Origin: an uncultured Ignavibacteria bacterium
Lineage (GTDB): Bacteria; Bacteroidota; Ignavibacteria; SZUA-365
Assembly: GCA_913061095.1 (NCBI GenBank)
Contig: CAJXVM010000005.1
Location: 124,001 to 188,000, forward strand
Direction of reading: 5' to 3'
Length of the DNA: 64,000 bases
Part shown: positions 1 to 64,000 of the stretch, in pieces
How the letters are laid out: each line of letters starts with the position of its first letter
Numbering within the stretch: position 1 is the stretch's first letter
Translations under genes and position numbers: made by a program
The notes under the pieces: model-generated
Seen by the model: only the letters and a program-made list of their open reading frames with translations
Database searches by the model: none
Told to the model about the DNA's origin: nothing

Positions 1-89
1 GTCAGATCCCTTTTCTTCTGCATAGCCTTCCTGGCGATTTTCAGGTTGCGTTCGGTGCGATTGCCGGTGCTGCTCACGACCTCGGTTTC

Positions 90-800
90 ATGACAAACGC
101 TGCCGAGAAATTAATCGCCCGCATTGCCTTCTTTTCAGCCTTTACATGTATCATCCCTCTCATCATCGGCGCGAAAAAGTATAGGGAGCTCGATCAGGGT
201 GCAAGGCTTCTTACGATAAATCTGCTGATCGTACTCTGTGCAGAAATCATCAGCTATATCCTGCTGGTGGGTTATCGAACGTTTGCAATCAGCACGCAGA
301 TTGTGTACAGCATTTATACCCCGATCGAATTCGTTCTTTTCATCCTCATGTTCAGGCACTGGCATGACGGGAAGACGGTCCGCAAACTTCTGACAATAAG
401 TATTCCGGTTTTCCTTTTTCTCTGGATCGCCGGTCAGGCCTGGCTTTCATACCAGGGGCAATTCATGGAAGGGCAGGTCGATTTCGCAGACGTCCTGCTT
501 CCGGTCGAAAGTCTCATCCTGATCATTGTCGCGATCGGAACCCTGATGAAGATCATCAGAGATGAAACAACACCTGTTGTCAGCAGTCCCGTGTTCTGGA
601 TCACTGCCGCAATTCTGTTCTACTTCACCGGTAATCTGTTCGTTTTCACCTTCCAGAGCATTATCCTGGAAGTATCCGATATGAAGCAGTTCTGGTATCT
701 CCATTCAACCATGACTTTCGTCAAATACGGATTGTTCGCCGTCGGGCTTTATTTCGCCGGAAAAAAAGCGAAGCAGACTCCCACTCCTCATTCGACCTGA
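90..800 (+). CDS. Seven-TM membrane protein of unknown function
   Basis: A 236-residue polytopic inner-membrane protein. Hydrophobic segments lie near residues 11-27, 40-62, 65-88, 100-119, 136-156, 167-189 and 210-224, so seven helices with very short loops and no soluble domain. It ends about 200 bp before a hybrid histidine kinase on the same strand, so it could be a membrane partner of that kinase, but this is inference from position only. The ATG at 90 has no clear Shine-Dalgarno. The same frame stays open upstream to the window edge, so a longer N-terminus cannot be excluded. The ATG also overlaps a TGA (91-93) of another upstream open frame, as in ATGA-coupled genes. Confidence 0.7.
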   Translation: MTNAAEKLIARIAFFSAFTCIIPLIIGAKKYRELDQGARLLTINLLIVLCAEIISYILLVGYRTFAISTQIVYSIYTPIEFVLFILMFRHWHDGKTVRKLLTISIPVFLFLWIAGQAWLSYQGQFMEGQVDFADVLLPVESLILIIVAIGTLMKIIRDETTPVVSSPVFWITAAILFYFTGNLFVFTFQSIILEVSDMKQFWYLHSTMTFVKYGLFAVGLYFAGKKAKQTPTPHST

Positions 801-857
801 ACGCTGTTGTGACGTACCGGAATTGCACAGGGCGGAGGTCACCACAGGAATCGGCTA

Positions 858-888
858 TTGAGAAGAAGTATTTTCTTTCCTATTTTGA
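858..888 (+). promoter_or_regulatory. Promoter, histidine kinase gene
   Basis: TTGAGA at 858-863, a 17-bp spacer, then TATTTTGA at 881-888. This fits the Bacteroidota pattern TTG-N20-TAnnTTTG. It would give a leader of roughly 110 bases before the kinase start at 1001. Confidence 0.5.
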
Positions 889-1000
889 CCGTATGCAGCA
901 CCATCTCAGGTGTCTTTGTCTTTAGCTCCCGATGAGGCGCCGTGTGCGTGCCGTTTCAGCAACGGCATGAGCGTTCTTTCTGCAACAGACTGCGCAAGAC

Positions 1001-2704
1001 GTGACTGAATTGAATTCCATCTGGCTGGTCATCGTTCTCGGAACGGTTGTCCTTCTGAGCCTCGCCGTGGGAATCATCGCGATCATTATTTTCCAGCAGC
1101 GGAAAATGTTCGCGATGCAGCAGAAGAACCTCGAGCAGCTCGCCGAAAGCGAGAAACGCTATCGGCGCCTGGTGAAGCTTTCCCCGTTGCCCATGGTCGT
1201 CGCCATCGCCGAGCGCATCGTCTATGTGAACGATGCGGGGATCAAACTCTTCAGCGCTTCCGGGGAGGACGAAGTCTACCAACGCTCCCTTTACGAGTAT
1301 CTCACCACCGATTTCGAGCACCCGGAGCAGAACCGCTTCCCGGCCATGCTCGAGCGCGAGGAGGAACTCTACAATGTCAAGGGACAACTGGAAAAGCTGG
1401 ACGGCCAGATCATTGACATCGAGCTGACCGCCATCAACATTTCTTTCGATGAACAGGAAGCGAAGCACATCGTTCTGCGCGATATCACGCAGGAAGAGCG
1501 GCACAAGGCTGAGCTGATTGCCGCAAAGGAGCGTGCCGAGCAGTCCGACAAGCTGAAGGACGCCTTCATCGCGAATATTTCCCATGAGATTCGCACGCCG
1601 CTGCATATCATTATCGGGTACAGCAACCTGATTACCAATGAACTGGTCGGCAACCTGTACCCGGAAATGGAATCCTACTTCCAGGCGATACGGCGCGGCA
1701 GCCAGCGCCTGATGCGCACGGTCGAGCATATCCTGAATATCTCCAGCATCCAGGTCGGCACGTTCTCCGTTCGACCCGAGGAAATCCGCGTTTCGGATCG
1801 CGTTGCGGAACTGGTTCATGAGATGACCTCGCTCGCGAAGAAAAAGGGTCTCGAGCTCACGTTTACTTCCGAATGTCCCGCGGCCATTCTCTATGCCGAC
1901 CGCTACTGCATCGATCAGGCCGTGTCAAACGTTATCGACAACGCGATCAAGTTCACCAAGAAAGGTGAGGTCAGCACACGCGTCTACTGCGTTGACCGCC
2001 GGGTCTGCATCGAAATCCGTGACACGGGCATCGGCATTTCCCCGGAATACCTTCCGAAAGTATTCAGCGTATTCTCTCAGGAAGCCTCCGGCTATACACG
2101 TCCGTTCGACGGTCTCGGACTCGGCCTTTCGCTCACCAAGAAATACGTGGAACTGAACCGCGGATCGATCACTGTCAAAAGCCGCAAGGGGAAGGGGACC
2201 ACATTTACGCTGCAATTCCTTGCGGATAAAGTCGAGGAGCCCGCCTACCAGGAAGAGGTTCTGACTCCGGCCTATGTGCCGCTCGAACCTCTCGAGAAAG
2301 AGGAGGAAAGCGGTTTCACTGGACTGCAGAACGTGCTCTTTGTCGAGGACGACGAGGAAACACAGGAATACATGGCGTCGCTGCTTTCCCGCGAATACAA
2401 CCTGCGTATCGCGGCCACGGCGGGCGCCGCATGGGAGATTCTCGAAGACACCCGCATCGATCTCGTATTGATGGATCTTTCTCTGCAGGGCGACGAAGAC
2501 GGTATCTCACTCACGCGCCGCATCCGGAAGGATGACCGCTTCAGCAAACTCCCCATTATTGCAGTCACCGCCCATGCCTTTCCCAAGGACCGAATCCAGA
2601 GTCTCGAGGCAGGGTGCAATGCCTATTTTTCGAAACCCTTCCAGATCGAAGAGCTCAAGCGCTCTATGGAGTCCTTCCTGACGGGCGATACGCGCAGTTC
2701 ATAA
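1001..2704 (+). CDS. Hybrid sensor histidine kinase with PAS and receiver domains
   Basis: A 567-residue hybrid two-component protein. One N-terminal TM helix (about 8-30) is followed by a PAS-like domain (about 50-165) and a HisKA domain with the HEIRTP box, phospho-accepting His195. The HATPase domain has N-box residues near 310-318, DTGIGI at 341 and GLGLGLS at 371. A C-terminal receiver (about 444-560) has acidic ED/D at 449-451, phospho-acceptor Asp492 in MDLSLQ and Lys545 in SKPF. There is no output domain, so it probably passes phosphate to another protein. The start is GTG; an in-frame stop at 968-970 limits extension upstream. Its stop overlaps the convergent lamin-tail gene by 6 bp. 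The sensed signal is unknown. Confidence 0.9.
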   Translation: MTELNSIWLVIVLGTVVLLSLAVGIIAIIIFQQRKMFAMQQKNLEQLAESEKRYRRLVKLSPLPMVVAIAERIVYVNDAGIKLFSASGEDEVYQRSLYEYLTTDFEHPEQNRFPAMLEREEELYNVKGQLEKLDGQIIDIELTAINISFDEQEAKHIVLRDITQEERHKAELIAAKERAEQSDKLKDAFIANISHEIRTPLHIIIGYSNLITNELVGNLYPEMESYFQAIRRGSQRLMRTVEHILNISSIQVGTFSVRPEEIRVSDRVAELVHEMTSLAKKKGLELTFTSECPAAILYADRYCIDQAVSNVIDNAIKFTKKGEVSTRVYCVDRRVCIEIRDTGIGISPEYLPKVFSVFSQEASGYTRPFDGLGLGLSLTKKYVELNRGSITVKSRKGKGTTFTLQFLADKVEEPAYQEEVLTPAYVPLEPLEKEEESGFTGLQNVLFVEDDEETQEYMASLLSREYNLRIAATAGAAWEILEDTRIDLVLMDLSLQGDEDGISLTRRIRKDDRFSKLPIIAVTAHAFPKDRIQSLEAGCNAYFSKPFQIEELKRSMESFLTGDTRSS

Positions 2705-4441
2705 TCGTACCGCAACAACGACAATCCCCTTTGCCGCCGACACCGTGTTGTCTGCCGTATCCAGTGCTTCGAGCAGCACCACGTAGGGACCAATGCGCAC
2801 GCGCCTTCCCTTCTCATCGAGTCCGTCCCATATCACATCGAAGCGCCGGCCGGCAGGGCTGTTGCTGCGAAGAGTCCGCACGAGCCGGCCGTTCACGTCG
2901 AACAGCCGCAGCCGTATCTGATTGACGGCCGAAGGTATGGAACAGCTGATCACGCAGTAGTCCTCGAACCCGTCCCCGTCCGGTGAGAAAGGTCGCGGTG
3001 AAACGGTGAGATGCGTTTCTCCCTGCCGTTCATGAGGAGGAAGATCGGAGTGAATGGAATTGCGGCGTCCCGGTGTGCCGCCCTGCGGGTCTGTGCAGCT
3101 TCCCCAGCCATCCATCCCTGCAGCGCACAGGGAAGGATGTATCAGCTCGAGGGAACAGCCCGCCGTCGACGGGAGGAAAGGATGATGCGCGTCCTCGCTG
3201 TAATGCAGACTGTCGATGACACGGTCATCATAATCCAGCAGCAGAATATCGTCCCTGGTGTTGCCGAGTCCGAGCGATGATCTGCCGAGCGCGACCAGCA
3301 CACAGCCGGCGGACGCCGTGGAGAGCGACGGGAAGCGTGTCATGACGCTGGAATCAGCAGCAACCACCGCAAAATCACCGGGAGCGACAGCCGGGATGCT
3401 GCCCGGAAGGACAAGCCGTGATCGTGTCCCTGAATACCCCGGAGCCCCGGCGAGCGCAAACCCCGAAATATCGATCGTTTCCTGCGATGCATTCAGCAGC
3501 TCAATCCACTCGCAGCTCCCGGGGAGCGGCTCGAACATGATCTCGTTGATCAGCATGGCGCGGCGAGCGAGTGGGATATCGGCCGCAAGCAGGAGGCTGT
3601 CGTTTCCGGGGCGCATGTCGGCAGGACAATCGAGAACTGCAAGCAGGATATGACGTCCGGGACGGATCGGCGGCAGGGCGCATGCGACGGTCACGGAGGA
3701 AGCCGTGCCGGGTGGCGGAAACGCCTTTCGGAGAAGAGATTGCCGCTGCTCTCCGGGATCCGCCAGCAGGATATGAACTGCGGCAGCGGACAGTTGTTCT
3801 GTTCCGGCGTTGTCGATACAGAGGAACACGGAATCGGCGATCATCTCGCCATCCGCCAGACGGAGATCATATTGGAGCGGTGCGACACTGTTCCTGTCTC
3901 CGGGGGTGGCGCCGGAGGGATCTGAGCACGGCGCCCAGTTCTCCTCAGCGGAGGGGTGGTCAACGTGAATGCGCTCGAGCGAGACACCATGGTCACCAAG
4001 CCAGGATCCCTCGTAGTGCACCGAATCCATCGGCGCGCCTTCAGCACTGCAGAGAACGATGTCATCTCCGCCGTTGTTGAAGGAAGGCAGTCTTGCGGGG
4101 ATGCACACGCTGTCGCGCGGGATATCCCATCGGGCGCCCGGGGGCCAGTGTTCCGCGATGACGATCCGGCTGCCGGGATGCAGCAGACGCGAACTCTCGC
4201 TGAGCGGCAGTCGTTTTTCGGTGGCATCGTGCACGGTGCACAACTGCAGGTCGATCGTCTCCGGAGAAAGATTGAAGATTTCCATCCATTCCGCTTCCCC
4301 GCTGCGTGGCGCTGCCATGATCTCCGTGATGACAACCCGCTGCGCTTCACATTGCTGCGAAAGGAGAAATCCCAGCAGCGGAATGCAGATGAGGATGACG
4401 AAAGAAAAAAGTGAAGGACATGAAGGAATATTTTCACGCAT
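2699..4441 (-). CDS. Secreted lamin-tail-domain protein with FlgD-like C-terminus
   Basis: A 580-residue exported protein. The start at 4441 was chosen because it is preceded by AGGGAG about 7 bases upstream and gives a signal peptide (hydrophobic run about residues 10-32, cleavage near CEAQ). Two lamin-tail (LTD) domains are visible, beginning VVITEIMAAP (about residue 36) and MLINEIMFEP (about 305), each with the typical E-W-(M/I)-E segment. The C-terminal ~90 residues start SPRPFSPDGDGFED and read like a FlgD-type Ig fold used as a secretion or anchoring tail in this phylum. LTD domains in bacteria are often on surface or nuclease-linked proteins, but no nuclease domain is seen here. Function unknown. 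Confidence 0.82.
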   Translation of the reverse strand: MRENIPSCPSLFSFVILICIPLLGFLLSQQCEAQRVVITEIMAAPRSGEAEWMEIFNLSPETIDLQLCTVHDATEKRLPLSESSRLLHPGSRIVIAEHWPPGARWDIPRDSVCIPARLPSFNNGGDDIVLCSAEGAPMDSVHYEGSWLGDHGVSLERIHVDHPSAEENWAPCSDPSGATPGDRNSVAPLQYDLRLADGEMIADSVFLCIDNAGTEQLSAAAVHILLADPGEQRQSLLRKAFPPPGTASSVTVACALPPIRPGRHILLAVLDCPADMRPGNDSLLLAADIPLARRAMLINEIMFEPLPGSCEWIELLNASQETIDISGFALAGAPGYSGTRSRLVLPGSIPAVAPGDFAVVAADSSVMTRFPSLSTASAGCVLVALGRSSLGLGNTRDDILLLDYDDRVIDSLHYSEDAHHPFLPSTAGCSLELIHPSLCAAGMDGWGSCTDPQGGTPGRRNSIHSDLPPHERQGETHLTVSPRPFSPDGDGFEDYCVISCSIPSAVNQIRLRLFDVNGRLVRTLRSNSPAGRRFDVIWDGLDEKGRRVRIGPYVVLLEALDTADNTVSAAKGIVVVAVRL

Positions 4442-4546
4442 CGTGTGTCTCCCTGGTGGTGCATGAACTCTTCGCAAAAGGTAATCAGACGCACAACACC
4501 CCGCGAGGGCAAAAAATATCTCCTTGTCCGCTAGTGCGAAAAACAC

Positions 4547-4577
4547 TTGACTCTTGAGAGTTTTCCCTGTACATTTT
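4547..4577 (+). promoter_or_regulatory. Promoter, small FN3-like secreted protein
   Basis: TTGACT at 4547-4552, a 17-bp spacer and TACATTTT at 4570-4577. It fits both the sigma-70 spacing and the Bacteroidota TTG / TAnnTTTG pattern. The gene starts at 4605, leaving a leader of about 20 bases. Confidence 0.65.
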
Positions 4578-4604
4578 CAACTGAACTCTTGCCAACGTGC
4601 AATT

Positions 4605-5009
4605 ATGAGACATCTGCTCACCATCATACTGATCGTCTGCACCGTCACGGCCACTGCCGTCAGCGGAGCGTTCCTCGATTTCTTCAATGGAAGAAGCGAT
4701 GGAGACAACATCGTGCTGGAATGGAAAACGCGCAGTGAGAGCAACCTGCAGCGGTATGAAATCCAGCGGAAGGCCGGCTACGACGGTGAGTTTGTCACGC
4801 TTGCGACCGTCAATCCCAGGGGTTCCAATTCGCTGTATTCATACACGGACCGTTCAGCCTACAAGGCCACGGAAAGCATCTATATATACCGGTTGAAAAT
4901 CGTAGAGGTCGGCTCCGCGCCGGCATCCTATTCCAGCGAAGTAACGGTATCGCACAGCGTCAGCAGCGTCAAGCGCACCTGGGGCAGCATCAAAGCAATG
5001 TTCCGCTGA
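4605..5009 (+). CDS. Small secreted FN3-like protein
   Basis: A 134-residue protein. The signal peptide covers residues 1-21 (MRHLLTIILIVCTVTATAV, then SGA) and the start at 4605 is chosen so that this peptide is N-terminal. The mature part resembles a single fibronectin-III-like domain: an alternating beta pattern with LEWKTRSESNLQRYEIQRK and a final YRLKIVE strand. Such stretches are common in FCB surface proteins that describe a value along a series of strands. The gene has its own promoter and a terminator at 5036-5064, so it is a monocistronic unit. No enzymatic motif is visible; a structural or adhesion role is a guess. Confidence 0.75.
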   Translation: MRHLLTIILIVCTVTATAVSGAFLDFFNGRSDGDNIVLEWKTRSESNLQRYEIQRKAGYDGEFVTLATVNPRGSNSLYSYTDRSAYKATESIYIYRLKIVEVGSAPASYSSEVTVSHSVSSVKRTWGSIKAMFR

Positions 5010-5035
5010 TTGCCGCGCGCTGAATTCACCATCCG

Positions 5036-5064
5036 AGGGCATGCCGCTGGTCATGCCCTTTCTT
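5036..5064 (+). terminator. Terminator of the FN3-like gene
   Basis: AGGGCATG (5036-5043) pairs with CATGCCCT (5052-5059) across an 8-base loop, followed by TTCTT. It lies 26 bases after the stop at 5009. Confidence 0.7.
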
Positions 5065-5089
5065 GTATCCTCCAGTCCAGCGGGTTGTT

Positions 5090-6358
5090 ATGCGCCAGGT
5101 CCTCCTGCCGAATCTTTTCGCATTCATTCTCATACTCACAGGCTGTTCCGCACCCCTGCAGCAGCAGATGCCATCCGGTGAACCATCTGTCAGAGTCTGT
5201 ATTGCTGAACGCAGCCGCGAGTTGGTTCTCGGCATCGATGAAGGTGCCGTCCTCGAAACCGTCAACAGGCGTTTCTCGCTCGACGGGCACCGTGAGCTGC
5301 GCTGTGTGCTGGACGAAGACGGCGCCATGCAGATCATCATGGACGGCCGGCCGGCCCGGACCCTGCGCGGAGCATTCCGCTGCTTCTATCGAGACGGTGA
5401 CGGCGTGTTCGCGATCGATGACGGACACTATGGTGACACGCTGCTCGTGGCATCCGACGGACGCATGCTGTTTGCCGTCAACATACTGCCTCTGGAATCC
5501 TATCTCGCCGGAGTTGTGCCGAACGAAATCGGCAGGAACAGGAAGCGAAGCGAGATGGAAGCGGTCAGAGCCCAGGCCGTGCTGGCACGTACGTACGCGC
5601 TCGGAAAAATCGTCCTTCCACTCGCGCGGCTCTTCGATGTCTACGGGGATGCGCGTGACCAGATTTTCACCGGTCGCGAGGGCCACGATCCACTGGCGAC
5701 AGAGGCGATCGGCAGCACACGCGGTATGGTGCTGACCTGGAAGGGGCAGCTGGCAGAGTGCTACTTTCACTCCACTTGCGGGGGACACACCGAGGCGTCG
5801 TCACTGGTCTGGAAGCGTCCGCAATCGAAACCCTATCTCACCGGCATCCCCGATCGCGGCCGCGGTGATGACTATTGCCGCATCTCACCTTCATACCGCT
5901 GGACGGAAGCCTACGGCCGTGAAGAAATGGAGAACATGCTGCGGACGTTCCTTCCCGCCGCAAACGACGCCATCCTCGCCGAGGATATCCCCGAGCGCGA
6001 CTGGTATCTTCTCGATCTCAACATCATCAAGCGCATGCCGTCGGGGCGTGTTGCAACGCTGCAAATCGTGATGGGAAATCGCTCGCATCAGCGCGCCTAC
6101 TATGTGCACGGTGACAAGATCCGCTGGGCGCTGCGCCGCACTGATTCCGGCCGGCCGCTTCGATCGGCACTGTTCGATGTGCACATCGAACGCGATGCCA
6201 ATCGCTGGATCACCGATATCCGCATCGACGGGGGCGGAGTCGGGCACGGTGTCGGATTCTGTCAGTGGGGCGGCATCGGCCGTGCGCGGGCCGGACAGGC
6301 AGCACACGACATTCTGACAGCATATTTCCCCGGAACAGGGGTCGCGAGGGTCTACTGA
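5090..6358 (+). CDS. SpoIID/LytB-domain lipoprotein
   Basis: A 422-residue lipoprotein of the SpoIID/LytB family, whose best-known member is a lytic transglycosylase that cleaves denuded glycan strands during Bacillus engulfment. The start at 5090 puts a lipoprotein signal (ILTGC, Cys19) at the N-terminus. Family signatures are PLESYLAGVVPNEI (about 134-147, holding the candidate catalytic Glu), AVRAQAVLARTYAL (158-171), CYFHSTCGGHTE and the C-terminal GVGHGVGFCQWGG. In this non-sporulation setting it probably acts on peptidoglycan from the inner leaflet of the outer membrane or the periplasm. It follows the FN3-gene terminator and is followed by the glgA promoter, so it is likely transcribed alone. 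Confidence 0.88.
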   Translation: MRQVLLPNLFAFILILTGCSAPLQQQMPSGEPSVRVCIAERSRELVLGIDEGAVLETVNRRFSLDGHRELRCVLDEDGAMQIIMDGRPARTLRGAFRCFYRDGDGVFAIDDGHYGDTLLVASDGRMLFAVNILPLESYLAGVVPNEIGRNRKRSEMEAVRAQAVLARTYALGKIVLPLARLFDVYGDARDQIFTGREGHDPLATEAIGSTRGMVLTWKGQLAECYFHSTCGGHTEASSLVWKRPQSKPYLTGIPDRGRGDDYCRISPSYRWTEAYGREEMENMLRTFLPAANDAILAEDIPERDWYLLDLNIIKRMPSGRVATLQIVMGNRSHQRAYYVHGDKIRWALRRTDSGRPLRSALFDVHIERDANRWITDIRIDGGGVGHGVGFCQWGGIGRARAGQAAHDILTAYFPGTGVARVY

Positions 6359-6395
6359 AAACCGCTCCAAAAAAAACCGCCGTTATGAGGGTAAA

Positions 6396-6426
6396 TTGTA
6401 GGTTTTTTGCAATTTTCGTACCTTTC
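6396..6426 (+). promoter_or_regulatory. Promoter of glgA
   Basis: TTGTAG at 6396-6401, a 17-bp spacer and TACCTTTC at 6419-6426. Leader of about 36 bases to the ATG at 6469, with GTGGAG as ribosome binding site. Confidence 0.65.
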
Positions 6427-6468
6427 ATGTTGCTAGAGTCTTTATAATAACAACTCTGTGGAGTCTCC

Positions 6469-7956
6469 ATGGCGAAACCTTTGAGTATCCTCTTCGTGTC
6501 CAGCGAAGTTGTTCCTTTCGCCAAAACGGGCGGTCTGGCGGATGTTTCCGCGGCGCTGCCGCAGGTCGTTCGCGAGGCGGGTCATGACATCAGGATCATG
6601 ATGCCCAAGTTCGCCGCGGTCAGCGACAGAAAATTCAAAATTCACGATATCAAACGATTGACCGACATGCCGATTCAGCTGGGTGAAAAGACCATGCTCG
6701 GCAGCGTGAAGTCATCATTCCTGACAAATATCAAAACCAAGGTTCAGGTCTATTTCCTGAGCAATGACGATTTATACTGCCGTCCGGATCTGTACGTCGA
6801 TCCAAAGACGAAAGAATCCTGGCCCGACAACGACGATCGCTTCATCTTTTTCTGCAGAGGAGTTCTTCGCACGATGCTTCTGCTCGGATGGAAGCCTGAC
6901 ATCATCCATCTCAACGACTGGCAGACGGGCCTGATCGCGGCACTCCTCAAAACAGAGTACGCCAATGAGCCGCTGTTCAAGAACACCAAGGTCGTGTTCA
7001 CCGTCCACAACGCCGCGTACCAGGGCATCTTCCCGAAATCCTCATTCGAGAAAACCGGGCTGCCCGACAAGACCTTCAAGGAACAGGGACTGGAATTTCA
7101 CGGAAAGATGAATCTGCTCAAGGCAGGATTGATGTACGCCGATCATATCACCACCGTGAGTCCCACCTACGCAAAGGAGATCCGCAGCAGCAAGGAGTAT
7201 GGCTTCGGGCTGGAAGGGGTGTTCAAGCGCAAGGCGCGAAAGACGTCGGGGATTCTCAACGGCATGGATACCGCTGTCTGGGATCCATCGAGCGACAAGA
7301 TGATCGCGAAAACCTATACGAAGGACTCCCTTGAGAAAAAACTCGAGAACAAGAAAGCGCTGTGCGAGCAATTCAAGCTCCCCTTCGATCCGGAAATTCC
7401 GGTCATTGGTATCGTTTCCCGTCTCGCCGATCAGAAAGGCTTCGACCTTATCGAGGAGAAACTCGCGGATATCATGAAGCTCGACCTTCAGATCGTCGTT
7501 CTCGGTTCCGGTGAAAAGAAATACGAGGATCTGTTCAAGAAAGGGGCGAAGAAGTACAAAAAGAAAATGGGAGCCCATATCGGCTTTGATGAGGAACTCG
7601 CGCATCTCATCGAGGCGGGCAGCGACATGTTCCTCATGCCCTCCAAGTACGAGCCCTGCGGACTCAACCAGATGTACAGTCTGCGCTACGGAACACTCCC
7701 CATCGTTCGGGCCACCGGCGGACTCGCCGATTCCGTCGACGACCTCGACGAGAAACCGAAGTCCGGCACCGGCTTTGTCTTCAAGGATTACAAGGCCAAG
7801 CAGATGCTCGACGCGATCAAGCGTGCGCTGAAAGCCTTTGACGACCGCAAGGTCTGGGAGGCGGCGATGGTGCGGGCAATGAAAAAAGACAATTCGTGGG
7901 ATGTGTCTGCGAAAAAGTACATCGAATTGTATAAGAAGCTTCTCAAGAAGAAATAA
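6469..7956 (+). CDS. glgA: Glycogen synthase (ADP-glucose type, GT5)
   Basis: A 495-residue GT5 starch/glycogen synthase, which transfers glucose from ADP-glucose to a growing alpha-1,4-glucan in the cytoplasm. It has the N-terminal KTGGL substrate loop (residues 19-23), the HLNDWQTGL segment, the VTVSPTYAKEI-type stretch and the C-terminal Rossmann half. That half includes GIVSRLADQKGFDL, SKYEPCGLNQMYSLRYG with the family Glu, and ATGGLADSV. Length is usual for the family. It has its own promoter and no other glycogen gene beside it in the window. Confidence 0.95.
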   Translation: MAKPLSILFVSSEVVPFAKTGGLADVSAALPQVVREAGHDIRIMMPKFAAVSDRKFKIHDIKRLTDMPIQLGEKTMLGSVKSSFLTNIKTKVQVYFLSNDDLYCRPDLYVDPKTKESWPDNDDRFIFFCRGVLRTMLLLGWKPDIIHLNDWQTGLIAALLKTEYANEPLFKNTKVVFTVHNAAYQGIFPKSSFEKTGLPDKTFKEQGLEFHGKMNLLKAGLMYADHITTVSPTYAKEIRSSKEYGFGLEGVFKRKARKTSGILNGMDTAVWDPSSDKMIAKTYTKDSLEKKLENKKALCEQFKLPFDPEIPVIGIVSRLADQKGFDLIEEKLADIMKLDLQIVVLGSGEKKYEDLFKKGAKKYKKKMGAHIGFDEELAHLIEAGSDMFLMPSKYEPCGLNQMYSLRYGTLPIVRATGGLADSVDDLDEKPKSGTGFVFKDYKAKQMLDAIKRALKAFDDRKVWEAAMVRAMKKDNSWDVSAKKYIELYKKLLKKK

Positions 7957-8022
7957 GAGAGATCAAACATTCCGCTCATACACGGGCAATCTCCTCTTGC
8001 CAGCTTGTCGGTGAAATCTCCC

Positions 8023-8054
8023 TTGCCGGGCATAGGGGGGATATGCTATTTTTA
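8023..8054 (+). promoter_or_regulatory. Promoter of the lipoprotein-barrel-TPR-rpiB operon
   Basis: TTGCCG at 8023-8028, an 18-bp spacer and TATTTTTA at 8047-8054. Spacing is one base longer than in most other promoters of the window. Confidence 0.45.
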
Positions 8055-8064
8055 AACTTCATCA

Positions 8065-8086
8065 CGACCGGACCACAATCCGGTCG
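8065..8086 (+). other. 5' UTR hairpin before the lipoprotein operon
   Basis: CGACCGGA (8065-8072) and TCCGGTCG (8079-8086) form a perfect 8-bp stem with the loop CCACAA. It falls in the leader between the predicted promoter and the TTG start at 8116. There is no T-tract, so it is not a terminator; it may stabilise the mRNA or bind a regulator. Confidence 0.4.
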
Positions 8087-8115
8087 CACCGTGTACTAAT
8101 CGGAATCCATAACCC

Positions 8116-9276
8116 TTGCGCATTTTCATCTTCCCACTCATCGTTCTTTCCATTCTGCTGACGGCCTGCCAGAACGAGCCCGATCCGACGGGCATCGGAC
8201 TGATTCCCGAGGGAGATCTGGTCGATGCCAGGCGCTTCGACTCTGTGCGGGACAGTGGCACGGTCCGTTCCTCAACCGCCTTTGTGGAAGTCACCGGCGA
8301 GACATCCCCTGCACTTTCAGTCGGCGAAGCGGAAGGATACCGCGCGCGCAGTCTCATCCGCTGGTTCACCATCGCTGATACGATCGGCCAGGGCGGACGT
8401 ATCGTCTCCGCCACCATGCGGCTGCACACCGCTCCCTATCACATCGGAGATGCTTCCACGCCGCTCACGATAGAGGTGCGCGAAGTGAAATCTTTCTGGA
8501 GCTCGTTCACGCTGACAAGCGACAGCCTCGACGCTCTCGACATTGCAACGGAACCCAGCGGCAGCGTCACGGCGGCACTCGGTGACGACGATTCCATTGA
8601 TATCGCGATCGATACGGCGCTGGTGCGCAGCTGGCTGGTGAAGTTGGATTCGGGCCTGTTTTATGAAAATTACGGTGTCCTGATCGAGGCGCCCGGCGGC
8701 GGGGGTATCCGAGCGTTTCAGTCAGCGGAAGGCAGTCAACCGCCGGAACTGACCATTGTGATCGAGACGGCCTCCGGACTCGATACGATTCGCGGTGGGA
8801 CGATTGAGGACACATATGTGGCGACCGGTCCGGATGTAACCGGCGAAAGCGGCATCACCGTTCACGGTGCACTTGCAACGAGAGGGAAACTGTTTTTCGA
8901 TATCTCCGGTATCCCTCCTGCAAGCATTATCAACCATGTGTCCCTCTCCGTGACCATCGATCGTTCGCGTACAACCGACCATTACAGCGGACGAGACTCC
9001 GTGCTGGTATATCAGAACTTCGACAGCACCACCGCGGAAACGCTGGGAACGGCCGTATTGACGCGTGTGGATGGCGACAACCCTGATCGGCTTCTGGCCG
9101 AGGGGACCATGCTGCTGCGCGCCGTGCAGACCTGGGTGAACGGCAAGGGCAATCACGGGCTGGTACTGTCTCATGTCGGCGAGGCCAGTGACATCGACCG
9201 CATGACATTCTTCGGGGCGGAGGCCGACAGTACACGTCGACCCCGGCTTGTCGTGACCTATACATCGAAACCCTGA
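8116..9276 (+). CDS. DNRLRE-like surface lipoprotein
   Basis: A 386-residue lipoprotein: the N-terminal signal ends LLTAC (Cys18) and is followed by an Asp/Pro-rich tether. Two tandem halves have the same layout: a strand pattern RSLIRWF / GKLFFDIS, then an A-x-(M/L)-x-(L/V) strand, a middle with a V-x-(R/Q) strand, a W-V-N or WL helix, and a final LTIVIE / LVVTYT strand. This is the layout of DNRLRE-type carbohydrate-binding-like domains, so the call is by fold pattern only. The start codon is TTG at 8116; no ATG fits better. It heads a tight operon (next gene 5 bases on), so it may act with the barrel protein. Confidence 0.7.
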   Translation: MRIFIFPLIVLSILLTACQNEPDPTGIGLIPEGDLVDARRFDSVRDSGTVRSSTAFVEVTGETSPALSVGEAEGYRARSLIRWFTIADTIGQGGRIVSATMRLHTAPYHIGDASTPLTIEVREVKSFWSSFTLTSDSLDALDIATEPSGSVTAALGDDDSIDIAIDTALVRSWLVKLDSGLFYENYGVLIEAPGGGGIRAFQSAEGSQPPELTIVIETASGLDTIRGGTIEDTYVATGPDVTGESGITVHGALATRGKLFFDISGIPPASIINHVSLSVTIDRSRTTDHYSGRDSVLVYQNFDSTTAETLGTAVLTRVDGDNPDRLLAEGTMLLRAVQTWVNGKGNHGLVLSHVGEASDIDRMTFFGAEADSTRRPRLVVTYTSKP

Positions 9277-9281
9277 GCTCA

Positions 9282-10484
9282 ATGAAACGAACCCTGATCG
9301 TATTTCTTTTCAGCTTTTCCGTCGTCTCAGCACAGAACGGCGGAACGATCGAATCCCGTTACGGTATCGGGGAGCTGGACCTGATGTCCACCGCCCGCCA
9401 GCGTGCGCTCGGCACCGTCACATCCGCTGTCCCGACCGCATCGGATCTCAGCCTGACGAATCCTGCGAGCTGGACGAGTGTGTCCGAGCTTCGTCTGCAG
9501 GGAGGATTTTCGCTTGAGCATATTGCGGTCTCCCGCAGTGATGCCAGTATCACCAACAGCGCGATCAAGGGCTTCCAGTTCGTCATGCCGATCGAGGAAA
9601 GCTGGCGCCTGCGACTCGGAACCGCGTTGCTGCCGGTTAGTCGCTCCTCTTACAAAACGCTGACTGAAGGCTCGGTTGAGGGGGAACAGTACACGGGCAC
9701 ATACCAGGGGTCCGGCGGCGTTTCCCTCTTTCGTGCCGGACTGGCCATTGAACCGCTTCCGCATGTCAAGGTCGGTGCCGCGTACCAGTATTTCTTCGGC
9801 ACGATTGAACAGGACTGGGAACTGCAGTTTGAAAACGGCCTGTACTTTCCCTCCCGGCAGACGCGTGCAACACGGCACAGCGGCTCGGGTCTTGTGCTGG
9901 GTCTGCTTTACGACGGAATCCGTGATTTCGCCCTGGGTGTTTCGATACAGCCGGCAGCGGAGTTGAGTGCGAGCAGGAATCTGCTTCTGCAGTATTCCAC
10001 TGAAGACTCCATTCTCTCCGGCACAAGCGGCACGCAGGACATGCCGATGCTCCTTCATGTCGGTGCGTCATGGCAGATGACGGAGAAGCTGCTGCTTGCG
10101 GCGGAGTACAGTATGCAGGACTGGACCGACGCTACAGTATTTGACCGGAAACAAAACGTCCTCGGTTCGTCGTATAAAGTAGGAGTGGGCGCCGAATGGT
10201 ATCCCTACAAAGACGAACTCGGTTACCGCACTCTCGGACGCACGGCATTCCGCCTCGGTTTTTACATGAATCAGCCCTATCTATCGGTCAGCGATGAAGC
10301 CACCAGCGAGTATTTCATTACCACGGGCATCGGATTCCCGATTTTCGCATCCAACAGAGGTGACATCGCACTGGAATACGGCTGGCGTGGTGCCGAAAGC
10401 GATCTGCTCGGCAGTCAGAGCATCATCCGCGCGACATTCAGCATCAGTGTCGGAGAGTCCTGGTTCGTCAGAAAGCGCGATTAA
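9282..10484 (+). CDS. Outer-membrane beta-barrel protein (OmpP1/FadL or PorV-like)
   Basis: A 400-residue outer-membrane protein. The signal peptide covers about residues 1-17 (ending VVSAQ). The conserved FCB segment near residues 22-60 reads ESRYGIGEL and then ARQRALG with TNPASW, as in PorV and FadL-type barrels. The rest is alternating short strands with aromatic girdle residues, ending with the aromatic-rich ISVGESWF close to the C-terminus. It may transport a hydrophobic ligand or act as a scaffold, but the substrate cannot be read from sequence. It is 5 bases downstream of the lipoprotein gene and 30 bases upstream of the TPR gene, so the three are probably one transcript. Confidence 0.75.
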   Translation: MKRTLIVFLFSFSVVSAQNGGTIESRYGIGELDLMSTARQRALGTVTSAVPTASDLSLTNPASWTSVSELRLQGGFSLEHIAVSRSDASITNSAIKGFQFVMPIEESWRLRLGTALLPVSRSSYKTLTEGSVEGEQYTGTYQGSGGVSLFRAGLAIEPLPHVKVGAAYQYFFGTIEQDWELQFENGLYFPSRQTRATRHSGSGLVLGLLYDGIRDFALGVSIQPAAELSASRNLLLQYSTEDSILSGTSGTQDMPMLLHVGASWQMTEKLLLAAEYSMQDWTDATVFDRKQNVLGSSYKVGVGAEWYPYKDELGYRTLGRTAFRLGFYMNQPYLSVSDEATSEYFITTGIGFPIFASNRGDIALEYGWRGAESDLLGSQSIIRATFSISVGESWFVRKRD

Positions 10485-10514
10485 CAGTCATTCGATTTCG
10501 ATCCGGAGGCAACA

Positions 10515-11804
10515 ATGAACAAGATCATGAAACGCAGCTTCATGCTCGCCGTTCTCCTCCTCCTCGTGGCGCAGCCCTACGGCGCGCTGGCACAGGAGGG
10601 AGATGACGGCAGCGGAGAAGACACAGAGCGGCTCCTCCGCCGCAACTGGAGTCTTTTCCTTGAGTATTTCAAAACCAACGATTTCAAGGCCGCCAAGAAG
10701 GCCGGCTGGAAAATCATCACCCTGAATCCCGCACGCTTCAAGACCTTTCACACAAAGATGATCGCCCTGTATGATTCGCTCGCGACGAAGGCGGAGACCA
10801 CCGAGGAGCGTGCGGCATATGCCGATACGATCATGACGCTGATCGACAACGGCATCGGGGCCTTCCCCGATCGCACGCAGGAGTTCGAGCTGATCCGCGG
10901 CTACCAGATCGAGCGCCAGTACGTCGGTCGTGACAGGGATGCCATCGAGGCGTATGAGACAGGTATCAACAGCGATTACGCCAATGCCGACATGTACTAC
11001 CTGCAGCGGCTGGCGGTGCTGTACTCCAACGATCCCGAGACAAAGCCCCAGGCTATCAAGGTGCTGCAGGCCATTCTTCTGCGTGATCCCAATGATCCCA
11101 CCGCACAGGCACTGATGAAAAACCTCATCAGCGATCCCGCCGAATACGTGGGCATTCTCCGTGACGCGTATTACGCAGACACCGGCAACCGCCAGAAGCT
11201 CTACGAGCTGGCCAACGGTTTTTACGAGATGACACAGAATTATGACAGCGCCGCGGTGTATTTCGACAAGCTCACAACACTCGATCCCTCTGTCAAGAAC
11301 TACTGGGAGCGTCTCGGTGCCTCTCTCCTGTACATCGGCGACTACGCCAAGGCGGTCGAGGCCTATAAAAAGATTACCGAGCTCGATCCCGAGTCGAAGG
11401 AGGCATGGCTCAATCTCGCACGATCGGTTCTGCAGGAAGGCGACTATCCTGACGCACGCAAGTACGCCGAAAAAGCAACAGAGCTCGATCCGGAATGGGG
11501 TGCGCCTCACATGGTGATCGCCAATGCATACGAGGGTGCCGTGCAGCGCTGCGTGGAACGCAGCCGCGGCGGCTGGGAAAACATGAAGGTCATCGACAAG
11601 ATGGTGTACCTGCTCGCACAGAGCGTGTACGCCCGCGCGGCGCGCGATCCGCAGTACGAAGCACAGGCGCGTCAGCGCTCCGGCGCGCTCAGCACGCTCG
11701 TGCCCACAGCGGAAGATCTCTTTGTGAACAAGATCCCGCGCGGACAGCCGTATATGATCAACAAGGACTGCTACGGCTGGATCGGCCGCAGCGTGACTCC
11801 GTAA
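10515..11804 (+). CDS. Periplasmic TPR-repeat protein
   Basis: A 429-residue exported protein with a signal peptide (about 1-25, ending GALAQ) and at least five TPR-like helical pairs. The clearest are around 245-345: YDSAAVYFDKLTTLDPS, DYAKAVEAYKKITELDPE and DYPDARKYAEKATELDPE. TPR proteins of this type hold protein complexes together. Its position after an outer-membrane barrel suggests the periplasm or the inner face of the outer membrane. A good GGAGGC ribosome binding site precedes the ATG. It is followed 36 bases later by rpiB. Confidence 0.85.
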   Translation: MNKIMKRSFMLAVLLLLVAQPYGALAQEGDDGSGEDTERLLRRNWSLFLEYFKTNDFKAAKKAGWKIITLNPARFKTFHTKMIALYDSLATKAETTEERAAYADTIMTLIDNGIGAFPDRTQEFELIRGYQIERQYVGRDRDAIEAYETGINSDYANADMYYLQRLAVLYSNDPETKPQAIKVLQAILLRDPNDPTAQALMKNLISDPAEYVGILRDAYYADTGNRQKLYELANGFYEMTQNYDSAAVYFDKLTTLDPSVKNYWERLGASLLYIGDYAKAVEAYKKITELDPESKEAWLNLARSVLQEGDYPDARKYAEKATELDPEWGAPHMVIANAYEGAVQRCVERSRGGWENMKVIDKMVYLLAQSVYARAARDPQYEAQARQRSGALSTLVPTAEDLFVNKIPRGQPYMINKDCYGWIGRSVTP

Positions 11805-11840
11805 CACACGATCGACAGGAATACGGATACAGGATCAATC

Positions 11841-12269
11841 ATGATCGCACTCGCATCGGATCACGGCGGATTTGAGTTCAAAGAGCGGACGAAAGCCCTG
11901 CTGGACTCGCTCAGCCTGGCGTGGAAGGATTTCGGCACGGACTCCGACGAAAGCGTCGACTATCCCGATTACGCGCACGCGGCGGCCGAGGCCATCCTCC
12001 GCGGGGAGTGTGATCGCGGTATTTTCATCTGCGGCACCGGCATCGGTATCAGCCTCGCCGCCAACCGTCACGCCGGTATCCGTGCCGCGGCATGCCAGAT
12101 CCCCGAAGCCGCTCGCATGTCGCGCCTCCACAACGATGCCAATGTGCTCGCACTCGGACAGCGTCTGATCGACTGGGAGACGGCCGAAGGCATGATACGC
12201 ATCTGGCTCGACACGCCCTTCGAGGGCGGGCGCCACGAACGGCGCATCAGAAAAATCGAAATCGAATGA
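11841..12269 (+). CDS. rpiB: Ribose-5-phosphate isomerase B
   Basis: A 142-residue RpiB/LacAB-family isomerase, interconverting ribose 5-phosphate and ribulose 5-phosphate in the cytoplasm. Visible motifs are ASDHGGFEFK (residues 4-13), the active-site Cys in IFICGTGIGIS (about 61-71) and AANRHAGIRAA with the phosphate-binding residues. Length is typical. It is the last gene of the 8.1-12.3 kb operon. Its stop codon overlaps the start of the terminator stem, so termination begins immediately after translation ends. Confidence 0.95.
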   Translation: MIALASDHGGFEFKERTKALLDSLSLAWKDFGTDSDESVDYPDYAHAAAEAILRGECDRGIFICGTGIGISLAANRHAGIRAAACQIPEAARMSRLHNDANVLALGQRLIDWETAEGMIRIWLDTPFEGGRHERRIRKIEIE

Positions 12270-12306
12270 AACGAAAACGTCCCGCCTCGGCGGGACGTTT
12301 TCGTTT
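12269..12306 (+). terminator. Strong terminator after rpiB
   Basis: A near-perfect inverted repeat of 17-18 bp per arm (12269-12286 and 12289-12306), GC-rich in the middle with A-rich and T-rich ends. It can work in both directions and so may also stop transcripts of the convergent Yip1-like gene. Confidence 0.9.
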
Positions 12307-12401
12307 CTGCTGTGTAATGCGAAGCTGTGAGATTTCACCCTGAGACAGTCAACCATATGGCGATTGAGTGCAATCTCTGCCGAAAGCTGTTGCTGGCCGA
12401 G

Positions 12402-13253
12402 CTACATGCCCATTCCCGTCGAAAGGGTGAGCAGGGTGAAAATGATATAGAGACTGAACGCCGCGATGAGTCCCTTCGCGCGGGAAATACTGCCCACCTT
12501 TTCAAGCCCGATGCCGAGCACCCAGGTCGCCCAGATCGCGATGGGATTGAGCAGCATCATCACTTTCACCATGAAGCTCATGTCGGCAATATTGACGTCC
12601 ATGAACAGTACGGGACTCAGATTGGCGAAAGGCTTTCCCGTCACGTAGGTAAGCAGCAGGGAGACCAGCTGATCGATGATGTTTATGAAACCGACGAGTC
12701 CGAGGGCAGAAAGCACCAGAGAATATGTGGCGTCGCCGCGCATGATGAATCTGACCATCAGCCAGTAAAGCAGCGCGATGATAAAGAAAAAGATGAAGTA
12801 ACCGATGGCACCGGTCACCGCGCCGATAACAGGGAAGAAGCCCTTCATGCCTTCCATCTGCTGGCGGGCCTGGTCAGCCTGCTCTTGCGTCATGTCACCG
12901 CTTTCGACCTGTTTCTGAAACTGGCTCTGCTGCGCCTGCTGAATCTGCGCGGCGAATTCCGGATTGGAAAAGCGCGCGAGCGTTCCGACGGCGATGACGA
13001 TCATGAGGAGGAGAACGGGAACCAGCCAGTCCGACACCCGCGGTCCCGCGGCGCGCACGTTCTCAAACGTCGGTGATGGTTCGGTCAGCACGCCGATGAA
13101 TTTGTCGGTCAGCGAAAGAGGTTCTTCAGGCGGGGGCGCCTCGGCAATCATACCGGACTCAGCTGCAGATTCGGGGACGGATGACGTCGCGGAATCCGAT
13201 ACAGGCTCATCCTCGTTGTTCCGTGTATCCTTCTGTTCTGAAGCATCACTCAT
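12402..13253 (-). CDS. Yip1-family membrane protein
   Basis: A 283-residue membrane protein. The N-terminal ~65 residues are soluble and acidic (rich in E, S, P). A first helix near 95-113 is followed by a Q/M-rich amphipathic segment (QIQQAQQSQFQKQ and onward to 155), and then by four or five further TM helices to the C-terminus. This layout, with a polar loop inside the bundle, is typical of the Yip1-domain proteins often found in FCB genomes. Their bacterial function is unknown. It has its own promoter at 13303-13333 and is divergent from the 1016-residue secreted protein. Confidence 0.75.
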   Translation of the reverse strand: MSDASEQKDTRNNEDEPVSDSATSSVPESAAESGMIAEAPPPEEPLSLTDKFIGVLTEPSPTFENVRAAGPRVSDWLVPVLLLMIVIAVGTLARFSNPEFAAQIQQAQQSQFQKQVESGDMTQEQADQARQQMEGMKGFFPVIGAVTGAIGYFIFFFIIALLYWLMVRFIMRGDATYSLVLSALGLVGFINIIDQLVSLLLTYVTGKPFANLSPVLFMDVNIADMSFMVKVMMLLNPIAIWATWVLGIGLEKVGSISRAKGLIAAFSLYIIFTLLTLSTGMGM

Positions 13254-13302
13254 CGAACTGTCCTTGAACTATGAAGAAATGTGAATTTATGATGAATCGG
13301 AG

Positions 13303-13333
13303 GAAATGTACGCTTTGCATGTGACGGAGGCAA
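13303..13333 (-). promoter_or_regulatory. Promoter, Yip1-like gene
   Basis: Reading the minus strand: TTGCCT (13333-13328), a 17-bp spacer, TACATTTC (13310-13303). Leader of about 44 bases to the start at 13253. Confidence 0.6.
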
Positions 13334-13479
13334 TCAGCATGCTTCGTTCTTTTCTATTCGGAACTGGGTTAAAAAAGTTGCGTCTCAGGATACATGGAAA
13401 CAGGGGCCGTACTGCGGGTGTCGATATTGTGCGCCAGATTGCGCTATATTCCCGTATGTCTGAAAAGTGAAGGTGTACG

Positions 13480-16400
13480 ATGAAGCTGTTCTCATCCTTT
13501 TTCCTGATACTTCTGCTTGCTGCGCTGCCACTCCACGCGCAGTGGCAATGGTTGAATCCACTTCCCGAGGGAAATGAATTTTTCTCCGCGACCGAGACCC
13601 CCGACGGGACACTCTGGGTGATCGGAGGGAACGGTGCCCTGTTGCGCAGCACAGACGGGGGAATGACCTGGTCCTCCCGCGATAATATTCTGCGCACGAC
13701 GCCGTTTCTCGGACTCAGCATCGAATTCGTCGATCAGCTGACAGGCGTGATCGCCATGAACAACGGGCTTCTGCTGCGCACGACGGACGGCGGACAGTTC
13801 TGGGAGCTGCAGCCGCGGAGCGGACTGCAGATGCAGAAGGTACGCCAGGCTCCCGATGGTTCGCTCTGGGGCATCGGCAGTCTCGGAGTGATCGCGCGCA
13901 GCACGGATGGCGGAGAATCCTGGACGCGCTTCAGTACCGGAATTACAACCGTTGTATACGATATTGCCTTCCCCGACGCTTCCACCGTCGTAGCGGTCTG
14001 CGGCGGCGGAAAAGTACTGCGGAGCGAAGACGCAGGACAGACATGGACCGAACACGGCACACCGCTCGCGACCGACGTCCTGTCGGTGAGCTTCTCCTCG
14101 GCGACCAACGGACTCGCCATCCAGGAGCCGAAATACCTGCTTCGGACGACGGACGGCGGTGAGTCCTGGAGCGATACATCCTTCACCGTTAACGAGCTGC
14201 TTCAGGTGCAGTTCGTCGACGATCAGCATGGCTGGCTCGTCACCAACAGTCCGGGTTCGGTGTTCAAGACCGAGGACGGTGGCGTGAGCTGGCAGTTCGT
14301 CTCCGTCGAGCAGCCGCGGCGCTACACGTTTTATGCCGTGTACCCGATGGACCGCGACCGCGTGCTGCTCATGGGCACCGGCGGGGCGCTGTTTCTGACC
14401 ACCAACGGCGGCACGAGCTGGGAGCAGAAAGGAAGCGCCTTCACGCGCATGCACCTGCACGGCGTGACGGCACTGTCGGACAGCAGCGCCTGGGTATTCG
14501 GCGAAGGCAGCGCGTTTTATACCGGGGACCGCGGGCAGACCTGGCAGGGCAGCGACACGATCAGTATTCGCGGCTTCCGGTCGGGGTATGCGCTGTCGGA
14601 AACACGGCTGATCGGGACCGGAACGCAGGGGCAGGTCATGCTCTCCACCGATGCAGGTCAGAACTGGAGCACGCAGGTGCTCAGTGCCGCAGGACAGATT
14701 GAGGAAGTCGTCTTTGTCGATGCGATGAACGGTTGGCTCGCCGGCGCGCATGGCACGGTGGCGCGAACGTCGGACGCGGGAGCGACCTGGATCGAACTTG
14801 AACCCGGCGTCACGCATGATTTCAATTCCGTCTCCGCCGTGTCGGCCAGCGAGGCGTGGATCGCCGGTAACGGCGGCTACATCTTCCACACCTCCGACGG
14901 TGGACAGACCTGGAATGAACAGACCACGCCTATCGCGACAAACCTGCAGGCAATTGAATTTCTCAACAGCAATGACGGTTGGGCCGGCGGACAGCTGCAC
15001 CTTCTTCGCACCGGCGACGGCGGGGCGACATGGACGGAAGTGCCGGGACTGGCGGGGCTCGACGTCATCTACGACATCACCTTCACTGACGACCAGCACG
15101 GTTTCTTCATGCTGAGCCGGTCGGTGGCACGGACAAGCGACGGTGGCACGAGCTTCTACCGCACCGACTACTCCACGCCGGGACTGCAGGACATCGATGC
15201 GCTCTCGAGCGGAACGCTCTGGATGGTGGGGCGTTTCGGAGCCGCCCTGCGCTACACTCCTGCTGCCGCGATTGTCGTACAGCCAGATTTTCTGGATTTC
15301 GGTGACGTCTCCGTCAGCAAACAGACCGAGCGCTCGTTCACGGTCATCAACCGCGGCGAGATCGATCTCGAATTCAATAATGTCGCCACGGTCGGCGACG
15401 GTTTTCTCTTCGCACAGGGTGACCTCTCCACGCTTTCGCCCGGGGATTCGCGTAAAATCTCCATCGCATTCGCGCCAATGGACACGGGACGGGTCTTTGG
15501 CACGGCGACCGTCTACTCCAACGCCGCACTGGGCATCCCGTTCGTAGACCTTGTCGGCCGCGGTGTGCCGAAGGGCACATCCGCATTCACGCATCAGCCC
15601 GACACGCTGGATTTCGGCACGCTGCTGCTCGGCGAATACCGGTCACTGTATGTCCGCCTGCAGAACCGCAGCACGGAACCGCTGCTCATCACGCGCGAAG
15701 TGATCACGGGCGGCGACTCCACCATGTTCCAGGTCACCACCGAGTCGGCATTCTTCTTCGCTTCTGGCAAGGTCGATTCCGTGCAGGTGACATTCGCCCC
15801 GATTCGTCCGGGCAGTTTCGTTTCATCCCTGCTCGTGGAATCCAACGATCCCGTCGAACCCATGTACATGGTGCCGGTGCGGGGACGGGGCATTACGCCC
15901 ACGGTGGCAACGGGGAGTGATATTCTGGAATTCGGATGGGTTCTCATCGGCGACGACAGAACGCGCGACCTTGTTGTGAAAAACGTCGGCAGTGCGCCCC
16001 TGAACATCACCTCGATGATGCCCGGCGGACAGGATGCAGCGTCGTTCAGTTTCACCGACCCCTCGCCGGTGACCATCGACCCAGCCGATTCCATCCTTGT
16101 GCCGGTCACGTTTACACCGGCGACGCTCGGTGAGAAAACCGCGGAAATCGTAATCGCTTCCGATGACCTGCGCAATCCGACCTATCCGGCGCAGCTCCGC
16201 GGCAATCCCACCACCACGGGCACCGATGACCTCCCGCTTGCAGAGCAGCCACGGCTCATGCAGAACTATCCCAATCCTGTCACCGCCGGCGTCGGAAGCA
16301 CGGCGTGGCGTATTGTTCTGCCCCGGCGCATGGACGCCGTCCTGACTCTCTACGACGCGCTCGGCAGGGTGGCCGCCGTGCTGCTTGACCGCCGGCTCCC

Positions 16401-16530
16401 TGCTGGCACACATGATCTGCGCGCCGATCTCTCCGCTTTCCGCAGCGGCATCTACCACGTCGTGCTCCGTGCAACCGGCGATGACGGTGTGGCGGTATCC
16501 AGGCAGAAGCGCTTGGTTATCACACGGTGA
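13480..16530 (+). CDS. Secreted Asp-box propeller protein with HYDIN-like domains and T9SS tail
   Basis: A 1016-residue exported protein with a signal peptide (about 1-20, ending LHAQ). Residues about 25-585 hold a dozen or more Asp-box/BNR repeats of the type RSTDGG-x-x-W, as in Ycf48-like and sialidase-like beta-propellers. Three choice-of-anchor-D (ASPM/SPD-2/Hydin) Ig-like domains follow between about 595 and 900, each starting LDFG or LEFGW. The C-terminus has QNYPNPV and a final LSAFRSGIYHVVLR-type strand: a type A Por (T9SS) sorting domain. It is therefore likely exported by T9SS and attached to the surface. No catalytic residues are evident. It ends 4 bases before menF, which is an odd neighbour for a surface protein. 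Confidence 0.88.
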   Translation: MKLFSSFFLILLLAALPLHAQWQWLNPLPEGNEFFSATETPDGTLWVIGGNGALLRSTDGGMTWSSRDNILRTTPFLGLSIEFVDQLTGVIAMNNGLLLRTTDGGQFWELQPRSGLQMQKVRQAPDGSLWGIGSLGVIARSTDGGESWTRFSTGITTVVYDIAFPDASTVVAVCGGGKVLRSEDAGQTWTEHGTPLATDVLSVSFSSATNGLAIQEPKYLLRTTDGGESWSDTSFTVNELLQVQFVDDQHGWLVTNSPGSVFKTEDGGVSWQFVSVEQPRRYTFYAVYPMDRDRVLLMGTGGALFLTTNGGTSWEQKGSAFTRMHLHGVTALSDSSAWVFGEGSAFYTGDRGQTWQGSDTISIRGFRSGYALSETRLIGTGTQGQVMLSTDAGQNWSTQVLSAAGQIEEVVFVDAMNGWLAGAHGTVARTSDAGATWIELEPGVTHDFNSVSAVSASEAWIAGNGGYIFHTSDGGQTWNEQTTPIATNLQAIEFLNSNDGWAGGQLHLLRTGDGGATWTEVPGLAGLDVIYDITFTDDQHGFFMLSRSVARTSDGGTSFYRTDYSTPGLQDIDALSSGTLWMVGRFGAALRYTPAAAIVVQPDFLDFGDVSVSKQTERSFTVINRGEIDLEFNNVATVGDGFLFAQGDLSTLSPGDSRKISIAFAPMDTGRVFGTATVYSNAALGIPFVDLVGRGVPKGTSAFTHQPDTLDFGTLLLGEYRSLYVRLQNRSTEPLLITREVITGGDSTMFQVTTESAFFFASGKVDSVQVTFAPIRPGSFVSSLLVESNDPVEPMYMVPVRGRGITPTVATGSDILEFGWVLIGDDRTRDLVVKNVGSAPLNITSMMPGGQDAASFSFTDPSPVTIDPADSILVPVTFTPATLGEKTAEIVIASDDLRNPTYPAQLRGNPTTTGTDDLPLAEQPRLMQNYPNPVTAGVGSTAWRIVLPRRMDAVLTLYDALGRVAAVLLDRRLPAGTHDLRADLSAFRSGIYHVVLRATGDDGVAVSRQKRLVITR

Positions 16531-16534
16531 GACA

Positions 16535-17737
16535 ATGAAAGATTCCACCGCAATCTATACTGCCTTTCTGCGGCAGCATCCGCCGCCATATCTTTTCTGG
16601 CGTTCTCCTGAAGGAGAAGTCTGGATCACGGCGGGACAGCAGGCGCCGATGCAGCCTCCCTCGTCGCCGGCGTGGCGTGACTGGCTGCACCGCCATGCCG
16701 CCGATGCGTGTTCTCTGCACCGTGGGATGCCGACGTTCTTCATCTTTGGTTTCGATCCCGCGCAGCCTGCCGCCGGTATCTGGAATGGGTTTCCATCGGC
16801 TGCGCTCGTATGTCCATCGGCGGCCTATCACAGGATCGGCGACAGCGAGGAATTCCTCGGCGTTGATGGGGAGGATTTCCCGCATGAGGAAGATGCAGGC
16901 AGCGGCGGCGGCGCCTTTACGGAACAGGGACGGATCACAATACGCGAGTGGGACGAAGAGCGCTATCGCAGTGCCGTCAGCGAAGCACTCTCGCTGCTTC
17001 GATCCGGGACGCTGCAGAAAATCGTTCTTGCGCGCAGCATCCGAATTGTGCTTTCCGCGCCGTTCGACGTTCGTCGCGCTCTGCGATCGATGCAATCGCA
17101 GCCGCATGCGTTTTCGCTGTGCTACAGTCCAGACGGCAGCAGGTTTTTCCTCAGTGCGACGCCTGAGCGTCTCGGCAGTGTGCGTGACGGTGCGTTCACG
17201 ACGATGGCGCTCGCCGGCACGCTGCCACGTGATACCGGTACCGGCAGCGACCCCGACATGCTTCTGGCCGATGCCAAGGAACGCGCGGAGCATGCGTACG
17301 TCGTGGAAATGATTCAGGAGGGAATCGCCGACTACTGCTCGCAGCTTTCTGTCGACGACGTGCGCCTCCTCGACCTTCCGCATGTGACGCATATTCTCAC
17401 GCGCATTCAGGGAGTGCTTTCCGACGGATACGGACTCAACGACATGATCGCCGCCCTCCATCCCACACCGGCTGTGGCGGGTACGCCGCGTGAGCATGCA
17501 TGCAGACAGATTGCAGCGATCGAACAGTTCCCGCGGGGATTGTACGCCGGGTGTGTCGGCTGGATGAACGCCGCCGGGAACGGCGACGCCGCTGTTGCCA
17601 TCCGCAGCGCCGTCGTGTCGGGCCAGGAAGCCGATGCCTTCGCGGGAGCAGGCATCGTGCGGGAAAGTGATCCTGCCGAGGAGGAGCGCGAGACGCGTGC
17701 CAAACTGCAGACGGTGCTCGACATCCTCGGAGCGTGA
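16535..17737 (+). CDS. menF: Isochorismate synthase
   Basis: A 400-residue chorismate-binding enzyme that converts chorismate to isochorismate, the first committed step of menaquinone synthesis. The start at 16535 lies 4 bases after the preceding stop. Family motifs in the C-terminal half are LQKIVLARS, FLSATPERL, the Ala-Gly-Thr stretch MALAGTLPRDTG, the metal-site region HPTPAVAGTPRE and GLYAGCVGWM, then the late EEERETRAKLQT helix. The N-terminal ~130 residues are divergent, as usual in MenF/EntC. It is followed by the menDH fusion after 67 bases. Confidence 0.93.
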   Translation: MKDSTAIYTAFLRQHPPPYLFWRSPEGEVWITAGQQAPMQPPSSPAWRDWLHRHAADACSLHRGMPTFFIFGFDPAQPAAGIWNGFPSAALVCPSAAYHRIGDSEEFLGVDGEDFPHEEDAGSGGGAFTEQGRITIREWDEERYRSAVSEALSLLRSGTLQKIVLARSIRIVLSAPFDVRRALRSMQSQPHAFSLCYSPDGSRFFLSATPERLGSVRDGAFTTMALAGTLPRDTGTGSDPDMLLADAKERAEHAYVVEMIQEGIADYCSQLSVDDVRLLDLPHVTHILTRIQGVLSDGYGLNDMIAALHPTPAVAGTPREHACRQIAAIEQFPRGLYAGCVGWMNAAGNGDAAVAIRSAVVSGQEADAFAGAGIVRESDPAEEERETRAKLQTVLDILGA

Positions 17738-17804
17738 ATGTGCGACGCAGGCTGCAATTGCGTATCTTCCGTTTTTCGCAATCCCCGGACTATCGATCAG
17801 CTCC

Positions 17805-20495
17805 ATGAACGAGCCGCATCCCATTTTCCATGTCAACCAGCTCTGGGCCGGCATCATCACCGAAGAGCTCGCCCGCTCCGGTCTGCGTCATGCCGTGATT
17901 TCCCCCGGCTCTCGCAGTACGCCGCTCGTCCTGACGCTCGCCGCGCATCCCGATATCACTGATCATTCCGTCATCGATGAACGTTCCGCTGCGTTCTACG
18001 CCCTCGGACTCGCGCGCGTCACCGCCCGGCCGGTCGCACTGCTCTGCACCTCCGGCACAGCGGCGGCGAACTACTATCCCGCAATCTGCGAGGCGGACAT
18101 GGCGGGCGTTCCATTGCTTGTGCTGACTGCCGATCGTCCAGTGCACCTGCGCGACAGCGGTGCGCCGCAGACCATGGATCAGGTCAAGCTTTTCGGAAGC
18201 CGCGTCCGGCACTTCGCCGAAAGCGCGCAGCCTGAAGCGACGGAGGAGAAGCTGCGTGCGCTGCGCGCGACAGTGTGCCATGCCATGGCGATGACGCGTG
18301 GAATGCTGCCGGGTCCCGTTCATGTGAACCTGCCCTTCCGCAAGCCGCTCGAACCCGCCGAGCCGGAATACGCGGCAGACCGGGTTGACGATGCGCTGCT
18401 CGCATCGGGGAGTCCGGGGATCCATGGCCGTGCGAACGGGCGGGCGTGGACGCGATTCATCCCGCTCGCCGGCTCTGTCGCGCAGCGGATGGACCGGGAT
18501 GTGGGAATTGCGCTCGCGGCGGATGCACTGCTGCGGGCTGAGCATCCGGTCATCATTGCCGGTCCGGATCCGGAGGGCGCAGAGTATGCCGATGCGCTGC
18601 TGTCATTCGCTTCCGCGCGCGGTATTCCGGTCATGGCCGAGGCCGCTTCGCAGCTGCGCTTCCGTGACGCGCGCGGCGCCGCGGTGATCGGGACCACGGA
18701 TCTGCTGCTGCGATCAGGGCGTTTCCGGGAGTATTTCCATCCCGACTGCATACTGCGCACCGGCGGTGCGGATACGAATGCCGCCATGCAGCGGTTCATG
18801 GCGGACCTCGGCGACATCGACGTCATCCAGCTTGCCCGCGACGCGCGGCGCAGGGATCCCGCGCATGCGGTTTCCCTGCATCTCGAAGGACGCGTCGCGG
18901 ACACGCTCGGGGATATCGAGGTCCTTTTCCGTGACGCCGTTTCTGCCGTGCAACCGGACTGGACAGAAACACTGTGCCAAGCGGATACTGCCGCGCGTGC
19001 CGAATTGCCGGATGCGCTTGCGGAGGCCGGACGGGGATTCGAGGGCTCCTACGTACATGCGCTCGGCAGCCTCCTGCCGGAGGACGCGGCGCTGTTCGTT
19101 TCAAGCAGCATGCCCATCCGTGATGTCGAGACCTTTCTGCCATCCACGGAGCGACGGGTCGACCTGCTGTTCAACCGCGGGGTGAACGGCATCGACGGTA
19201 TCGTGTCCACTGCCCTGGGCAGCGCCCGAGGGCGCCGTAGCCGCACGGTGCTGCTGACCGGCGACATCGCTTTCCTGCACAATCTGAACGCCGTTTTCGG
19301 TGAGGGACTGCGTGATCTGCCGCTCACCATCGTGCTGTTCAATAACGACGGCGGTGAAATTTTCGAACTGCTTCCCGTGCGGGAAATGGAGCCCGCATTT
19401 ACACGGCATTTTCTCACGCCGCAGGGCGCCGATTTCCGGTCGCTGTCCGAAGCACTCCGCATTCCCTGCGACACGGCGGACAACGTGGATGACTTTGCGC
19501 AGCTGCTTGGTCGCGCACTCGAACGTTCCGGTGTGTCCATGATCGAAATCCCCACGAATATTCGCGCCAGCGGTGAGCTGCGCAGGAACGCGCTGCGCCG
19601 CATCGCCGATGTCGTGGACGCCGCTCTCCGGAAGCGGACGGCGCGGGAGCAGGTCGTGCCTGAAGAGGTGACCGCCGGTGCTCCGTCGCGCGTGTTCCCG
19701 ACGGCCTGGCGACTCATGCACAGCGGATCCGGAGCGGCCGCCGTTTTCCTGCATGGATTTACGCGTAGTGGTGCATCCTGGCAGCGGATCTGCGCCGATC
19801 TCGATGACCGGCGCATGTTCGCCGTGGATCTCATGGGACACGGGGCATCACCGTCGCCGGACCAGCGCCTGCATCCCACCGCGTACGATCTCGACTACGC
19901 CGCCGGGCGACTGGAAGAGTGGTGTGCGCGCCTCGGAATCGCTCGCCTGCATCTTGTGGGATATTCGATGGGCGGACGCACGGCGATGGCATACGCGGCG
20001 CGCTATCGGCATCGCCTCGCTTCGCTGGCACTGATCAGCGCGAATCCCGGGGTCGAAGACGAACAGGAACGTCGTGCGCGGCGCGATCGTGATGACGCGC
20101 TCGCCGAGCGCATCATGGAAATCGGGCTGGAGCGTTTCGCGGAGGAGTGGTCCGCGCAGCCCATGTTCGCTACTCAGCGGGAGCAGGATCCTTCCGTGTG
20201 GCGGCACGCCATGTTTGACCGCACGCAGCAGCGCGCCGCAGGACTGGCCTCCTCGCTTCGGGGCAGCGGTCAGGGGCGACAGACGCCATATTGGGATGCG
20301 CTGCGGGAGCTTTCCTTCCCTGTGTTTGTTGCGGCCGGCGAGAAGGACGGAAACTATGCCGCCATCGCACAGCGCATGTGTGATTTTCTGCCCGATGCCA
20401 CACTGCACATATTCGAGGGTGCCGGACACGATCTTCTCTTCGACAGATCCGAGCAGCTGCGCCGGGAACTGCTGCGTCTGTGGAAACGCAGCTGA
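17805..20495 (+). CDS. menD: MenD-MenH fusion: SEPHCHC synthase and SHCHC synthase
   Basis: An 896-residue bifunctional protein. Residues 1 to about 605 are a complete MenD, the ThDP enzyme that joins isochorismate and 2-oxoglutarate. It has [10 protein letters not shown], the ThDP Glu region [25 protein letters not shown] and the C-terminal ThDP/Mg motif [11 protein letters not shown] ending at FNNDGG. After a linker, residues about 632-896 are an alpha/beta hydrolase with an LHGF oxyanion loop, nucleophile Ser721 in GYSMGG, Asp848 and His875: the MenH triad, which eliminates pyruvate to give SHCHC. The start at 17805 gives a normal MenD N-terminus. The fusion puts two consecutive steps on one chain. 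The frame is continuous, with no sign of a frameshift. Confidence 0.93.
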
Positions 20496-20521
20496 GTTTC
20501 CCGGTGTTGTGTGAGGAGGCA

Positions 20522-21403
20522 ATGACAGCACATTCAGAAGACATAGATTTCGACATGAATCCAATCACCTGGAAGACCATCAAGGAATACTCCGACATCA
20601 CTTTCAAGAAAAGCGACGAAGGCGTGATGCGAATTGCCATCAACCGGCCGGAAGTGCGCAACGCATTCCGTCCGGAGACCGTCGATCAGCTGCTTGACGC
20701 GTTCAGGATCGCGGCGCTCGACACGGATGTCGGTGTCGTTCTGCTGACCGGTGAAGGTCCTGCCGGAGACGGCAAGTACGCCTTCTGCAGCGGCGGCGAT
20801 CAGAAGATCCGCGGCGATGCCGGCTATCTTGGCCAGGACGAACACAGCGTACCGCGCCTTCACGTGCTCGAGCTGCAGCGTCTGATGCGGAGCATGCCCA
20901 AGCCGGTGATCGCGCTGGTCGCCGGATATGCCATTGGCGGCGGACACGTGCTGCACGTGGTCTGCGACCTCACTATCGCAGCTGACAACGCGGTCTTCGG
21001 TCAGACCGGTCCGAAAGTGGGAAGCTTCGACGGTGGCTTCGGCTCATCGTATCTCGCGCGCATGGTGGGACAGAAGCGTGCGCGGGAGATCTGGTATCTC
21101 TGCCGACAGTACAGCGCGCAGGAGGCCTTCGACATGGGGCTCGTCAACAAGGTGGTACCGGTCGACCAGCTCGAGGATGAGGGGGTGCGGTGGGCGCGTG
21201 AAATTCTCGAAAAATCACCGCTTGCGATCCGCCTGCTCAAGTCGGCCTTCAATGCAGAGCTCGACGGGCAGGCCGGCGTGCAGGAACTGGCCGGCAACGC
21301 GACACTTCTCTATTACATGTCGGAAGAAGCGCAGGAGGGCAAGAACGCGTATGTCGAAAAGCGCCGCCCGAATTTCCGGAAATTCAAGTGGCTGCCGTGG
21401 TAA
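20522..21403 (+). CDS. menB: 1,4-dihydroxy-2-naphthoyl-CoA synthase
   Basis: A 293-residue crotonase-fold enzyme that closes the second ring of o-succinylbenzoyl-CoA to DHNA-CoA. The start at 20522 is supported by a near-perfect GAGGAGGC ribosome binding site; an in-frame ATG at 20480 would overlap menDH and lacks one. Motifs are [11 protein letters not shown] (oxyanion and flexible loop), [29 protein letters not shown] and the MenB-specific [11 protein letters not shown]. The C-terminus ends [12 protein letters not shown], close to the usual MenB ending. It sits between menDH and menA. Confidence 0.96.
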
Positions 21404-21430
21404 GCGCGGCCTGATCAGGACTGTTCCTTG

Positions 21431-22339
21431 ATGAGTACAGCAGAACACGCGACACCATCCATCACTCGCGCGCAGGCCTGGATCCTGGCGACACGCCCGA
21501 AAACCCTTCCGGCGGCGGTTGTCCCCGTCCTTGTCGGATCGGCCGTGGCCGCCGCGGACGGCCTGTTCTCGCTGCTCCCGGCGCTTGTGGCCATGCTCTG
21601 TGCGCTGCTGATTCAGATCGGCACGAATCTCGCCAACGATTATTTCGATTACGTGAAAGGTGCGGATTCGCACGACCGCATCGGTCCGGTGCGGGTGGTG
21701 CAGAGCGGACTGATTCCGCCGGCCACAGTGCGAAATGTCATGGCGGGTGTCTTTGCGCTCACGTTTCTGCTTGGTCTGTACCTTGTCTCGGTCGGGGGGT
21801 GGCCCATCCTGCTGATCGGCATCGCGTCAATCATCTGTGCCGTTATCTACACCGCGGGTCCTTTTCCGCTGGCCTATGTCGGACTGGGTGATCTGTTCGT
21901 GTTCATTTTCTTCGGCATCGTCGCCGTGACCGGCACGTATTATGTGCAGGCGCTTTCCTGGTCCGCCGACGCATTCATCGCCTCGCTGCCGGTCGGCGCC
22001 ATATCTACGGCGATTCTCGTCGTGAACAACTATCGCGATATCGACACCGACCGTATAGCGCGCAAGCGCACACTCGCGGTACGCATCGGCCGCCGGGCCA
22101 CGCGCATCGAATACCGCGTGCTGCTGCTCGTTGCCTACGTCATCCCTGTACTGCAGGCGCTGCAGCAGGAAGAGCCGCTGTGGCTTCTCCCGCTGCTCAG
22201 CATGCCCTTCGCCTGGCAGGTGCTTCGCATCGTGAGCCGCTCAACCGACGGGGGCGCGCTCAACGGGGCACTGGCGGGCACGGGAAAGCTGCTCGCCATA
22301 TACGGCATTCTCTATTCCGCCGGATTCATCCTATCCTGA
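21431..22339 (+). CDS. menA: 1,4-dihydroxy-2-naphthoate polyprenyltransferase
   Basis: A 302-residue UbiA-family membrane enzyme that prenylates DHNA to demethylmenaquinone in the inner membrane. About eight or nine TM helices are visible. The two Asp-rich prenyl-diphosphate motifs are NDYFDYVKGAD (about residues 67-77) and NNYRDIDTD (about 197-205). The N-terminal RPKTLPAAVVPVLVG is characteristic of MenA. The ATG at 21431 is preferred over a TTG three bases before it. It is 27 bases after menB and 4 bases before menC. Confidence 0.95.
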   Translation: MSTAEHATPSITRAQAWILATRPKTLPAAVVPVLVGSAVAAADGLFSLLPALVAMLCALLIQIGTNLANDYFDYVKGADSHDRIGPVRVVQSGLIPPATVRNVMAGVFALTFLLGLYLVSVGGWPILLIGIASIICAVIYTAGPFPLAYVGLGDLFVFIFFGIVAVTGTYYVQALSWSADAFIASLPVGAISTAILVVNNYRDIDTDRIARKRTLAVRIGRRATRIEYRVLLLVAYVIPVLQALQQEEPLWLLPLLSMPFAWQVLRIVSRSTDGGALNGALAGTGKLLAIYGILYSAGFILS

Positions 22340-22343
22340 TTTC

Positions 22344-23456
22344 ATGCGACTTGCCATATATCCCCGCTTATATCCGCTGCAGCCACCCTTCCGCACGGCA
22401 GGATGGACACTTGAAAAGCGGAATGTCATTCTCATCCGACTCGAAGATTCCTCTGATGCTGTGTTCGGGTGGGGCGAAGCCGCTCCGCTGACACACTTCG
22501 GTACGGAAGATTACGCCGCTGCCATGCGCGCACTCGAACAGGCGCGTGATGTCATCGCCCTCTGGAAACCTGACGGAGAAGAAGCCGCCCTGATACGGGA
22601 CGGCGACGTTCCCGCGCTGATCGCTGTCCTCACCGGGCATGCCACGGATCTGTCCGCGGCTCCGACGGCGCGCTTTGCCCTCGAGACGGCGATGCTCGAT
22701 CTCGTCGCCCGCCGGCGCGGGATCGGTCTCGCACGGCTTCTGGGGAGCGCGCTGCACGATTCCGTGCCCGTCAACGCCGTGATCGGCGGAGGCAGCCTCG
22801 ATGCGACCGTGGAGGCCGCCTCCGCTGCCGTCCGCCACGGGTACTCCTGCCTGAAAATGAAAATCGGTGCGGAGTCGGTCGAGCAGGATATCGATCGCGT
22901 GCGCGCCGTGCGTGAGGCGGTGCCTCCGGGCACGTTGTTTCGCCTCGATGTGAACGGGGCGTGGGATTTCAGCACGGCGGAAGACGCGATGCACAGCCTG
23001 AAACCCTACGGCATCGAGTACATCGAGCAGCCCGTGCCTGCGGAGGATGTCGATGAGCTCGCCGCGCTGAAGGGACTCGGTATCATTCCCGTTGCCGCGG
23101 ACGAAGCCGTGCAGGATCTCACACGTGCCCGCGAGCTGCTCGCCATGGACGCAGCCGATTTTTACATCCTCAAGCCCATGGCAGTCGGAAGTCTGCTCGA
23201 CGCGCGTGGATTCGCCGTCGAGGCGTATAAGCGCAACGCGGTCGCCGTCTTCACGTCCCTTATCGATTCCGCCGTCGCCCGCCATGCCGTCGCCCAGCTC
23301 TGCGCTTCGCTTCCGGCATCCCCCCGTCACCACGGTCTCGGTACGGGCATGCTGTTCGAACGCGATTCCGCGCGCGATCGCATCGCATACGGACGCTTCC
23401 ACCTGCCCGCGGAGGCGGGACTGGGCGTTATCCCGAACATTGATCCCGAGGCATGA
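22344..23456 (+). CDS. menC: o-succinylbenzoate synthase
   Basis: A 370-residue enolase-superfamily enzyme that dehydrates SHCHC to o-succinylbenzoate. The N-terminal capping domain is followed by a barrel with the KxK base pair (LKMKIG), the three acidic Mg ligands in RLDVNGAW, YIEQPVP and AADEAV, and the opposite Lys in YILKPMAVG. These fit OSBS better than muconate cycloisomerase or dipeptide epimerase, and the neighbours decide it. It starts 4 bases after menA and its stop overlaps the menE ATG (ATGA at 23453-23456), a translational-coupling arrangement. Confidence 0.94.
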   Translation: MRLAIYPRLYPLQPPFRTAGWTLEKRNVILIRLEDSSDAVFGWGEAAPLTHFGTEDYAAAMRALEQARDVIALWKPDGEEAALIRDGDVPALIAVLTGHATDLSAAPTARFALETAMLDLVARRRGIGLARLLGSALHDSVPVNAVIGGGSLDATVEAASAAVRHGYSCLKMKIGAESVEQDIDRVRAVREAVPPGTLFRLDVNGAWDFSTAEDAMHSLKPYGIEYIEQPVPAEDVDELAALKGLGIIPVAADEAVQDLTRARELLAMDAADFYILKPMAVGSLLDARGFAVEAYKRNAVAVFTSLIDSAVARHAVAQLCASLPASPRHHGLGTGMLFERDSARDRIAYGRFHLPAEAGLGVIPNIDPEA

Positions 23457-25030
23457 TACCCCTGCTCGACACGGCGCGGCGGTATCCGGACGGTGTCGCC
23501 CTGATCTCCGGTACGGGCAATGCCGGTACGGGCAATGCCCTGGAGACGCTCACCTGGGGAGCACTCGCAAACGAAGCACGCCGCATGGCCGGTGCCTTGC
23601 GGCAGGACGGGGTGTCTCCAGAATCGGTGGTTGCCGTTCATCTCGCTGGAACGCGTGACCAGGTCGTCCTTCTGCACGCCATCTGGCTCTGCGGTGCCGT
23701 ATGCGCTCCGCTCAACCTGCGACTCTCGGATGCGGAGCTGATCGCGCAGATCACACATCTGCGTCCACTGCTTACCGTCGTGGATGAAATGCGCTCATAC
23801 CACGCATCTGCGATCAGCACCGATCAGGGCAGCGACACTACGGACAGAAATCCCTCCCATACATCGTCCGCGAAGGATTTCCGCCGCCTGCCGCTTGCAT
23901 CGCTGCAGAAACGGGCACGCGGCATCGATCCCGCCGCCGTCGAAATTCACGAACCCGCGGATGACGACATTTGCAGCATTCTGTTTACCTCCGGTACGGT
24001 GGGACGCCTGAAGGCGGTGCCGCACTCATGGGCGAATCACCGCGCCAGCGCCGCCGCATCCGCCGCGAATCTCGGCGAGGAACCCTTGGATGTCTGGCAG
24101 TGCGCAATCCCTCTGTACCATATCGGCGGACTGGCGATTCTGCTGCGCAGCCTTTTTACCGGCATGGCCGTACGCCTGCATGCGCGGTTTGATCCCGATG
24201 AGGTGCTCACCGCGCTCCGGCACGACGGCGTGACCATCACTTCGCTTGTACCCACGATGCTGCACCGCTTGATGGAGCGCGATGCCATGTTCCGCGCATC
24301 CGCACTGCCCGCGCTGCGCGCGATTCTGCTCGGCGGCGCGTCGGCCCATCGCGCACTGTGGGATGAAGCGCTGCGACGCGGTCTCCCGGTGCTCGGCACC
24401 TACGGACTGACGGAAAGCTGCTCCCAGGTTGTCACCGGCTCACCGGCCACGATCTCCGAGGATGCATATACGGCGGGACGTCCGCTTCAGGGTGTGGAAA
24501 TCGAAATCCGCGATGCGCAGGACAGGCCGCTGGCCTCGGGCAAGCAGGGAGAGATTCTGCTTCGCGGGCCGATGCTGACACGGGTGTACCTGCACATGAC
24601 ATCCGAAGCCGCGTCTGAGGACGGCTGGTTCCGCACCGGGGATATCGGGCATCTCGATGCGCGGGGATGTCTCGTGGTCGCTGCGCGGCGGGAGGATCTG
24701 ATCATCAGCGGCGGGGAGAATGTCGTTCCGCAGGAAATCGAGGATGTTCTGCTCCGGCACGATGCGGTGGAGGATGCAGCCGTGGTGGGACTGCCGGACG
24801 AGGAGTGGGGCGAACGCGTCGCGGCGGCTCTGGTTCTGCGCGGGGATGTGAGGATCGACGACATCGTCGCTGCCTGCCGCAGCGCTCTGGCCGGATACAA
24901 GGTTCCGCGAAGCTGGCATGTCATTGAGTCGCTGCCGCGCACCGCGTCAGGCAAGCTGCGGCGGGCGGAAGTTCGCGCACGTCTTGTCAGGGAGGAAAAC
25001 GATCAGCGTACGACGCCGATGTACAGGTAG
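23453..25030 (+). CDS. menE: o-succinylbenzoate-CoA ligase
   Basis: A 525-residue acyl-adenylate-forming enzyme that activates o-succinylbenzoate with ATP and CoA. The P-loop reads TSGTVGRLKAVPHS; the usual T and P of TSGTTGxPK are V and L here. It has GTYGLTESCSQV (A5), WFRTGDIGHLD (A7), RREDLIISGGENV (A8) and the catalytic Lys in ASGKLRR (A10). A 15-bp tandem duplication near the N-terminus (23510-23539) duplicates GTGNA. A low-complexity insert rich in D, S and T lies around residues 120-140. It overlaps menC by 4 bp and the convergent menG by 28 bp. Confidence 0.94.
   Translation: MIPLLDTARRYPDGVALISGTGNAGTGNALETLTWGALANEARRMAGALRQDGVSPESVVAVHLAGTRDQVVLLHAIWLCGAVCAPLNLRLSDAELIAQITHLRPLLTVVDEMRSYHASAISTDQGSDTTDRNPSHTSSAKDFRRLPLASLQKRARGIDPAAVEIHEPADDDICSILFTSGTVGRLKAVPHSWANHRASAAASAANLGEEPLDVWQCAIPLYHIGGLAILLRSLFTGMAVRLHARFDPDEVLTALRHDGVTITSLVPTMLHRLMERDAMFRASALPALRAILLGGASAHRALWDEALRRGLPVLGTYGLTESCSQVVTGSPATISEDAYTAGRPLQGVEIEIRDAQDRPLASGKQGEILLRGPMLTRVYLHMTSEAASEDGWFRTGDIGHLDARGCLVVAARREDLIISGGENVVPQEIEDVLLRHDAVEDAAVVGLPDEEWGERVAAALVLRGDVRIDDIVAACRSALAGYKVPRSWHVIESLPRTASGKLRRAEVRARLVREENDQRTTPMYR
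23510..23539 (+). repeat. 15-bp tandem duplication inside menE
   Basis: GGTACGGGCAATGCC occurs twice back to back (23510-23524 and 23525-23539). It stays in frame and encodes Gly-Thr-Gly-Asn-Ala twice. Identical copies suggest a recent slippage event. Confidence 0.9.
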
Positions 25031-25692
25031 GCGATGCCCCCGGTCAGCGGCACGGTGCGCCGCTCGCGAAACATCCCGCTTTCATCCATCAGCGCGAGAA
25101 ACTCGTCACCGGTAGGGAATGCCGCGGACGTGCGGGTGAGGTATTCGTAGGCATCCCGTCGCCCCGAGACAATGCCACCGACGAGGGGAATGATGACCCG
25201 GCTGTAAAATGCGAAAAACGGTTTCATCCACCAGAGCGGACGCCCGAATTCCAGCACCATCACGCGGCCGTCGCTGCGCACGACGCGCCCCATCGAACGC
25301 AGGGCCTGCAGGGGATCGTCGACGTTGCGGATGCCGAATGCGATCGAGGCGATGTCGAAACTGTCGTCGTCATACGTGAGCTGCATCGCATCCTGTACCT
25401 CCCACTGAATATCCATCCCCTCGCGCTCGGCCTTGGCGGGAGCGAACGCGAGCATGTCAGCACAGAAATCCGTGCCCGCGACATGTCCGTCCTTCCCCAC
25501 AGCTTTTTTAAAGGTGATTGCGAGGTCACCGGTGCCGGTGGCGCAGTCGAGCACGCGGTCTCCCGGACGCGCGCCGCTCAGACGCACGGTTTGCCTCCGC
25601 CAGCGGTGATGTACGCCGAGCGAGAGCACGGAGTTCGCGCGGTCATAACTGCCGGCGATTTCCGCGAACATGTTGTGAACGTCGCGGCTCAT
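25003..25692 (-). CDS. menG: Demethylmenaquinone methyltransferase
   Basis: A 229-residue UbiE/MenG-family SAM-dependent methyltransferase performing the last step of menaquinone synthesis. It has the SAM loop DCATGTGDLA (about 49-58), the UbiE signature FGIRNVDDPLQAL and the YEYLTRT region near the C-terminus. The N-terminal HNMFAEIAGSYDRAN is typical. It is downstream of the DAHP synthase gene by 40 bases on the minus strand. It overlaps menE by 28 bp tail to tail, so the menaquinone genes come from two convergent transcripts. Confidence 0.95.
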   Translation of the reverse strand: MSRDVHNMFAEIAGSYDRANSVLSLGVHHRWRRQTVRLSGARPGDRVLDCATGTGDLAITFKKAVGKDGHVAGTDFCADMLAFAPAKAEREGMDIQWEVQDAMQLTYDDDSFDIASIAFGIRNVDDPLQALRSMGRVVRSDGRVMVLEFGRPLWWMKPFFAFYSRVIIPLVGGIVSGRRDAYEYLTRTSAAFPTGDEFLALMDESGMFRERRTVPLTGGIAYLYIGVVR

Positions 25693-25732
25693 GAGGCGTC
25701 CGCGCAGGGAAGGGAAATGGAATGCAAGGGAG

Positions 25733-26533
25733 TCATCGGGTCAGTGGCCGTCCCGCCGCTGCGGCATAGCGCTGCAGCTGTTCCATCATGTCGGAGAACA
25801 GTCGGGGAGAGAGTGCCTGGTCCGCGTCGGAAAGTGCGACCGACGGATCCGGATGCACTTCCACCATCAGTCCGTCGAGTCCTGCGGCTAGCGTCGCCGC
25901 GGCGAGCGGGGGAATGAGTCGGGGATTGCCGGTGGCATGTGAGGGATCGATGATGACCGGACAGTGGGACTGCTGCCGGGCGTAGAGGGCGCCGGCGAGA
26001 TCGAGTGTGAAGCGTGTCTCATTGGAGAAGGTTCGGATGCCGCGTTCACAGAGCACGACGTGTTCGTTTCCACCGACGGTGATATACTCGGCGGCCAGCA
26101 GCCATTCCTTGATCGTAGCCGCGAAGCCGCGCTTGAGCAGCACCGGCTTGTCGACCTGGCCCAGCAGCTTGAGCAGGGCCGTGTTATCCATGTTCCGCGA
26201 TCCCACCTGGAAGGCGTCGACGTATGGAAGCATTCCCTCTACGTCGCGCTCCGAGAGTACTTCGGTGATCATCGGGAGATCCTGGCGGTCGGCGGCCGCA
26301 CGCATGAGCTTGACGCCGTCGAGACCGAGTCCCTGGAAAGTATACGGGGATGTGCGTGCCTTGAAGGCGCCTCCGCGCAGCACGGGGATGCCATGCCGGG
26401 CGACCAGAGCGGCGGATTCATGGATCTGCTCTTCCGATTCGACCGCGCAGGGACCGGCGATGACCACAAAGCCGTCTCCGCCGATTTCGACGTCGCGGAT
26501 GGAAACGCGCAAGCGGGGCATGGATTCGTTCAT
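25733..26533 (-). CDS. aroF: 3-deoxy-7-phosphoheptulonate (DAHP) synthase
   Basis: A 266-residue type I-beta (KdsA-like) DAHP synthase, condensing PEP and erythrose 4-phosphate at the start of the shikimate pathway. The start at 26533 is supported by GGAG about 5 bases upstream. Motifs are IAGPCAVES (about 25-33), RGGAFKARTSPYTFQG, VLLKRGFAATIKEW and IDPSHATGN, with the metal-binding Cys, His, Glu and Asp residues in place. It is the core domain only, without an N-terminal ferredoxin-like or a chorismate mutase domain, so feedback control through such a domain is not expected. It supplies chorismate that menF uses. Confidence 0.94.
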   Translation of the reverse strand: MNESMPRLRVSIRDVEIGGDGFVVIAGPCAVESEEQIHESAALVARHGIPVLRGGAFKARTSPYTFQGLGLDGVKLMRAAADRQDLPMITEVLSERDVEGMLPYVDAFQVGSRNMDNTALLKLLGQVDKPVLLKRGFAATIKEWLLAAEYITVGGNEHVVLCERGIRTFSNETRFTLDLAGALYARQQSHCPVIIDPSHATGNPRLIPPLAAATLAAGLDGLMVEVHPDPSVALSDADQALSPRLFSDMMEQLQRYAAAAGRPLTR

Positions 26534-26620
26534 GTCTCCGGAAACCCGTGATTCCCGGACAGGTGCATGTGTATGTGTGTTCGTAATGCTCAATGCGGTC
26601 TGAAAAAATGTGGTCAGATA

Positions 26621-26651
26621 CAAAAATCAGAATATCGCACCATTAAAACAA
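26621..26651 (-). promoter_or_regulatory. Probable promoter of aroF-menG
   Basis: Minus strand: TTGTTT (26651-26646), a 17-bp spacer, GATTTTTG (26628-26621). This is one mismatch from TAnnTTTG. Leader of about 80 bases to the start at 26533; no leader peptide rich in aromatic residues is apparent. Confidence 0.45.
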
Positions 26652-26730
26652 CGAACAGGGCATATTTCGTTCACACTGTCAAAGGTCAGAATTTAAGGCA
26701 CCTGTCTTGTATCCGATCTGCCGGCAGGTA

Positions 26731-27438
26731 TCAGACGTTCAGTTGTCCGAACAGCCGGATATCGCTGCCGTTGACACCGCCGGCCTCGTCGCGAAGCAGG
26801 TAGCTGATCGTGCCGGCAATTTCTTCCGGTGTAATCCACTTCGGAATATCATCTTCCGAACCCCATTCCAGGTTGGCGTCGGTCTTGATCACGCTCGGCA
26901 GGATGCAGTTGGCAGTGACGCCGTGCTCGCGTCCCTCATCGGCCAGGATTTTTGTCAGGGCGGAGACACCGGCTTTCGCGACGCCGTATCCCGCCTGGCT
27001 GGCGCCGGGCTTGACCGCAGCCATGGCGCCGATGGTCACGATGCGTCCCTGCCCGGATTCGTGGAAATGCTTCATGGCGAGCCGTGCCATGACGAACAGC
27101 GCGCGCAGGTTGAGATTCATCAGGAAATCCCAGTCTTCGATCGACGTCTCGGCGATGGGCTGAAAGCCCTTGATGCCGCCCAGGATATGCACGAGGGCAT
27201 ACAGCCCGTGCTGCTGCTTTGCGTTTTCGAACACGCGGGCGACGTCACCGTCATCGAGAAGGTCGGCTTCGAGCAACAGGAGCTGGTCACGCTGCTGTGG
27301 AGCAATATGCGCGCGGAGGTCCTGCGCTTCCCCGGTGTTTCTGTAGGGGACGGTGCAGTGGTAGCCTTCATTGATGAGGCGAAGCGTGACGGCACTGCCG
27401 AGCGCGCCGCTCCCCCCGGGAATAAGTACGGATTTCAT
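26731..27438 (-). CDS. Short-chain dehydrogenase/reductase
   Basis: A 235-residue classical SDR. The start at 27438 gives the N-terminal Rossmann strand directly (KSVLIPGGSGALGSAV, a GxxxGxG variant). There is an NLNLRALFVMARL helix. Ser and Tyr/Lys can be seen in IVTIGAMAAV (Ser is replaced in the usual position) and GYGVAKAG, so the YxxxK catalytic pair is present. The C-terminus VNGSDIRLFGQLNV is typical. The substrate is not evident. It is divergent from crcB and ends about 200 bases before aroF; it may use the same transcript as aroF, but that gene has its own predicted promoter. Confidence 0.85.
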   Translation of the reverse strand: MKSVLIPGGSGALGSAVTLRLINEGYHCTVPYRNTGEAQDLRAHIAPQQRDQLLLLEADLLDDGDVARVFENAKQQHGLYALVHILGGIKGFQPIAETSIEDWDFLMNLNLRALFVMARLAMKHFHESGQGRIVTIGAMAAVKPGASQAGYGVAKAGVSALTKILADEGREHGVTANCILPSVIKTDANLEWGSEDDIPKWITPEEIAGTISYLLRDEAGGVNGSDIRLFGQLNV

Positions 27439-27444
27439 GTCCTG

Positions 27445-27475
27445 TTGTCCTTCGGTGTAACGGGAAGTATATTTT
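27445..27475 (+). promoter_or_regulatory. Promoter of crcB-DUF190
   Basis: TTGTCC at 27445-27450, a 17-bp spacer and TATATTTT at 27468-27475. It starts only 7 bases outside the SDR start codon. No fluoride-riboswitch sequence is recognisable in the short leader. Confidence 0.65.
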
Positions 27476-27513
27476 TCATGATAGGAAACCACTGTACGTA
27501 GCGCAAATTTTAT

Positions 27514-27894
27514 ATGCAGATGGACATGATTCTGGTCGTGGGCGCGGGAGGCGGAGTGGGTGCCGTGCTTCGATACCTGGCGTCAGGCGCGGTGTATCGC
27601 TGGACGAGCAGCGATTTCCCTTACGGCACACTTGCCGTCAATGTTCTGGGATCCCTCCTGCTCGGTTTTATCGTACAGCTCGCTGAGAGCCGCACAGGAC
27701 CCGGTCCGCTGATGAAGATGTTCCTGACCGTCGGTCTCTGCGGCGGTTTTACCACGTTTTCCACATTTTCGTTGGAAACGATGAAGCTTTTCATGGAAGG
27801 AAGCTATCTGGCGGCCGCCACCAACGCGGCGGGCAGCGTTCTGCTCTGTCTGTTCGGTGTCTGGCTTGGCGTGCTGCTCGCACGACTCATCTGA
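27514..27894 (+). CDS. crcB: Fluoride ion channel CrcB/Fluc
   Basis: A 126-residue four-helix membrane protein of the CrcB/Fluc family, which as an antiparallel dimer lets fluoride leave the cell. Family motifs are GAGGGVGAVLRYLASG near the N-terminus, the pore Asn in LAVNVLGSLLLGF and the TM3 break GLCGGFTTFSTFSLE with the conserved Phe and Thr/Ser residues. Size is typical. The ATG at 27514 is used; an ATG at 27526 would be four codons shorter. It is 15 bases upstream of a DUF190 gene. Confidence 0.93.
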   Translation: MQMDMILVVGAGGGVGAVLRYLASGAVYRWTSSDFPYGTLAVNVLGSLLLGFIVQLAESRTGPGPLMKMFLTVGLCGGFTTFSTFSLETMKLFMEGSYLAAATNAAGSVLLCLFGVWLGVLLARLI

Positions 27895-27909
27895 AACACG
27901 GAGGATGCG

Positions 27910-28269
27910 ATGCATACACTCGGCGAGGCAAAGCTGCTGCGCATTTTCATCGGGGAAAAGGACCGCTGCGCGGGGAAACCGCTCTACGAACATATCGTGC
28001 TGAAAGCGAAGGAGTCCGGACTCGCGGGCGCGACCGTGCTGCGTGGTATAGAGGGATTCGGTGCCTCGAGCCTGCTGCACACCGCACGGCTTCTGCGCCT
28101 GTCTGATGATCTCCCCATCGTGATTGAAATCGTGGACAAGGAGGAACGGCTGAAGCCGTTTATCGACGGCCTCGACAGGATATTCGACAATGCGGAATGC
28201 GGAGCGCTTGTGACACTCGAAAAAGTAGAAGTGCTCGTGTATCGGCCGACTGTCAGCTCGCCTCGTTGA
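27910..28269 (+). CDS. DUF190 PII-like protein linked to CrcB
   Basis: A 119-residue DUF190-family protein: ferredoxin-like (PII-like) fold with KLLRIFIGEKDR, the helix PLYEHIVLKAKESGLAGAT, VLRGIEGFG and the strand DLPIVIEIVDKEE. In many genomes it is the immediate neighbour of crcB and is thought to modulate the channel, but the mechanism is not established. A GGAGG ribosome binding site precedes the ATG. Its end overlaps the convergent SufS-like gene by 17 bp. Confidence 0.9.
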   Translation: MHTLGEAKLLRIFIGEKDRCAGKPLYEHIVLKAKESGLAGATVLRGIEGFGASSLLHTARLLRLSDDLPIVIEIVDKEERLKPFIDGLDRIFDNAECGALVTLEKVEVLVYRPTVSSPR

Positions 28270-29722
28270 ATTCCGTCATCGTTGGGGTGGGACGGAAGGC
28301 GAAATGCGGGAAGTACTCCCTGAAATCATAATCGAAATCTATTGGCCACCATGTGCCGGAGCGTGGATCGAGTTCGTAGTCGCCCTTGATATCGCCTGCA
28401 GCGATACGCTGAAGCGCCTCGATCAGCCGGTCGACGTCGGCGACGGTGTTGTAACAGCCGAAGCTCGCGCGCACCATGCCCGGGAGATTGGAACGGTCGC
28501 CGTCGAGGATTTCCTGCGTAATTTCCTGCGCCTTTTCCTCGTCGAACTGCAGCAGGCGCTTGACATAGGGATGCGCGCAGAAACAGCCATTGCGTGCGCC
28601 GATGCCGGCCTCCACGCTGAGGATGGCGGCGACTTTCGCATGGGGAACGTCCTCCAGATCGAAGCTGATGACGCCGACTTTCTCGTTGAGTTCGTCATCC
28701 TCCACCGGACCGTAGATGCGCAGTCCCGGCACCTCCTTCATGCGCGCAATGGCGTAGCGCACGAGTTCGTGTTCATGCGCGGCGATCTGCTCCATGCCGA
28801 CCGCCTGCAGCATGTGAATCGCTGTGGCGAGCGCGACGGCGCCCGGTACGTTCGGACTGCCCGCTTCTTCGCGCGCGGGCGGCGCGGACCACGCAACCTG
28901 ATCGGTTTCCACGATATCCACCACGCCTCCGCCGACCATATCCGGATCGCCGCTTGCGAAATAGTCACGTGAACCGACGAGCACTCCGATGCCGTAGGGC
29001 GCGTACATCTTGTGCGCGGAATATGCGATGAAATCGACATGCCCGGGATTGTCGTGCGGGAGCATGCTGATGCGGCGATGCGGTGCGAGCTGCGCGGCGT
29101 CGACGAAGATCTTTGCCCCGTAGGCGTGTGCCATCTCCGCGAGTTTGTGGATCGGATTGACGATGCCGGTGATGTTCGATGCACCGGTCAGTGCGAGGAA
29201 GCGCACGTGCCCGCTGTTCGCCTCGAAGGCATCGCGCAGCGCGGTCATGTCGAGATATCCCCTGTCATCAACGCCGATGTGAATGACATTCGCGTGCAGG
29301 CGCCAGGGCAGGTCATCGGAGTGATGCTCCATCATCGTCGTAATGACCACGTCGCTGTCGCGCCAGTCGCATCGCTTCGCCATCTTGTTGACAGCTTCGG
29401 TGGTATTCTTGACGAAAATCACCGTATCCCGCTCCGGATCCGCTCCGACGAAATCCCCAGCGATTCTGTGTGCCTCGTCAAAGACCTGCGTGGCGAGAAT
29501 GGATTTGAATCCCGTCCCGCGATGCACACCGGAATAGAACGGCATGAATTCCTGCATCACCTCGAACACATGGCGGAATGAGGGGGTGCTTGCGCCGTTA
29601 TCGAGAAAGACATAGGGTACGCGGCTGCCGTCGAGCAACGGAACCTCCGTATCAATCCCCATGATATTCTCTCGCAGTTCGTCGAATTTCCAGTTGCAGT
29701 GATGATTGAAGGAGGTGTTCAT
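28253..29722 (-). CDS. Class V aminotransferase, cysteine desulfurase-like
   Basis: A 489-residue fold-type I PLP enzyme of the SufS/CsdA-like class V group. Seen are FLDNGASTP near the N-terminus, NTTEAVNKMA, the His pair in MMEHHSDDLPW, the Asp/Gln in FVDAAQLAPH, the PLP Lys in YSAHKMYAPYGIG and the C-terminal GIGARNGCFCAHPY with Cys residues in the mobile-loop position. It is about 80 residues longer than SufS, the extra being mostly a C-terminal tail rich in Asp, Phe and Trp (from about 445). No suf or isc genes are adjacent, so a sulfur-donor role for iron-sulfur assembly is only one possibility. The start at 29722 is the ATG that avoids a Cys/Phe-rich lead. Confidence 0.82.
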   Translation of the reverse strand: MNTSFNHHCNWKFDELRENIMGIDTEVPLLDGSRVPYVFLDNGASTPSFRHVFEVMQEFMPFYSGVHRGTGFKSILATQVFDEAHRIAGDFVGADPERDTVIFVKNTTEAVNKMAKRCDWRDSDVVITTMMEHHSDDLPWRLHANVIHIGVDDRGYLDMTALRDAFEANSGHVRFLALTGASNITGIVNPIHKLAEMAHAYGAKIFVDAAQLAPHRRISMLPHDNPGHVDFIAYSAHKMYAPYGIGVLVGSRDYFASGDPDMVGGGVVDIVETDQVAWSAPPAREEAGSPNVPGAVALATAIHMLQAVGMEQIAAHEHELVRYAIARMKEVPGLRIYGPVEDDELNEKVGVISFDLEDVPHAKVAAILSVEAGIGARNGCFCAHPYVKRLLQFDEEKAQEITQEILDGDRSNLPGMVRASFGCYNTVADVDRLIEALQRIAAGDIKGDYELDPRSGTWWPIDFDYDFREYFPHFAFRPTPTMTEFNEAS

Positions 29723-29824
29723 GGATGTGCGCGTCTGGTGAGCGAAACAGCAAAATGTTCTGTAAAAATAGGACATTAGGCGCAACGGGACAAAAAAGAA
29801 GGTGCGGCGCGGGGAATTCCTTCC

Positions 29825-29855
29825 TTGACTTTTTCCATCTTGCGCCGTTAATTTG
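29825..29855 (+). promoter_or_regulatory. Promoter of the rplM ribosomal operon
   Basis: TTGACT at 29825-29830, a 17-bp spacer and TTAATTTG at 29848-29855. Leader of about 45 bases before rplM. Confidence 0.65.
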
Positions 29856-29905
29856 TAGATCGGTTTAATTTTATCGAGTCATTAACGGATTCACAAAGGC
29901 ACAAT

Positions 29906-30355
29906 ATGAGCAAACGGACCACACAGAGAACTTTCCAGGCCAACGAAGCTGAAGTCGACAAGAAGTGGTATGTCGTCGATGCCGACGGTCTGGTGCTCGG
30001 TCGTCTTGCGGCAAACGTTGCGCGCATTCTCCGCGGGAAGCACAAGCCCATTTTCTCCCCGCATGTGGACACCGGTGATTTCGTCATCATCATCAATGCG
30101 CACAAGGTCCGCCTCACCGGTAAGCGGCAGGAACAGAAGTCGTATTTCACCTATTCGGGGTATCCCGGCGGCTCGAAGACACGGCTGTTCAAGGACCTGA
30201 TCAAGACCAATCCGCAGTATGTGATCGAGCATGCCGTGCGTGGCATGCTGCCGCACAACCGCCTTGGTCGCCGCATCATCAAGAAGCTCAAGGTCTATGC
30301 CGACGATGCGCATCCGCATGCGGCGCAGCAACCGGAAGAGCTGAAATTCGACTGA
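29906..30355 (+). CDS. rplM: 50S ribosomal protein L13
   Basis: A 149-residue L13, an early assembly protein of the large subunit. Signatures are KKWYVVDADGLVLGRLAA, INAHKVRLTGKR, the YPGG motif and MLPHNRLGRRIIKKLKVY. Length is standard. The first gene of rplM-rpsI-rpsB-tsf-pyrH-frr; rpsI follows after 42 bases. Confidence 0.97.
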   Translation: MSKRTTQRTFQANEAEVDKKWYVVDADGLVLGRLAANVARILRGKHKPIFSPHVDTGDFVIIINAHKVRLTGKRQEQKSYFTYSGYPGGSKTRLFKDLIKTNPQYVIEHAVRGMLPHNRLGRRIIKKLKVYADDAHPHAAQQPEELKFD

Positions 30356-30397
30356 ATTGAGAACGTCTGAATAATCACCAGATAGACAAGGTTGTTT

Positions 30398-30784
30398 ATG
30401 ATCAACAATATCAGTGTCGGGCGCAGAAAGACCTCCGTCGCCCGCGCCTATCTGACCCCGGGTTCCGGGAAAATCACGGTCAACGGCAAGGACGTTACAG
30501 AGTACTTCCCCACGGATACGCTGCTCGAGGAAGTGCGTCAGCCGATGACCGTCACGGAGACCAATGACCGCTACGACGCGCGCGTGCGCGTACGCGGCGG
30601 CGGCATGCACGGACAGGCCGGTGCGATCAAGATGAGCATCGCCCGCGCGCTCGTCACGATCGACGAGGAATTCCGTCCGAAGCTGCGTTCCAACGGTCTC
30701 CTGACCCGCGATTCCCGCATGGTCGAGCGCAAGAAGTACGGCCAGAAGAAGGCCCGCAAACGCTTCCAGTTCAGCAAGCGCTGA
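30398..30784 (+). CDS. rpsI: 30S ribosomal protein S9
   Basis: A 128-residue S9 with the usual [14 protein letters not shown] start, [14 protein letters not shown], and the basic C-terminal tail [17 protein letters not shown] that reaches the P-site tRNA. The ATG at 30398 gives the standard N-terminus. It is followed by a 203-base structured spacer before rpsB. Confidence 0.97.
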
Positions 30785-30793
30785 TGCATGCAC

Positions 30794-30870
30794 GCGCCGC
30801 TGTGCGGCGCGCCGATGCGCACTGCAGTGCTCCGATGCGCTGCGCGTGCGCGAATGCACTGCGCGCCTGA
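30794..30870 (+). other. GC-rich structured spacer between rpsI and rpsB
   Basis: The 203-base gap (30785-30987) has a dense run of palindromes. GCGCCGC/GCGGCGC (30794-30810, 3-base loop), the perfect palindrome GCACTGCAGTGC (30819-30830), and repeated CCGATGCGC and TGCGCG phrases up to about 30870. There is no T-tract, so these are not simple terminators. A ribosomal-protein leader or processing site upstream of rpsB is possible. I see no coding frame of note. Confidence 0.45.
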
Positions 30871-30987
30871 ACCGGCGGCATTTCGTATCACACATGCATC
30901 CGGACCGACCGCAGGGTGTGCCCCGCGGGGTATCTGGGCCGGGTTGATGGATGCAGAGGAACAACACATTTTTTTACAGGAGAACAC

Positions 30988-31752
30988 ATGCCCAAGGTAA
31001 ACCTCGAAGATCTGCTCGCGGCGGGAACCCATTTCGGTCACCTGACACGCCGTTGGAATCCGAAGATGAAACCGTACATCTTCATGGAGCGCAACGGCAT
31101 TCACATCATTGACCTGAAGAAGACGCAGGAACAGCTCGACGTCGCCTGCGACGCCATCTCCCGTGTCACGGCGGAAGGCAAGCGCGTCCTTTTCGTCGGT
31201 ACGAAAAAGCAGGCGAAGGACATCATCCGCCAGGCGGCGGTTGACAGCGGACAGAATTACGTGGTGGAACGCTGGCTGGGCGGTATGCTCACCAACTTCA
31301 CGACCATCCGCAAGAGTATCAAGCGTCTGACCAACATCGAGAAGATGGAGAGCGACGGCACCTTCGAATCGATCACAAAGAAGGAGCGCCTCATGCTCAC
31401 CCGCGAAAAGGATCGTCTCAACAAGATCCTCAGCGGCATCGTCGACATGAACCGCCTGCCCGGCGCGCTGTTCATCGTCGATATCAAGAAAGAGCACATC
31501 GCGCTAAACGAGGCTCGCAACCTCGGCATCCCCGTCATCGCCATCGTCGACACCAACTGCGATCCCGACGTGGTCGACCACGTGATCCCCGGCAACGACG
31601 ATTCCGCCCGAACCATCGAACTGATCACCAAGGCCGTGGTCGGCGCGATCGAGGAAGGCCGCGAGATGGGACGTGTGCAGAAGGCTGAACAGGAGGCCGA
31701 GGAGGAACGCGTGGCCAAGGAGACAGAGCAGACCGAAGAGGAATCCGAATAA
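30988..31752 (+). CDS. rpsB: 30S ribosomal protein S2
   Basis: A 254-residue S2. It has the usual [15 protein letters not shown], the IHIIDLKKT segment, [18 protein letters not shown] and [14 protein letters not shown]. The C-terminal ~25 residues are a Glu-rich tail, common in FCB members. The start at 30988 has AGGAGA at good spacing. A hairpin terminator lies 8 bases after the stop, yet tsf follows in the same direction. Confidence 0.97.
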
Positions 31753-31760
31753 GACTCGTG

Positions 31761-31790
31761 AGAATGGCTGCTCGATCAGCCATTCTTTTT
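31761..31790 (+). terminator. Terminator/attenuator between rpsB and tsf
   Basis: AGAATGGCTG (31761-31770) and CAGCCATTCT (31777-31786) form a perfect 10-bp stem with a 6-base loop, ending in TTTT. Confidence 0.85.
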
Positions 31791-31843
31791 ATCCCCCGAT
31801 TTCAAGCATTTTTTATTCATCATATTCGCACAGAGAAGATTTT

Positions 31844-32689
31844 ATGGAAATCACAGCCTCCATGGTGAAAGAACTCCGCGACAAAACCGGCGCCGGCATG
31901 ATGGACTGCAAGAAAGCGCTGGCGGAAACCGACGGAGACATGCAGCAGGCCATCGAATACCTGCGCAAGAAAGGTGCCGCCACGGCCGAAAAGCGTGCCG
32001 ATCGCAGCGCCGACGAAGGCGTTGTCATGACTGATATCGAAAACGGCAGCGGCGTCATCGTCGAAGTGAACTGCGAAACCGACTTCGTCGCCCGCAGTGA
32101 TGATTTCCTCGCGTTTGCGAAGCGCGTGCTCGATGTCGTGAAAAACGAAAAACCGCAGGATGTCGATGCGCTTCTGAAGCTGCAGAGCGACAGTCTGACG
32201 CTCGAGGATCATCTCAAGGAAACCGTCGGCAAGATCGGAGAGAAGATCGAGGTCAATCGCTTCTCCACCTTCAAGACTGACGGCGTGCTCATCGACTACA
32301 TCCACCCGGGTGCCAAGCTGGGCGTGATGCTCGAGATCAATGGTCCGTCCGCCAGCGACGACGTCGCGAAGCTCGGCAAGGACCTGGCCATGCAGATCGC
32401 CGCGATGAACCCCGTCGCCATCGACCGCGAATCCGTTCCGCAGGATGTCCGCGAGAAGGAACTCGAAATCTATCGCCAGCAGGCGCTGGAACAGGGCAAG
32501 CCCGAGAACATTGTCGATAAGATCGCCGAAGGCAGGCTCAACAAGTATTTCCAGGAATTCACCCTTCTGGAGCAGACCTTCCTCCGCGACACGACGAAAA
32601 CGGTCAAGGAGCAGGTCGACGAAGTCGCCAAATCCACGGATGCGGATCTGAAGGTCGCGCGATTCGAGCGCTTCCAGGTCGGCGGTTGA
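31844..32689 (+). CDS. tsf: Elongation factor Ts
   Basis: A 281-residue EF-Ts, the nucleotide exchange factor for EF-Tu. It has the N-terminal UBA-like domain (VKELRDKTGAGMMDCKKAL), the signature VNCETDFVARSDDF that contacts EF-Tu, then the core dimer domain. Near-full-length single core (about 200 residues after the UBA). It sits between two hairpin terminators, so its level may be set by read-through. Ribosome binding site is weak (GAGAAG). Confidence 0.97.
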   Translation: MEITASMVKELRDKTGAGMMDCKKALAETDGDMQQAIEYLRKKGAATAEKRADRSADEGVVMTDIENGSGVIVEVNCETDFVARSDDFLAFAKRVLDVVKNEKPQDVDALLKLQSDSLTLEDHLKETVGKIGEKIEVNRFSTFKTDGVLIDYIHPGAKLGVMLEINGPSASDDVAKLGKDLAMQIAAMNPVAIDRESVPQDVREKELEIYRQQALEQGKPENIVDKIAEGRLNKYFQEFTLLEQTFLRDTTKTVKEQVDEVAKSTDADLKVARFERFQVGG

Positions 32690-32709
32690 TTCGTATTTCC
32701 CCTCTTTCC

Positions 32710-32739
32710 AGCCTTTTGGTCAGCGCCAAAAGGCTTTTT
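32710..32739 (+). terminator. Terminator/attenuator between tsf and pyrH
   Basis: AGCCTTTTGG (32710-32719) and CCAAAAGGCT (32726-32735), a perfect 10-bp stem with a 6-base loop, followed by a T run ending 32739. It is only a few bases upstream of the pyrH ribosome binding site. Confidence 0.85.
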
Positions 32740-32755
32740 GTTATCAGGAGGATTC

Positions 32756-33496
32756 ATGGAGCCCAGATTCAAGCGTATTCTTCTCAAGCTCAGCGGCGAA
32801 GCCCTCATGGGCGACAACGAGTACGGTATCGATCCGGCCGCACTCCAGAACTATGCCGATGAGATCATTTCCGCTGTTGATCTCGGCGTCGAGGTCGGTA
32901 TCGTGCTCGGAGGCGGCAATATCTACCGGGGTGTGTCATCCGCCGCCGAAGGCATCCACAAGGCCTCCGGTGACCAGATGGGCATGCTCGCGACGATGAT
33001 CAACTCGCTTGCGCTGCAGAATACGCTCGAAACCAAGGGCGTGCATACCCGTCTTGCCAGCGCGATCGAAATGAATCAGATTGCAGAGCCGTATATCCGC
33101 CGACGTGCGATCCGCCACCTCGAAAAGGGCCGCGTTGTCATCATGGGCGCGGGAACGGGACATCCCTACTTCACCACCGACACGGCCGCAGCGCTGCGTG
33201 CGGTGGAAATCGAGGCCGATGTCATCCTCAAGGGCACGCGCGTCAACGGTGTGTATGACAGCGATCCCGAAAAAAATCCCGACGCTGCGCATTTCCCCGA
33301 AATTTCCTATTTCGACGTGATGCGGCGCGATCTGCGCGTGATGGACATGACAGCAATAACATTGTGTCGCGAGAATAAACTTCCTATTATTGTCTTCAAC
33401 ATCAACACCAGCGGTAATCTCCGCCGCCTGCTCCTCGGAGAGGAGGTCGGAACGCTGGTGTCCGATTCCACTTCGTCGACGACATATCCTGAATAG
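32756..33496 (+). CDS. pyrH: UMP kinase
   Basis: A 246-residue bacterial UMP kinase (amino acid kinase fold), phosphorylating UMP to UDP. Motifs: [56 protein letters not shown] and [15 protein letters not shown]. The start at 32756 has a good CAGGAGG ribosome binding site, 17 bases after the terminator T-tract. frr follows 13 bases later. Confidence 0.97.
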
Positions 33497-33509
33497 CGGA
33501 GACAGTATC

Positions 33510-34067
33510 ATGATGAAAGACATTCTCAAGGATGCTTCGGAGCGCATGGACAAATCCGTTGAAAACCTGCGCCAGGAGCTGAGTAAAATCCGGACGGGAA
33601 AGGCAACTACCGCCCTGCTCGACGGCATCAAGGTCGAGTACTACGGAACAATGACGCCGCTCACGCAGATGGCGAACGTCTCGGTGCTCGATCCCCATAC
33701 GCTGAGCATTCAGCCGTGGGACAAATCGGCACTGAACTCCGTTGAGAAAGCCATCATGACGGCGGATCTCGGTCTCAATCCCGCCAATGACGGCAACATC
33801 ATCCGTGTGCCCATCCCGCCGCTCAACGAGGAACGCCGCAAGGAGCTGGTGAAACTGATCAAGCGCTTCGGCGAGGAGGCAAAAATTGCGCTGCGCAATA
33901 TCCGCCGCGATGCGAACGACCACCTCAAGAAGGCCGAAAAGGAGGATCACGTTTCCGAAGACAATCGCGTCAAGGCAGAGAAGGATGTTCAGGAAATGAC
34001 CGATAAGCATGTCGAACGCATCGATGAGATGATCGATCACAAAGAAGCGGAAATCATGGAAGTGTAA
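33510..34067 (+). CDS. frr: Ribosome recycling factor
   Basis: A 185-residue RRF, which with EF-G splits post-termination ribosomes. The coiled-coil domain has RTGKATTALLDGIKVEYYG and LNEERRKELVKLIKRFGEEAKIALRNIRRDAND; the small domain is between (ISV..DPHTLSIQPWD). Two ATG codons in tandem (33510, 33513); the first is used. Last gene of the block, followed by a bidirectional terminator. Confidence 0.97.
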   Translation: MMKDILKDASERMDKSVENLRQELSKIRTGKATTALLDGIKVEYYGTMTPLTQMANVSVLDPHTLSIQPWDKSALNSVEKAIMTADLGLNPANDGNIIRVPIPPLNEERRKELVKLIKRFGEEAKIALRNIRRDANDHLKKAEKEDHVSEDNRVKAEKDVQEMTDKHVERIDEMIDHKEAEIMEV

Positions 34068-34169
34068 TGCGGGCACCGCAGCGCCGCCGCAGTTCGTCAC
34101 GGGCGAACGATGGCGGATGCGCCAAGTGCTCTTCGCCGTCGGCATACGGTGGCGAAAAGCAGAAAAGGA

Positions 34170-34203
34170 AAAACAGGACAGGCAACATGGCTTGTCCTGT
34201 TTT
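34170..34203. terminator. Bidirectional terminator between frr and the lipoprotein gene
   Basis: AAAACAGGACA (34170-34180) and TGTCCTGTTTT (34193-34203), a perfect 11-bp stem with a 12-base loop. A-rich on one side and T-rich on the other, so it can serve both frr and the convergent lipoprotein gene. Confidence 0.85.
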
Positions 34204-34229
34204 CTTATCCGGGAAATCGATGTGCGGAG

Positions 34230-34763
34230 TCAGCGCTGGAACTGCAGCAGTATCTGTGTTGTGCGGTCGGAGTGCTGCCCCGCGCCGCGATACTGGAGTC
34301 CGAGAAAACGTTCGTCGGGACTGGCGATGCTGATCCACTGTCCCTCGGGAGCACCGGCTTCACCGATCTCGATGCCAAGCATGGCGAAGGCATCTTCGAC
34401 AGTGTAAACGGCGTCGAGATCGCAGATCAGGATTTCGGGCATTGCTTCCTCGGATTCATCGGGGAAATAGACGGTGACGGAATCACAGATTCCGTATCCC
34501 CGAACGACGGGAGGATCACTGCGGGGGAAATCGACATACAGGTTTTCAAAATCCGTACGGGTCATGTCGTGCCAGCGGCCGATGTCCACGCGGCTGCCTT
34601 CATCCGGCTGCACGGGCGTGTAATCTTCAGCGGTTTCGCCTCCTGCATCGGCGGCGGTATCCGCATCGGTCACGGGTTCGGTGTCGCCGGACTTTCCACA
34701 TCCGGCGAAGAAGAGAAGGACGGCCAGCGCGAGCGCGCCGGCTGAGATGCGATGTGCGTTCAT
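34230..34763 (-). CDS. Lipoprotein of unknown function
   Basis: A 177-residue lipoprotein: signal ends LFFAGC (Cys22), followed by a tether rich in D, A, T and E (about 23-55). The mature domain has DFENLYVDFPRSDPPVV, a paired-Val SVTVYFPDE strand and an aromatic-poor C-terminus ending RTTQILLQFQR. No family recognised. Its ATG overlaps the stop of the Fe-S oxidoreductase gene (34760-34763), so it is translationally coupled to it and may be a periplasm-facing partner. Confidence 0.78.
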   Translation of the reverse strand: MNAHRISAGALALAVLLFFAGCGKSGDTEPVTDADTAADAGGETAEDYTPVQPDEGSRVDIGRWHDMTRTDFENLYVDFPRSDPPVVRGYGICDSVTVYFPDESEEAMPEILICDLDAVYTVEDAFAMLGIEIGEAGAPEGQWISIASPDERFLGLQYRGAGQHSDRTTQILLQFQR

Positions 34764-36772
34764 TTTCTCATGGCCTCGTATACGAGTTCTGCAATATCCT
34801 TCACTTCCACTTCCTCATTCTTCTCCTTCTCCTTCACCCCGTCGGTCATCATGGTCATGCAGAACGGACATGCCGACGCGATGGTCTCCGCACCGGTCGA
34901 CAGGGCTTCTTCGGTCCGTTCGATGTTGACGCGTTTGCCCTCCGTCTCCTCCATGAACATCTGCGCGCCGCCGGCGCCGCAGCAGAAACCCTTGTCGCGG
35001 CTGCGCTCCATTTCGACGAGGTTGAGTCCGTCGATGTGCACAATGGACGATCGCGGCTCGTCGTAGATCTCGTTGTAGCGGCCGAGATAGCAGCTGTCAT
35101 GGAAGGTGACGTCCTTTCTCAGCGGCGAGTCGAGCAGGATCACGCCCTGTTCGACGAGCTGGCTGATCAGCTCGGAATGGTGAATGACGTTGTATTCGCC
35201 GCCGAACTGCGGGAATTCATTCTTCAGCGAGTGGAAACAGTGCGGGCAGGCTGTGACGATGTTCTTCACCCTGTAGGAATTCAGCGTTTCGATATTCTCC
35301 ATCATCAGCATCTGGGCGAGATACTCGTTGCCCGCACGGCGCGCGGGATCGCCGTTGCACTTCTCTTCCTTTCCGAGAATGGCGAAGCGAAGTCCGGCCT
35401 TCCTGAGGATATGTGCCAGTGCGACGCTGACCTTCTTATAGCGCGCATCGAAGCTGCCCGCGCAGCCCACCCAGAACAGGTAGTCGATTTCCTCGGCGCT
35501 GCCGAGCTCGGAAAGCTGCGGGATGTCGAGTCCGTCGGCCCACGACGCACGGTCTTCCGGACTGAATTGCCACGGCGCGAAGTTGTTTTCGAGATTGCGG
35601 AACAGTACCTGCAGCTGCTCGGGGAATTCACCCTCGGTAAGCGCAAGATAGCGGCGCATGTCGACGATCTCGTCGACGTGTTCGATCATGACCGGACACT
35701 CGGTTACGCAGGCGCGGCAGGTCGTGCAGGCCCAGAGCTCCTGCGGCGTGATGTAGTCATGCAGCAGCTGCTTCTCGAGCACGGGAGAATCCTCGATGCC
35801 CTTCACCATGACGGGAGCCTTTTCCTCGAAGCGCGTGCGTGTATCCACGATGATTTTCTTCGGGGAAAGCAGCTTTCCGGTGATGTTCGCCGGACAGGCG
35901 GCGGTGCAGCGGCCGCAGTGCGTGCAGGTGTAGCTGTCGAAGAGCTGCTTCCAGGTGAAATCCTCGATATCGGAGTTGCCGAATTTTTCGGCGGTTTCAT
36001 CCTCCAGGTCCAGCGGCTTCAGCGCGCCGTCACCCTCCTTGTGGATGCCCTTGTTGCTGAAATACACATTCGGGATGGAGGTGATGACGTGGAAGTGCTT
36101 CGAGTAGGGCAGGAAATTCAGGAAGCCCAGCACCAGCACGATGTGCACCCACCAGGCGATCTCGAAGAGCACGTGCGTGCCGCTTCCGCTGCCGAACCAG
36201 CCGGCCATGGCGGCGCTGATGAAGCGCGCGTTGCCGGCGAAATCGGCGCCGTCGCCGAGCGCGATGCGCGTGGCGTTCTGTACGAACATGGAAATCATGA
36301 TCAGCGCGATCGTGATGAGGATCACCGTGGCGTCCATCTGCGACGGTGTGTCGAGTTCGCGCAGGCGCTTCGGTCCCGCCACGTAGCGGCGGAAGAGGGC
36401 GAAGAGCACGGCGAAGAGCACCGCGGCGGCAACAAGGTCGGTGGCGGCGCCGATCACGGGATAGACGGGACCGAGAAATGCGAATGAAAATCCGGGAATG
36501 AGCCCTTCGCCGATCGATTCCAGCACTGCGAGCAGGAGGATGACAAAGCCCCAGAAAATGGCAAAGTGAATCGGTCCCTGCACAGGATCGCGCAGGATTT
36601 TCGTCTGTCCGAAGGCGATCGCCAGCACATTGCCGATGCGCTTGTCGAAGTGGTCGAAGCGGTTTTCCGGCTTGGCGAGTTTCAGGTAGCCAAGGATTTT
36701 CCGGGCCGTGTATCCGAACACGCCGAAGGCGGCGATCAGGACGAACAGAAAGATGATATTCTTGATTTCCAT
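34760..36772 (-). CDS. HdrD/GlpC-like Fe-S oxidoreductase with membrane cytochrome-like domain
   Basis: A 670-residue membrane iron-sulfur oxidoreductase. The N-terminal ~230 residues hold about six TM helices like a NarI/HdrE-type membrane subunit, with candidate haem-ligand His residues (for example His69, His210 and His226/228). Then come two 4Fe-4S motifs: CTHCGRCTAACP (283-294) and CTTCRACVTECP (349-360). Two cysteine-rich CCG domains follow (VGCAGS at 436, CPHC at 509 and CYLGRYN at 561, CCGAGG at 597, CPFC at 635), as in heterodisulfide reductase HdrD. Domain order suggests electron transfer between the quinone pool and a cytoplasmic donor or acceptor. Substrate unknown. It may use the menaquinone made by the men genes. 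Confidence 0.9.
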   Translation of the reverse strand: MEIKNIIFLFVLIAAFGVFGYTARKILGYLKLAKPENRFDHFDKRIGNVLAIAFGQTKILRDPVQGPIHFAIFWGFVILLLAVLESIGEGLIPGFSFAFLGPVYPVIGAATDLVAAAVLFAVLFALFRRYVAGPKRLRELDTPSQMDATVILITIALIMISMFVQNATRIALGDGADFAGNARFISAAMAGWFGSGSGTHVLFEIAWWVHIVLVLGFLNFLPYSKHFHVITSIPNVYFSNKGIHKEGDGALKPLDLEDETAEKFGNSDIEDFTWKQLFDSYTCTHCGRCTAACPANITGKLLSPKKIIVDTRTRFEEKAPVMVKGIEDSPVLEKQLLHDYITPQELWACTTCRACVTECPVMIEHVDEIVDMRRYLALTEGEFPEQLQVLFRNLENNFAPWQFSPEDRASWADGLDIPQLSELGSAEEIDYLFWVGCAGSFDARYKKVSVALAHILRKAGLRFAILGKEEKCNGDPARRAGNEYLAQMLMMENIETLNSYRVKNIVTACPHCFHSLKNEFPQFGGEYNVIHHSELISQLVEQGVILLDSPLRKDVTFHDSCYLGRYNEIYDEPRSSIVHIDGLNLVEMERSRDKGFCCGAGGAQMFMEETEGKRVNIERTEEALSTGAETIASACPFCMTMMTDGVKEKEKNEEVEVKDIAELVYEAMRK

Positions 36773-36833
36773 GTGTATGGGCTCGAGAGGTGAGACAGGG
36801 CTGGTGCAGAGGGTGTGTGGACCCGTATATCCA

Positions 36834-36864
36834 AAAATTTACGGATTGCCCCGCAGAGTACCAA
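36834..36864 (-). promoter_or_regulatory. Promoter of the Fe-S oxidoreductase operon
   Basis: Minus strand: TTGGTA (36864-36859), a 17-bp spacer, TAAATTTT (36841-36834). Leader of about 55 bases to 36772. Confidence 0.6.
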
Positions 36865-36908
36865 GGGAGCAGGAGCACGAGCACGTAACGGGCGATGCCC
36901 TGCGCTAA

Positions 36909-36928
36909 CCCCACGCGTGAGCGTGGGG
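36909..36928. other. Hairpin upstream of the Fe-S oxidoreductase promoter
   Basis: CCCCACGC (36909-36916) and GCGTGGGG (36921-36928) with the loop GTGA. It follows the stop codon of the Omp28-like gene (36949) on the minus strand. There is no T-tract; perhaps a weak terminator or a dispersed repeat. Confidence 0.4.
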
Positions 36929-36948
36929 CCTGCGCATGGGATCTCCGG

Positions 36949-39018
36949 CTATTTCACAACCTGCATTACCCGGCTGCCTGTGAGGACGCCGCGGTCGAAG
37001 AGCCGGTAATAATACACTCCCGGACGATACCCGGCGGTCGCGATGCGCAGCTGCGCGGCACCGGGAGCGACGATGCGCGATTCGACGAGACGTCCGTTGA
37101 TGTCGTACACAAGCAACTGGCGCTCACGGGGAGCAGCATCCAGCGGAATGACCGTCTCCGCACTCACGGGATTCGGGTAGTTCTGTCCGAGTGTCAGCGA
37201 TTTCACGGCGGCTTCGTAATCCACCGAACTGATGACTCCGTGGAACCACTGCCAGGTGCGCTTCATGATTTCGCTGCGCACGGCGGTATCCCGCAGCATC
37301 TCCATTCCGATCCCGAAATACACACTCTTGAAATCATTCTTTTCGCCATATATCGCAGCAACCCTGCTTTCGTCGCTGTTGTAATAGGCAAGCGCAACGC
37401 CTTCGGGAGTGGGACGCAGCACTTCCGGATACATGTACGGCTGTCCCTGGGAATTCGTGCCGTATGCGTTCTCGATCACGGCAGGCGACATATCACCGAA
37501 CAGTGGATCGCCGCTCATGAATGAGAGCTGCGAGTTATTGGAATCACCGTCGTCGGTGTAGTTGGCGAAAAGATAGGACCGGTAGAATGCACGCGTGGCG
37601 GATGTGCCCCGGCCATCGGGGTCGAATGTATCCCAGCCGATATCCTGCCCGGCGATGAACAGATTGCCGCCATCGCTGAGGAAGCCCATCATGGCGCGCG
37701 CGAAGGCATCGGGCAGTCCGGGGAAAGCCCAGCCGGCGTTGTAATACACATGCCCGACCTCGTCGAGCATGCCCGCGTCCCAGGCGCGCAGGAAGGTGCT
37801 CAGCGATGTCGCGGCGTGCGTGCTGCTGCCCGCGGCCGCGATACCCGCGAGATAGGAATCCTGGAAATCCGCGGCCCTTGTGTCGTCACCGCTGCCCCAG
37901 CTGTTGTCGTTGTTGACCAGAATGTCACTCACGCCGGAGATCACACCGAAGCTCAGGTGCTGGGGATTCAGTTCGGTATCGTCGAGAGAGGCCATATTCA
38001 GCATCAGATCGGCGATGCCCGGATCGCTGCCGACCGGAACGGAAACGGTGATTTCCGCCGATGACTGCGCCGGCACGGCAATATCCGTTTCACCGCTCGA
38101 CGCACTGCCGTCGACCTCGTACTCGGCGGACCAGTTGCCCGGGGTTACCGCTGCGAGACTGAGCCGGACGTTTGCCTCCTCGTCGCCGAGATTTTCGACG
38201 CGCGCGGTGAAGCTGCTTGTCTGATCCGCGCTGCCTTTCTTGAACTGGCTGTCGTCGGTGACGAGTTCGATGGCGGGAATGGATGACATCGATGCATTGA
38301 TCACATCGCGGCTGCCGTCGAGCTGCACCCAGACGACGGTGAAAATCCGGGTCGTATCCCACTCCGCCAGATCGTACTCGTATTCCCAGCTTCGTGTCAC
38401 CGACTGTCCGATGCCGGCCGGAGTGAACTCCTCACCCTCGGCGGTAGTCAGAAAGCGGCGGAAGACATTCGAAAAATCTTTCTCTCCGTTCGTGCCCGGC
38501 GCCGAGGCATAATTGACCTCGCTCTCGACAACGGCCGCGCGCACGCGGATACCCGCCGAAGGCACCTGTCCGAGACTGCTGAACGTCGCCTGCACCGTGC
38601 GGCGAGTCCCGTCGGAGCTTTCCACCACGCGGATGCGCAGGGGACTGCTCTCAGCCGACGCGCGATCCAGAATATCCTGCGAGACGCCGGACGGGCTGCC
38701 ATTGTACTCATTTCCTTCCATGATAATGGTGGGCACGGCGCGCACACCGTAGAACTTCACACGCGTGTCGACCTCATCCTTGTTGTAGGCGTTCATCGGG
38801 TCGCGTCCGGGCCAGACGGTGTGATAGGCGATGTGTATGTAGTTGCCCTTGTTCTCGTCCATGATATTCTCTTCGAATATCGGATTCTGCGAGGCACAGG
38901 GGGCGCAGCTCGCATTCGTGAAATGTTCGAAGAGCACGATCTTGCGTGCCTGCGCGGACGCATCCTGCGTACCGGCACACAGGAGAAGCACAGCGGCGAG
39001 AAATAACAGTCGCTTCAT
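36949..39018 (-). CDS. Omp28-like secreted protein with thioredoxin fold and T9SS tail
   Basis: A 689-residue exported protein. Signal peptide about 1-22. Residues about 25-120 are a thioredoxin-like domain of the Omp28 type, with CAPC at about 37-40 after HFTNAS and the cis-Pro context RAVPTIIM. Ig-like beta domains occupy the middle (about 130-330). A further alpha/beta domain around 335-560 has SDILVNNDNSWG and MGFLSDGGNLFIAGQDIGWD, resembling a class I glutamine amidotransferase-like flavodoxin fold. The C-terminus (QNYPNPVSAETVIPL, then RPGVYYYRLF) is a type A Por sorting domain. It is predicted to be a surface protein with possible redox activity. Confidence 0.85.
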   Translation of the reverse strand: MKRLLFLAAVLLLCAGTQDASAQARKIVLFEHFTNASCAPCASQNPIFEENIMDENKGNYIHIAYHTVWPGRDPMNAYNKDEVDTRVKFYGVRAVPTIIMEGNEYNGSPSGVSQDILDRASAESSPLRIRVVESSDGTRRTVQATFSSLGQVPSAGIRVRAAVVESEVNYASAPGTNGEKDFSNVFRRFLTTAEGEEFTPAGIGQSVTRSWEYEYDLAEWDTTRIFTVVWVQLDGSRDVINASMSSIPAIELVTDDSQFKKGSADQTSSFTARVENLGDEEANVRLSLAAVTPGNWSAEYEVDGSASSGETDIAVPAQSSAEITVSVPVGSDPGIADLMLNMASLDDTELNPQHLSFGVISGVSDILVNNDNSWGSGDDTRAADFQDSYLAGIAAAGSSTHAATSLSTFLRAWDAGMLDEVGHVYYNAGWAFPGLPDAFARAMMGFLSDGGNLFIAGQDIGWDTFDPDGRGTSATRAFYRSYLFANYTDDGDSNNSQLSFMSGDPLFGDMSPAVIENAYGTNSQGQPYMYPEVLRPTPEGVALAYYNSDESRVAAIYGEKNDFKSVYFGIGMEMLRDTAVRSEIMKRTWQWFHGVISSVDYEAAVKSLTLGQNYPNPVSAETVIPLDAAPRERQLLVYDINGRLVESRIVAPGAAQLRIATAGYRPGVYYYRLFDRGVLTGSRVMQVVK

Positions 39019-39060
39019 GATGACAACCCGTTTGGTGAAAAGGTCGGCTAAAGGATTGGA

Positions 39061-39091
39061 AAAACATGCGGAAAATTCCGCACTTCGTCAA
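39061..39091 (-). promoter_or_regulatory. Promoter with palindromic operator, Omp28-like gene
   Basis: Minus strand: TTGACG (39091-39086), a 17-bp spacer, CATGTTTT (39068-39061). The perfect inverted repeat TGCGGAA-TT-TTCCGCA (39082-39067) fills the spacer and touches the -10, where a repressor would block RNA polymerase. Confidence 0.55.
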
Positions 39092-39169
39092 GGCATGGAG
39101 AAAAGGCATGCCGGATCGCCAGGCGAAGTCGCGCACGGCAACATGTGCAATCAATGTCAGGGGGAGGGA

Positions 39170-40066
39170 TTATTCCGTGTTTGAGGAAACGGGCGTAACC
39201 GTGTATCCCTCCTTTCGGAGGAGGGAGATCAGTCCGTCATCACCCGGCAGATGTCCGGCACCGACGGCGAAGAACGTGGATTTCTGCCGCGCCGCTCGCA
39301 GGATACGGGGAATCCAGTTTCGGTTCCGCTTTCCGATCAGCTCCTCACTGTAGCGGCCGTATTCGATCGATGAATTCAGGACGAGCTCTCGCAGTTTCAT
39401 CAGATCATGTGCCGTGTAGGCATCCGCGAGCCTGCGGAATTCGGCGCGCGCGCTGTCCATGTGATCGATGATCTCGAGTACCATGCGGCCCTGTTCTTTC
39501 AGCGGAATTGTGCTGAATGCTGAAAGCTGTTCCTCCGGCTGCTCGATGCCGATGACTTCCTTGTCCTGTCGCTGTGCCATGGCGATGAACATTTCTTCAT
39601 AGGAGGTGGATTTGCAGCCGATCACCTTGTTCACGAGCATGCCGATCATCCAGAGGGGACGGAGGTTGATCATCGGATCGATGGAGACACCAACCGAATC
39701 TTTCATCCACCTGTTGAGTCGCGCGTATTCTTCCTCGCTGAAGATGTCATGCAGCGTGCTGTCGCCCGGGAGGAAGGCGAGACGTCCGAGTTCGACGATC
39801 AGCCGCTGATCGTCGAGATCCAGTTCGAGCGCGACCTGCGCGCTGGTATCAACGGCACTTTCGATCGCATCGTTGATCACGACCTCGTCGGGGCAGATGG
39901 CATGGATGGTTCCGAACAGGTGGGAGGGAGCGGGGAGGTCGTTTCCCTCGATTTTCCACAGCAGACTCTGCGCCGGAGTATTCGGTTGCTGCGCGTGCAG
40001 GTTCCCGGATCGCCGCGCGGGTGCAGCCATCCAGAGAAGAATGAACATGAGGGCGACGAGTTTCAT
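39170..40066 (-). CDS. TraB/GumN-family protein
   Basis: A 298-residue exported protein of the TraB/GumN (TIKI-like) family. The signal peptide is about residues 1-25 (MKLVALMFILLWMAAPA). Family signatures are SHLFGTIHAICPDE near residue 50, the ELDLDD segment, and the second His late in the chain (GAGHLPGDDGLISLLRKEGY). Related eukaryotic TIKI proteins are metalloproteases; the bacterial role is uncertain. Nearby in-frame ATG codons at 40075, 40084 and 40093 could also be starts; 40066 puts the signal peptide first. Downstream of rlpA on the same strand. Confidence 0.8.
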   Translation of the reverse strand: MKLVALMFILLWMAAPARRSGNLHAQQPNTPAQSLLWKIEGNDLPAPSHLFGTIHAICPDEVVINDAIESAVDTSAQVALELDLDDQRLIVELGRLAFLPGDSTLHDIFSEEEYARLNRWMKDSVGVSIDPMINLRPLWMIGMLVNKVIGCKSTSYEEMFIAMAQRQDKEVIGIEQPEEQLSAFSTIPLKEQGRMVLEIIDHMDSARAEFRRLADAYTAHDLMKLRELVLNSSIEYGRYSEELIGKRNRNWIPRILRAARQKSTFFAVGAGHLPGDDGLISLLRKEGYTVTPVSSNTE

Positions 40067-40161
40067 CTTCAACATCCGATGCATGTTCAACACAGCATGT
40101 TCAACAACTGCGTTCCATCTCCTGTTCCAGGACTTTGCGCCCGAAAAGCGCTTCCCTGGTA

Positions 40162-40190
40162 TCTTCGTGTCCCCGTGCCTTCGTGCCTAC
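40162..40190. repeat. Phrase-like simple repeat between TraB and rlpA genes
   Basis: CTTCGTGT, CCCCGTGC and CTTCGTGCCT follow each other as variants of one short phrase. It resembles other intergenic simple-sequence tracts in this window. Confidence 0.4.
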
Positions 40191-40205
40191 AAAGAAAAAA
40201 CGCAT

Positions 40206-40889
40206 TCAGGGTATCCTGAACACGAAACCGTCAAATCCCTCCTCCTTCATCGTCTTGAGCTTCCATTTCGCTGCGGCCTCGGACTCATATCCCCCTACGA
40301 CGATGCGATGTACGCGCTGTCCCTTGACCATCGCCATCTGCACATGCACGTTTTCGATGCCGTGCTCCTTGAGGCGGTCGAGGTGAAGGATGAGGTTGTC
40401 CATCTTTTCGAACGATGCCACCTGCACGCCCCACCCGGTGATATCCGCGCGGGCGATATCCACGCGGAAAAACTCGACGTTGCCTTTGGATTTTTCGTGA
40501 TCGGCCTTGCCGTCATCGCCGATGACCTCCACTTTCACTTTTGCGGTTCCGGTCTTGATCATGTCGATTTTGGCTGCGGCCCCGCGGGAGAGGTCGATGA
40601 TGCGTCCCTTGAGATGCGGTCCGAAATCGTTGATGCGCACGATGACGGATTTCCCGTTCCCGAGATTGGTGACGCGGACCTTTGTATTGAAAGGAATCGT
40701 TTTGTGCGCGGCGGTCATGGCCCACATGCTGAAGCGCTCGCCGTTGGCGGTCTTTCTGCCGTGGAATTTCTTTCCGTAGAAGGAGGCGACGCCCGTCTGC
40801 GTAAATCCTGCCTGGGCGTAGATGTCCCCGCCGGGCATTGCGAGCATGACTGCTGTCAGAACCAGTGCCGCCGTATTTTTTCCGATCAT
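40206..40889 (-). CDS. rlpA: RlpA-like lytic transglycosylase with SPOR domain
   Basis: A 227-residue RlpA-family protein. Signal peptide about 1-28. The double-psi beta-barrel (about 30-110) carries [35 protein letters not shown] and the catalytic Asp in [18 protein letters not shown]. The C-terminal ~75 residues are a SPOR-like domain (GWGVQVASF, then [12 protein letters not shown]), which binds denuded peptidoglycan at division sites. The start at 40889 is favoured over 40910 because the predicted promoter leaves almost no leader for the longer form. It is divergent from the GH76-like gene. Confidence 0.88.
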
Positions 40890-40924
40890 GGCAAAACCGT
40901 CGATGGTCATGAAAATACGGTGGT

Positions 40925-40954
40925 TGAAGATAGCGATTTGAGGTTTTGCTTCAA
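40925..40954 (-). promoter_or_regulatory. Promoter of rlpA
   Basis: Minus strand: TTGAAG (40954-40949), a 16-bp spacer, TATCTTCA (40932-40925). One base shorter than the common spacing here. Confidence 0.45.
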
Positions 40955-41111
40955 ATCCCTTTCCCAACTGCATTGATGAAAATGAGAAAGCGAGGGGGCG
41001 AGCAGGATCGATCCATCGCGGGTTTCTCCGGCAATCCCCCGTTGGATTTCCCATTTGTCTGCAGAAATGCAGATATTACGTGAAAGCCCGCGAACGCAAT
41101 GACAGGATACC

Positions 41112-42332
41112 ATGACTAAGAAACGCAATGCCTCAGGGAAGGGTGCGTCGGAGCAGGGACGCACGGGGTTTCTCGTTCTGCTGATCGGAGGAGCCCTGTT
41201 CGCAATAGCCGTACTGTATGCGCTGGGGGCGTTTTCATTCCTCTCCAGCAACGGTTCGGCGACGCAGAACGAAGACGACGAACAGACGTCGTTTGTGCCG
41301 GAGGAAAAGTGGCTCAAGCGCGCATACGCCATTGACGATCTTTTTCACGAGGTGTACACTGCCGGTTGGGAAGGCGCCAACGGAGCGATCGGCGACGCAT
41401 TTCTCTATGCCGTGACCGGCGACAGCAGTCTGCTGCGCTTCCATACCGTGAAGCATCCCATGCGGGATCTGTTCAACGGAACCTGGGTGGACGACCGCGC
41501 CTGGGCTGCTCTGGCGGAAATGTACTGGTGGGATTTCACCGGACGTACGCGCGAGGAGTTCGTGGAATCCGCTGAAATCCGCTACGTGGAAGCGAAGATG
41601 CAGGGACGTCTCTCCAACCACGAGGGATACTGGAGCTGGTACAACTGGCCGCCGGAGTCAGACGTGCAGGATCAGATTTTCACCAACAGCAACATGAATC
41701 AGATGGTGACGGTGGCCTGCTGGCTGTATGAAGCCACGGGCAAGGAGGAGTACCTCGAGGACGCTCTCAAGGTGTGGAACGGCGACGGCACCGTTCCCGG
41801 TATCGAGCAGGTGCTTTACAAGGGAGACGGGATCTGGGAAGGCGCACGGGGTCCCGCAGCGTTCGGAAAGCAGCTGCCGTGGGAGGGTGCCTCGTACTGC
41901 GCGATCGGTGCGGCGCTGTATAACGTCACGAAAGACGAAAAATACAGGGATATCGCAGTAGCCACGGCACGGCGCATCATGGATCCCGCGACGGGATGGG
42001 TGGATCCGGATCATTATTACCAGCTGCGTATGGACGGCAATGGCGCGTTCGTGCATTTCATCCTCGATGCCTACATGCTGGCGCCCGAGGAGCTTCCTGG
42101 TATCCCGGCGAAGATCGAGCGCATGCTCGAGCATGTGTGGACGAATCATTTCGGCCGTGCGCGTGTTGTACTGCATCGGACGTCCGACCACGGCATCCGC
42201 AACGGCTGGAATCCCAATGGTGGCGAGGACGGCTATGGCGTCGATGAAGTCGGCACCGTGCACCCGCAGTCACAGGCCGTGCGCGCATTCGGCGTGTTCT
42301 GTTACGTGCTTGACAGGTACGTGAATCAGTAG
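41112..42332 (+). CDS. GH76-like glycoside hydrolase, membrane-anchored
   Basis: A 406-residue protein with an N-terminal TM anchor (about 19-42) and an (alpha/alpha)6-type domain. The double Asp in NGTWVDDRAWAALAEM matches the catalytic DD-x-x-W motif of family GH76 endo-alpha-1,6-mannanases. Other helices pair aromatic residues such as GYWSWYNWP and LPWEGASYCAIGAAL. Mature domain is on the periplasmic or outer side. The glycan is not known; alpha-mannan-like or wall polymers are possible. The next gene (DUF457) follows 40 bases later and is probably co-transcribed. Confidence 0.72.
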   Translation: MTKKRNASGKGASEQGRTGFLVLLIGGALFAIAVLYALGAFSFLSSNGSATQNEDDEQTSFVPEEKWLKRAYAIDDLFHEVYTAGWEGANGAIGDAFLYAVTGDSSLLRFHTVKHPMRDLFNGTWVDDRAWAALAEMYWWDFTGRTREEFVESAEIRYVEAKMQGRLSNHEGYWSWYNWPPESDVQDQIFTNSNMNQMVTVACWLYEATGKEEYLEDALKVWNGDGTVPGIEQVLYKGDGIWEGARGPAAFGKQLPWEGASYCAIGAALYNVTKDEKYRDIAVATARRIMDPATGWVDPDHYYQLRMDGNGAFVHFILDAYMLAPEELPGIPAKIERMLEHVWTNHFGRARVVLHRTSDHGIRNGWNPNGGEDGYGVDEVGTVHPQSQAVRAFGVFCYVLDRYVNQ

Positions 42333-42372
42333 CGGACTCATCCATCGCGGTCAATTTTCCCAGGATCAAGGA

Positions 42373-43452
42373 ATGGACTTCGTAACGCAGGTAACGCTCG
42401 GCGGAGCGGTTGGACAGGCAACCATGCACCGCGAACTCGGCAACAAGGCGGTGCTCTGGGGCATGCTCGCGGGCGCGTTGCCCGATCTCGACATCCTCGC
42501 GTATCCGCTGATGGACAACGTTGCGGAGCTCACCTGGCATCGCGCCATATCGCACAGCATCCTGCTGACCGTCGTGCTCACGCCCCTGCTGGGCTGGCTG
42601 ATTTCTCGAATCCACCGGCGTGAAGTCACTGTGGAGAAGGCCGCGCTGTTTACGTTTCTTGCGCTCGGGTCACATATCCTGATCGACCTGCTCACCACCT
42701 ATCCGACAATGATTCTGGAGCCGTTTTCGAACATGCAGGTGGCGTGGAACGTGCTCTTCATCATTGATCCGCTGTTCACACTGCCCCTGCTGATATTTCT
42801 TCTGCTCTCGCTTCTTCCCGGGGAGGTGCGGGCGAAACAGTTCCGCAACGCCGCGGGATTGATCCTCGCCGCTGCCTATGTCGTTGTTGCCCTTCTGCTC
42901 AAGTTCAGCGCGGTGACGGATTTCGAACGCGCACTGGCACGGCAGGATATCCCGGTGAAACGCATGATCACAACGGCGACGCCGTTCAACACCCTGCTCT
43001 GGCGCGGCATCGCGGAGACCGAAGGCGGTTACTGGATCGGATACCGATCGCTGTTCGATCAGGGCAGCAAGATCCCGTTCTGGTTTGTGCCGCGCAACGA
43101 AACACTGCTTTCGGATATCGAGGATCAGCGTGCGGTGCAAACGCTGCGATGGTTCACCGACGGCTGGTTCAGCGTCGTGCAGTCGCCCGGGGGAGAATTG
43201 TATTTCCGCGATCTGCGTTTCGGGGATTTCGACACCGCGCAGCCCGGCAACAGCTTCGGGTTTGGCGATCCGCGGGATCTTTCGTTCACATTTACCTTCC
43301 GACTCCTTCCCACGGGAGCGTCTTCGGGTCCTGACCAGCTGACCCTCGAGCGTGATTTTCCCATGCCGGATGTGAAATCGTCACTCACTGTGCTGTGGGA
43401 ACGCATCAAGGGCATCAATACCATTGAACAGGTGCGGCAGGGTATGCCGTGA
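42373..43452 (+). CDS. DUF457/YdjM-family membrane-bound metal-dependent hydrolase
   Basis: A 359-residue membrane protein of the YdjM/YbcI (DUF457) family. The N-terminal half has the metal-site histidines in AELTWHRAISHSI and DID in LPDLDILAY, with His661-type residues in GSHILIDLLTTYPT (here about 97-110). About four or five TM helices lie between 55 and 180. The C-terminal ~170 residues form a soluble domain with repeated Trp/Phe strands. Family function is poorly known; substrates are thought to be lipids or phospho-compounds. It has an AGGA ribosome binding site. Confidence 0.82.
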   Translation: MDFVTQVTLGGAVGQATMHRELGNKAVLWGMLAGALPDLDILAYPLMDNVAELTWHRAISHSILLTVVLTPLLGWLISRIHRREVTVEKAALFTFLALGSHILIDLLTTYPTMILEPFSNMQVAWNVLFIIDPLFTLPLLIFLLLSLLPGEVRAKQFRNAAGLILAAAYVVVALLLKFSAVTDFERALARQDIPVKRMITTATPFNTLLWRGIAETEGGYWIGYRSLFDQGSKIPFWFVPRNETLLSDIEDQRAVQTLRWFTDGWFSVVQSPGGELYFRDLRFGDFDTAQPGNSFGFGDPRDLSFTFTFRLLPTGASSGPDQLTLERDFPMPDVKSSLTVLWERIKGINTIEQVRQGMP

Positions 43453-43473
43453 CGAACCGCCGCGGCACAGGTG

Positions 43474-43548
43474 CACCCGCGCGTGACGGAGGCAGACGGT
43501 GAAACGCTGCAGTGTGCCGTCCGGCTGCGGGACACCCGCGCGTGACGG
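43474..43548. repeat. Direct repeat between DUF457 and methyltransferase genes
   Basis: CACCCGCGCGTGACGG occurs at 43474-43489 and 43533-43548, 59 bases apart. The neighbouring 43562-43586 has a GTGACA / TGTCAC inverted pair. The convergent spacer (43453-43600) holds no gene. Confidence 0.6.
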
Positions 43549-43600
43549 GGGACAGAGAGGTGTGACAGGGTGCGGACGGGTGTCACGGGGGCGAACGCTG

Positions 43601-44353
43601 CTATCCGAGCACAGCAACCAGATTCCTGCTTTCATCCTCGAAGGGATTGAACTCCAGGTCTGCATATGTTTCCACGGACGTAAATCCCCCCGAATCCGCC
43701 GCTTCGAGAATATCCTCATCCGTAAACGGCGACAGCCTTGTGCTGCGCAGGCTGTGTGACGGACCGTCATCATCGTCGGTGATTGTCAGGATATTGAAGC
43801 GCAGGGCATCGTCCAGGAAATCGTAAAATCGGACAATGGTGGTGTCACTTTCGCGCCGGATACTGACAATGCGTTCACGATGGCGCAGGATGTCGCGATA
43901 ATTCAGCAGCTGGATGAGAACGCGTCCACCGGGAACGAGCAGGTGGCGCCAGTGAGCGAGCACCTCGGCGAGTGCGCCACCGGATGGGAGATGAGAAAGA
44001 GAATTTCCGAAGCAAAAAAGGAGGTCCGTCGAAGCGGTCGGCAGCGGAGCAAGGAAGTCGCCCTGCCGGAAATGCACCGGAGCAGAATCGACGGTCGCGT
44101 GGCGTCCCGCATGTGCGCGGGCGCGCTCGAGCATGCGGGTGGAGACGTCGACGCCGGTCACCTCCACACCGAGCTGCGCGAGGGCGACCGCATGCACGCC
44201 GGTGCCGCATCCCATGTCGATCGCGTGCCTCGCAGACAGCAGTTCAAGGACGCCGGCAAGGATGCGCTTCTCCTTCTCGAGGCGCACCGCGAACTGCGTC
44301 ATCGCGTCATAGTCCTCGGCGAGATCGTCGTAAAACTCCTCGGGAGTCAGCAT
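43601..44353 (-). CDS. Class I SAM-dependent methyltransferase
   Basis: A 250-residue methyltransferase. The N-terminal YDDLAEDYDAM is typical of the Methyltransf_25/11 group; motif I is AIDMGCGTGVHAVAL, motif II VTGVDVSTRML with the ribose-binding Asp, and motif IV FCFGNSLSHL. The C-terminal part has paired strands (TTIVRFYDFLDD) as in glycine- or small-molecule methyltransferases, but the substrate is not recognisable. It reads away from the amidase gene and is convergent with the DUF457 gene. Confidence 0.85.
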   Translation of the reverse strand: MLTPEEFYDDLAEDYDAMTQFAVRLEKEKRILAGVLELLSARHAIDMGCGTGVHAVALAQLGVEVTGVDVSTRMLERARAHAGRHATVDSAPVHFRQGDFLAPLPTASTDLLFCFGNSLSHLPSGGALAEVLAHWRHLLVPGGRVLIQLLNYRDILRHRERIVSIRRESDTTIVRFYDFLDDALRFNILTITDDDDGPSHSLRSTRLSPFTDEDILEAADSGGFTSVETYADLEFNPFEDESRNLVAVLG

Positions 44354-44384
44354 GCTTCACACCTCGTTCGTGGGGAATTCAGTC

Positions 44385-44416
44385 ATAAAGTACAAAGCGC
44401 GAAGTGCAAAGTGCAA
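44385..44416 (-). promoter_or_regulatory. Candidate promoter of the methyltransferase gene
   Basis: Minus strand: TTGCAC (44416-44411), an 18-bp spacer, TACTTTAT (44392-44385). It lies wholly inside a simple-sequence tract, so the match may be fortuitous. Confidence 0.3.
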
Positions 44417-44423
44417 AGGGCAG
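44386..44423. repeat. Phrase-like simple repeat upstream of the amidase gene
   Basis: Short near-repeats of the type AAAGTGC (AAAGTAC, AAAGCGCGAAGTGC, AAAGTGCAAAGGGC) in the divergent gap before the amidase gene. Confidence 0.5.
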
Positions 44424-44509
44424 AATGCAGACATCCGCCTGCCACAGCCCATCCGCTTTCGTCCCGCTTCGCGGCATTTCGGCGGACATGCGGCAGCCCA
44501 CAACCGCTC

Positions 44510-44540
44510 TTGTCCTGCAGCGGCGGTCTCGGTATATTTC
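44510..44540 (+). promoter_or_regulatory. Promoter of the amidase-spmA-spmB operon
   Basis: TTGTCC at 44510-44515, a 17-bp spacer and TATATTTC at 44533-44540. The predicted transcript would start near 44546, which favours the start codon at 44569 over 44548. Confidence 0.6.
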
Positions 44541-44568
44541 CGGGACGATGGAGACTGCTATCCCGCTT

Positions 44569-46815
44569 ATGAATCGATTCTGCAGAAGTATTCTCTTTCT
44601 GATCGTGATCGTGATCGGCTCGTACGGCTGCGGTCCGTCGGTGTATTACGTCCGGCCGCCGGAATGGAAGGATCCTTTCAGGCGGGATTCCACCATTGCG
44701 ACGTACCGCGAAGCCCTGAAGGATGTGACGATTTTCATCGATCCCGGACACGGCGGGGAGGATCGGCACGGGATCGGTCCGGCCGAGGATGTCGTGGAAG
44801 CGGATGTCAATCTTCGGGTGGCGCTGACCCTCCGCGACTATCTCAAGCAGGCGGGCGCCAACGTGATGCTCTCGCGTGAATCCGACAAGACCGTTCCCCT
44901 CGAGGCGCGCGCCCAGCAGGCGAATGTCAATCGGGCTGACATCTTTGTCTCCATTCACCACAATGCTGCCGGCAACGACTACACGAACTACACGACGACA
45001 TTCTATCATTCGCGTGCGGGAGAAATGGGCTACGCGCCGTCGAGCCACGATCTTGCGCGGTATATCCAGCGGGATCTCTCATATGCCATGGGCAATCCCG
45101 GTCCGCTGGCATCGTTCGACGGCACGATGTCGGATTACCTGCTGTATCCCGGCAAGGGCTTTTCCGTGCTGCGCAACACCGCAATGACGGCGGTGCTCGT
45201 CGAATGTGCCTTTTTCACCAGCGCCTACGAGGAGCAGCGCCTCAAGCGCCCCGAATTCAACGCCATCCAGGCCTGGGGCATGTTCCACGGCATCGGAAAA
45301 TATTTCCGCGCCGGCATTCCGCGGCTCGAATACGTTTCCCCGCTGGTATTCAAGGAACAGACACCGAAGATCGAACTCCGCGTGAGCGATCGCTCGGAAA
45401 TTCTCGACGAGAGCATCCTCATCTACATCGACGGCAGGGAGCAGGGATTCACCTTCAACCGGAAGACAGGGAAAATCACCGTCAATCCTTTTGGCGAGCT
45501 TTCGCAGGGTTACCACCATCTCACGGCGCAGGTGCGCAACAGCAACGGCAATTCATCGGCACCGTTCGAGCGGTATTTCGCCGTGGGGAATCCCCCCGTG
45601 ATGCTGCGCTCTTCCGCTGAGCCGGCCATCCTGCCGCCCGATCGCAGCGCCTTCAGCATGGTGACCGTTCTCGCCCTCGACAGCACCGGCAGTTCGGTGC
45701 CCGACGGACTGCCGATCCGCTTCCGCACATCCACAGGCATCGATACGATGCTTACGCTCGAGGACGGCAGGGCGCGCATCAACGTCTATCCCGGCCGCGC
45801 CGAGCGCGTTACATTTACCGCGACCAATGGTCCGGTAAAAACGGAGGGACTGATCACAACGTCGATTGATGCAAAGTACACGCGCGGCATTGTCATGAGC
45901 ACCGACGGGAAGGCTGTGACGGATGCAGTGGTGGAACTGCCCGGCGGAAGCGTGGTCCGAACCAATGAGCGCGGGGAATATATCATCGCCGGGAAGGATA
46001 CTGACGGCATGCGCGTGGTTCTCACCGCGCCGGGATATTTCGGCCGGACCGAGACGTTGACCGGGCGTCCCATTCAGGACCCGGTTCTGCTCTCGCCGGT
46101 CGCCCACGGCACGCTGCGCGGAAAGGAGTACATCCTCGATATTCGCGGCAGCGAGGAGGGGATGCAGGAACGTGTGGATTATCTGACGCTCCGCCATCTG
46201 CAGCAGCTGCTCACTGCCAGCGGAGCGCGCGTCGTGGTTCCCGCCGGGGATTCCACGCTGTCGCTTCAGGATGCATGTGCGCTGTATGAGAGCGCGCCGG
46301 TGTTTCAGCTGGGCGTGGATGAAAACGATCGTGTTATCACGCTGCGCGCGAACAGACTGTCGGATAGCCGGAGTTTCGGTGTCCGCATGCAGCGTATCTT
46401 CCCGCAGTTTACCGGCATCGGTCTCAACCGCTTTGTGCTTCGCGTTCCCTGGCGCGAGGAGATCAAGAATCACCTGCAGATTTCCGTCACACTGCCGGCA
46501 CCGTCGGGCCGTACCTACGCGCAGCAGCTGGTGCCGCTCTTTTCGTGGAACATTGCCTGGGCGATGTATGCGTCCATTCTCGCCGATGAGGGATTCGGCA
46601 CGGACGGGACGAAAATGGTCGAGGTGACGGTGCACGGCGACGACGGAAAACCCGCGCCGTACATTCGCGTGCAGCTGAATCACGCGCTCACCACCATGAC
46701 CGATAACGAGGGCGTGTGCCGCTTCGTGGGCGTGACGGTGGAGGATGACGAAGTGCGCGTTGTCGACGAGGGCAATTACATGATCAAGGGTGTGCGCACG
46801 GAAATCATGCGCTGA
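44569..46815 (+). CDS. N-acetylmuramoyl-L-alanine amidase with second, degenerate amidase-like domain
   Basis: A 748-residue predicted lipoprotein (signal to about Cys20). Residues about 53-250 are an Amidase_3 zinc amidase: His61 in DPGHGG, Glu77 in VVEADVNL, His130/131 in VSIHHNA and the catalytic Glu212 in LVECAFFTS. It cuts the amide between MurNAc and the stem peptide. Ig-like or carboxypeptidase-regulatory-like strands follow to about 515. Residues about 519-675 repeat the amidase strand/helix order (EYILDIRGSEEG, then LTLRHLQQLLTASGARVVV) but lack the metal residues: Arg526 stands where His61 does. So a pseudo-enzyme second domain is inferred. It is followed after 27 bases by spmA. Confidence 0.87.
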   Translation: MNRFCRSILFLIVIVIGSYGCGPSVYYVRPPEWKDPFRRDSTIATYREALKDVTIFIDPGHGGEDRHGIGPAEDVVEADVNLRVALTLRDYLKQAGANVMLSRESDKTVPLEARAQQANVNRADIFVSIHHNAAGNDYTNYTTTFYHSRAGEMGYAPSSHDLARYIQRDLSYAMGNPGPLASFDGTMSDYLLYPGKGFSVLRNTAMTAVLVECAFFTSAYEEQRLKRPEFNAIQAWGMFHGIGKYFRAGIPRLEYVSPLVFKEQTPKIELRVSDRSEILDESILIYIDGREQGFTFNRKTGKITVNPFGELSQGYHHLTAQVRNSNGNSSAPFERYFAVGNPPVMLRSSAEPAILPPDRSAFSMVTVLALDSTGSSVPDGLPIRFRTSTGIDTMLTLEDGRARINVYPGRAERVTFTATNGPVKTEGLITTSIDAKYTRGIVMSTDGKAVTDAVVELPGGSVVRTNERGEYIIAGKDTDGMRVVLTAPGYFGRTETLTGRPIQDPVLLSPVAHGTLRGKEYILDIRGSEEGMQERVDYLTLRHLQQLLTASGARVVVPAGDSTLSLQDACALYESAPVFQLGVDENDRVITLRANRLSDSRSFGVRMQRIFPQFTGIGLNRFVLRVPWREEIKNHLQISVTLPAPSGRTYAQQLVPLFSWNIAWAMYASILADEGFGTDGTKMVEVTVHGDDGKPAPYIRVQLNHALTTMTDNEGVCRFVGVTVEDDEVRVVDEGNYMIKGVRTEIMR

Positions 46816-46842
46816 CCGATTCTTCATTCAGGACGGGTCTCC

Positions 46843-47835
46843 ATGCTCAATCACATCTGGCTCGCACTCATTGTCATCGGCATCCTCACGGCTGCCGGGA
46901 GAGATGTGTACGACGTGGTGCAGAACTCCTACGGGAACGGCATCCCGTGGGATGTGCGTCTCGAGGATGATGCCGCCGCGCGAGCTCCGGTCTCACAGAA
47001 GGGAGGCGTGCGTACTGCGGCATTGTCGCTGAGGAAAACCGTGCAGATCAGCGCCGCGGAATTGCGCCGGCATTTCCCGACCGATACGATCGACGGTGGC
47101 GTCAGCATTCCCGCCGTGTACATGCAGCATGAAGACGGAAAGCGTTCGCTCGTGATGGATGTGACCGGGGAGGATGTGCCGGAACGTTTCGTGGTCATGG
47201 CCGAGGCGCTCGGCGGTGGGGAAAAGCTCAGTGCGCAGCTGGAGCGCAAGGGTGACGGGTGGCGGATGCGCATCGACGACGTGTCGCTGGTGTATCTGCG
47301 GAAAGTCACCAACGCCGCGTTTGAAATCGCCGGGGTTGCGGTACAGATTGCGATCGGACTGATCGGCATCATGGCGCTGTGGCTCGGCGTGATGCGCGTG
47401 GCCGAGCAGGCCGGACTGATCAATCATCTCGCGCGGCTTGTGCGTCCGATCACCGTGCGCCTCTTTCCCGACGTCCCTGCCGATCATCCCGCGGTGGGAT
47501 CGATGATCATGAACATTTCCGCGAACATGCTCGGGCTCGGCAACGCCGCCACGCCGTTCGGACTCAAGGCCATGGAGGAGCTCGACAAGCTCAACCCCAA
47601 ACACGGCGTGGCCACCGACGCGATGGTCACCTTCCTCGCGCTCAACACATCCTGCGTGACGCTCATCCCCGCGACCGCTATCGCGGTGCGCGCCGCGGCC
47701 GGATCCCCGGATCCTGCCTTCATCATCGGCACGTCATTCCTTGCGTCACTGACCGCCACGATATTCGCCGTCATCATTTCAAAGCTGCTTTCCCGCGTCA
47801 GGATCTGGCGTTGGGAGCGCTCGGAGGCTGAATGA
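46843..47835 (+). CDS. spmA: SpmA-like nucleoside recognition (Gate) membrane protein
   Basis: A 330-residue SpmA-family protein. The family was named from Bacillus spore core dehydration, but occurs widely in non-sporulating bacteria. The Gate-domain half (about 155-325) has MRVAEQAGLINHLARLVRP, MNISANMLGLGNAATPFG and LNTSCVTLIPATAIAVR. Compared with the ~196-residue Bacillus protein it carries about 130 extra residues between the first TM helix (about 5-18) and the second, predicted extracytoplasmic. Its stop overlaps the spmB start (ATGA). Confidence 0.88.
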   Translation: MLNHIWLALIVIGILTAAGRDVYDVVQNSYGNGIPWDVRLEDDAAARAPVSQKGGVRTAALSLRKTVQISAAELRRHFPTDTIDGGVSIPAVYMQHEDGKRSLVMDVTGEDVPERFVVMAEALGGGEKLSAQLERKGDGWRMRIDDVSLVYLRKVTNAAFEIAGVAVQIAIGLIGIMALWLGVMRVAEQAGLINHLARLVRPITVRLFPDVPADHPAVGSMIMNISANMLGLGNAATPFGLKAMEELDKLNPKHGVATDAMVTFLALNTSCVTLIPATAIAVRAAAGSPDPAFIIGTSFLASLTATIFAVIISKLLSRVRIWRWERSEAE

Positions 47836-48374
47836 TGGAAGTATTCCGTGTCATCGTCTCCGTGCTTTCAGCCGTCGCCATCCCGGCGCTGATGCTGTTT
47901 TTCCTTGCCTACGGCGCGTTCAAGAAGGTGAAGGTGTACGAAACGGCCGTGGAGGGTGCGAAAGAGGGTTTTGAAATCGCCGTGCGCATCATTCCCTATC
48001 TCGTGCTGATGCTGGTTTCGATCGCCGTGTTCCGGGCCAGCGGCGCGATGGATGTGTTCATCACGCTGGTGAGTCCGATCACCGACCTGTTCGGCATCCC
48101 CGCCGAGGCCCTGCCGATGGCGATGATGCGTCCCCTCTCGGGCAGCGGTTCGCTCGGCATCATGACCGAGACCATGCAGGCCTACGGCACGGATTCCTTC
48201 ATCGGCATCCTCGTCTCGACGCTGTACGGCAGCACCGAGACCACCTTCTACGTACTCGCCGTGTACTTCGGCGCCGTCGGCATCCGCAACACGCGTCACG
48301 CTCTTCCCACGGGCCTCCTCGCTGATTTTATCGCCTTCCTCGCCGCCGTCTTCTTCGTCGGGCTGGTGTTGTAA
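47832..48374 (+). CDS. spmB: SpmB-like nucleoside recognition membrane protein
   Basis: A 180-residue SpmB partner of SpmA, of normal family length. It has VEGAKEGFEIAVRIIPYLVLMLV, the Gate motif FRASGAMDVFI, MRPLSGSGSLGIM and YGSTETTFYVLAVYFGAVG, which are characteristic. Translation is coupled to spmA by a 4-bp overlap. The stop lies just before the first palindromic element (48380), which may act as the transcript's 3' structure. Confidence 0.9.
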   Translation: MMEVFRVIVSVLSAVAIPALMLFFLAYGAFKKVKVYETAVEGAKEGFEIAVRIIPYLVLMLVSIAVFRASGAMDVFITLVSPITDLFGIPAEALPMAMMRPLSGSGSLGIMTETMQAYGTDSFIGILVSTLYGSTETTFYVLAVYFGAVGIRNTRHALPTGLLADFIAFLAAVFFVGLVL

Positions 48375-48379
48375 TGGAC

Positions 48380-48475
48380 GACGGATTGAAATCCGGCCGG
48401 AATCTGACACGTGTTCTCGATCTGGAAATGCATTTGGAACACGGGAGGCTTGTCGATCAGGGATTTCAATCCGTC
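48380..48475 (+). repeat. REP-like palindromic element E1
   Basis: 96 bp with arms GACGGATTGAAATCC (48380-48394) and GGATTTCAATCCGTC (48461-48475), a perfect 15-bp inverted repeat. Inside, CGTGTTC and GAACACG form a second 7-bp stem. The subterminal sequence CCGGAATCTGACA is shared with E3 and E4. The right arm overlaps the stop codon of RAYT1. Confidence 0.85.
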
Positions 48476-49001
48476 ATTCGCAGAAATACATCCATTGCCA
48501 TTCCTCTGGATCCGATACCAAACCCCGGTGCAGTGGATTCTCGTAGATATACTGCAATACTCTTGAACGATCCTCCTCACTTCGAATTCGTCGATCATAA
48601 TATTCCTGCTGCCAGATCGATCCCTCTGCATGTCTGACACGATTTACCCTTCGTGCTGTTATCCGTTTGATAGTATGCATGATGTGGGCAAGTGAAACGG
48701 AAGTATCCATCTGCACCGCAGGATGAATCAGCATGTGGAGATGATCGGGCATGATTACACAGGCATCAAGATGGTACATCTTCCTGTCGAAGTGTTTGAT
48801 GGTCTGCATTACTTTCACGGCAATGCGATCGTCTGAAAGTGCATACGGGTAGATGATCGGCAAACCGGAATCAGGATGGCGCTTTACAGAAGTTGTAAGG
48901 AAATAGCCATTCCCATTGGACTGGAAATGTGGCAATTTTCTACGATACTGATATCGGAATCTCAGCTGTCTCATGAAACCATAATCGTGACAGGTGAACA
49001 T
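48474..49001 (-). CDS. REP-associated tyrosine transposase 1 (RAYT)
   Basis: A 175-residue Y1-type transposase-like protein (IS200/IS605 relatives that are linked to REP sequences). It has RRKLPHFQSNGNGYFLTTSV near the N-terminus, the HuH metal site in MPDHLHMLIHP, the catalytic-Tyr region IWQQEYYDRRI and the RAYT ending YIYENPLHRGLV. The start at 49001 is used; an internal ATG at 48974 is possible. The stop TGA is formed at the border of element E1. E2 lies 24 bases upstream of the start. Expected to nick and move REP-like hairpins; whether it does here is unknown. Confidence 0.88.
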   Translation of the reverse strand: MFTCHDYGFMRQLRFRYQYRRKLPHFQSNGNGYFLTTSVKRHPDSGLPIIYPYALSDDRIAVKVMQTIKHFDRKMYHLDACVIMPDHLHMLIHPAVQMDTSVSLAHIMHTIKRITARRVNRVRHAEGSIWQQEYYDRRIRSEEDRSRVLQYIYENPLHRGLVSDPEEWQWMYFCE

Positions 49002-49024
49002 GATCGTCTGTCGTGCTCAACAAT

Positions 49025-49125
49025 GACGGATTGAATTCCCTTTCCCCGGACATCTCCAGCGGGTCGCACAGGTGTTCAGGCATTCATATCGTGCAGAACG
49101 GCACCGGCCGGGAATTCAATCCGTC
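49025..49125 (-). repeat. REP-like palindromic element E2 (covarying arms)
   Basis: 101 bp, inverted relative to E1. Arms GACGGATTGAATTCC (49025-49039) and GGAATTCAATCCGTC (49111-49125). Both arms carry the same change compared with the other copies, so pairing is kept. The right arm overlaps the RAYT2 stop codon. Confidence 0.85.
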
Positions 49126-49757
49126 CTCCCAAGCTCCCCCCGCTCCCAGCTCCAGAGCCATTCGTCGGGGGTGCCGACGAGTCCGGCACGGACGGGATCG
49201 CGGCGGATGTAGCGGCGCACGCTGTCGAGCTCGCGGCGGCTGCGCAGGATGCGGTGGTAGTCGCCGTCCTGCCAGAAGGGCCCGCGCAGTTCGAGCAGCC
49301 GACTCGCGAAATGCGCCACCGGATGCTTCAACGCATCGGCGACATGGGTCGGCGTCGGTCCGCTGCGCAGTTCCAGGCTCTGGGAATACAGCACATGCAC
49401 ATGCGTCGGCAGGATGACGTAGCCTTCGAGGCGGCAGAGCACGCCCTCCATGGCGTGAAGGGTGATCTGCGTGAATTCCGCCACGGCGGGGTGGCCGAGC
49501 CAGGCGGGCCCCGGCGACGCGCCCAGTACGGAATCCCAGAAACGGAAGAGATGCGAAGCGAAGACGTCCATCGTGGATTGATCCCTCGGAGCGGCGGCGG
49601 AAAACTCCTGTGCGCAGGATGAGCGGTAGCGCATCAGCCGCTCCCGCGCGGAGAAAGGGATGGAATGGGCAAGACGGCAGGTCAGGAATGAATATACGTG
49701 GTGAAGGGACGACGACGACACGTCGCGTCCGAAGTACCGCTGTTCGAGCGTGGACAT
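49116..49757 (-). CDS. REP-associated tyrosine transposase 2 (RAYT)
   Basis: A 213-residue second Y1-type transposase, clearly different from the neighbour. It has a longer N-terminal region (about 1-60), the HuH site in VILPTHVHVLYS, the Tyr region PFWQDGDYHRILRS and the ending VRRYIRRDPVRAGLVG, followed by DEWLWS. The start at 49757 has GGGAG as ribosome binding site. Its last codons and stop (Gly-Arg-Thr-Asp-stop) are provided by the arm of element E2. The two RAYT genes run head to tail with an element after each. Confidence 0.85.
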   Translation of the reverse strand: MSTLEQRYFGRDVSSSSLHHVYSFLTCRLAHSIPFSARERLMRYRSSCAQEFSAAAPRDQSTMDVFASHLFRFWDSVLGASPGPAWLGHPAVAEFTQITLHAMEGVLCRLEGYVILPTHVHVLYSQSLELRSGPTPTHVADALKHPVAHFASRLLELRGPFWQDGDYHRILRSRRELDSVRRYIRRDPVRAGLVGTPDEWLWSWERGELGRTD

Positions 49758-49934
49758 GATTGTTCTCCCTATGATGTACGTACCGGTGTCAACCGATTTG
49801 TCGGAACATATATATCACGGGATTTCAGGGAAAGGGAAAAATATCGCGTGTGCAGGTGAATGCCCTTTGCATGGACGGGCGGTTCGGCAGGTGAAGAGCA
49901 CGCGTCGGTGGGTGATGAGGTCGGTATGCGGCGT

Positions 49935-50390
49935 CTATCGCCCGACTTTCCTTTTCAGGTCGTCGAGCTTTTTGCGAACGATGGCCAGTGCGGCGTCGAC
50001 ATCCTCCTTCCGGCTGACATGCATCGTAATCCACTTCATTTTCTCGGAGAGCGAATAATGCTCGAAAGCCTGGCGGATATGCGGTGTCAGTTCACGAAGG
50101 GAAAGATAATCCTGCTCTTCCGCGATGGGGATGGATAGCGTGATCGAGAAATATCCCTTGTAGAAGTGCAGCACACAGAGTACGCGGGAGCGATAGGAGG
50201 CGCGGTATCCCCACCCCTCCTCGCTCTCGTACCAGTGCATGGCCCAGCCGATGCGCGGCTCCAGCAGCTCGAGTCGGTGCTCAAAGCGCTTGAGTTCGAT
50301 GGCCGGCAGCATCCCCAGCAGCTGATCGATCTCCGGCCGCGTGGGCGGATGCTTGTGCTCGTTGAACGGCAGTTTTGGCTTTTTGTCCAT
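49935..50390 (-). CDS. DUF3788-like protein
   Basis: A 151-residue soluble protein. It has the pattern of DUF3788: WYESEEGWGYRASYRSRVL, a short strand LHFYKGYFSITLSIP and a C-terminal helix VDAALAIVRKKLDDLKRK. In other genomes the family is of unknown function, perhaps ligand binding. It starts 9 bases after the purC stop, so it is probably co-transcribed with purC. The family assignment is tentative. Confidence 0.65.
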   Translation of the reverse strand: MDKKPKLPFNEHKHPPTRPEIDQLLGMLPAIELKRFEHRLELLEPRIGWAMHWYESEEGWGYRASYRSRVLCVLHFYKGYFSITLSIPIAEEQDYLSLRELTPHIRQAFEHYSLSEKMKWITMHVSRKEDVDAALAIVRKKLDDLKRKVGR

Positions 50391-50399
50391 GGAGTGGGA

Positions 50400-51293
50400 T
50401 CAGACGGACAGTGACTGCCCGGTGATGAGGCGGTAGGCCTCGACGTATTTCTTCGACGTCTTCTCGATGACATCGGCGGGGAGCTCGGGCGCCGGTGGCG
50501 TCTTGTCCCAGTTGACCGACTCGAGATAATCGCGCACGAACTGCTTGTCGAAGCTTGGCTGCGCATGGCCCGGCTCGTACTTGTCCATCGGCCAGAAACG
50601 GGAGGAATCGGGCGTGAGCGCCTCATCGATGAGGATGATTTCGCCTTCGTCGTTGATACCGAATTCAAACTTCGTGTCGGCAATGATAATGCCGCGTTCG
50701 CGTGCATAATCCCGCGCGAATGTGTACAGCTCGATGCTCATGTCGCGCACCTTCTCAGCCGCCTCGCGCCCGACGATTTCCACGGCCTGTTCGAAGTTAA
50801 TGTTCTCGTCGTGTCCGACATCGGCCTTGGTCGACGGCGTGAACAGGGGCTCGGGGAGCATGGACCCGTCTACGAGTCCTTCCTCGAGAGGGATGCCGCA
50901 GACCGACTGGCTGCGCTTGTACTCCTTGAGTCCGCTGCCGGTCAGGTAGCCGCGCACGACGCATTCGATGGCTAGGGGCTTTGTCTTTGTCACCAGCATC
51001 GAGCGTTCCTTCAGCTGCTCCGTATACGGCGCGCAGGCTTCGGGATAATCCTCCACGTTTGTGGAGATGCAGTGGTTCGGGGTGATATGCGAGGTCTCGT
51101 CGAACCAGAAGCGCGAGATCTGCGTCAGCACAGTGCCCTTCTCGGGAATCGGATCGGGGAGTACCACGTCAAACGCCGAGAGGCGGTCGGTGGCGACGAT
51201 CAGGAGCGCGCTGCCGAGATCGTACACATCGCGTACCTTGCCGCGCTTGAAGAGCGGCAGTTCTTCGAAATTCGTCCGGGAAATGGCCTGCAT
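50400..51293 (-). CDS. purC: SAICAR synthase
   Basis: A 297-residue phosphoribosylaminoimidazole-succinocarboxamide synthase of purine biosynthesis, joining CAIR and aspartate with ATP. It has [26 protein letters not shown], the [15 protein letters not shown] segment, DTKFEFG and the metal-site [15 protein letters not shown]. It is the longer, yeast-like form (about 300 residues). The start at 51293 is supported by GAGGAGG about 6 bases upstream. It lies just after tRNA-Arg and its terminator. Confidence 0.96.
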
Positions 51294-51338
51294 GGTATCC
51301 TCCTCGTTCTGGGGGCGGAATGGGAGTTCGGGAGAAAA

Positions 51339-51361
51339 CAACAAATCCCTCGCGTGAGGGA
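51339..51361 (-). terminator. Terminator after tRNA-Arg
   Basis: On the minus strand TCCCTC and GAGGGA (51361-51346) form a 6-bp stem with an ACGC loop, followed by a T-rich run. It lies between the tRNA 3' end and purC. Confidence 0.65.
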
Positions 51362-51372
51362 CTTGCTGGCTG

Positions 51373-51446
51373 CGCGCCCGCAGGGACTCGAACCCCGAAC
51401 CTCCTGATCCGTAGTCAGGTGCTCTATCCAATTAAGCTACAGGCGC
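51373..51446 (-). tRNA. tRNA-Arg(ACG)
   Basis: 74 bases on the minus strand. Acceptor stem GCGCCTG / CGGGCGC (with one G-U), D-arm AGCTTAATTGGATAGAGC, anticodon stem CCTGA/TCAGG around the loop CTACGGA (anticodon ACG), and T-arm GGTTCGAGTCC. The 3' CCA is not encoded. The wobble A would be modified to inosine by TadA to read CGU, CGC and CGA. Confidence 0.93.
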
Positions 51447-51519
51447 GTATTTCAGAGAAATAAATATACGACTGTCTGGCAGAAAAAACAACAGAAAGCC
51501 GCGCCGGAACAGCGTCAAG

Positions 51520-51551
51520 TTGGAATTCACCCTCACCCGTTGTATGTTTTG
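51520..51551 (+). promoter_or_regulatory. Promoter of lysS
   Basis: TTGGAA at 51520-51525, a 17-bp spacer and TATGTTTTG starting at 51543. Leader of about 33 bases to the ATG at 51590. Confidence 0.65.
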
Positions 51552-51589
51552 AATCCGACAGTTTGTGAACAAACCCCGACGATTCATAC

Positions 51590-53101
51590 ATGGAGAACGC
51601 TCCGCACGAAGATCTCAATGACCTGATGCAGCGGCGCCGCGAAGAGTACGACGAGCTCCGCGCGATGGGCGTTCAGCCCTATGCCTACGAGTTCCCCGTG
51701 GACGCCGAGGCAGCCGGAATACTGGAATCCTTCAGTGATGATGACGAGCCGCGCGACGTCGGCATCGCCGGACGCATCATGACCATGCGGCGCATGGGCA
51801 AGGCGTCTTTCGCACATATTCAGGACCACACCGGCAAGATCCAGATCTACGTCAAGCGTGATGAGGTCGGCGATGACACTTACAAAATGTGGAAACTGCT
51901 CGATATCGGTGATATCGTCGGCGTGAAGGGATTCGTGTTCCGCACGCGCACCGGCGAAGTATCGGTGCATGCGAAGGAGCTGGTGCTGCTCGCGAAGTCG
52001 CTGCGTCCCATCCCCGTGCCGAAGGAAAAGACCGACGAGCAGGGCAATAAGGTCGTCTATGACCAGTTTACCGACAAGGAGCTGCGCTACCGCAAGCGCG
52101 CGCTCGACCTGATTCTCAATCCCTCCGTGCGGGAGGTGTTTCTCAAGCGCAACGCACTCGTGCGCGCCATGCGGCAGTTCCTCGACGGACGCGGATACGT
52201 GGAAGTCGAGACGCCGGTGCTGCAGCCGCTCTACGGTGGCGCGGCGGCGCGTCCTTTTGTGACGCATCACAACGCACTCGACATGACGCTGTACCTGCGC
52301 ATCGCCGACGAGCTGTACCTGAAGCGCCTCATCGTGGGCGGCTTCCACGGGGTGTACGAAATCAGCAAGGATTTCCGCAACGAGGGCATGGACCGCAGCC
52401 ACAATCCCGAGTTCACGATGATGGAACTCTACGTGGCGTACAAGGATTATCGCTGGATGATGGAGTTGACCGAGGAGATGCTTTTCGCCATCAACCGCGC
52501 GGTGAACAACAGCAGCACGGCCGTCGTGGGCGGGCAGGAAATCGACTTCACGCCGCCCTACCGGCGCCTGAGCATGTTCGAGGCCATTGCAGAGCATACC
52601 GGCGAGGACCTGCGCGGGAAGGATGAAGCCGGACTGCGCGAGGCGGCGAAGCGCCTGCACGTGGAGCTGGAAGAGAGTGACGGTCCGGGCAGGATCATTG
52701 ATGAAGTTTTCTCCGAACGCGTGGAGGACAAGCTTGTCCAGCCCACGTTCATTACGGATTATCCGCTCGAATTGTCGCCGCTGGCCAAGAAACACCGCAG
52801 CGAGGAGGGGCTGGTGGAGCGCTTCGAGCTGTATATCAACGGACAGGAGATCGCCAATGCGTTCTCCGAGCTGAACGACCCGATCGACCAGAAGGAGCGC
52901 TTCATGGAGCAGGCGCGTCTGCGCGCGCGCGGCGACGACGAGGCGATGACCTTCGATGAGGATTACGTTGAAGCGCTGGAATACGGCATGCCGCCGACGG
53001 CCGGACTGGGTGTCGGCATTGACCGCCTGACCATGCTCCTCACCGGCGCGGAATCGATTCGCGACGTCATTCTTTTCCCGACCATGCGTCCCGAGAAATA
53101 A
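51590..53101 (+). CDS. lysS: Lysyl-tRNA synthetase, class II
   Basis: A 503-residue class II LysRS. The N-terminal OB-fold anticodon domain (about 55-150) has [16 protein letters not shown]; catalytic motif 1 is [17 protein letters not shown], motif 2 is [18 protein letters not shown] and motif 3 is [15 protein letters not shown]. Length is typical. It is divergent from tRNA-Arg, with a gap of about 140 bases holding the promoter. pcrA follows 156 bases later. Confidence 0.97.
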
Positions 53102-53224
53102 GGGGCGCCGCTCCCGCTTTGCGCGGTGAGCATACAGCAGAGCCTGCTCAGGGGACCTCCCGCCCGTGCGCATTCGCGTACCGGCAGCGGTCGCCTGTCC
53201 ATCATGACAGATTTTGTTCATTCC

Positions 53225-53238
53225 CCCCGCATGCGGGG
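53225..53238. other. Palindrome upstream of pcrA
   Basis: CCCCGCATGCGGGG, a perfect 14-bp palindrome ending 19 bases before the pcrA ATG. A TGAGCA / TGCTCA pair (53127-53150) lies upstream. No T-tract; role unknown. Confidence 0.4.
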
Positions 53239-53257
53239 CTGATATACGACAGCGCTG

Positions 53258-55483
53258 ATGTCCTTTCTCCAAGAGCTGAATCCCGTACAGAAAGAAGCCG
53301 TCAAGACCGTGGACGGACCGGTGATGATCGTCGCCGGCGCCGGCAGCGGAAAAACGCGTGTGCTGACCTACCGCATCGCCTACCTGCTGCAATGCGGTGT
53401 GCCGCCCGCGAACATCCTCGCCCTGACCTTCACGAACAAGGCAGCGCGGGAAATGCGCGAGCGTATTGAAATGGTTGTGCCCGGCGAGGCCGCCCGCCGT
53501 ATCTGGATGGGTACCTTCCATTCCACATTCGCGCGTCTGCTTCGCCGCGAGGCGGAGTATATCGGTTTTCACCGCAATTTTTCGATCTACGACACCGACG
53601 ACAGTCAGGGACTGATCAAAAACATCATGGGGGATCTCGGGATCAGCACCCAGCAGGTTGCCCCGGCGGCGGTGCGGCATGCCATCAGCAGCGCGAAAAA
53701 CCGCATGATGACACCGGAGACGCTTGCCGAGAAGGCCTTCGACATCTTCGAGCAGAAAGTCGCCGATGTCTTCGGCGAATACAGAAAGCGGCTTGCCGCG
53801 GCGAACGCGATGGATTTCGACGATCTCATCCTGCATCCCATCCGTCTGCTCGACGAGCACGCCGACGTGCTGGACGCCTGGCAGAAGCAGTTCCGCTTCA
53901 TTCTCATCGACGAGTACCAGGACACCAACCAGGCGCAGTACCAGATCGTGCGCCGTCTCGCCGCCGGGCATCAGAACATCTGCGTGGTAGGCGACGACGC
54001 GCAGAGCATTTACGCCTTCCGCGGCGCGGATATCCGCAACATCCTCGACTTCGAGAAGCATTTCAGCGACGTGCGCGTCTTCCGTCTCGAGCAGAACTAC
54101 CGCTCAACCAAGACCATCCTCGCCGGGGCGGATTCGGTGATCAAGCACAACCGGAACCAGATCACCAAGACGCTGTGGACGGACAATGACGCGGGCGATC
54201 TGATCACCGTGCTGGAGACGGCCGACGAGGGCGAAGAGGCGTTCAAGATCGTGCACGCCATGCAGGACGAAGCGCACCGGCGAAAGCTGCAGCTCAACGA
54301 CTTCGCCGTGCTGTACCGTACCAACGCGCAGAGCCGCGCCATCGAAGACGCTATGCGGCGCAGTGGTATTCCATATACCATTGTGGGCGGTGTGGAGTTC
54401 TACCGCCGCAAGGAAATCAAGGACATTCTCGGCTACCTGCGTCTGATCGTCAATCCCTCCGACGACGAGGCTGCCCTGCGCGTGATCAACTATCCCACGC
54501 GGGGCATTGGCGCGACCACGGTCGGCCGTCTGCGCGCCTACGCCGCGGCAGAGGAAGTGACCTTTTTCGAAGCGGCGATCAACGCCGCGCGCGTCTCCGA
54601 ACTGGGTGCCGCCGCCGTTCGGCGCATCGAGGACTTCGTGCGCATGATCCAGAAATACGCCACACTGCGCCGTGAGATCTCCGCCGGTGAGCTCGTCGGG
54701 TCGCTGATCGACGAACTCGGTCTCGTCACCTCGTTCAAGAACGAGGGCACGATGGAAGCGCGCGGGCGTCTCGACAACATTCAGGAGCTGCTCTCCGCCA
54801 TCACGGAATTCGAGACCGAAGACGGACACAACACCATTGAGGCCTTTCTCGAGCAGGCGTCGCTGGTTTCAGACATCGACCGTCTCGACGAGACGCGCAA
54901 TGCAGTCACGCTCATGACGCTGCACGCGGCGAAGGGGCTGGAATTCCCGGTCATCTTTCTCGTGGGGATGGAGGAAGGGTTGTTTCCCTCGTCAATGGCC
55001 ATCGACCGCGACGAGGTGGAGGAGGAGCGCCGTCTGTGCTATGTCGGAATGACGCGCGCCAAGCAGAAGCTGTACATGACGCACGCGCGCTCGCGCGTCC
55101 GCTGGGGAGAGCGGCTCGAGCAGGTGCCGTCGCGATTCATCGATGAAATCGACCCCGCCACCGTGCAGCGCGATTCCACTCGCCGCCGCGCGCCCTTCGC
55201 CGGCAACGGACACGGCCGCCGCCGTCCGCAGAGTAGCGGAGCCGCCAAAACCGCCAAGCCGCGGCGCAAGCGCTCCGAGTACAGCCAGGTCACCGACACC
55301 GAATCTTACTCCCAGACCGACGGCGAAATCGGCATCGGCAGTTACGTCATCCACGCCACCTTCGGCCGCGGAAAACTTCTCTCCGTGGATGGCTCCGGCG
55401 ATATGGCCCGTGCCGTCGTCCTTTTCGACTCCGTCGGCAAGAAAACCCTCATTCTCAAATACGCCGGACTCAAACCCGCGTAA
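53258..55483 (+). CDS. pcrA: ATP-dependent DNA helicase PcrA/UvrD
   Basis: A 741-residue superfamily 1A 3'-5' helicase for repair and replication. It has the Q-motif LNPVQKEAVKTVDGP, Walker A AGAGSGKT (about 27-35), LTFTNKAAREMRER (Ia), IDEYQDTN (II), VVGDDAQSIYAFRGA (III), EQNYRST (IV), TLHAAKGLEFPVIFLVGM (V) and VEEERRLCYVGMTRAK (VI). The C-terminal tail has a basic low-complexity region and the PcrA-type beta domain (GKLLSVDGSGDMARAVV). Standard length. It is followed by element E3. Confidence 0.96.
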   Translation: MSFLQELNPVQKEAVKTVDGPVMIVAGAGSGKTRVLTYRIAYLLQCGVPPANILALTFTNKAAREMRERIEMVVPGEAARRIWMGTFHSTFARLLRREAEYIGFHRNFSIYDTDDSQGLIKNIMGDLGISTQQVAPAAVRHAISSAKNRMMTPETLAEKAFDIFEQKVADVFGEYRKRLAAANAMDFDDLILHPIRLLDEHADVLDAWQKQFRFILIDEYQDTNQAQYQIVRRLAAGHQNICVVGDDAQSIYAFRGADIRNILDFEKHFSDVRVFRLEQNYRSTKTILAGADSVIKHNRNQITKTLWTDNDAGDLITVLETADEGEEAFKIVHAMQDEAHRRKLQLNDFAVLYRTNAQSRAIEDAMRRSGIPYTIVGGVEFYRRKEIKDILGYLRLIVNPSDDEAALRVINYPTRGIGATTVGRLRAYAAAEEVTFFEAAINAARVSELGAAAVRRIEDFVRMIQKYATLRREISAGELVGSLIDELGLVTSFKNEGTMEARGRLDNIQELLSAITEFETEDGHNTIEAFLEQASLVSDIDRLDETRNAVTLMTLHAAKGLEFPVIFLVGMEEGLFPSSMAIDRDEVEEERRLCYVGMTRAKQKLYMTHARSRVRWGERLEQVPSRFIDEIDPATVQRDSTRRRAPFAGNGHGRRRPQSSGAAKTAKPRRKRSEYSQVTDTESYSQTDGEIGIGSYVIHATFGRGKLLSVDGSGDMARAVVLFDSVGKKTLILKYAGLKPA

Positions 55484-55491
55484 TCGAGCCA

Positions 55492-55520
55492 TGGGCAGTG
55501 GGCAGTAAGCCGTAAGCTCC
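55492..55520. repeat. Phrase-like simple repeat after pcrA
   Basis: GGGCAGTGGGCAGTAAGCCGT-type near-repeats just before element E3. Similar intergenic tracts occur at 44386, 56730 and 58456. Confidence 0.45.
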
Positions 55521-55528
55521 ACAAGGAG

Positions 55529-55625
55529 GACGGATTGAAATCCGTCCGCATTCTGTCATGATCAATGAATCCTGTTCGTGTTTGTGGCGTACCCAAATTG
55601 GCAAAATGGGGGATTTCAATCCGTC
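55529..55625 (+). repeat. REP-like palindromic element E3
   Basis: 97 bp with arms GACGGATTGAAATCC (55529-55543) and GGATTTCAATCCGTC (55611-55625). The left arm is itself a hairpin (GACGGAT-TGAA-ATCCGTC). Subterminal CCGCATTCTGTCA matches the consensus of E1 and E4. Preceded by GGAG, as in known REP sequences. Confidence 0.85.
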
Positions 55626-55681
55626 ATTGTGTTACAGAATCCGCGGTTTCAACCGGTGCATCGATGGATGAATTTTCTCAC

Positions 55682-55712
55682 TTGACAATGGTCCGGTCGT
55701 TTTCGATGTTGA
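55682..55712 (+). promoter_or_regulatory. Promoter of the E3-E4 enclosed gene
   Basis: TTGACA (consensus) at 55682-55687, a 17-bp spacer and GATGTTGA at 55705-55712. The -10 is imperfect. It lies inside the E3-E4 pair, so the gene carries its own promoter. Confidence 0.45.
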
Positions 55713-55745
55713 CGTTGCATGTGAACAAGAGCACGAGGTCCGGTT

Positions 55746-56519
55746 ATGCGGATTACAGCGTTGCTGCTGATGCTGCTCGCGCTGCCGGTGGCGGCACAGC
55801 AGGGGGATTCTGCGGAGGATGAAAAGTGGGGGAATCCCACCGAAGATGCGGAAGCAGGAAGGACAGCAATCCTGTCGATGGCGGCAGCGCAACATGACCC
55901 GCAGCACCTGCGGAATCCATCCGTGCAGCTGCGCGAAGATCAGATCCTGTATGTCCGTTCCTGGAAGCCCTTCGATCCATCCACAATGCTGGTCCAGGCC
56001 GGCTGCGCACTTGTGACCGAGACGGTTGCGTGGTTCGCGGGATTCTACCTGGTCAGTTCAGGGGGCGGCACGGGAGATCTCGGCAGTTCTCTCGGCGCCA
56101 TGATTTTCGGCGGACATCTGCTTGCTTCACTGGCAGGGGCGCCCGCCGGCGTACAGCTCGGCGGTGCACTCATGGGAGGAAACGGCACATTCTTCGGATC
56201 ATTGCTGGGCGGTGTGGCCGGAACCGTACTGAGTACTGTCACACTGTATGCACTCCGCGGTTCAAGCGACCCATGGCTCCAAGCGGGAGCAATGTATGCG
56301 TCCTATACCATCCCCGCCATCGTGGGATATCACCTCACCGCATCCCCCATGAACTTCTACTTCTACGACGACGCGCCGGAAGCTTCCGCGCGAGCGGAAC
56401 GCCTGTCCCACACCCCGGCATACACGCTGCATCCTGATGTTCCGGGTCCGGGTTATGCGGTCGATCCCGTCCACCCGCTGCCGGATGTCCAAGTGACATT
56501 GCTGAACATTTCCTTTTGA
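55746..56519 (+). CDS. Secreted protein of unknown function enclosed by palindromic elements
   Basis: A 257-residue protein with a signal peptide (about 1-18, ending VAAQ). A short acidic part is followed by RNPSVQLREDQILYVRSWKPFDP. The centre (about 80-200) has several hydrophobic Gly/Ala/Ser-rich helices (LGSSLGAMIFGGHLLASLAG, LLGGVAGTVLSTVTLYAL), so either a small membrane protein or a helical exported protein. The C-terminus is polar and Pro-rich. No family recognised. It sits between inverted elements E3 and E4. Confidence 0.72.
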   Translation: MRITALLLMLLALPVAAQQGDSAEDEKWGNPTEDAEAGRTAILSMAAAQHDPQHLRNPSVQLREDQILYVRSWKPFDPSTMLVQAGCALVTETVAWFAGFYLVSSGGGTGDLGSSLGAMIFGGHLLASLAGAPAGVQLGGALMGGNGTFFGSLLGGVAGTVLSTVTLYALRGSSDPWLQAGAMYASYTIPAIVGYHLTASPMNFYFYDDAPEASARAERLSHTPAYTLHPDVPGPGYAVDPVHPLPDVQVTLLNISF

Positions 56520-56570
56520 CGGAAACATCCTTGATCCGGGAGTGACATTCCCATCTGATTTTCCTAATTT

Positions 56571-56582
56571 CGGATTGAAATC
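56571..56582 (+). repeat. Partial element arm
   Basis: CGGATTGAAATC, a truncated arm 30 bases before E4. Probably a remnant of another copy. Confidence 0.4.
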
Positions 56583-56612
56583 ACCGGGCTGTGGCGGTGG
56601 CCGCGGATGAAT

Positions 56613-56709
56613 GACGGATTGAAATCCCATCCCGGCTGTGAGCCGTTGAGCACGAATGTCAGCGTAACCTGATGGCCGGTGTCAGAATCCGGCAGGATTT
56701 CAATCCGTC
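56613..56709 (-). repeat. REP-like palindromic element E4
   Basis: 97 bp, reverse orientation. Arms GACGGATTGAAATCC (56613-56627) and GGATTTCAATCCGTC (56695-56709). Read on the minus strand, the subterminal CCGGATTCTGACA matches E1 closely. Confidence 0.85.
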
Positions 56710-56729
56710 CTGCAGACGAGAGATCAACG

Positions 56730-56768
56730 AACCAAAAACCAATAACCACAAACCAATTACCAACAACC
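56730..56768. repeat. A/C-rich phrase-like tract before the CoA-binding gene
   Basis: Repeated AACCAA and AACCAAT-type words up to the ATG at 56769. It lies between E4 and the gene and leaves no obvious ribosome binding site. Confidence 0.5.
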
Positions 56769-57221
56769 ATGGCAAGCAAAACCTCCGTCGACACATTCAT
56801 CGCGCAGAAGACGCTGGCGCTGGCGGGTGCCTCGCGCAGCGGCAGGAAATTCGGCAACTCGGTACTGAAGGAACTGAAAGGCAAGGGCTACACGGTGTAC
56901 CCGGTGCATCCGGAAGCACGGGAAATCGACGGACAGCAGTGCTGGCCGTCGCTGAAGGATCTCCCGGAGGAGGTCGGCGGCGCCGTGTTCGTCACAAAAC
57001 CGGAGCAGACCGAGAAGCTCGTGCGCGAAGCGAAGGACGCCGGCATCCCGCGCGTGTGGATGCAGCAGGGCGCGCACAGCGACGCAGCGGTGGCATTCTG
57101 CCGGGATAACGGCATTGATGCCGTGCACGGCGAGTGCATCCTGATGTTTACCGAACCGGTTAAGGGAGTCCACGGCTTCCATCGCTGGCTGTGGAAACTG
57201 TTCGGGAAGCTTCCGAAGTAA
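56769..57221 (+). CDS. CoA-binding domain protein (YccU-like)
   Basis: A 150-residue Rossmann-fold CoA-binding protein of the YccU type. The start at 56769 begins MASKTSVDTFIAQKTLALAG; the nucleotide loop is AGASRSGRKFGNSVLKEL, then KGYTVYPVHPEA, VFVTKPEQT and a Trp/Gln pair in RVWMQQGAHS. The C-terminus has GECILMFTEPVKGVHGFHRW. The function of the family is not settled. No clear operon partner; the aldo/keto reductase follows after 218 bases. Confidence 0.9.
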   Translation: MASKTSVDTFIAQKTLALAGASRSGRKFGNSVLKELKGKGYTVYPVHPEAREIDGQQCWPSLKDLPEEVGGAVFVTKPEQTEKLVREAKDAGIPRVWMQQGAHSDAAVAFCRDNGIDAVHGECILMFTEPVKGVHGFHRWLWKLFGKLPK

Positions 57222-57439
57222 GCGGAGAGCGGGAATCCACGGAACAGGTGTCCGCTTGAAGGAACATCTCCGACTGGCAGCACGGAACATCCGCGACAGG
57301 GAAACCATATCCGCTTGATACAAACTTTTTCTGATACTGCTCCGGCGGAACCGGAACGGTTCGCTGTGCCGTTGAGTGTATACGACCGGTGTTCCGGTTG
57401 TCCGACCATTGCGAGTCACATCAACACAAGAGGAATATC

Positions 57440-58441
57440 ATGGAATATCGTTTTATGGGACTGTCCGGTCTGCGTCTTTCCGCCCTGTCTTTCGGCAGCT
57501 GGGTGACTTTCGGCGATCAGATCGACGAGAATGTCGCCGCCGACTGTATGAAGGAGGCCTATGACGCGGGCGTGAATTTTTTCGACAACGCCGAAGCCTA
57601 TTCCGCAGGGGAGTCGGAGAGAATGATGGGGAATATCATCAAGAAGATGGGATGGAAGCGCAGCGACCTGGTGTTGTCCACCAAGATTTTCTGGGGCGGA
57701 GGAGATGGTCCCAATGACCGCGGGCTTTCACGGAAACATATTATCGAAGGCACAAACGCGGCGCTCGAGCGCATGCAGACCGATTATGTCGATCTGCTGT
57801 TCTGTCACCGTCCCGACCTGTACACGCCCGTCGAGGAAACGGTCTGGGCGATGAATCTCCTGATTCAGCAGGGCAAGGCGCTGTACTGGGGCACGAGCGA
57901 GTGGAGCGCGGAGCTGATCCGCGAGGCGTATGAATTCGCGCGTCGCGAGCACCTGATACCGCCGGTCGTCGAACAGCCGCAGTACAATATGCTCACGCGT
58001 GACCGCGTGGAAAAGGAATACGAGCGGCTCTACGGTGATATCGGACTCGGCACGACGATCTGGTCACCGCTGGCAAGCGGAATCCTCACCGGAAAGTACA
58101 ATGAGGGCGTACCGGAGGGAAGCCGCCTGGACCTCGAACAGTACCAGTGGCTGCGTGACCGCATCATGGGACCGGGCTGGGATGAAAAGGTCGATAAGGC
58201 GCGGAAGCTGGAGCCGATCGCAAAGGATCTCGGAGGAACACTCGCGCAGCTGTCCATCGCGTGGTGCCTGATGAATCCTGACGTGAGCACGGTCATCACC
58301 GGGGCCTCAAAACCCGAGCAGGTCAAGGAAAACATGAAAGCGCTGGAGATCGCCGAAAAGCTCGACGATGATGTCATGCTCCGAATCGAGGAAATCCTCG
58401 ACAACGAACCCGAGCCCGAACAGGACTGGCGTGGAATGTAA
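57440..58441 (+). CDS. Aldo/keto reductase, potassium-channel beta-like
   Basis: A 333-residue aldo/keto reductase of the Kv-beta-like group. The start at 57440 begins [19 protein letters not shown]. The catalytic tetrad is visible: Asp and Tyr in [14 protein letters not shown], Lys in [11 protein letters not shown] and His in [14 protein letters not shown]-binding residues follow in [12 protein letters not shown] and [14 protein letters not shown]. The [15 protein letters not shown] loop is typical of this subgroup. It probably reduces carbonyls with NADPH. It ends before a bidirectional terminator. Confidence 0.92.
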
Positions 58442-58455
58442 TACTCTCTCTGTAA

Positions 58456-58490
58456 GAACGAAGACGCGAAAGCACGAAGACACGAAAGAA
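58456..58490. repeat. Phrase-like simple repeat after the aldo/keto reductase
   Basis: GAACGAAGACGCGAAAGC then ACGAAGACACGAAAG, near-repeats of ACGAAGA-type words. Confidence 0.5.
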
Positions 58491-58534
58491 TGGGAACAAC
58501 GGAGGGACGAAGGAAGCGAAGGTTTCATCAACAG

Positions 58535-58564
58535 GAAAGACCCAGCCGATCGGCCGGGTCTTTC
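58535..58564. terminator. Bidirectional terminator
   Basis: GAAAGACCC (58535-58543) and GGGTCTTTC (58556-58564) with an inner GCCGATCGGC palindrome, A-rich before and T-rich after. It serves the aldo/keto reductase and the convergent thrombospondin-3 gene. Confidence 0.8.
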
Positions 58565-58630
58565 TGTTTGAAAATAATCTTCGTTTTCTTCGATGCCTTC
58601 GTTGTTCTCATGCCTTCGTTGGCTTCGCCC

Positions 58631-59077
58631 TTACCGTCCCCGGCGGCCGTTGCCCTTGGGACCCGTGCCGTCGCAGTCGCCGGTGCCGGTGCCCGTTCCC
58701 GTGCCGCTGCCTTCACCACTGCCGCGGAATGCCTTGCCGGCGGGGGAACCCATGCCCGTACCGCTCTCGAAATCAGGATCCTGTCCGTTGGGGATGCCGT
58801 CGCCGTCCGCGTCCGGGGCGTTATCGTTGATGCCGTCACCGTCCGCGTCCACGAACCCGCGACCGTTGCCAGACGGAGTGCCGGTGTAGTCTGCGTCCTG
58901 TCCGTTGGGGATACCGTCGCCGTCATCGTCCATGGCATTGTCGTTGAAGCCGTCACCGTTGGCGTCGACAAAGCCCTTGTTTGCCGGCTTGCCCTGCGCC
59001 GAGGCGCTGTCGGTGTTGACGATGGTGAGAGTCAGTGCGAATGCGAGAAGGGCTGCGAGAGAAAGGATGCGTTTCAT
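58631..59077 (-). CDS. Secreted thrombospondin type 3 repeat protein
   Basis: A 148-residue exported protein: signal peptide about 1-27 (ending ASAQG). Then two blocks of thrombospondin type 3/EF-hand-like calcium repeats (DANGDGFNDNAMDDDGDG, then DADGDGINDNAPDADGDG), each ended by IPNGQD. The C-terminus is low complexity, GSGTGTGTG-type, and ends basic. Each DxDxDG loop is expected to bind calcium. It lacks a sorting domain, so how it reaches the surface is not clear. GGAG ribosome binding site. Confidence 0.85.
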   Translation of the reverse strand: MKRILSLAALLAFALTLTIVNTDSASAQGKPANKGFVDANGDGFNDNAMDDDGDGIPNGQDADYTGTPSGNGRGFVDADGDGINDNAPDADGDGIPNGQDPDFESGTGMGSPAGKAFRGSGEGSGTGTGTGTGDCDGTGPKGNGRRGR

Positions 59078-59211
59078 GATGGTACTCCTTGTGGAAAATG
59101 AATGGGGTCAGTTATCGTCTCTGCCCATACACAATCCACAACCGTGCCAGAAAAACTGTGAGCTCTGAATCCCTTGGAAACAGGCTCGTTTCGGCAGTTT
59201 TTCCCCTGTAC

Positions 59212-59241
59212 AGCAAATATTGGCATGACAAGGATCGTCAA
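59212..59241 (-). promoter_or_regulatory. Promoter of the thrombospondin-3 gene
   Basis: Minus strand: TTGACG (59241-59236), a 16-bp spacer, TATTTGCT (59219-59212). A dyad CGACAA-TAT-TTGTCG lies just upstream (59245-59259). Confidence 0.45.
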
Positions 59242-59244
59242 TAC

Positions 59245-59259
59245 CGACAAATATTGTCG
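59245..59259. promoter_or_regulatory. Dyad-symmetric site upstream of the thrombospondin-3 promoter
   Basis: CGACAA-ATA-TTGTCG, 3 bases before the -35. The perfect decamer TTGTCGACAA (59254-59263) overlaps it. Position fits an activator or repressor site. Confidence 0.4.
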
Positions 59260-59325
59260 ACAAACGGCAAATTTCGTCGGGAACGTCTTCGTTCCCTTCG
59301 GATCTTCGCTGTTCAAATATGTGCT

Positions 59326-59805
59326 CTAATAGATGTCCACTTCGAGTTTCAGTACGCGGTAGGCGAGGGCAATGTCGAGGAGCGCAAAAATGACTCCCAC
59401 GGCGGCGGATGCCAGGCCGATCATGAACACCCAGACGGCGAGGGTCGGCGCGTCGACGCCGAGGAACAGTCCCGCGCCGAGCAGCAGGGAGGAGAGCAGA
59501 TAGCAGATCACACCGATCCAGAGAAAGAGCAGCGCGCGCCGGAGATAACTGACCCGTGTGATCAGCGATGGAATCTGCCGCATGACACTCTCGAAACGCA
59601 GTGCGTCCACGTACTCGCGGTCAATGCCCTCGGGATCGGCGAGCTTGCGCCGCTTCTCGTCGTTGAGCAGACGAATGCGGCTGATGACGGTTGCGTAGCG
59701 GTTGTTGAGTCCGAGAAGCAGCAGGCCGCAGGCGGAAATCATCAATGCCGGTGTGAGGATGGCCTGGATGGTCTGCTGGGCGGTGGGAGTGGTAAATTCC
59801 TGCAT
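59326..59805 (-). CDS. DUF2721 membrane protein
   Basis: A 159-residue DUF2721-family protein. An N-terminal TM helix (about 15-33) is followed by the polar region NNRYATVISRIRLLNDEKRR with the family R-x-R pattern, and by two TM helices (about 88-113 and 122-150). In many genomes it is a single small gene of unknown function. It starts 6 bases after the priA stop, so it is probably in an operon with priA. Confidence 0.85.
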   Translation of the reverse strand: MQEFTTPTAQQTIQAILTPALMISACGLLLLGLNNRYATVISRIRLLNDEKRRKLADPEGIDREYVDALRFESVMRQIPSLITRVSYLRRALLFLWIGVICYLLSSLLLGAGLFLGVDAPTLAVWVFMIGLASAAVGVIFALLDIALAYRVLKLEVDIY

Positions 59806-59810
59806 GGCGG

Positions 59811-62300
59811 TTACATCATGTACTGTGGATCGACGTCAATGGCAATATGGACGGAACGCGACTTCGCGTGACGGAGCTGATATTCGCTTGCGAAGGCCAG
59901 CGCGGCACCGAGCCGGCGGCCGTCCGTGTCACGGTTTTTTTCAATGCGCATGAGAAGATGAAAGCGGTATCGCCGGTTGATGCGGCTCAGCAGCGCCGGC
60001 TGGGGAGGATACATCCTAAAGAAACTTCCCGCCTTCTTCAGCGCAGTGTGATACAGATTCGCGGCGTCGCGCACGTGCTCCTCGCGCTCGCCGGAAAAGG
60101 TCAGAAGCACGAGGCGGGAGAACGGCGGATACCCCAGATCACGGCGGCTCGCAATTTCATCGCGCAGGAAACCGAGGTATTCGTTTTTCCGCACGTAATC
60201 GAACACGGGGTGTTCGGGACGCGCGGCCTGCAGCATTACCGTGCCGGATTGCGCGCCCCGGCCGGAGCGGCCCGCAACCTGTGTCAGGAGCTGCGCCGTG
60301 CGCTCGGAGGATCGGAAATCGGGCAGCAGCAGCGACTGCTCGGCGGCGACCACACCCACGAGCGTGACGGTTTCGAAATCCAGTCCCTTCGCGACCATCT
60401 GCGTTCCGAGCAGCACATCGACCTCGCCTTCGCGCAGGGCGGTGAGCATGAGGTCGTGCGAACCCTTGCGCCTCGTGGTGTCGGAATCCATGCGCAGGAT
60501 GCGCGCTTCGGGCAGGGCCGCCTGCAGATCCTCTTCGACGCGCTGGGTTCCTGTCCCGACAGGATCGAGGTCCGTGCCCCCGCACTGGGGACAGATGACG
60601 GGCGCTTTTTCCGCCGCGCCGCAGTAATGGCAGCGCAGGTAGCTGCGGTCCTTGTGAAAAACGAGCGCGATGCTGCAGTTGTCGCATTCGCGCACGAAAC
60701 CGCAGTCGCGGCATTCGAGATGCGGCGCGAATCCGCGGCGGTTGTGCAGCACGATGGATGCCTCCTTCCGTGCAATGCGCTCGCGAATGGCTTCGATCAG
60801 GGCATGGGAAAATGCGCCCTGCGTGCCGCGCTGCTTCCGCTCCTCCGTCATGTCGACCATGCGGATTTCAGGCAGGCGCGCATTGTCGATGCGTTCGTCA
60901 AGACGCAGCAGTGCGTACTTCCCGCTGAGCGCATTCTGCCAGCTTTCGAGCGAGGGAGTGGCGGATCCGAGCAGCACGGGAGCACCTTCGAACCAGCCGC
61001 GCATGACCGCAACGTCGCGTCCGTTGTAGCGCGGCTGTATGTCCGACTGCTTGTAGCTGCCCTCCTGCTCTTCGTCCACCACGATGAGCCCGATATCCCG
61101 CACCGGAGCGAACACCGCGGAACGCACACCCACCACCACGCGGTATTCTCCCGCCATGAGCAGGCGCCAGGCGTCATAGCGTTCGCCGACGGACATCCGG
61201 CTGTGCATGACAGCGACATCCCCGCCGAAGGCCTGGCGGAAGCGATAGACGAACTGCGGCGTCAGGGAAATTTCAGGCACGAGCACCAGGGCGTTTTTTC
61301 CCTTTTCCAGTACATGCGTGATGGCCTCGATGTACACCTGCGTCTTGCCGCTGCCTGTGACACCGTAGAGCAGCATTCCGCGATGTGAGCCTTCGTCGAC
61401 GGCGGCGTTCACCGCATCGAGAGCCGCTCGCTGGGCGGCCGTGAGCGTGATGCTCTTGCGCTTTTCCGCATATCGCACCTGCCACTCGCGCGTGACTTCC
61501 TCTTCAAGGACCTCGACGATGTCCTTCTCTTCGAGCGCGCGCACCTGCGCGCTGGATGCACGCGCGGCGCGCACGAGCGCAGACATCTGCACCGTCGTCT
61601 CACCCTCGCGGTACTGTTTCCAGAGCTGGGCAATGATGTTTACCTGCTTGGGAGCCCGCTTCTCCATGATCTCCATCAGCTCGCTGATTTTGTCGCTGCG
61701 ATTCCAGGGGGGAAGCAGGCGCACGGCGAGCACGGTTTTCGGACGCGCGGCGGGACGCTCGATGACCGATTCGATCTGTACGATGCCCTCCATGGCGAGA
61801 TCCCGGAGCTGCGCGCTGATGCTCTTGACACCCACGTGGCTGCGCAGTTCCTCCTCGCTCATCACTTCGCCGGTGCGAAGCGCCTCGACGATCGAGGCTT
61901 TCGCGCGCGAGCGTCCGACGGCGCGTGTGATATCCTGTTCGTCGTCACTGCGCAGAGACACCTGCCGCTCACTGTCGACGTCCATCCCCTGCGGCAGCGC
62001 GGCCTTGAGTGCTTCGCCGAGTCCGCAGACGTAATAGCGGTGCACCCATTCGCAGACGCGCATGACTTCGGGTGTGATGACGGGATCGACGTCGAGCGCC
62101 TGCTGAACCGCCTTCACCGCGAAATCGGGCATGCGGTCATGCGTGCTGACAACGAATCCCATGACGAGGCGGCGCCCGAGCGGCACCATGACGCGAACCC
62201 CCGGCTGCATGCGGTCATGCAGTCCCTCGGGAACGGCATAGGTCAGCGTGTCCTTGGGCACGCCCGGCACGGCGATATCGGCGTACAGGCGTTCAGGCAT
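59811..62300 (-). CDS. priA: Primosomal protein N' (PriA helicase)
   Basis: An 829-residue PriA that restarts stalled replication forks. N-terminal 3'-DNA-binding and winged-helix domains (about 1-280) come before the helicase: Walker A in GVTGSGKTQVYIEAI, motif II reads DEEQEGSYKQ where DEEH is the common form, then SATPSLES. The zinc site has CRDCGFVRECDNC, RCHYCG and ICPQCGG; the motif V-VI part has LLGTQMVAKGLDFE and QVAGRSGRG. Standard length. The DUF2721 gene follows. Confidence 0.95.
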   Translation of the reverse strand: MPERLYADIAVPGVPKDTLTYAVPEGLHDRMQPGVRVMVPLGRRLVMGFVVSTHDRMPDFAVKAVQQALDVDPVITPEVMRVCEWVHRYYVCGLGEALKAALPQGMDVDSERQVSLRSDDEQDITRAVGRSRAKASIVEALRTGEVMSEEELRSHVGVKSISAQLRDLAMEGIVQIESVIERPAARPKTVLAVRLLPPWNRSDKISELMEIMEKRAPKQVNIIAQLWKQYREGETTVQMSALVRAARASSAQVRALEEKDIVEVLEEEVTREWQVRYAEKRKSITLTAAQRAALDAVNAAVDEGSHRGMLLYGVTGSGKTQVYIEAITHVLEKGKNALVLVPEISLTPQFVYRFRQAFGGDVAVMHSRMSVGERYDAWRLLMAGEYRVVVGVRSAVFAPVRDIGLIVVDEEQEGSYKQSDIQPRYNGRDVAVMRGWFEGAPVLLGSATPSLESWQNALSGKYALLRLDERIDNARLPEIRMVDMTEERKQRGTQGAFSHALIEAIRERIARKEASIVLHNRRGFAPHLECRDCGFVRECDNCSIALVFHKDRSYLRCHYCGAAEKAPVICPQCGGTDLDPVGTGTQRVEEDLQAALPEARILRMDSDTTRRKGSHDLMLTALREGEVDVLLGTQMVAKGLDFETVTLVGVVAAEQSLLLPDFRSSERTAQLLTQVAGRSGRGAQSGTVMLQAARPEHPVFDYVRKNEYLGFLRDEIASRRDLGYPPFSRLVLLTFSGEREEHVRDAANLYHTALKKAGSFFRMYPPQPALLSRINRRYRFHLLMRIEKNRDTDGRRLGAALAFASEYQLRHAKSRSVHIAIDVDPQYMM

Positions 62301-62420
62301 GAAAGGGACGATGTGTCTGTCGCATCTCCATCATCCCAAAATACGGTTTGTTTTGTGGAATCGACAGGGGGGAAGCAGTACGCAGGAGGCGACCTGCCTC
62401 CTGCATACTGCTGCCTGCAT

Positions 62421-64000
62421 TCAAAGGGCGATGTTCGTGCTCTGCCGCACGCCGTCGGCGTCGAAGCGGCACATATAGGTGCCGTTCTCAACCTGATCAC
62501 CTTTCCAGTTCTTTCCGTTCCATTCGATGGTGTAGTCGCCAGCGGGCAGCCAGCGGTTGACCAGTGTCCGAACCAGTTCTCCCCTGGAGGTGAAAATTTC
62601 GAGAATTCCCCAGCAGGCGTGCTCAACGCTGATGGAGAACTGTACCACGCCAGTGTGGTCATCGATCACGGTCTCAGCGATCATTGCACTCGCCTTTAAT
62701 CCAACACCGCGGGTAATCAGCGGATTCAGTTCCTCGGTGATGATATCGCTTCCTTCCTTGACCGTTTTCTCACGGGAGTATTCCGAGCTGTTGTCATGAT
62801 GATCCGTTGCCTGCGCGACAACCCGGTCACCCGGAAGCAGCGATCCCGTGGTCGAATACACCCAATTTCCTCCGCCATCGGGCGAGACCCTGCCCAGGTA
62901 CAGCGAACCATTGCAGTTGGGGGGCACTTCCTCGATGTATTTGTAGAGTTCGACCGTTACCGTTGTCGGATCGGCATCGGCGCTGACCGTCCCGCGCACG
63001 GTGGTCACGCCGCGATTGAACTCCGCACTGACGATCAGCGGTGAGTTCATGCCATCATTCGGTCCGGTGTCTGTGTCCGCCGGGTCATTGAGTGTCATCC
63101 CATCATTTCCGAGATCAATCGCAAAGCGTCCGTTTGCAAAGATGGAATTCTGTCCGACGCGGTTTTCATCGGCGTTGTTCTCAGTAGCCTCGTGTTCCCA
63201 TACAACAACGCCGCTGCGCTTGTTTCCGGCAATGATATTGGATGTGATCCTGTTTCTTGCTGCGAAACCGCCGGGCAGGTTGTAATCCGCACCTCCGATG
63301 CTGATGCCGTTGCGCCCGTTGCCGATCAGCCGGCTGCGACGGGAAATACCGACCCGGTTGCGTGTGATCACATTCTTATATGTAAATGCCGATCGTGTCA
63401 TATCGCCCACAAGATGCATGCCGTCGCCGCCGTTCCCCGAGATGACGTTCTCGGTCAGCGTATTTTCGTATGAGCCTCCGACAATCAGAATGCCGTCCCG
63501 CTTATTTGCGCGCGCAACATCGCCCGAAAGGCTGGTCCCGATGAAATTGGCTTTGACCGTGTTGCGGTAGACGTTCCCCCCCGGACAGTCGGCGATAATG
63601 ATACCGTCGCCGTGGTTTCCCGAGATGATGTTGTTCTCGATCGTATTGTCATGCAGGTCGCCGGGCGCGTGCTGTACACTGATCAGTGACAGACCTGCCC
63701 ATCGACCGCTTTCGCTGTCCAGTCCATTACCCCGGGGATCCGTTCCTTCCGGATCAAGACCAACGATGCAGTAACGGACGACGTTGCGTGAGCTGCCCTC
63801 CGGTGCTGACTGAATACGGATTCCATCCTCGGTGAAACGCGTGATCACCAGTCCCTGTACGAGATTGTTGGACGACAGCAGCCAGATGCCGGCGGTCGGT
63901 CCGGCATGAACTCCGTCGAGCAGAATGCGCAGGGTCAATGTCTCGGGCGGTTTGTTTCCGATGGCACTGCCCGGCTGGGAAAGTCCGTCGATGATTACTC
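62421..64000 (-). CDS. Right-handed beta-helix surface protein with FlgD-like tail (5' truncated)
   Basis: A partial gene: its frame stays open through the right edge, so only the C-terminal ~526 residues are here. The visible part starts VIIDGLSQPGSAIG, like pectate-lyase-type beta-helix proteins. Parallel-helix repeats follow with Asn ladders (ENNIISGNHGDGI, TENVISGNGGDGM, TSNIIAGNKRSGV). An Ig-like section then begins around DADPTTVTVELYKY. The final ~80 residues (LEIFTSRGELVRTLVNRWL, then VENGTYMCRF) are a FlgD/Por-type C-terminal domain. Exported and probably surface-attached; polysaccharide binding is plausible but unproven. Confidence 0.85.
   Translation of the reverse strand, partial: VIIDGLSQPGSAIGNKPPETLTLRILLDGVHAGPTAGIWLLSSNNLVQGLVITRFTEDGIRIQSAPEGSSRNVVRYCIVGLDPEGTDPRGNGLDSESGRWAGLSLISVQHAPGDLHDNTIENNIISGNHGDGIIIADCPGGNVYRNTVKANFIGTSLSGDVARANKRDGILIVGGSYENTLTENVISGNGGDGMHLVGDMTRSAFTYKNVITRNRVGISRRSRLIGNGRNGISIGGADYNLPGGFAARNRITSNIIAGNKRSGVVVWEHEATENNADENRVGQNSIFANGRFAIDLGNDGMTLNDPADTDTGPNDGMNSPLIVSAEFNRGVTTVRGTVSADADPTTVTVELYKYIEEVPPNCNGSLYLGRVSPDGGGNWVYSTTGSLLPGDRVVAQATDHHDNSSEYSREKTVKEGSDIITEELNPLITRGVGLKASAMIAETVIDDHTGVVQFSISVEHACWGILEIFTSRGELVRTLVNRWLPAGDYTIEWNGKNWKGDQVENGTYMCRFDADGVRQSTNIAL

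Follow-up and report, generated by a model that had tools for sequence, protein, structure and literature searches.

A likely low-copy REPIN-RAYT system with one-footed hairpin elements beside two distantly related RAYT genes in an Ignavibacteria genome

Introduction

The TnpAREP transposase recognises single-stranded REPs and cleaves at an adjacent CT using the foot, and single changes in GTAG abolish the activity of the Escherichia coli enzyme and reduce that of the S. maltophilia enzyme (PMC8266576). In P. fluorescens, REP doublets are most often 71 or 110 bp apart (PMC3116915). Why RAYTs and their repeats persist without ordinary transposon behaviour is an open question (PMC3116915, PMC8049555).

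The locus described here was first noticed in a sequence-only reading, which took REP-RAYT systems to be known mainly from gammaproteobacteria and suggested that an FCB version with long-armed elements of ~97 bp might be a distinct group. Neither premise agrees with the literature: from Bacteroidetes, published surveys already record RAYT subclass 2.4, with canonical or double-foot GT[AG]G REPs, and subclass 2.6, whose structures are atypical (PMC6006769), and a span of ~97 bp between paired arms is normal for a REPIN (PMC3116915). A text search of the openly licensed literature found no relevant paper combining RAYT or REPIN with Ignavibacteria. We consider it likely that the locus belongs to a low-copy REPIN-RAYT system, whose ~100-bp elements are non-autonomous units.

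Results

Two RAYT genes that end in palindromic elements

Two genes for RAYT-type Y1 HUH proteins lie head to tail on the minus strand of the window (the whole 64-kb stretch of DNA that was analysed), as the sequence-only reading had it. RAYT1 (48474..49001) encodes a REP-associated tyrosine transposase of 175 aa, and RAYT2 (49116..49757) a divergent, vertically inherited RAYT of 213 aa, which was recognised by a sub-cut-off family match, its predicted fold and syntenic orthologs. Read along the minus strand, the order is RAYT2 (49757-49116), element E2 (arms 49125-49025), RAYT1 (49001-48474) and element E1 (arms 48475-48380). E1 (48376..48478, plus strand) has a GGAC foot at its low end and CATT at its high end, and E2 (49022..49129, minus strand) has a GGAG foot at its high end. 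The repeat finder returned perfect arms of 15 bp in 48380-48475 and of 16 bp in 49025-49125, so that each RAYT gene is indeed followed by a 96-101 bp element with inverted arms. An element also lies just upstream of RAYT1, as had been claimed, but it is the same E2 that follows RAYT2, and the locus therefore holds two elements, not three.

The elements form the 3′ ends of the two genes, and both stop codons are completed by element bases. E2 supplies the last codons and the stop of RAYT2 (GGGAGGACGGATTGA; ...GGG AGG ACG GAT TGA), while E1 completes the stop of RAYT1 (GAA TGA CGG, with TGA at 48476-48474). On its other side E1 starts 1 nt beyond the end of the convergent SpmB-like gene (Pfam Gate; 47832..48374, plus strand), a conserved neighbour that marks the insertion spot. 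The other side of RAYT2 is occupied by a second conserved neighbour, a DUF3788 gene (49935..50390, minus strand). Between PurC and LysS there is a minus-strand tRNA gene at 51373-51446 (Rfam RF00005).

RAYT1 scores 99.6 bits against the NCBIfam model REP_Tyr_transpos (NF047646, cut-off 80 bits), matches Pfam Y1_Tnp, and matches E. coli TnpAREP (PDB 4er8) by sequence with E=5e-5. RAYT2 reaches 48.7 bits with the same model, under the cut-off, and the Pfam search gave no match; the best PDB match of its predicted fold (mean pLDDT 74, 7 sequences) is 4er8 TnpAREP (Foldseek E=1.4e-5), followed by IS200/IS605 TnpA transposases. The catalytic motifs are HLH 87-89 and Tyr151 (YIYENP) in RAYT1, and HVH 119-121 and Tyr183 (YIRRDP) in RAYT2, of which only the former carries the Y---NP signature of class 2. 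The HUH-Tyr spacing is 64 residues in both proteins, which counts for RAYT identity since it falls inside the 58-67 published for most RAYT subclasses (PMC6006769). RAYT1 has W-Q-D-R-R at the positions with which E. coli TnpAREP reads its GTAG guide; W, Q and R are kept, and the E>D and H>R changes are those described for subclasses 2.5/2.7 (PMC6006769); RAYT2 keeps these positions in part only. RAYT1 is single-copy but patchy, and RAYT2 is present at one syntenic place in the family.

Other Y1 transposases are encoded in the same genome (G000) at C16:102271, C8:121652 and on C34, and could be an alternative source of the elements. The C34 gene (L127:1-900) is a further RAYT-like gene, with the palindromes GGACGAGCC-n-GGCTCGTCC and GCCCGAGCC-n-GGCTCGGGC upstream. 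Elsewhere, on contig C86 of G007 (L075:2488-5043), a RAYT-like domain lies in frame within an ORF of at least 852 aa, the remainder of which resembles a DUF1156/DNA-methyltransferase-type protein (named by eye).

A dispersed family of elements

Allowing up to 3 mismatches, the window contains 15 occurrences of the arm where 2.8 are expected, and 0 of 100 shuffles reach 15. Strong inverted repeats with a span of 60-160 bp are limited in the 64-kb window to E1, E2 and two further copies that the sequence-only reading had not listed: E3 (55525..55628, plus strand; arms 55529-55625), which lies 3′ of a PcrA/UvrD-type helicase gene, and E4 (56610..56713, minus strand; arms 56613-56709), between the ORF at 55746-56519 and a CoA-binding-type gene. 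A mobile cassette made of E3, the intervening gene and E4 was considered and rejected, since homologs of the gene adjoin the same CoA-binding gene in G004 without elements; homologs are also found near the CoA-binding gene in G006 and G009, again without these elements.

Genome-wide, exact two-armed matches number 4 per strand, at four places, against 0 for the reversed-pattern control, and allowing up to 2 mismatches in the arms gives eight pairs. A first covariance model, built from 8 copies of this genome only, found further copies here and in the congeners G004 (best E 6e-10), G001 and G002. The second model finds about 16 copies here, about 9 in G004, about 6 in G001 and 1 in G002; copies used in building it match it by construction, but most G004 copies and two G001 copies had already been found by the first model, for which no other genome was used. 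The elements are thus present, with 1-9 copies, in three of the four congeners; in G003, which has kept RAYT2, the covariance model detected none. The searches, which the sequence-only reading had suggested starting from the arm, reveal a dispersed family, neither absent from RAYT-bearing relatives nor at chance frequency, with copies far above the controls.

The family is restricted to the genus. The polar pattern GNAGGACGGATT-N70-95-AATCCGTCATT has 10 exact matches in this genome and none in a sample of 295 other genomes from across the phylum (control 0). In a search of 391 genomes of the class, the exact arm type GGATTGAAWTCC turned up in G000 and G002 only, which are the genus members with RAYT1. 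The exact-arm search had suggested that elements co-occur with RAYT1 only, an idea overturned by the diverged copies that the covariance model found in G001 and G004.

All copies are intergenic or overlap gene ends, mostly 3′ of a gene and often between convergent genes. Such a placement would also be expected of host regulatory hairpins, that is, terminators or mRNA-stability elements lying near RAYT genes incidentally. We regard this explanation as very unlikely, because the loops are 66 nt long, presence differs between congeners, and 2 of the 16 copies abut RAYT genes (P about 1e-5 in a uniform-placement model). Two more copies lie within 10 kb of RAYT genes (P about 0.002, same model). 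A terminator scan gave no site at the elements and Rfam no match there, so intrinsic terminators and known RNAs were discarded as candidates. Degenerate tracts such as ttggttattggtt or ctgtgggctatg often precede the elements (for instance in L172 and L175), and may be marks of preferred insertion sites.

Element structure and polarity

When the copies are oriented and aligned, nearly all read GNAG-GACGGATT ... AATCCGTC-ATT around a loop of about 66 nt. One end thus has a GNAG foot (GGAG/GTAG), which resembles the GTAG foot of REPs, and the opposite end has CATT. The foot is GGAG in 8 of the 16 copies, GTAG in 4, GCAG in 2, and GGAC and GAAG in 1 each, which gives a GNAG foot, at one end only, in 15 of the 16. 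In the two longer copies of G001 each end bears a GGAG-like foot, and no GNAG foot is seen in the copy of G002. A 55-bp copy at G000:C2:5224-5278 (L171:1525-1579) combines a GTAG foot with a stem that is almost unbroken, and resembles a double-foot REP derived by central deletion from a longer element.

The arms fall into two types, GACGGATTGAAWTCC and GACGGATTnnnTGCC, and their mutual pairing is kept in 93% of cells. Covariation supports this pairing: double changes are seen in 31 cells where shuffles give 9.8 ± 2.3, and 0 of 500 shuffles reach 31, although the shuffles ignore shared descent and the strength of the signal is therefore approximate. Sliding the partner strand destroys the signal, leaving at most 13 cells. 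The inner hairpin within each arm, by contrast, is paired in 71.7% of cells and shows no covariation; it is present in the GAAATCC copies and absent in the nnnTGCC copies, and the notion that each arm is a small REP hairpin of its own (GGATT-GA-AATCC) was rejected for the family. As single-stranded DNA, seven of the eight own-genome copies folded are 3.9-4.9 SD more stable than shuffles, the eighth (E8) being no more stable. Alignment, folding and covariation together show the architecture of a REPIN, in which a variable spacer separates two conserved, inverted ends and the single-stranded DNA folds into a hairpin. The ends are not REP palindromes themselves, and for this reason we call the elements REPIN-like, not strict REPINs. 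What sets them apart is that the GNAG foot stands at one end only, and that the arm-to-arm stem is conserved instead of hairpins within the arms.

Short elements with inverted ends and a diverged interior could in principle be MITEs that derive from an ordinary DDE insertion sequence whose terminal repeats match theirs. This origin appears extremely improbable: the feet are polar, with GNAG opposite CATT, flanking direct repeats are lacking at the four window copies, and the transposase-type genes found beside copies are those of Y1 enzymes. The lack of direct repeats at these four copies fits single-strand transposition.

Evolution of the locus

The genus and part of the family share the gene order SpmA-SpmB > < RAYT2 < DUF3788 < PurC (among the relatives, those with names are MAGs that carry the label Bacteroidetes or Ignavibacteria bacterium). 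The phylogeny of both proteins that the sequence-only reading had suggested is clear on one side only: RAYT2 orthologs form one clade with 100/100 support in the RAYT tree, but the RAYT1 part is weakly supported. In pairwise comparisons the dN/dS ratio of RAYT2 is about 0.1-0.4, and in most of these comparisons dS is close to saturation. RAYT2 is an old, divergent, vertically kept and probably domesticated gene.

The spot between RAYT2 and SpmB, in contrast, is variable. It holds RAYT1 plus elements in G000 and G002; in G006, at a contig end, it holds a RAYT1-like gene with other palindromes, which groups with RAYT1 in that weak part of the tree. Downstream of the G006 gene lie two copies of GGAGGATGAGCCTTCAGGCTCGTCC. 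In G004 a GTAG-GACGG palindrome directly follows the RAYT2 stop and contains the SpmB stop codon, in G001 a palindrome lies 21 nt after the RAYT2 stop, and neither locus has RAYT1. In G003 the spot is empty, the two stops being a few bases apart. G009 and G011 carry there a DUF559-like ORF (identified by eye; L077:3083-3925 and L079:2779-3760), bordered by inverted CCCCTCTCTTGACAGAGAGGGG palindromes in the same layout as RAYT1 and its elements; these gaps contain the DUF559-like gene and no RAYT1 remnants. The compact E1-RAYT1-E2-RAYT2 unit proposed earlier is accordingly not inherited as such: the tandem is an occupied insertion spot beside an ancestral RAYT2. RAYT1 comes and goes at this spot and, together with the elements on either side of it, has a patchy distribution there. 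The arm core of the G004 palindrome, GGATGACGGGGAC, has 2 exact matches in G004, both in that palindrome's own arms. With one mismatch, 13-31 matches lie scattered through each of the five genomes, where the control gives 2-5; this search says little.

RAYT2 is also retained in the sister genus (G009, G010, G011), at the same locus where the contig shows the surroundings. Here Phe replaces the catalytic Tyr (RFIREDP, EFILRAP, RFIRDAP) and HVH is kept, in sequences from L077 (G009), L063/L079 (G011) and L069/L078 (G010). GNAG-GACGG elements were not found in the sister genus, the two weak matches in G009 being to a different GTAG palindrome.

Discussion

Candidate enzymes and proposed mechanism

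Because of the analogy with TnpAREP (PMC8266576), we propose that a RAYT acts on the single-stranded hairpin. A single-stranded element would fold into a long hairpin, with a 15-bp stem, a diverged loop of ~66 nt, GNAG on the 5′ side and CATT on the 3′ side. A RAYT acting in trans would most likely recognise the foot plus the stem and nick the single-stranded DNA beside them with its HUH/Tyr site, and the element could then be copied or moved via a single-stranded intermediate, with no target-site duplication expected. Recognition, cleavage and mobility of the elements are probably due to RAYT1 or RAYT2.

As to which of the two is the cognate enzyme, distribution favours RAYT2, while residue conservation and the two-sided flanking favour RAYT1. 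It is quite plausible, if short of probable, that the family-wide, old RAYT2 maintains the elements and that RAYT1 arrived later between two element copies. RAYT2 is present in all five genus members, elements in four and RAYT1 in two; the palindromes after RAYT2 in G004 and G001 occur without RAYT1, and the dN values, read with the near-saturated dS, point the same way. RAYT2 is, however, far from the family model and has only partly kept its guide-reading positions, G003 has RAYT2 and no detected element, and G001 and G003 hold other Y1 proteins. Somewhat more tentatively, RAYT1 may be the cognate enzyme, in which case E2-RAYT1-E1 would be a classical REPtron inserted behind RAYT2, and the copies in G001 and G004 would be left from a lost RAYT1. 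As a standard RAYT, RAYT1 has its guide-reading residues intact, and elements flank it on both sides; GGATTGAAWTCC was found only in the two genus members that bear it, and the G006 gene at the same spot groups with it, albeit in a weak part of the tree; against this stand the related copies, some with good arms, in the RAYT1-less G001 and G004, and the single copy found in G002, which has RAYT1.

A further idea, which we find rather unlikely, is that RAYT2 represents a family-specific domesticated lineage serving a polar, one-footed hairpin, and that the sister genus swapped its Tyr for Phe. If true, this would be a natural case of a RAYT retained for a job other than moving repeats. The genus offers a small comparable set, comprising genomes with both RAYTs or RAYT2 only, with and without elements, and the RAYT2 of the sister genus, which lost the catalytic Tyr. 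The polar elements, for their part, allow a clean test of whether the substrate that is recognised consists of the foot and a long stem between the arms. Some observations count against the REPIN-RAYT reading itself, namely the foot, which is mostly GGAG and not GTAG, the unconserved within-arm hairpins, G003, which has RAYT2 but no detected element, and the other Y1 transposases of the genome.

Comparison with known systems

Most of the defining features of REPIN-RAYT systems are found here. As in the REPINs of P. fluorescens (Bertels and Rainey 2011, PMC3116915), inverted conserved ends of ~15-16 nt enclose a less conserved spacer, the spacing is similar, the single-stranded DNA forms a long hairpin, and copies are intergenic and lie beside a single-copy RAYT. 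They differ from those REPINs in number (about 16 copies here, hundreds there), in the one-ended foot, in the unconserved arm palindrome and in having two adjacent RAYTs.

Bacteroidetes RAYTs with REP-like structures are already known (PMC6006769). The REPtrons and the 2.4/2.6 TnpA-REP genes belong to the same phylum group and, as here, the RAYT is flanked by REP-like structures, which are double-foot or atypical and have copies elsewhere in the genome; the HUH-Tyr spacing is however 88 in subclass 2.4 and 82 in 2.6, compared with 64 here. The RAYT1 motifs (DHLH, WQ, YIYENP) are nearer to subclasses 2.5/2.7, a placement made by motifs and not by tree (PMC6006769).

TIRtrons, with their TIRYTs (Di Nocera 2013, PMC3733652), also have long inverted repeats that border RAYT-like genes, some in moderately abundant families. 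The motif GGGGWSAS, frequent in TIRtrons (PMC3733652), is absent from the aligned arms here, the elements carry a GTAG-like foot, and RAYT1 is bordered by whole two-armed elements, not by single arms; most TIRYTs, moreover, are of the longer subclass 2.1, with a median of 238 aa (PMC3733652). The outer end of the arm, CGTC, recalls the CGTC-tagged REPs reported in Bacteroidetes and Chlorobi, which are described as lacking a dedicated transposase and as having stems of 8-9 bp, loops of 4-5 nt and a CCA tail (PMC3733652), but in our elements CGTC lies inside the paired stem.

The departures from described REPIN-RAYT systems are the one-ended, mostly GGAG foot, the lack of a conserved within-arm palindrome, and the presence of two distantly related RAYTs at one locus. 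With these departures, what we see here seems to be a new version of the known REPIN-RAYT partnership, tagged at one end only, and not a system of a new kind.
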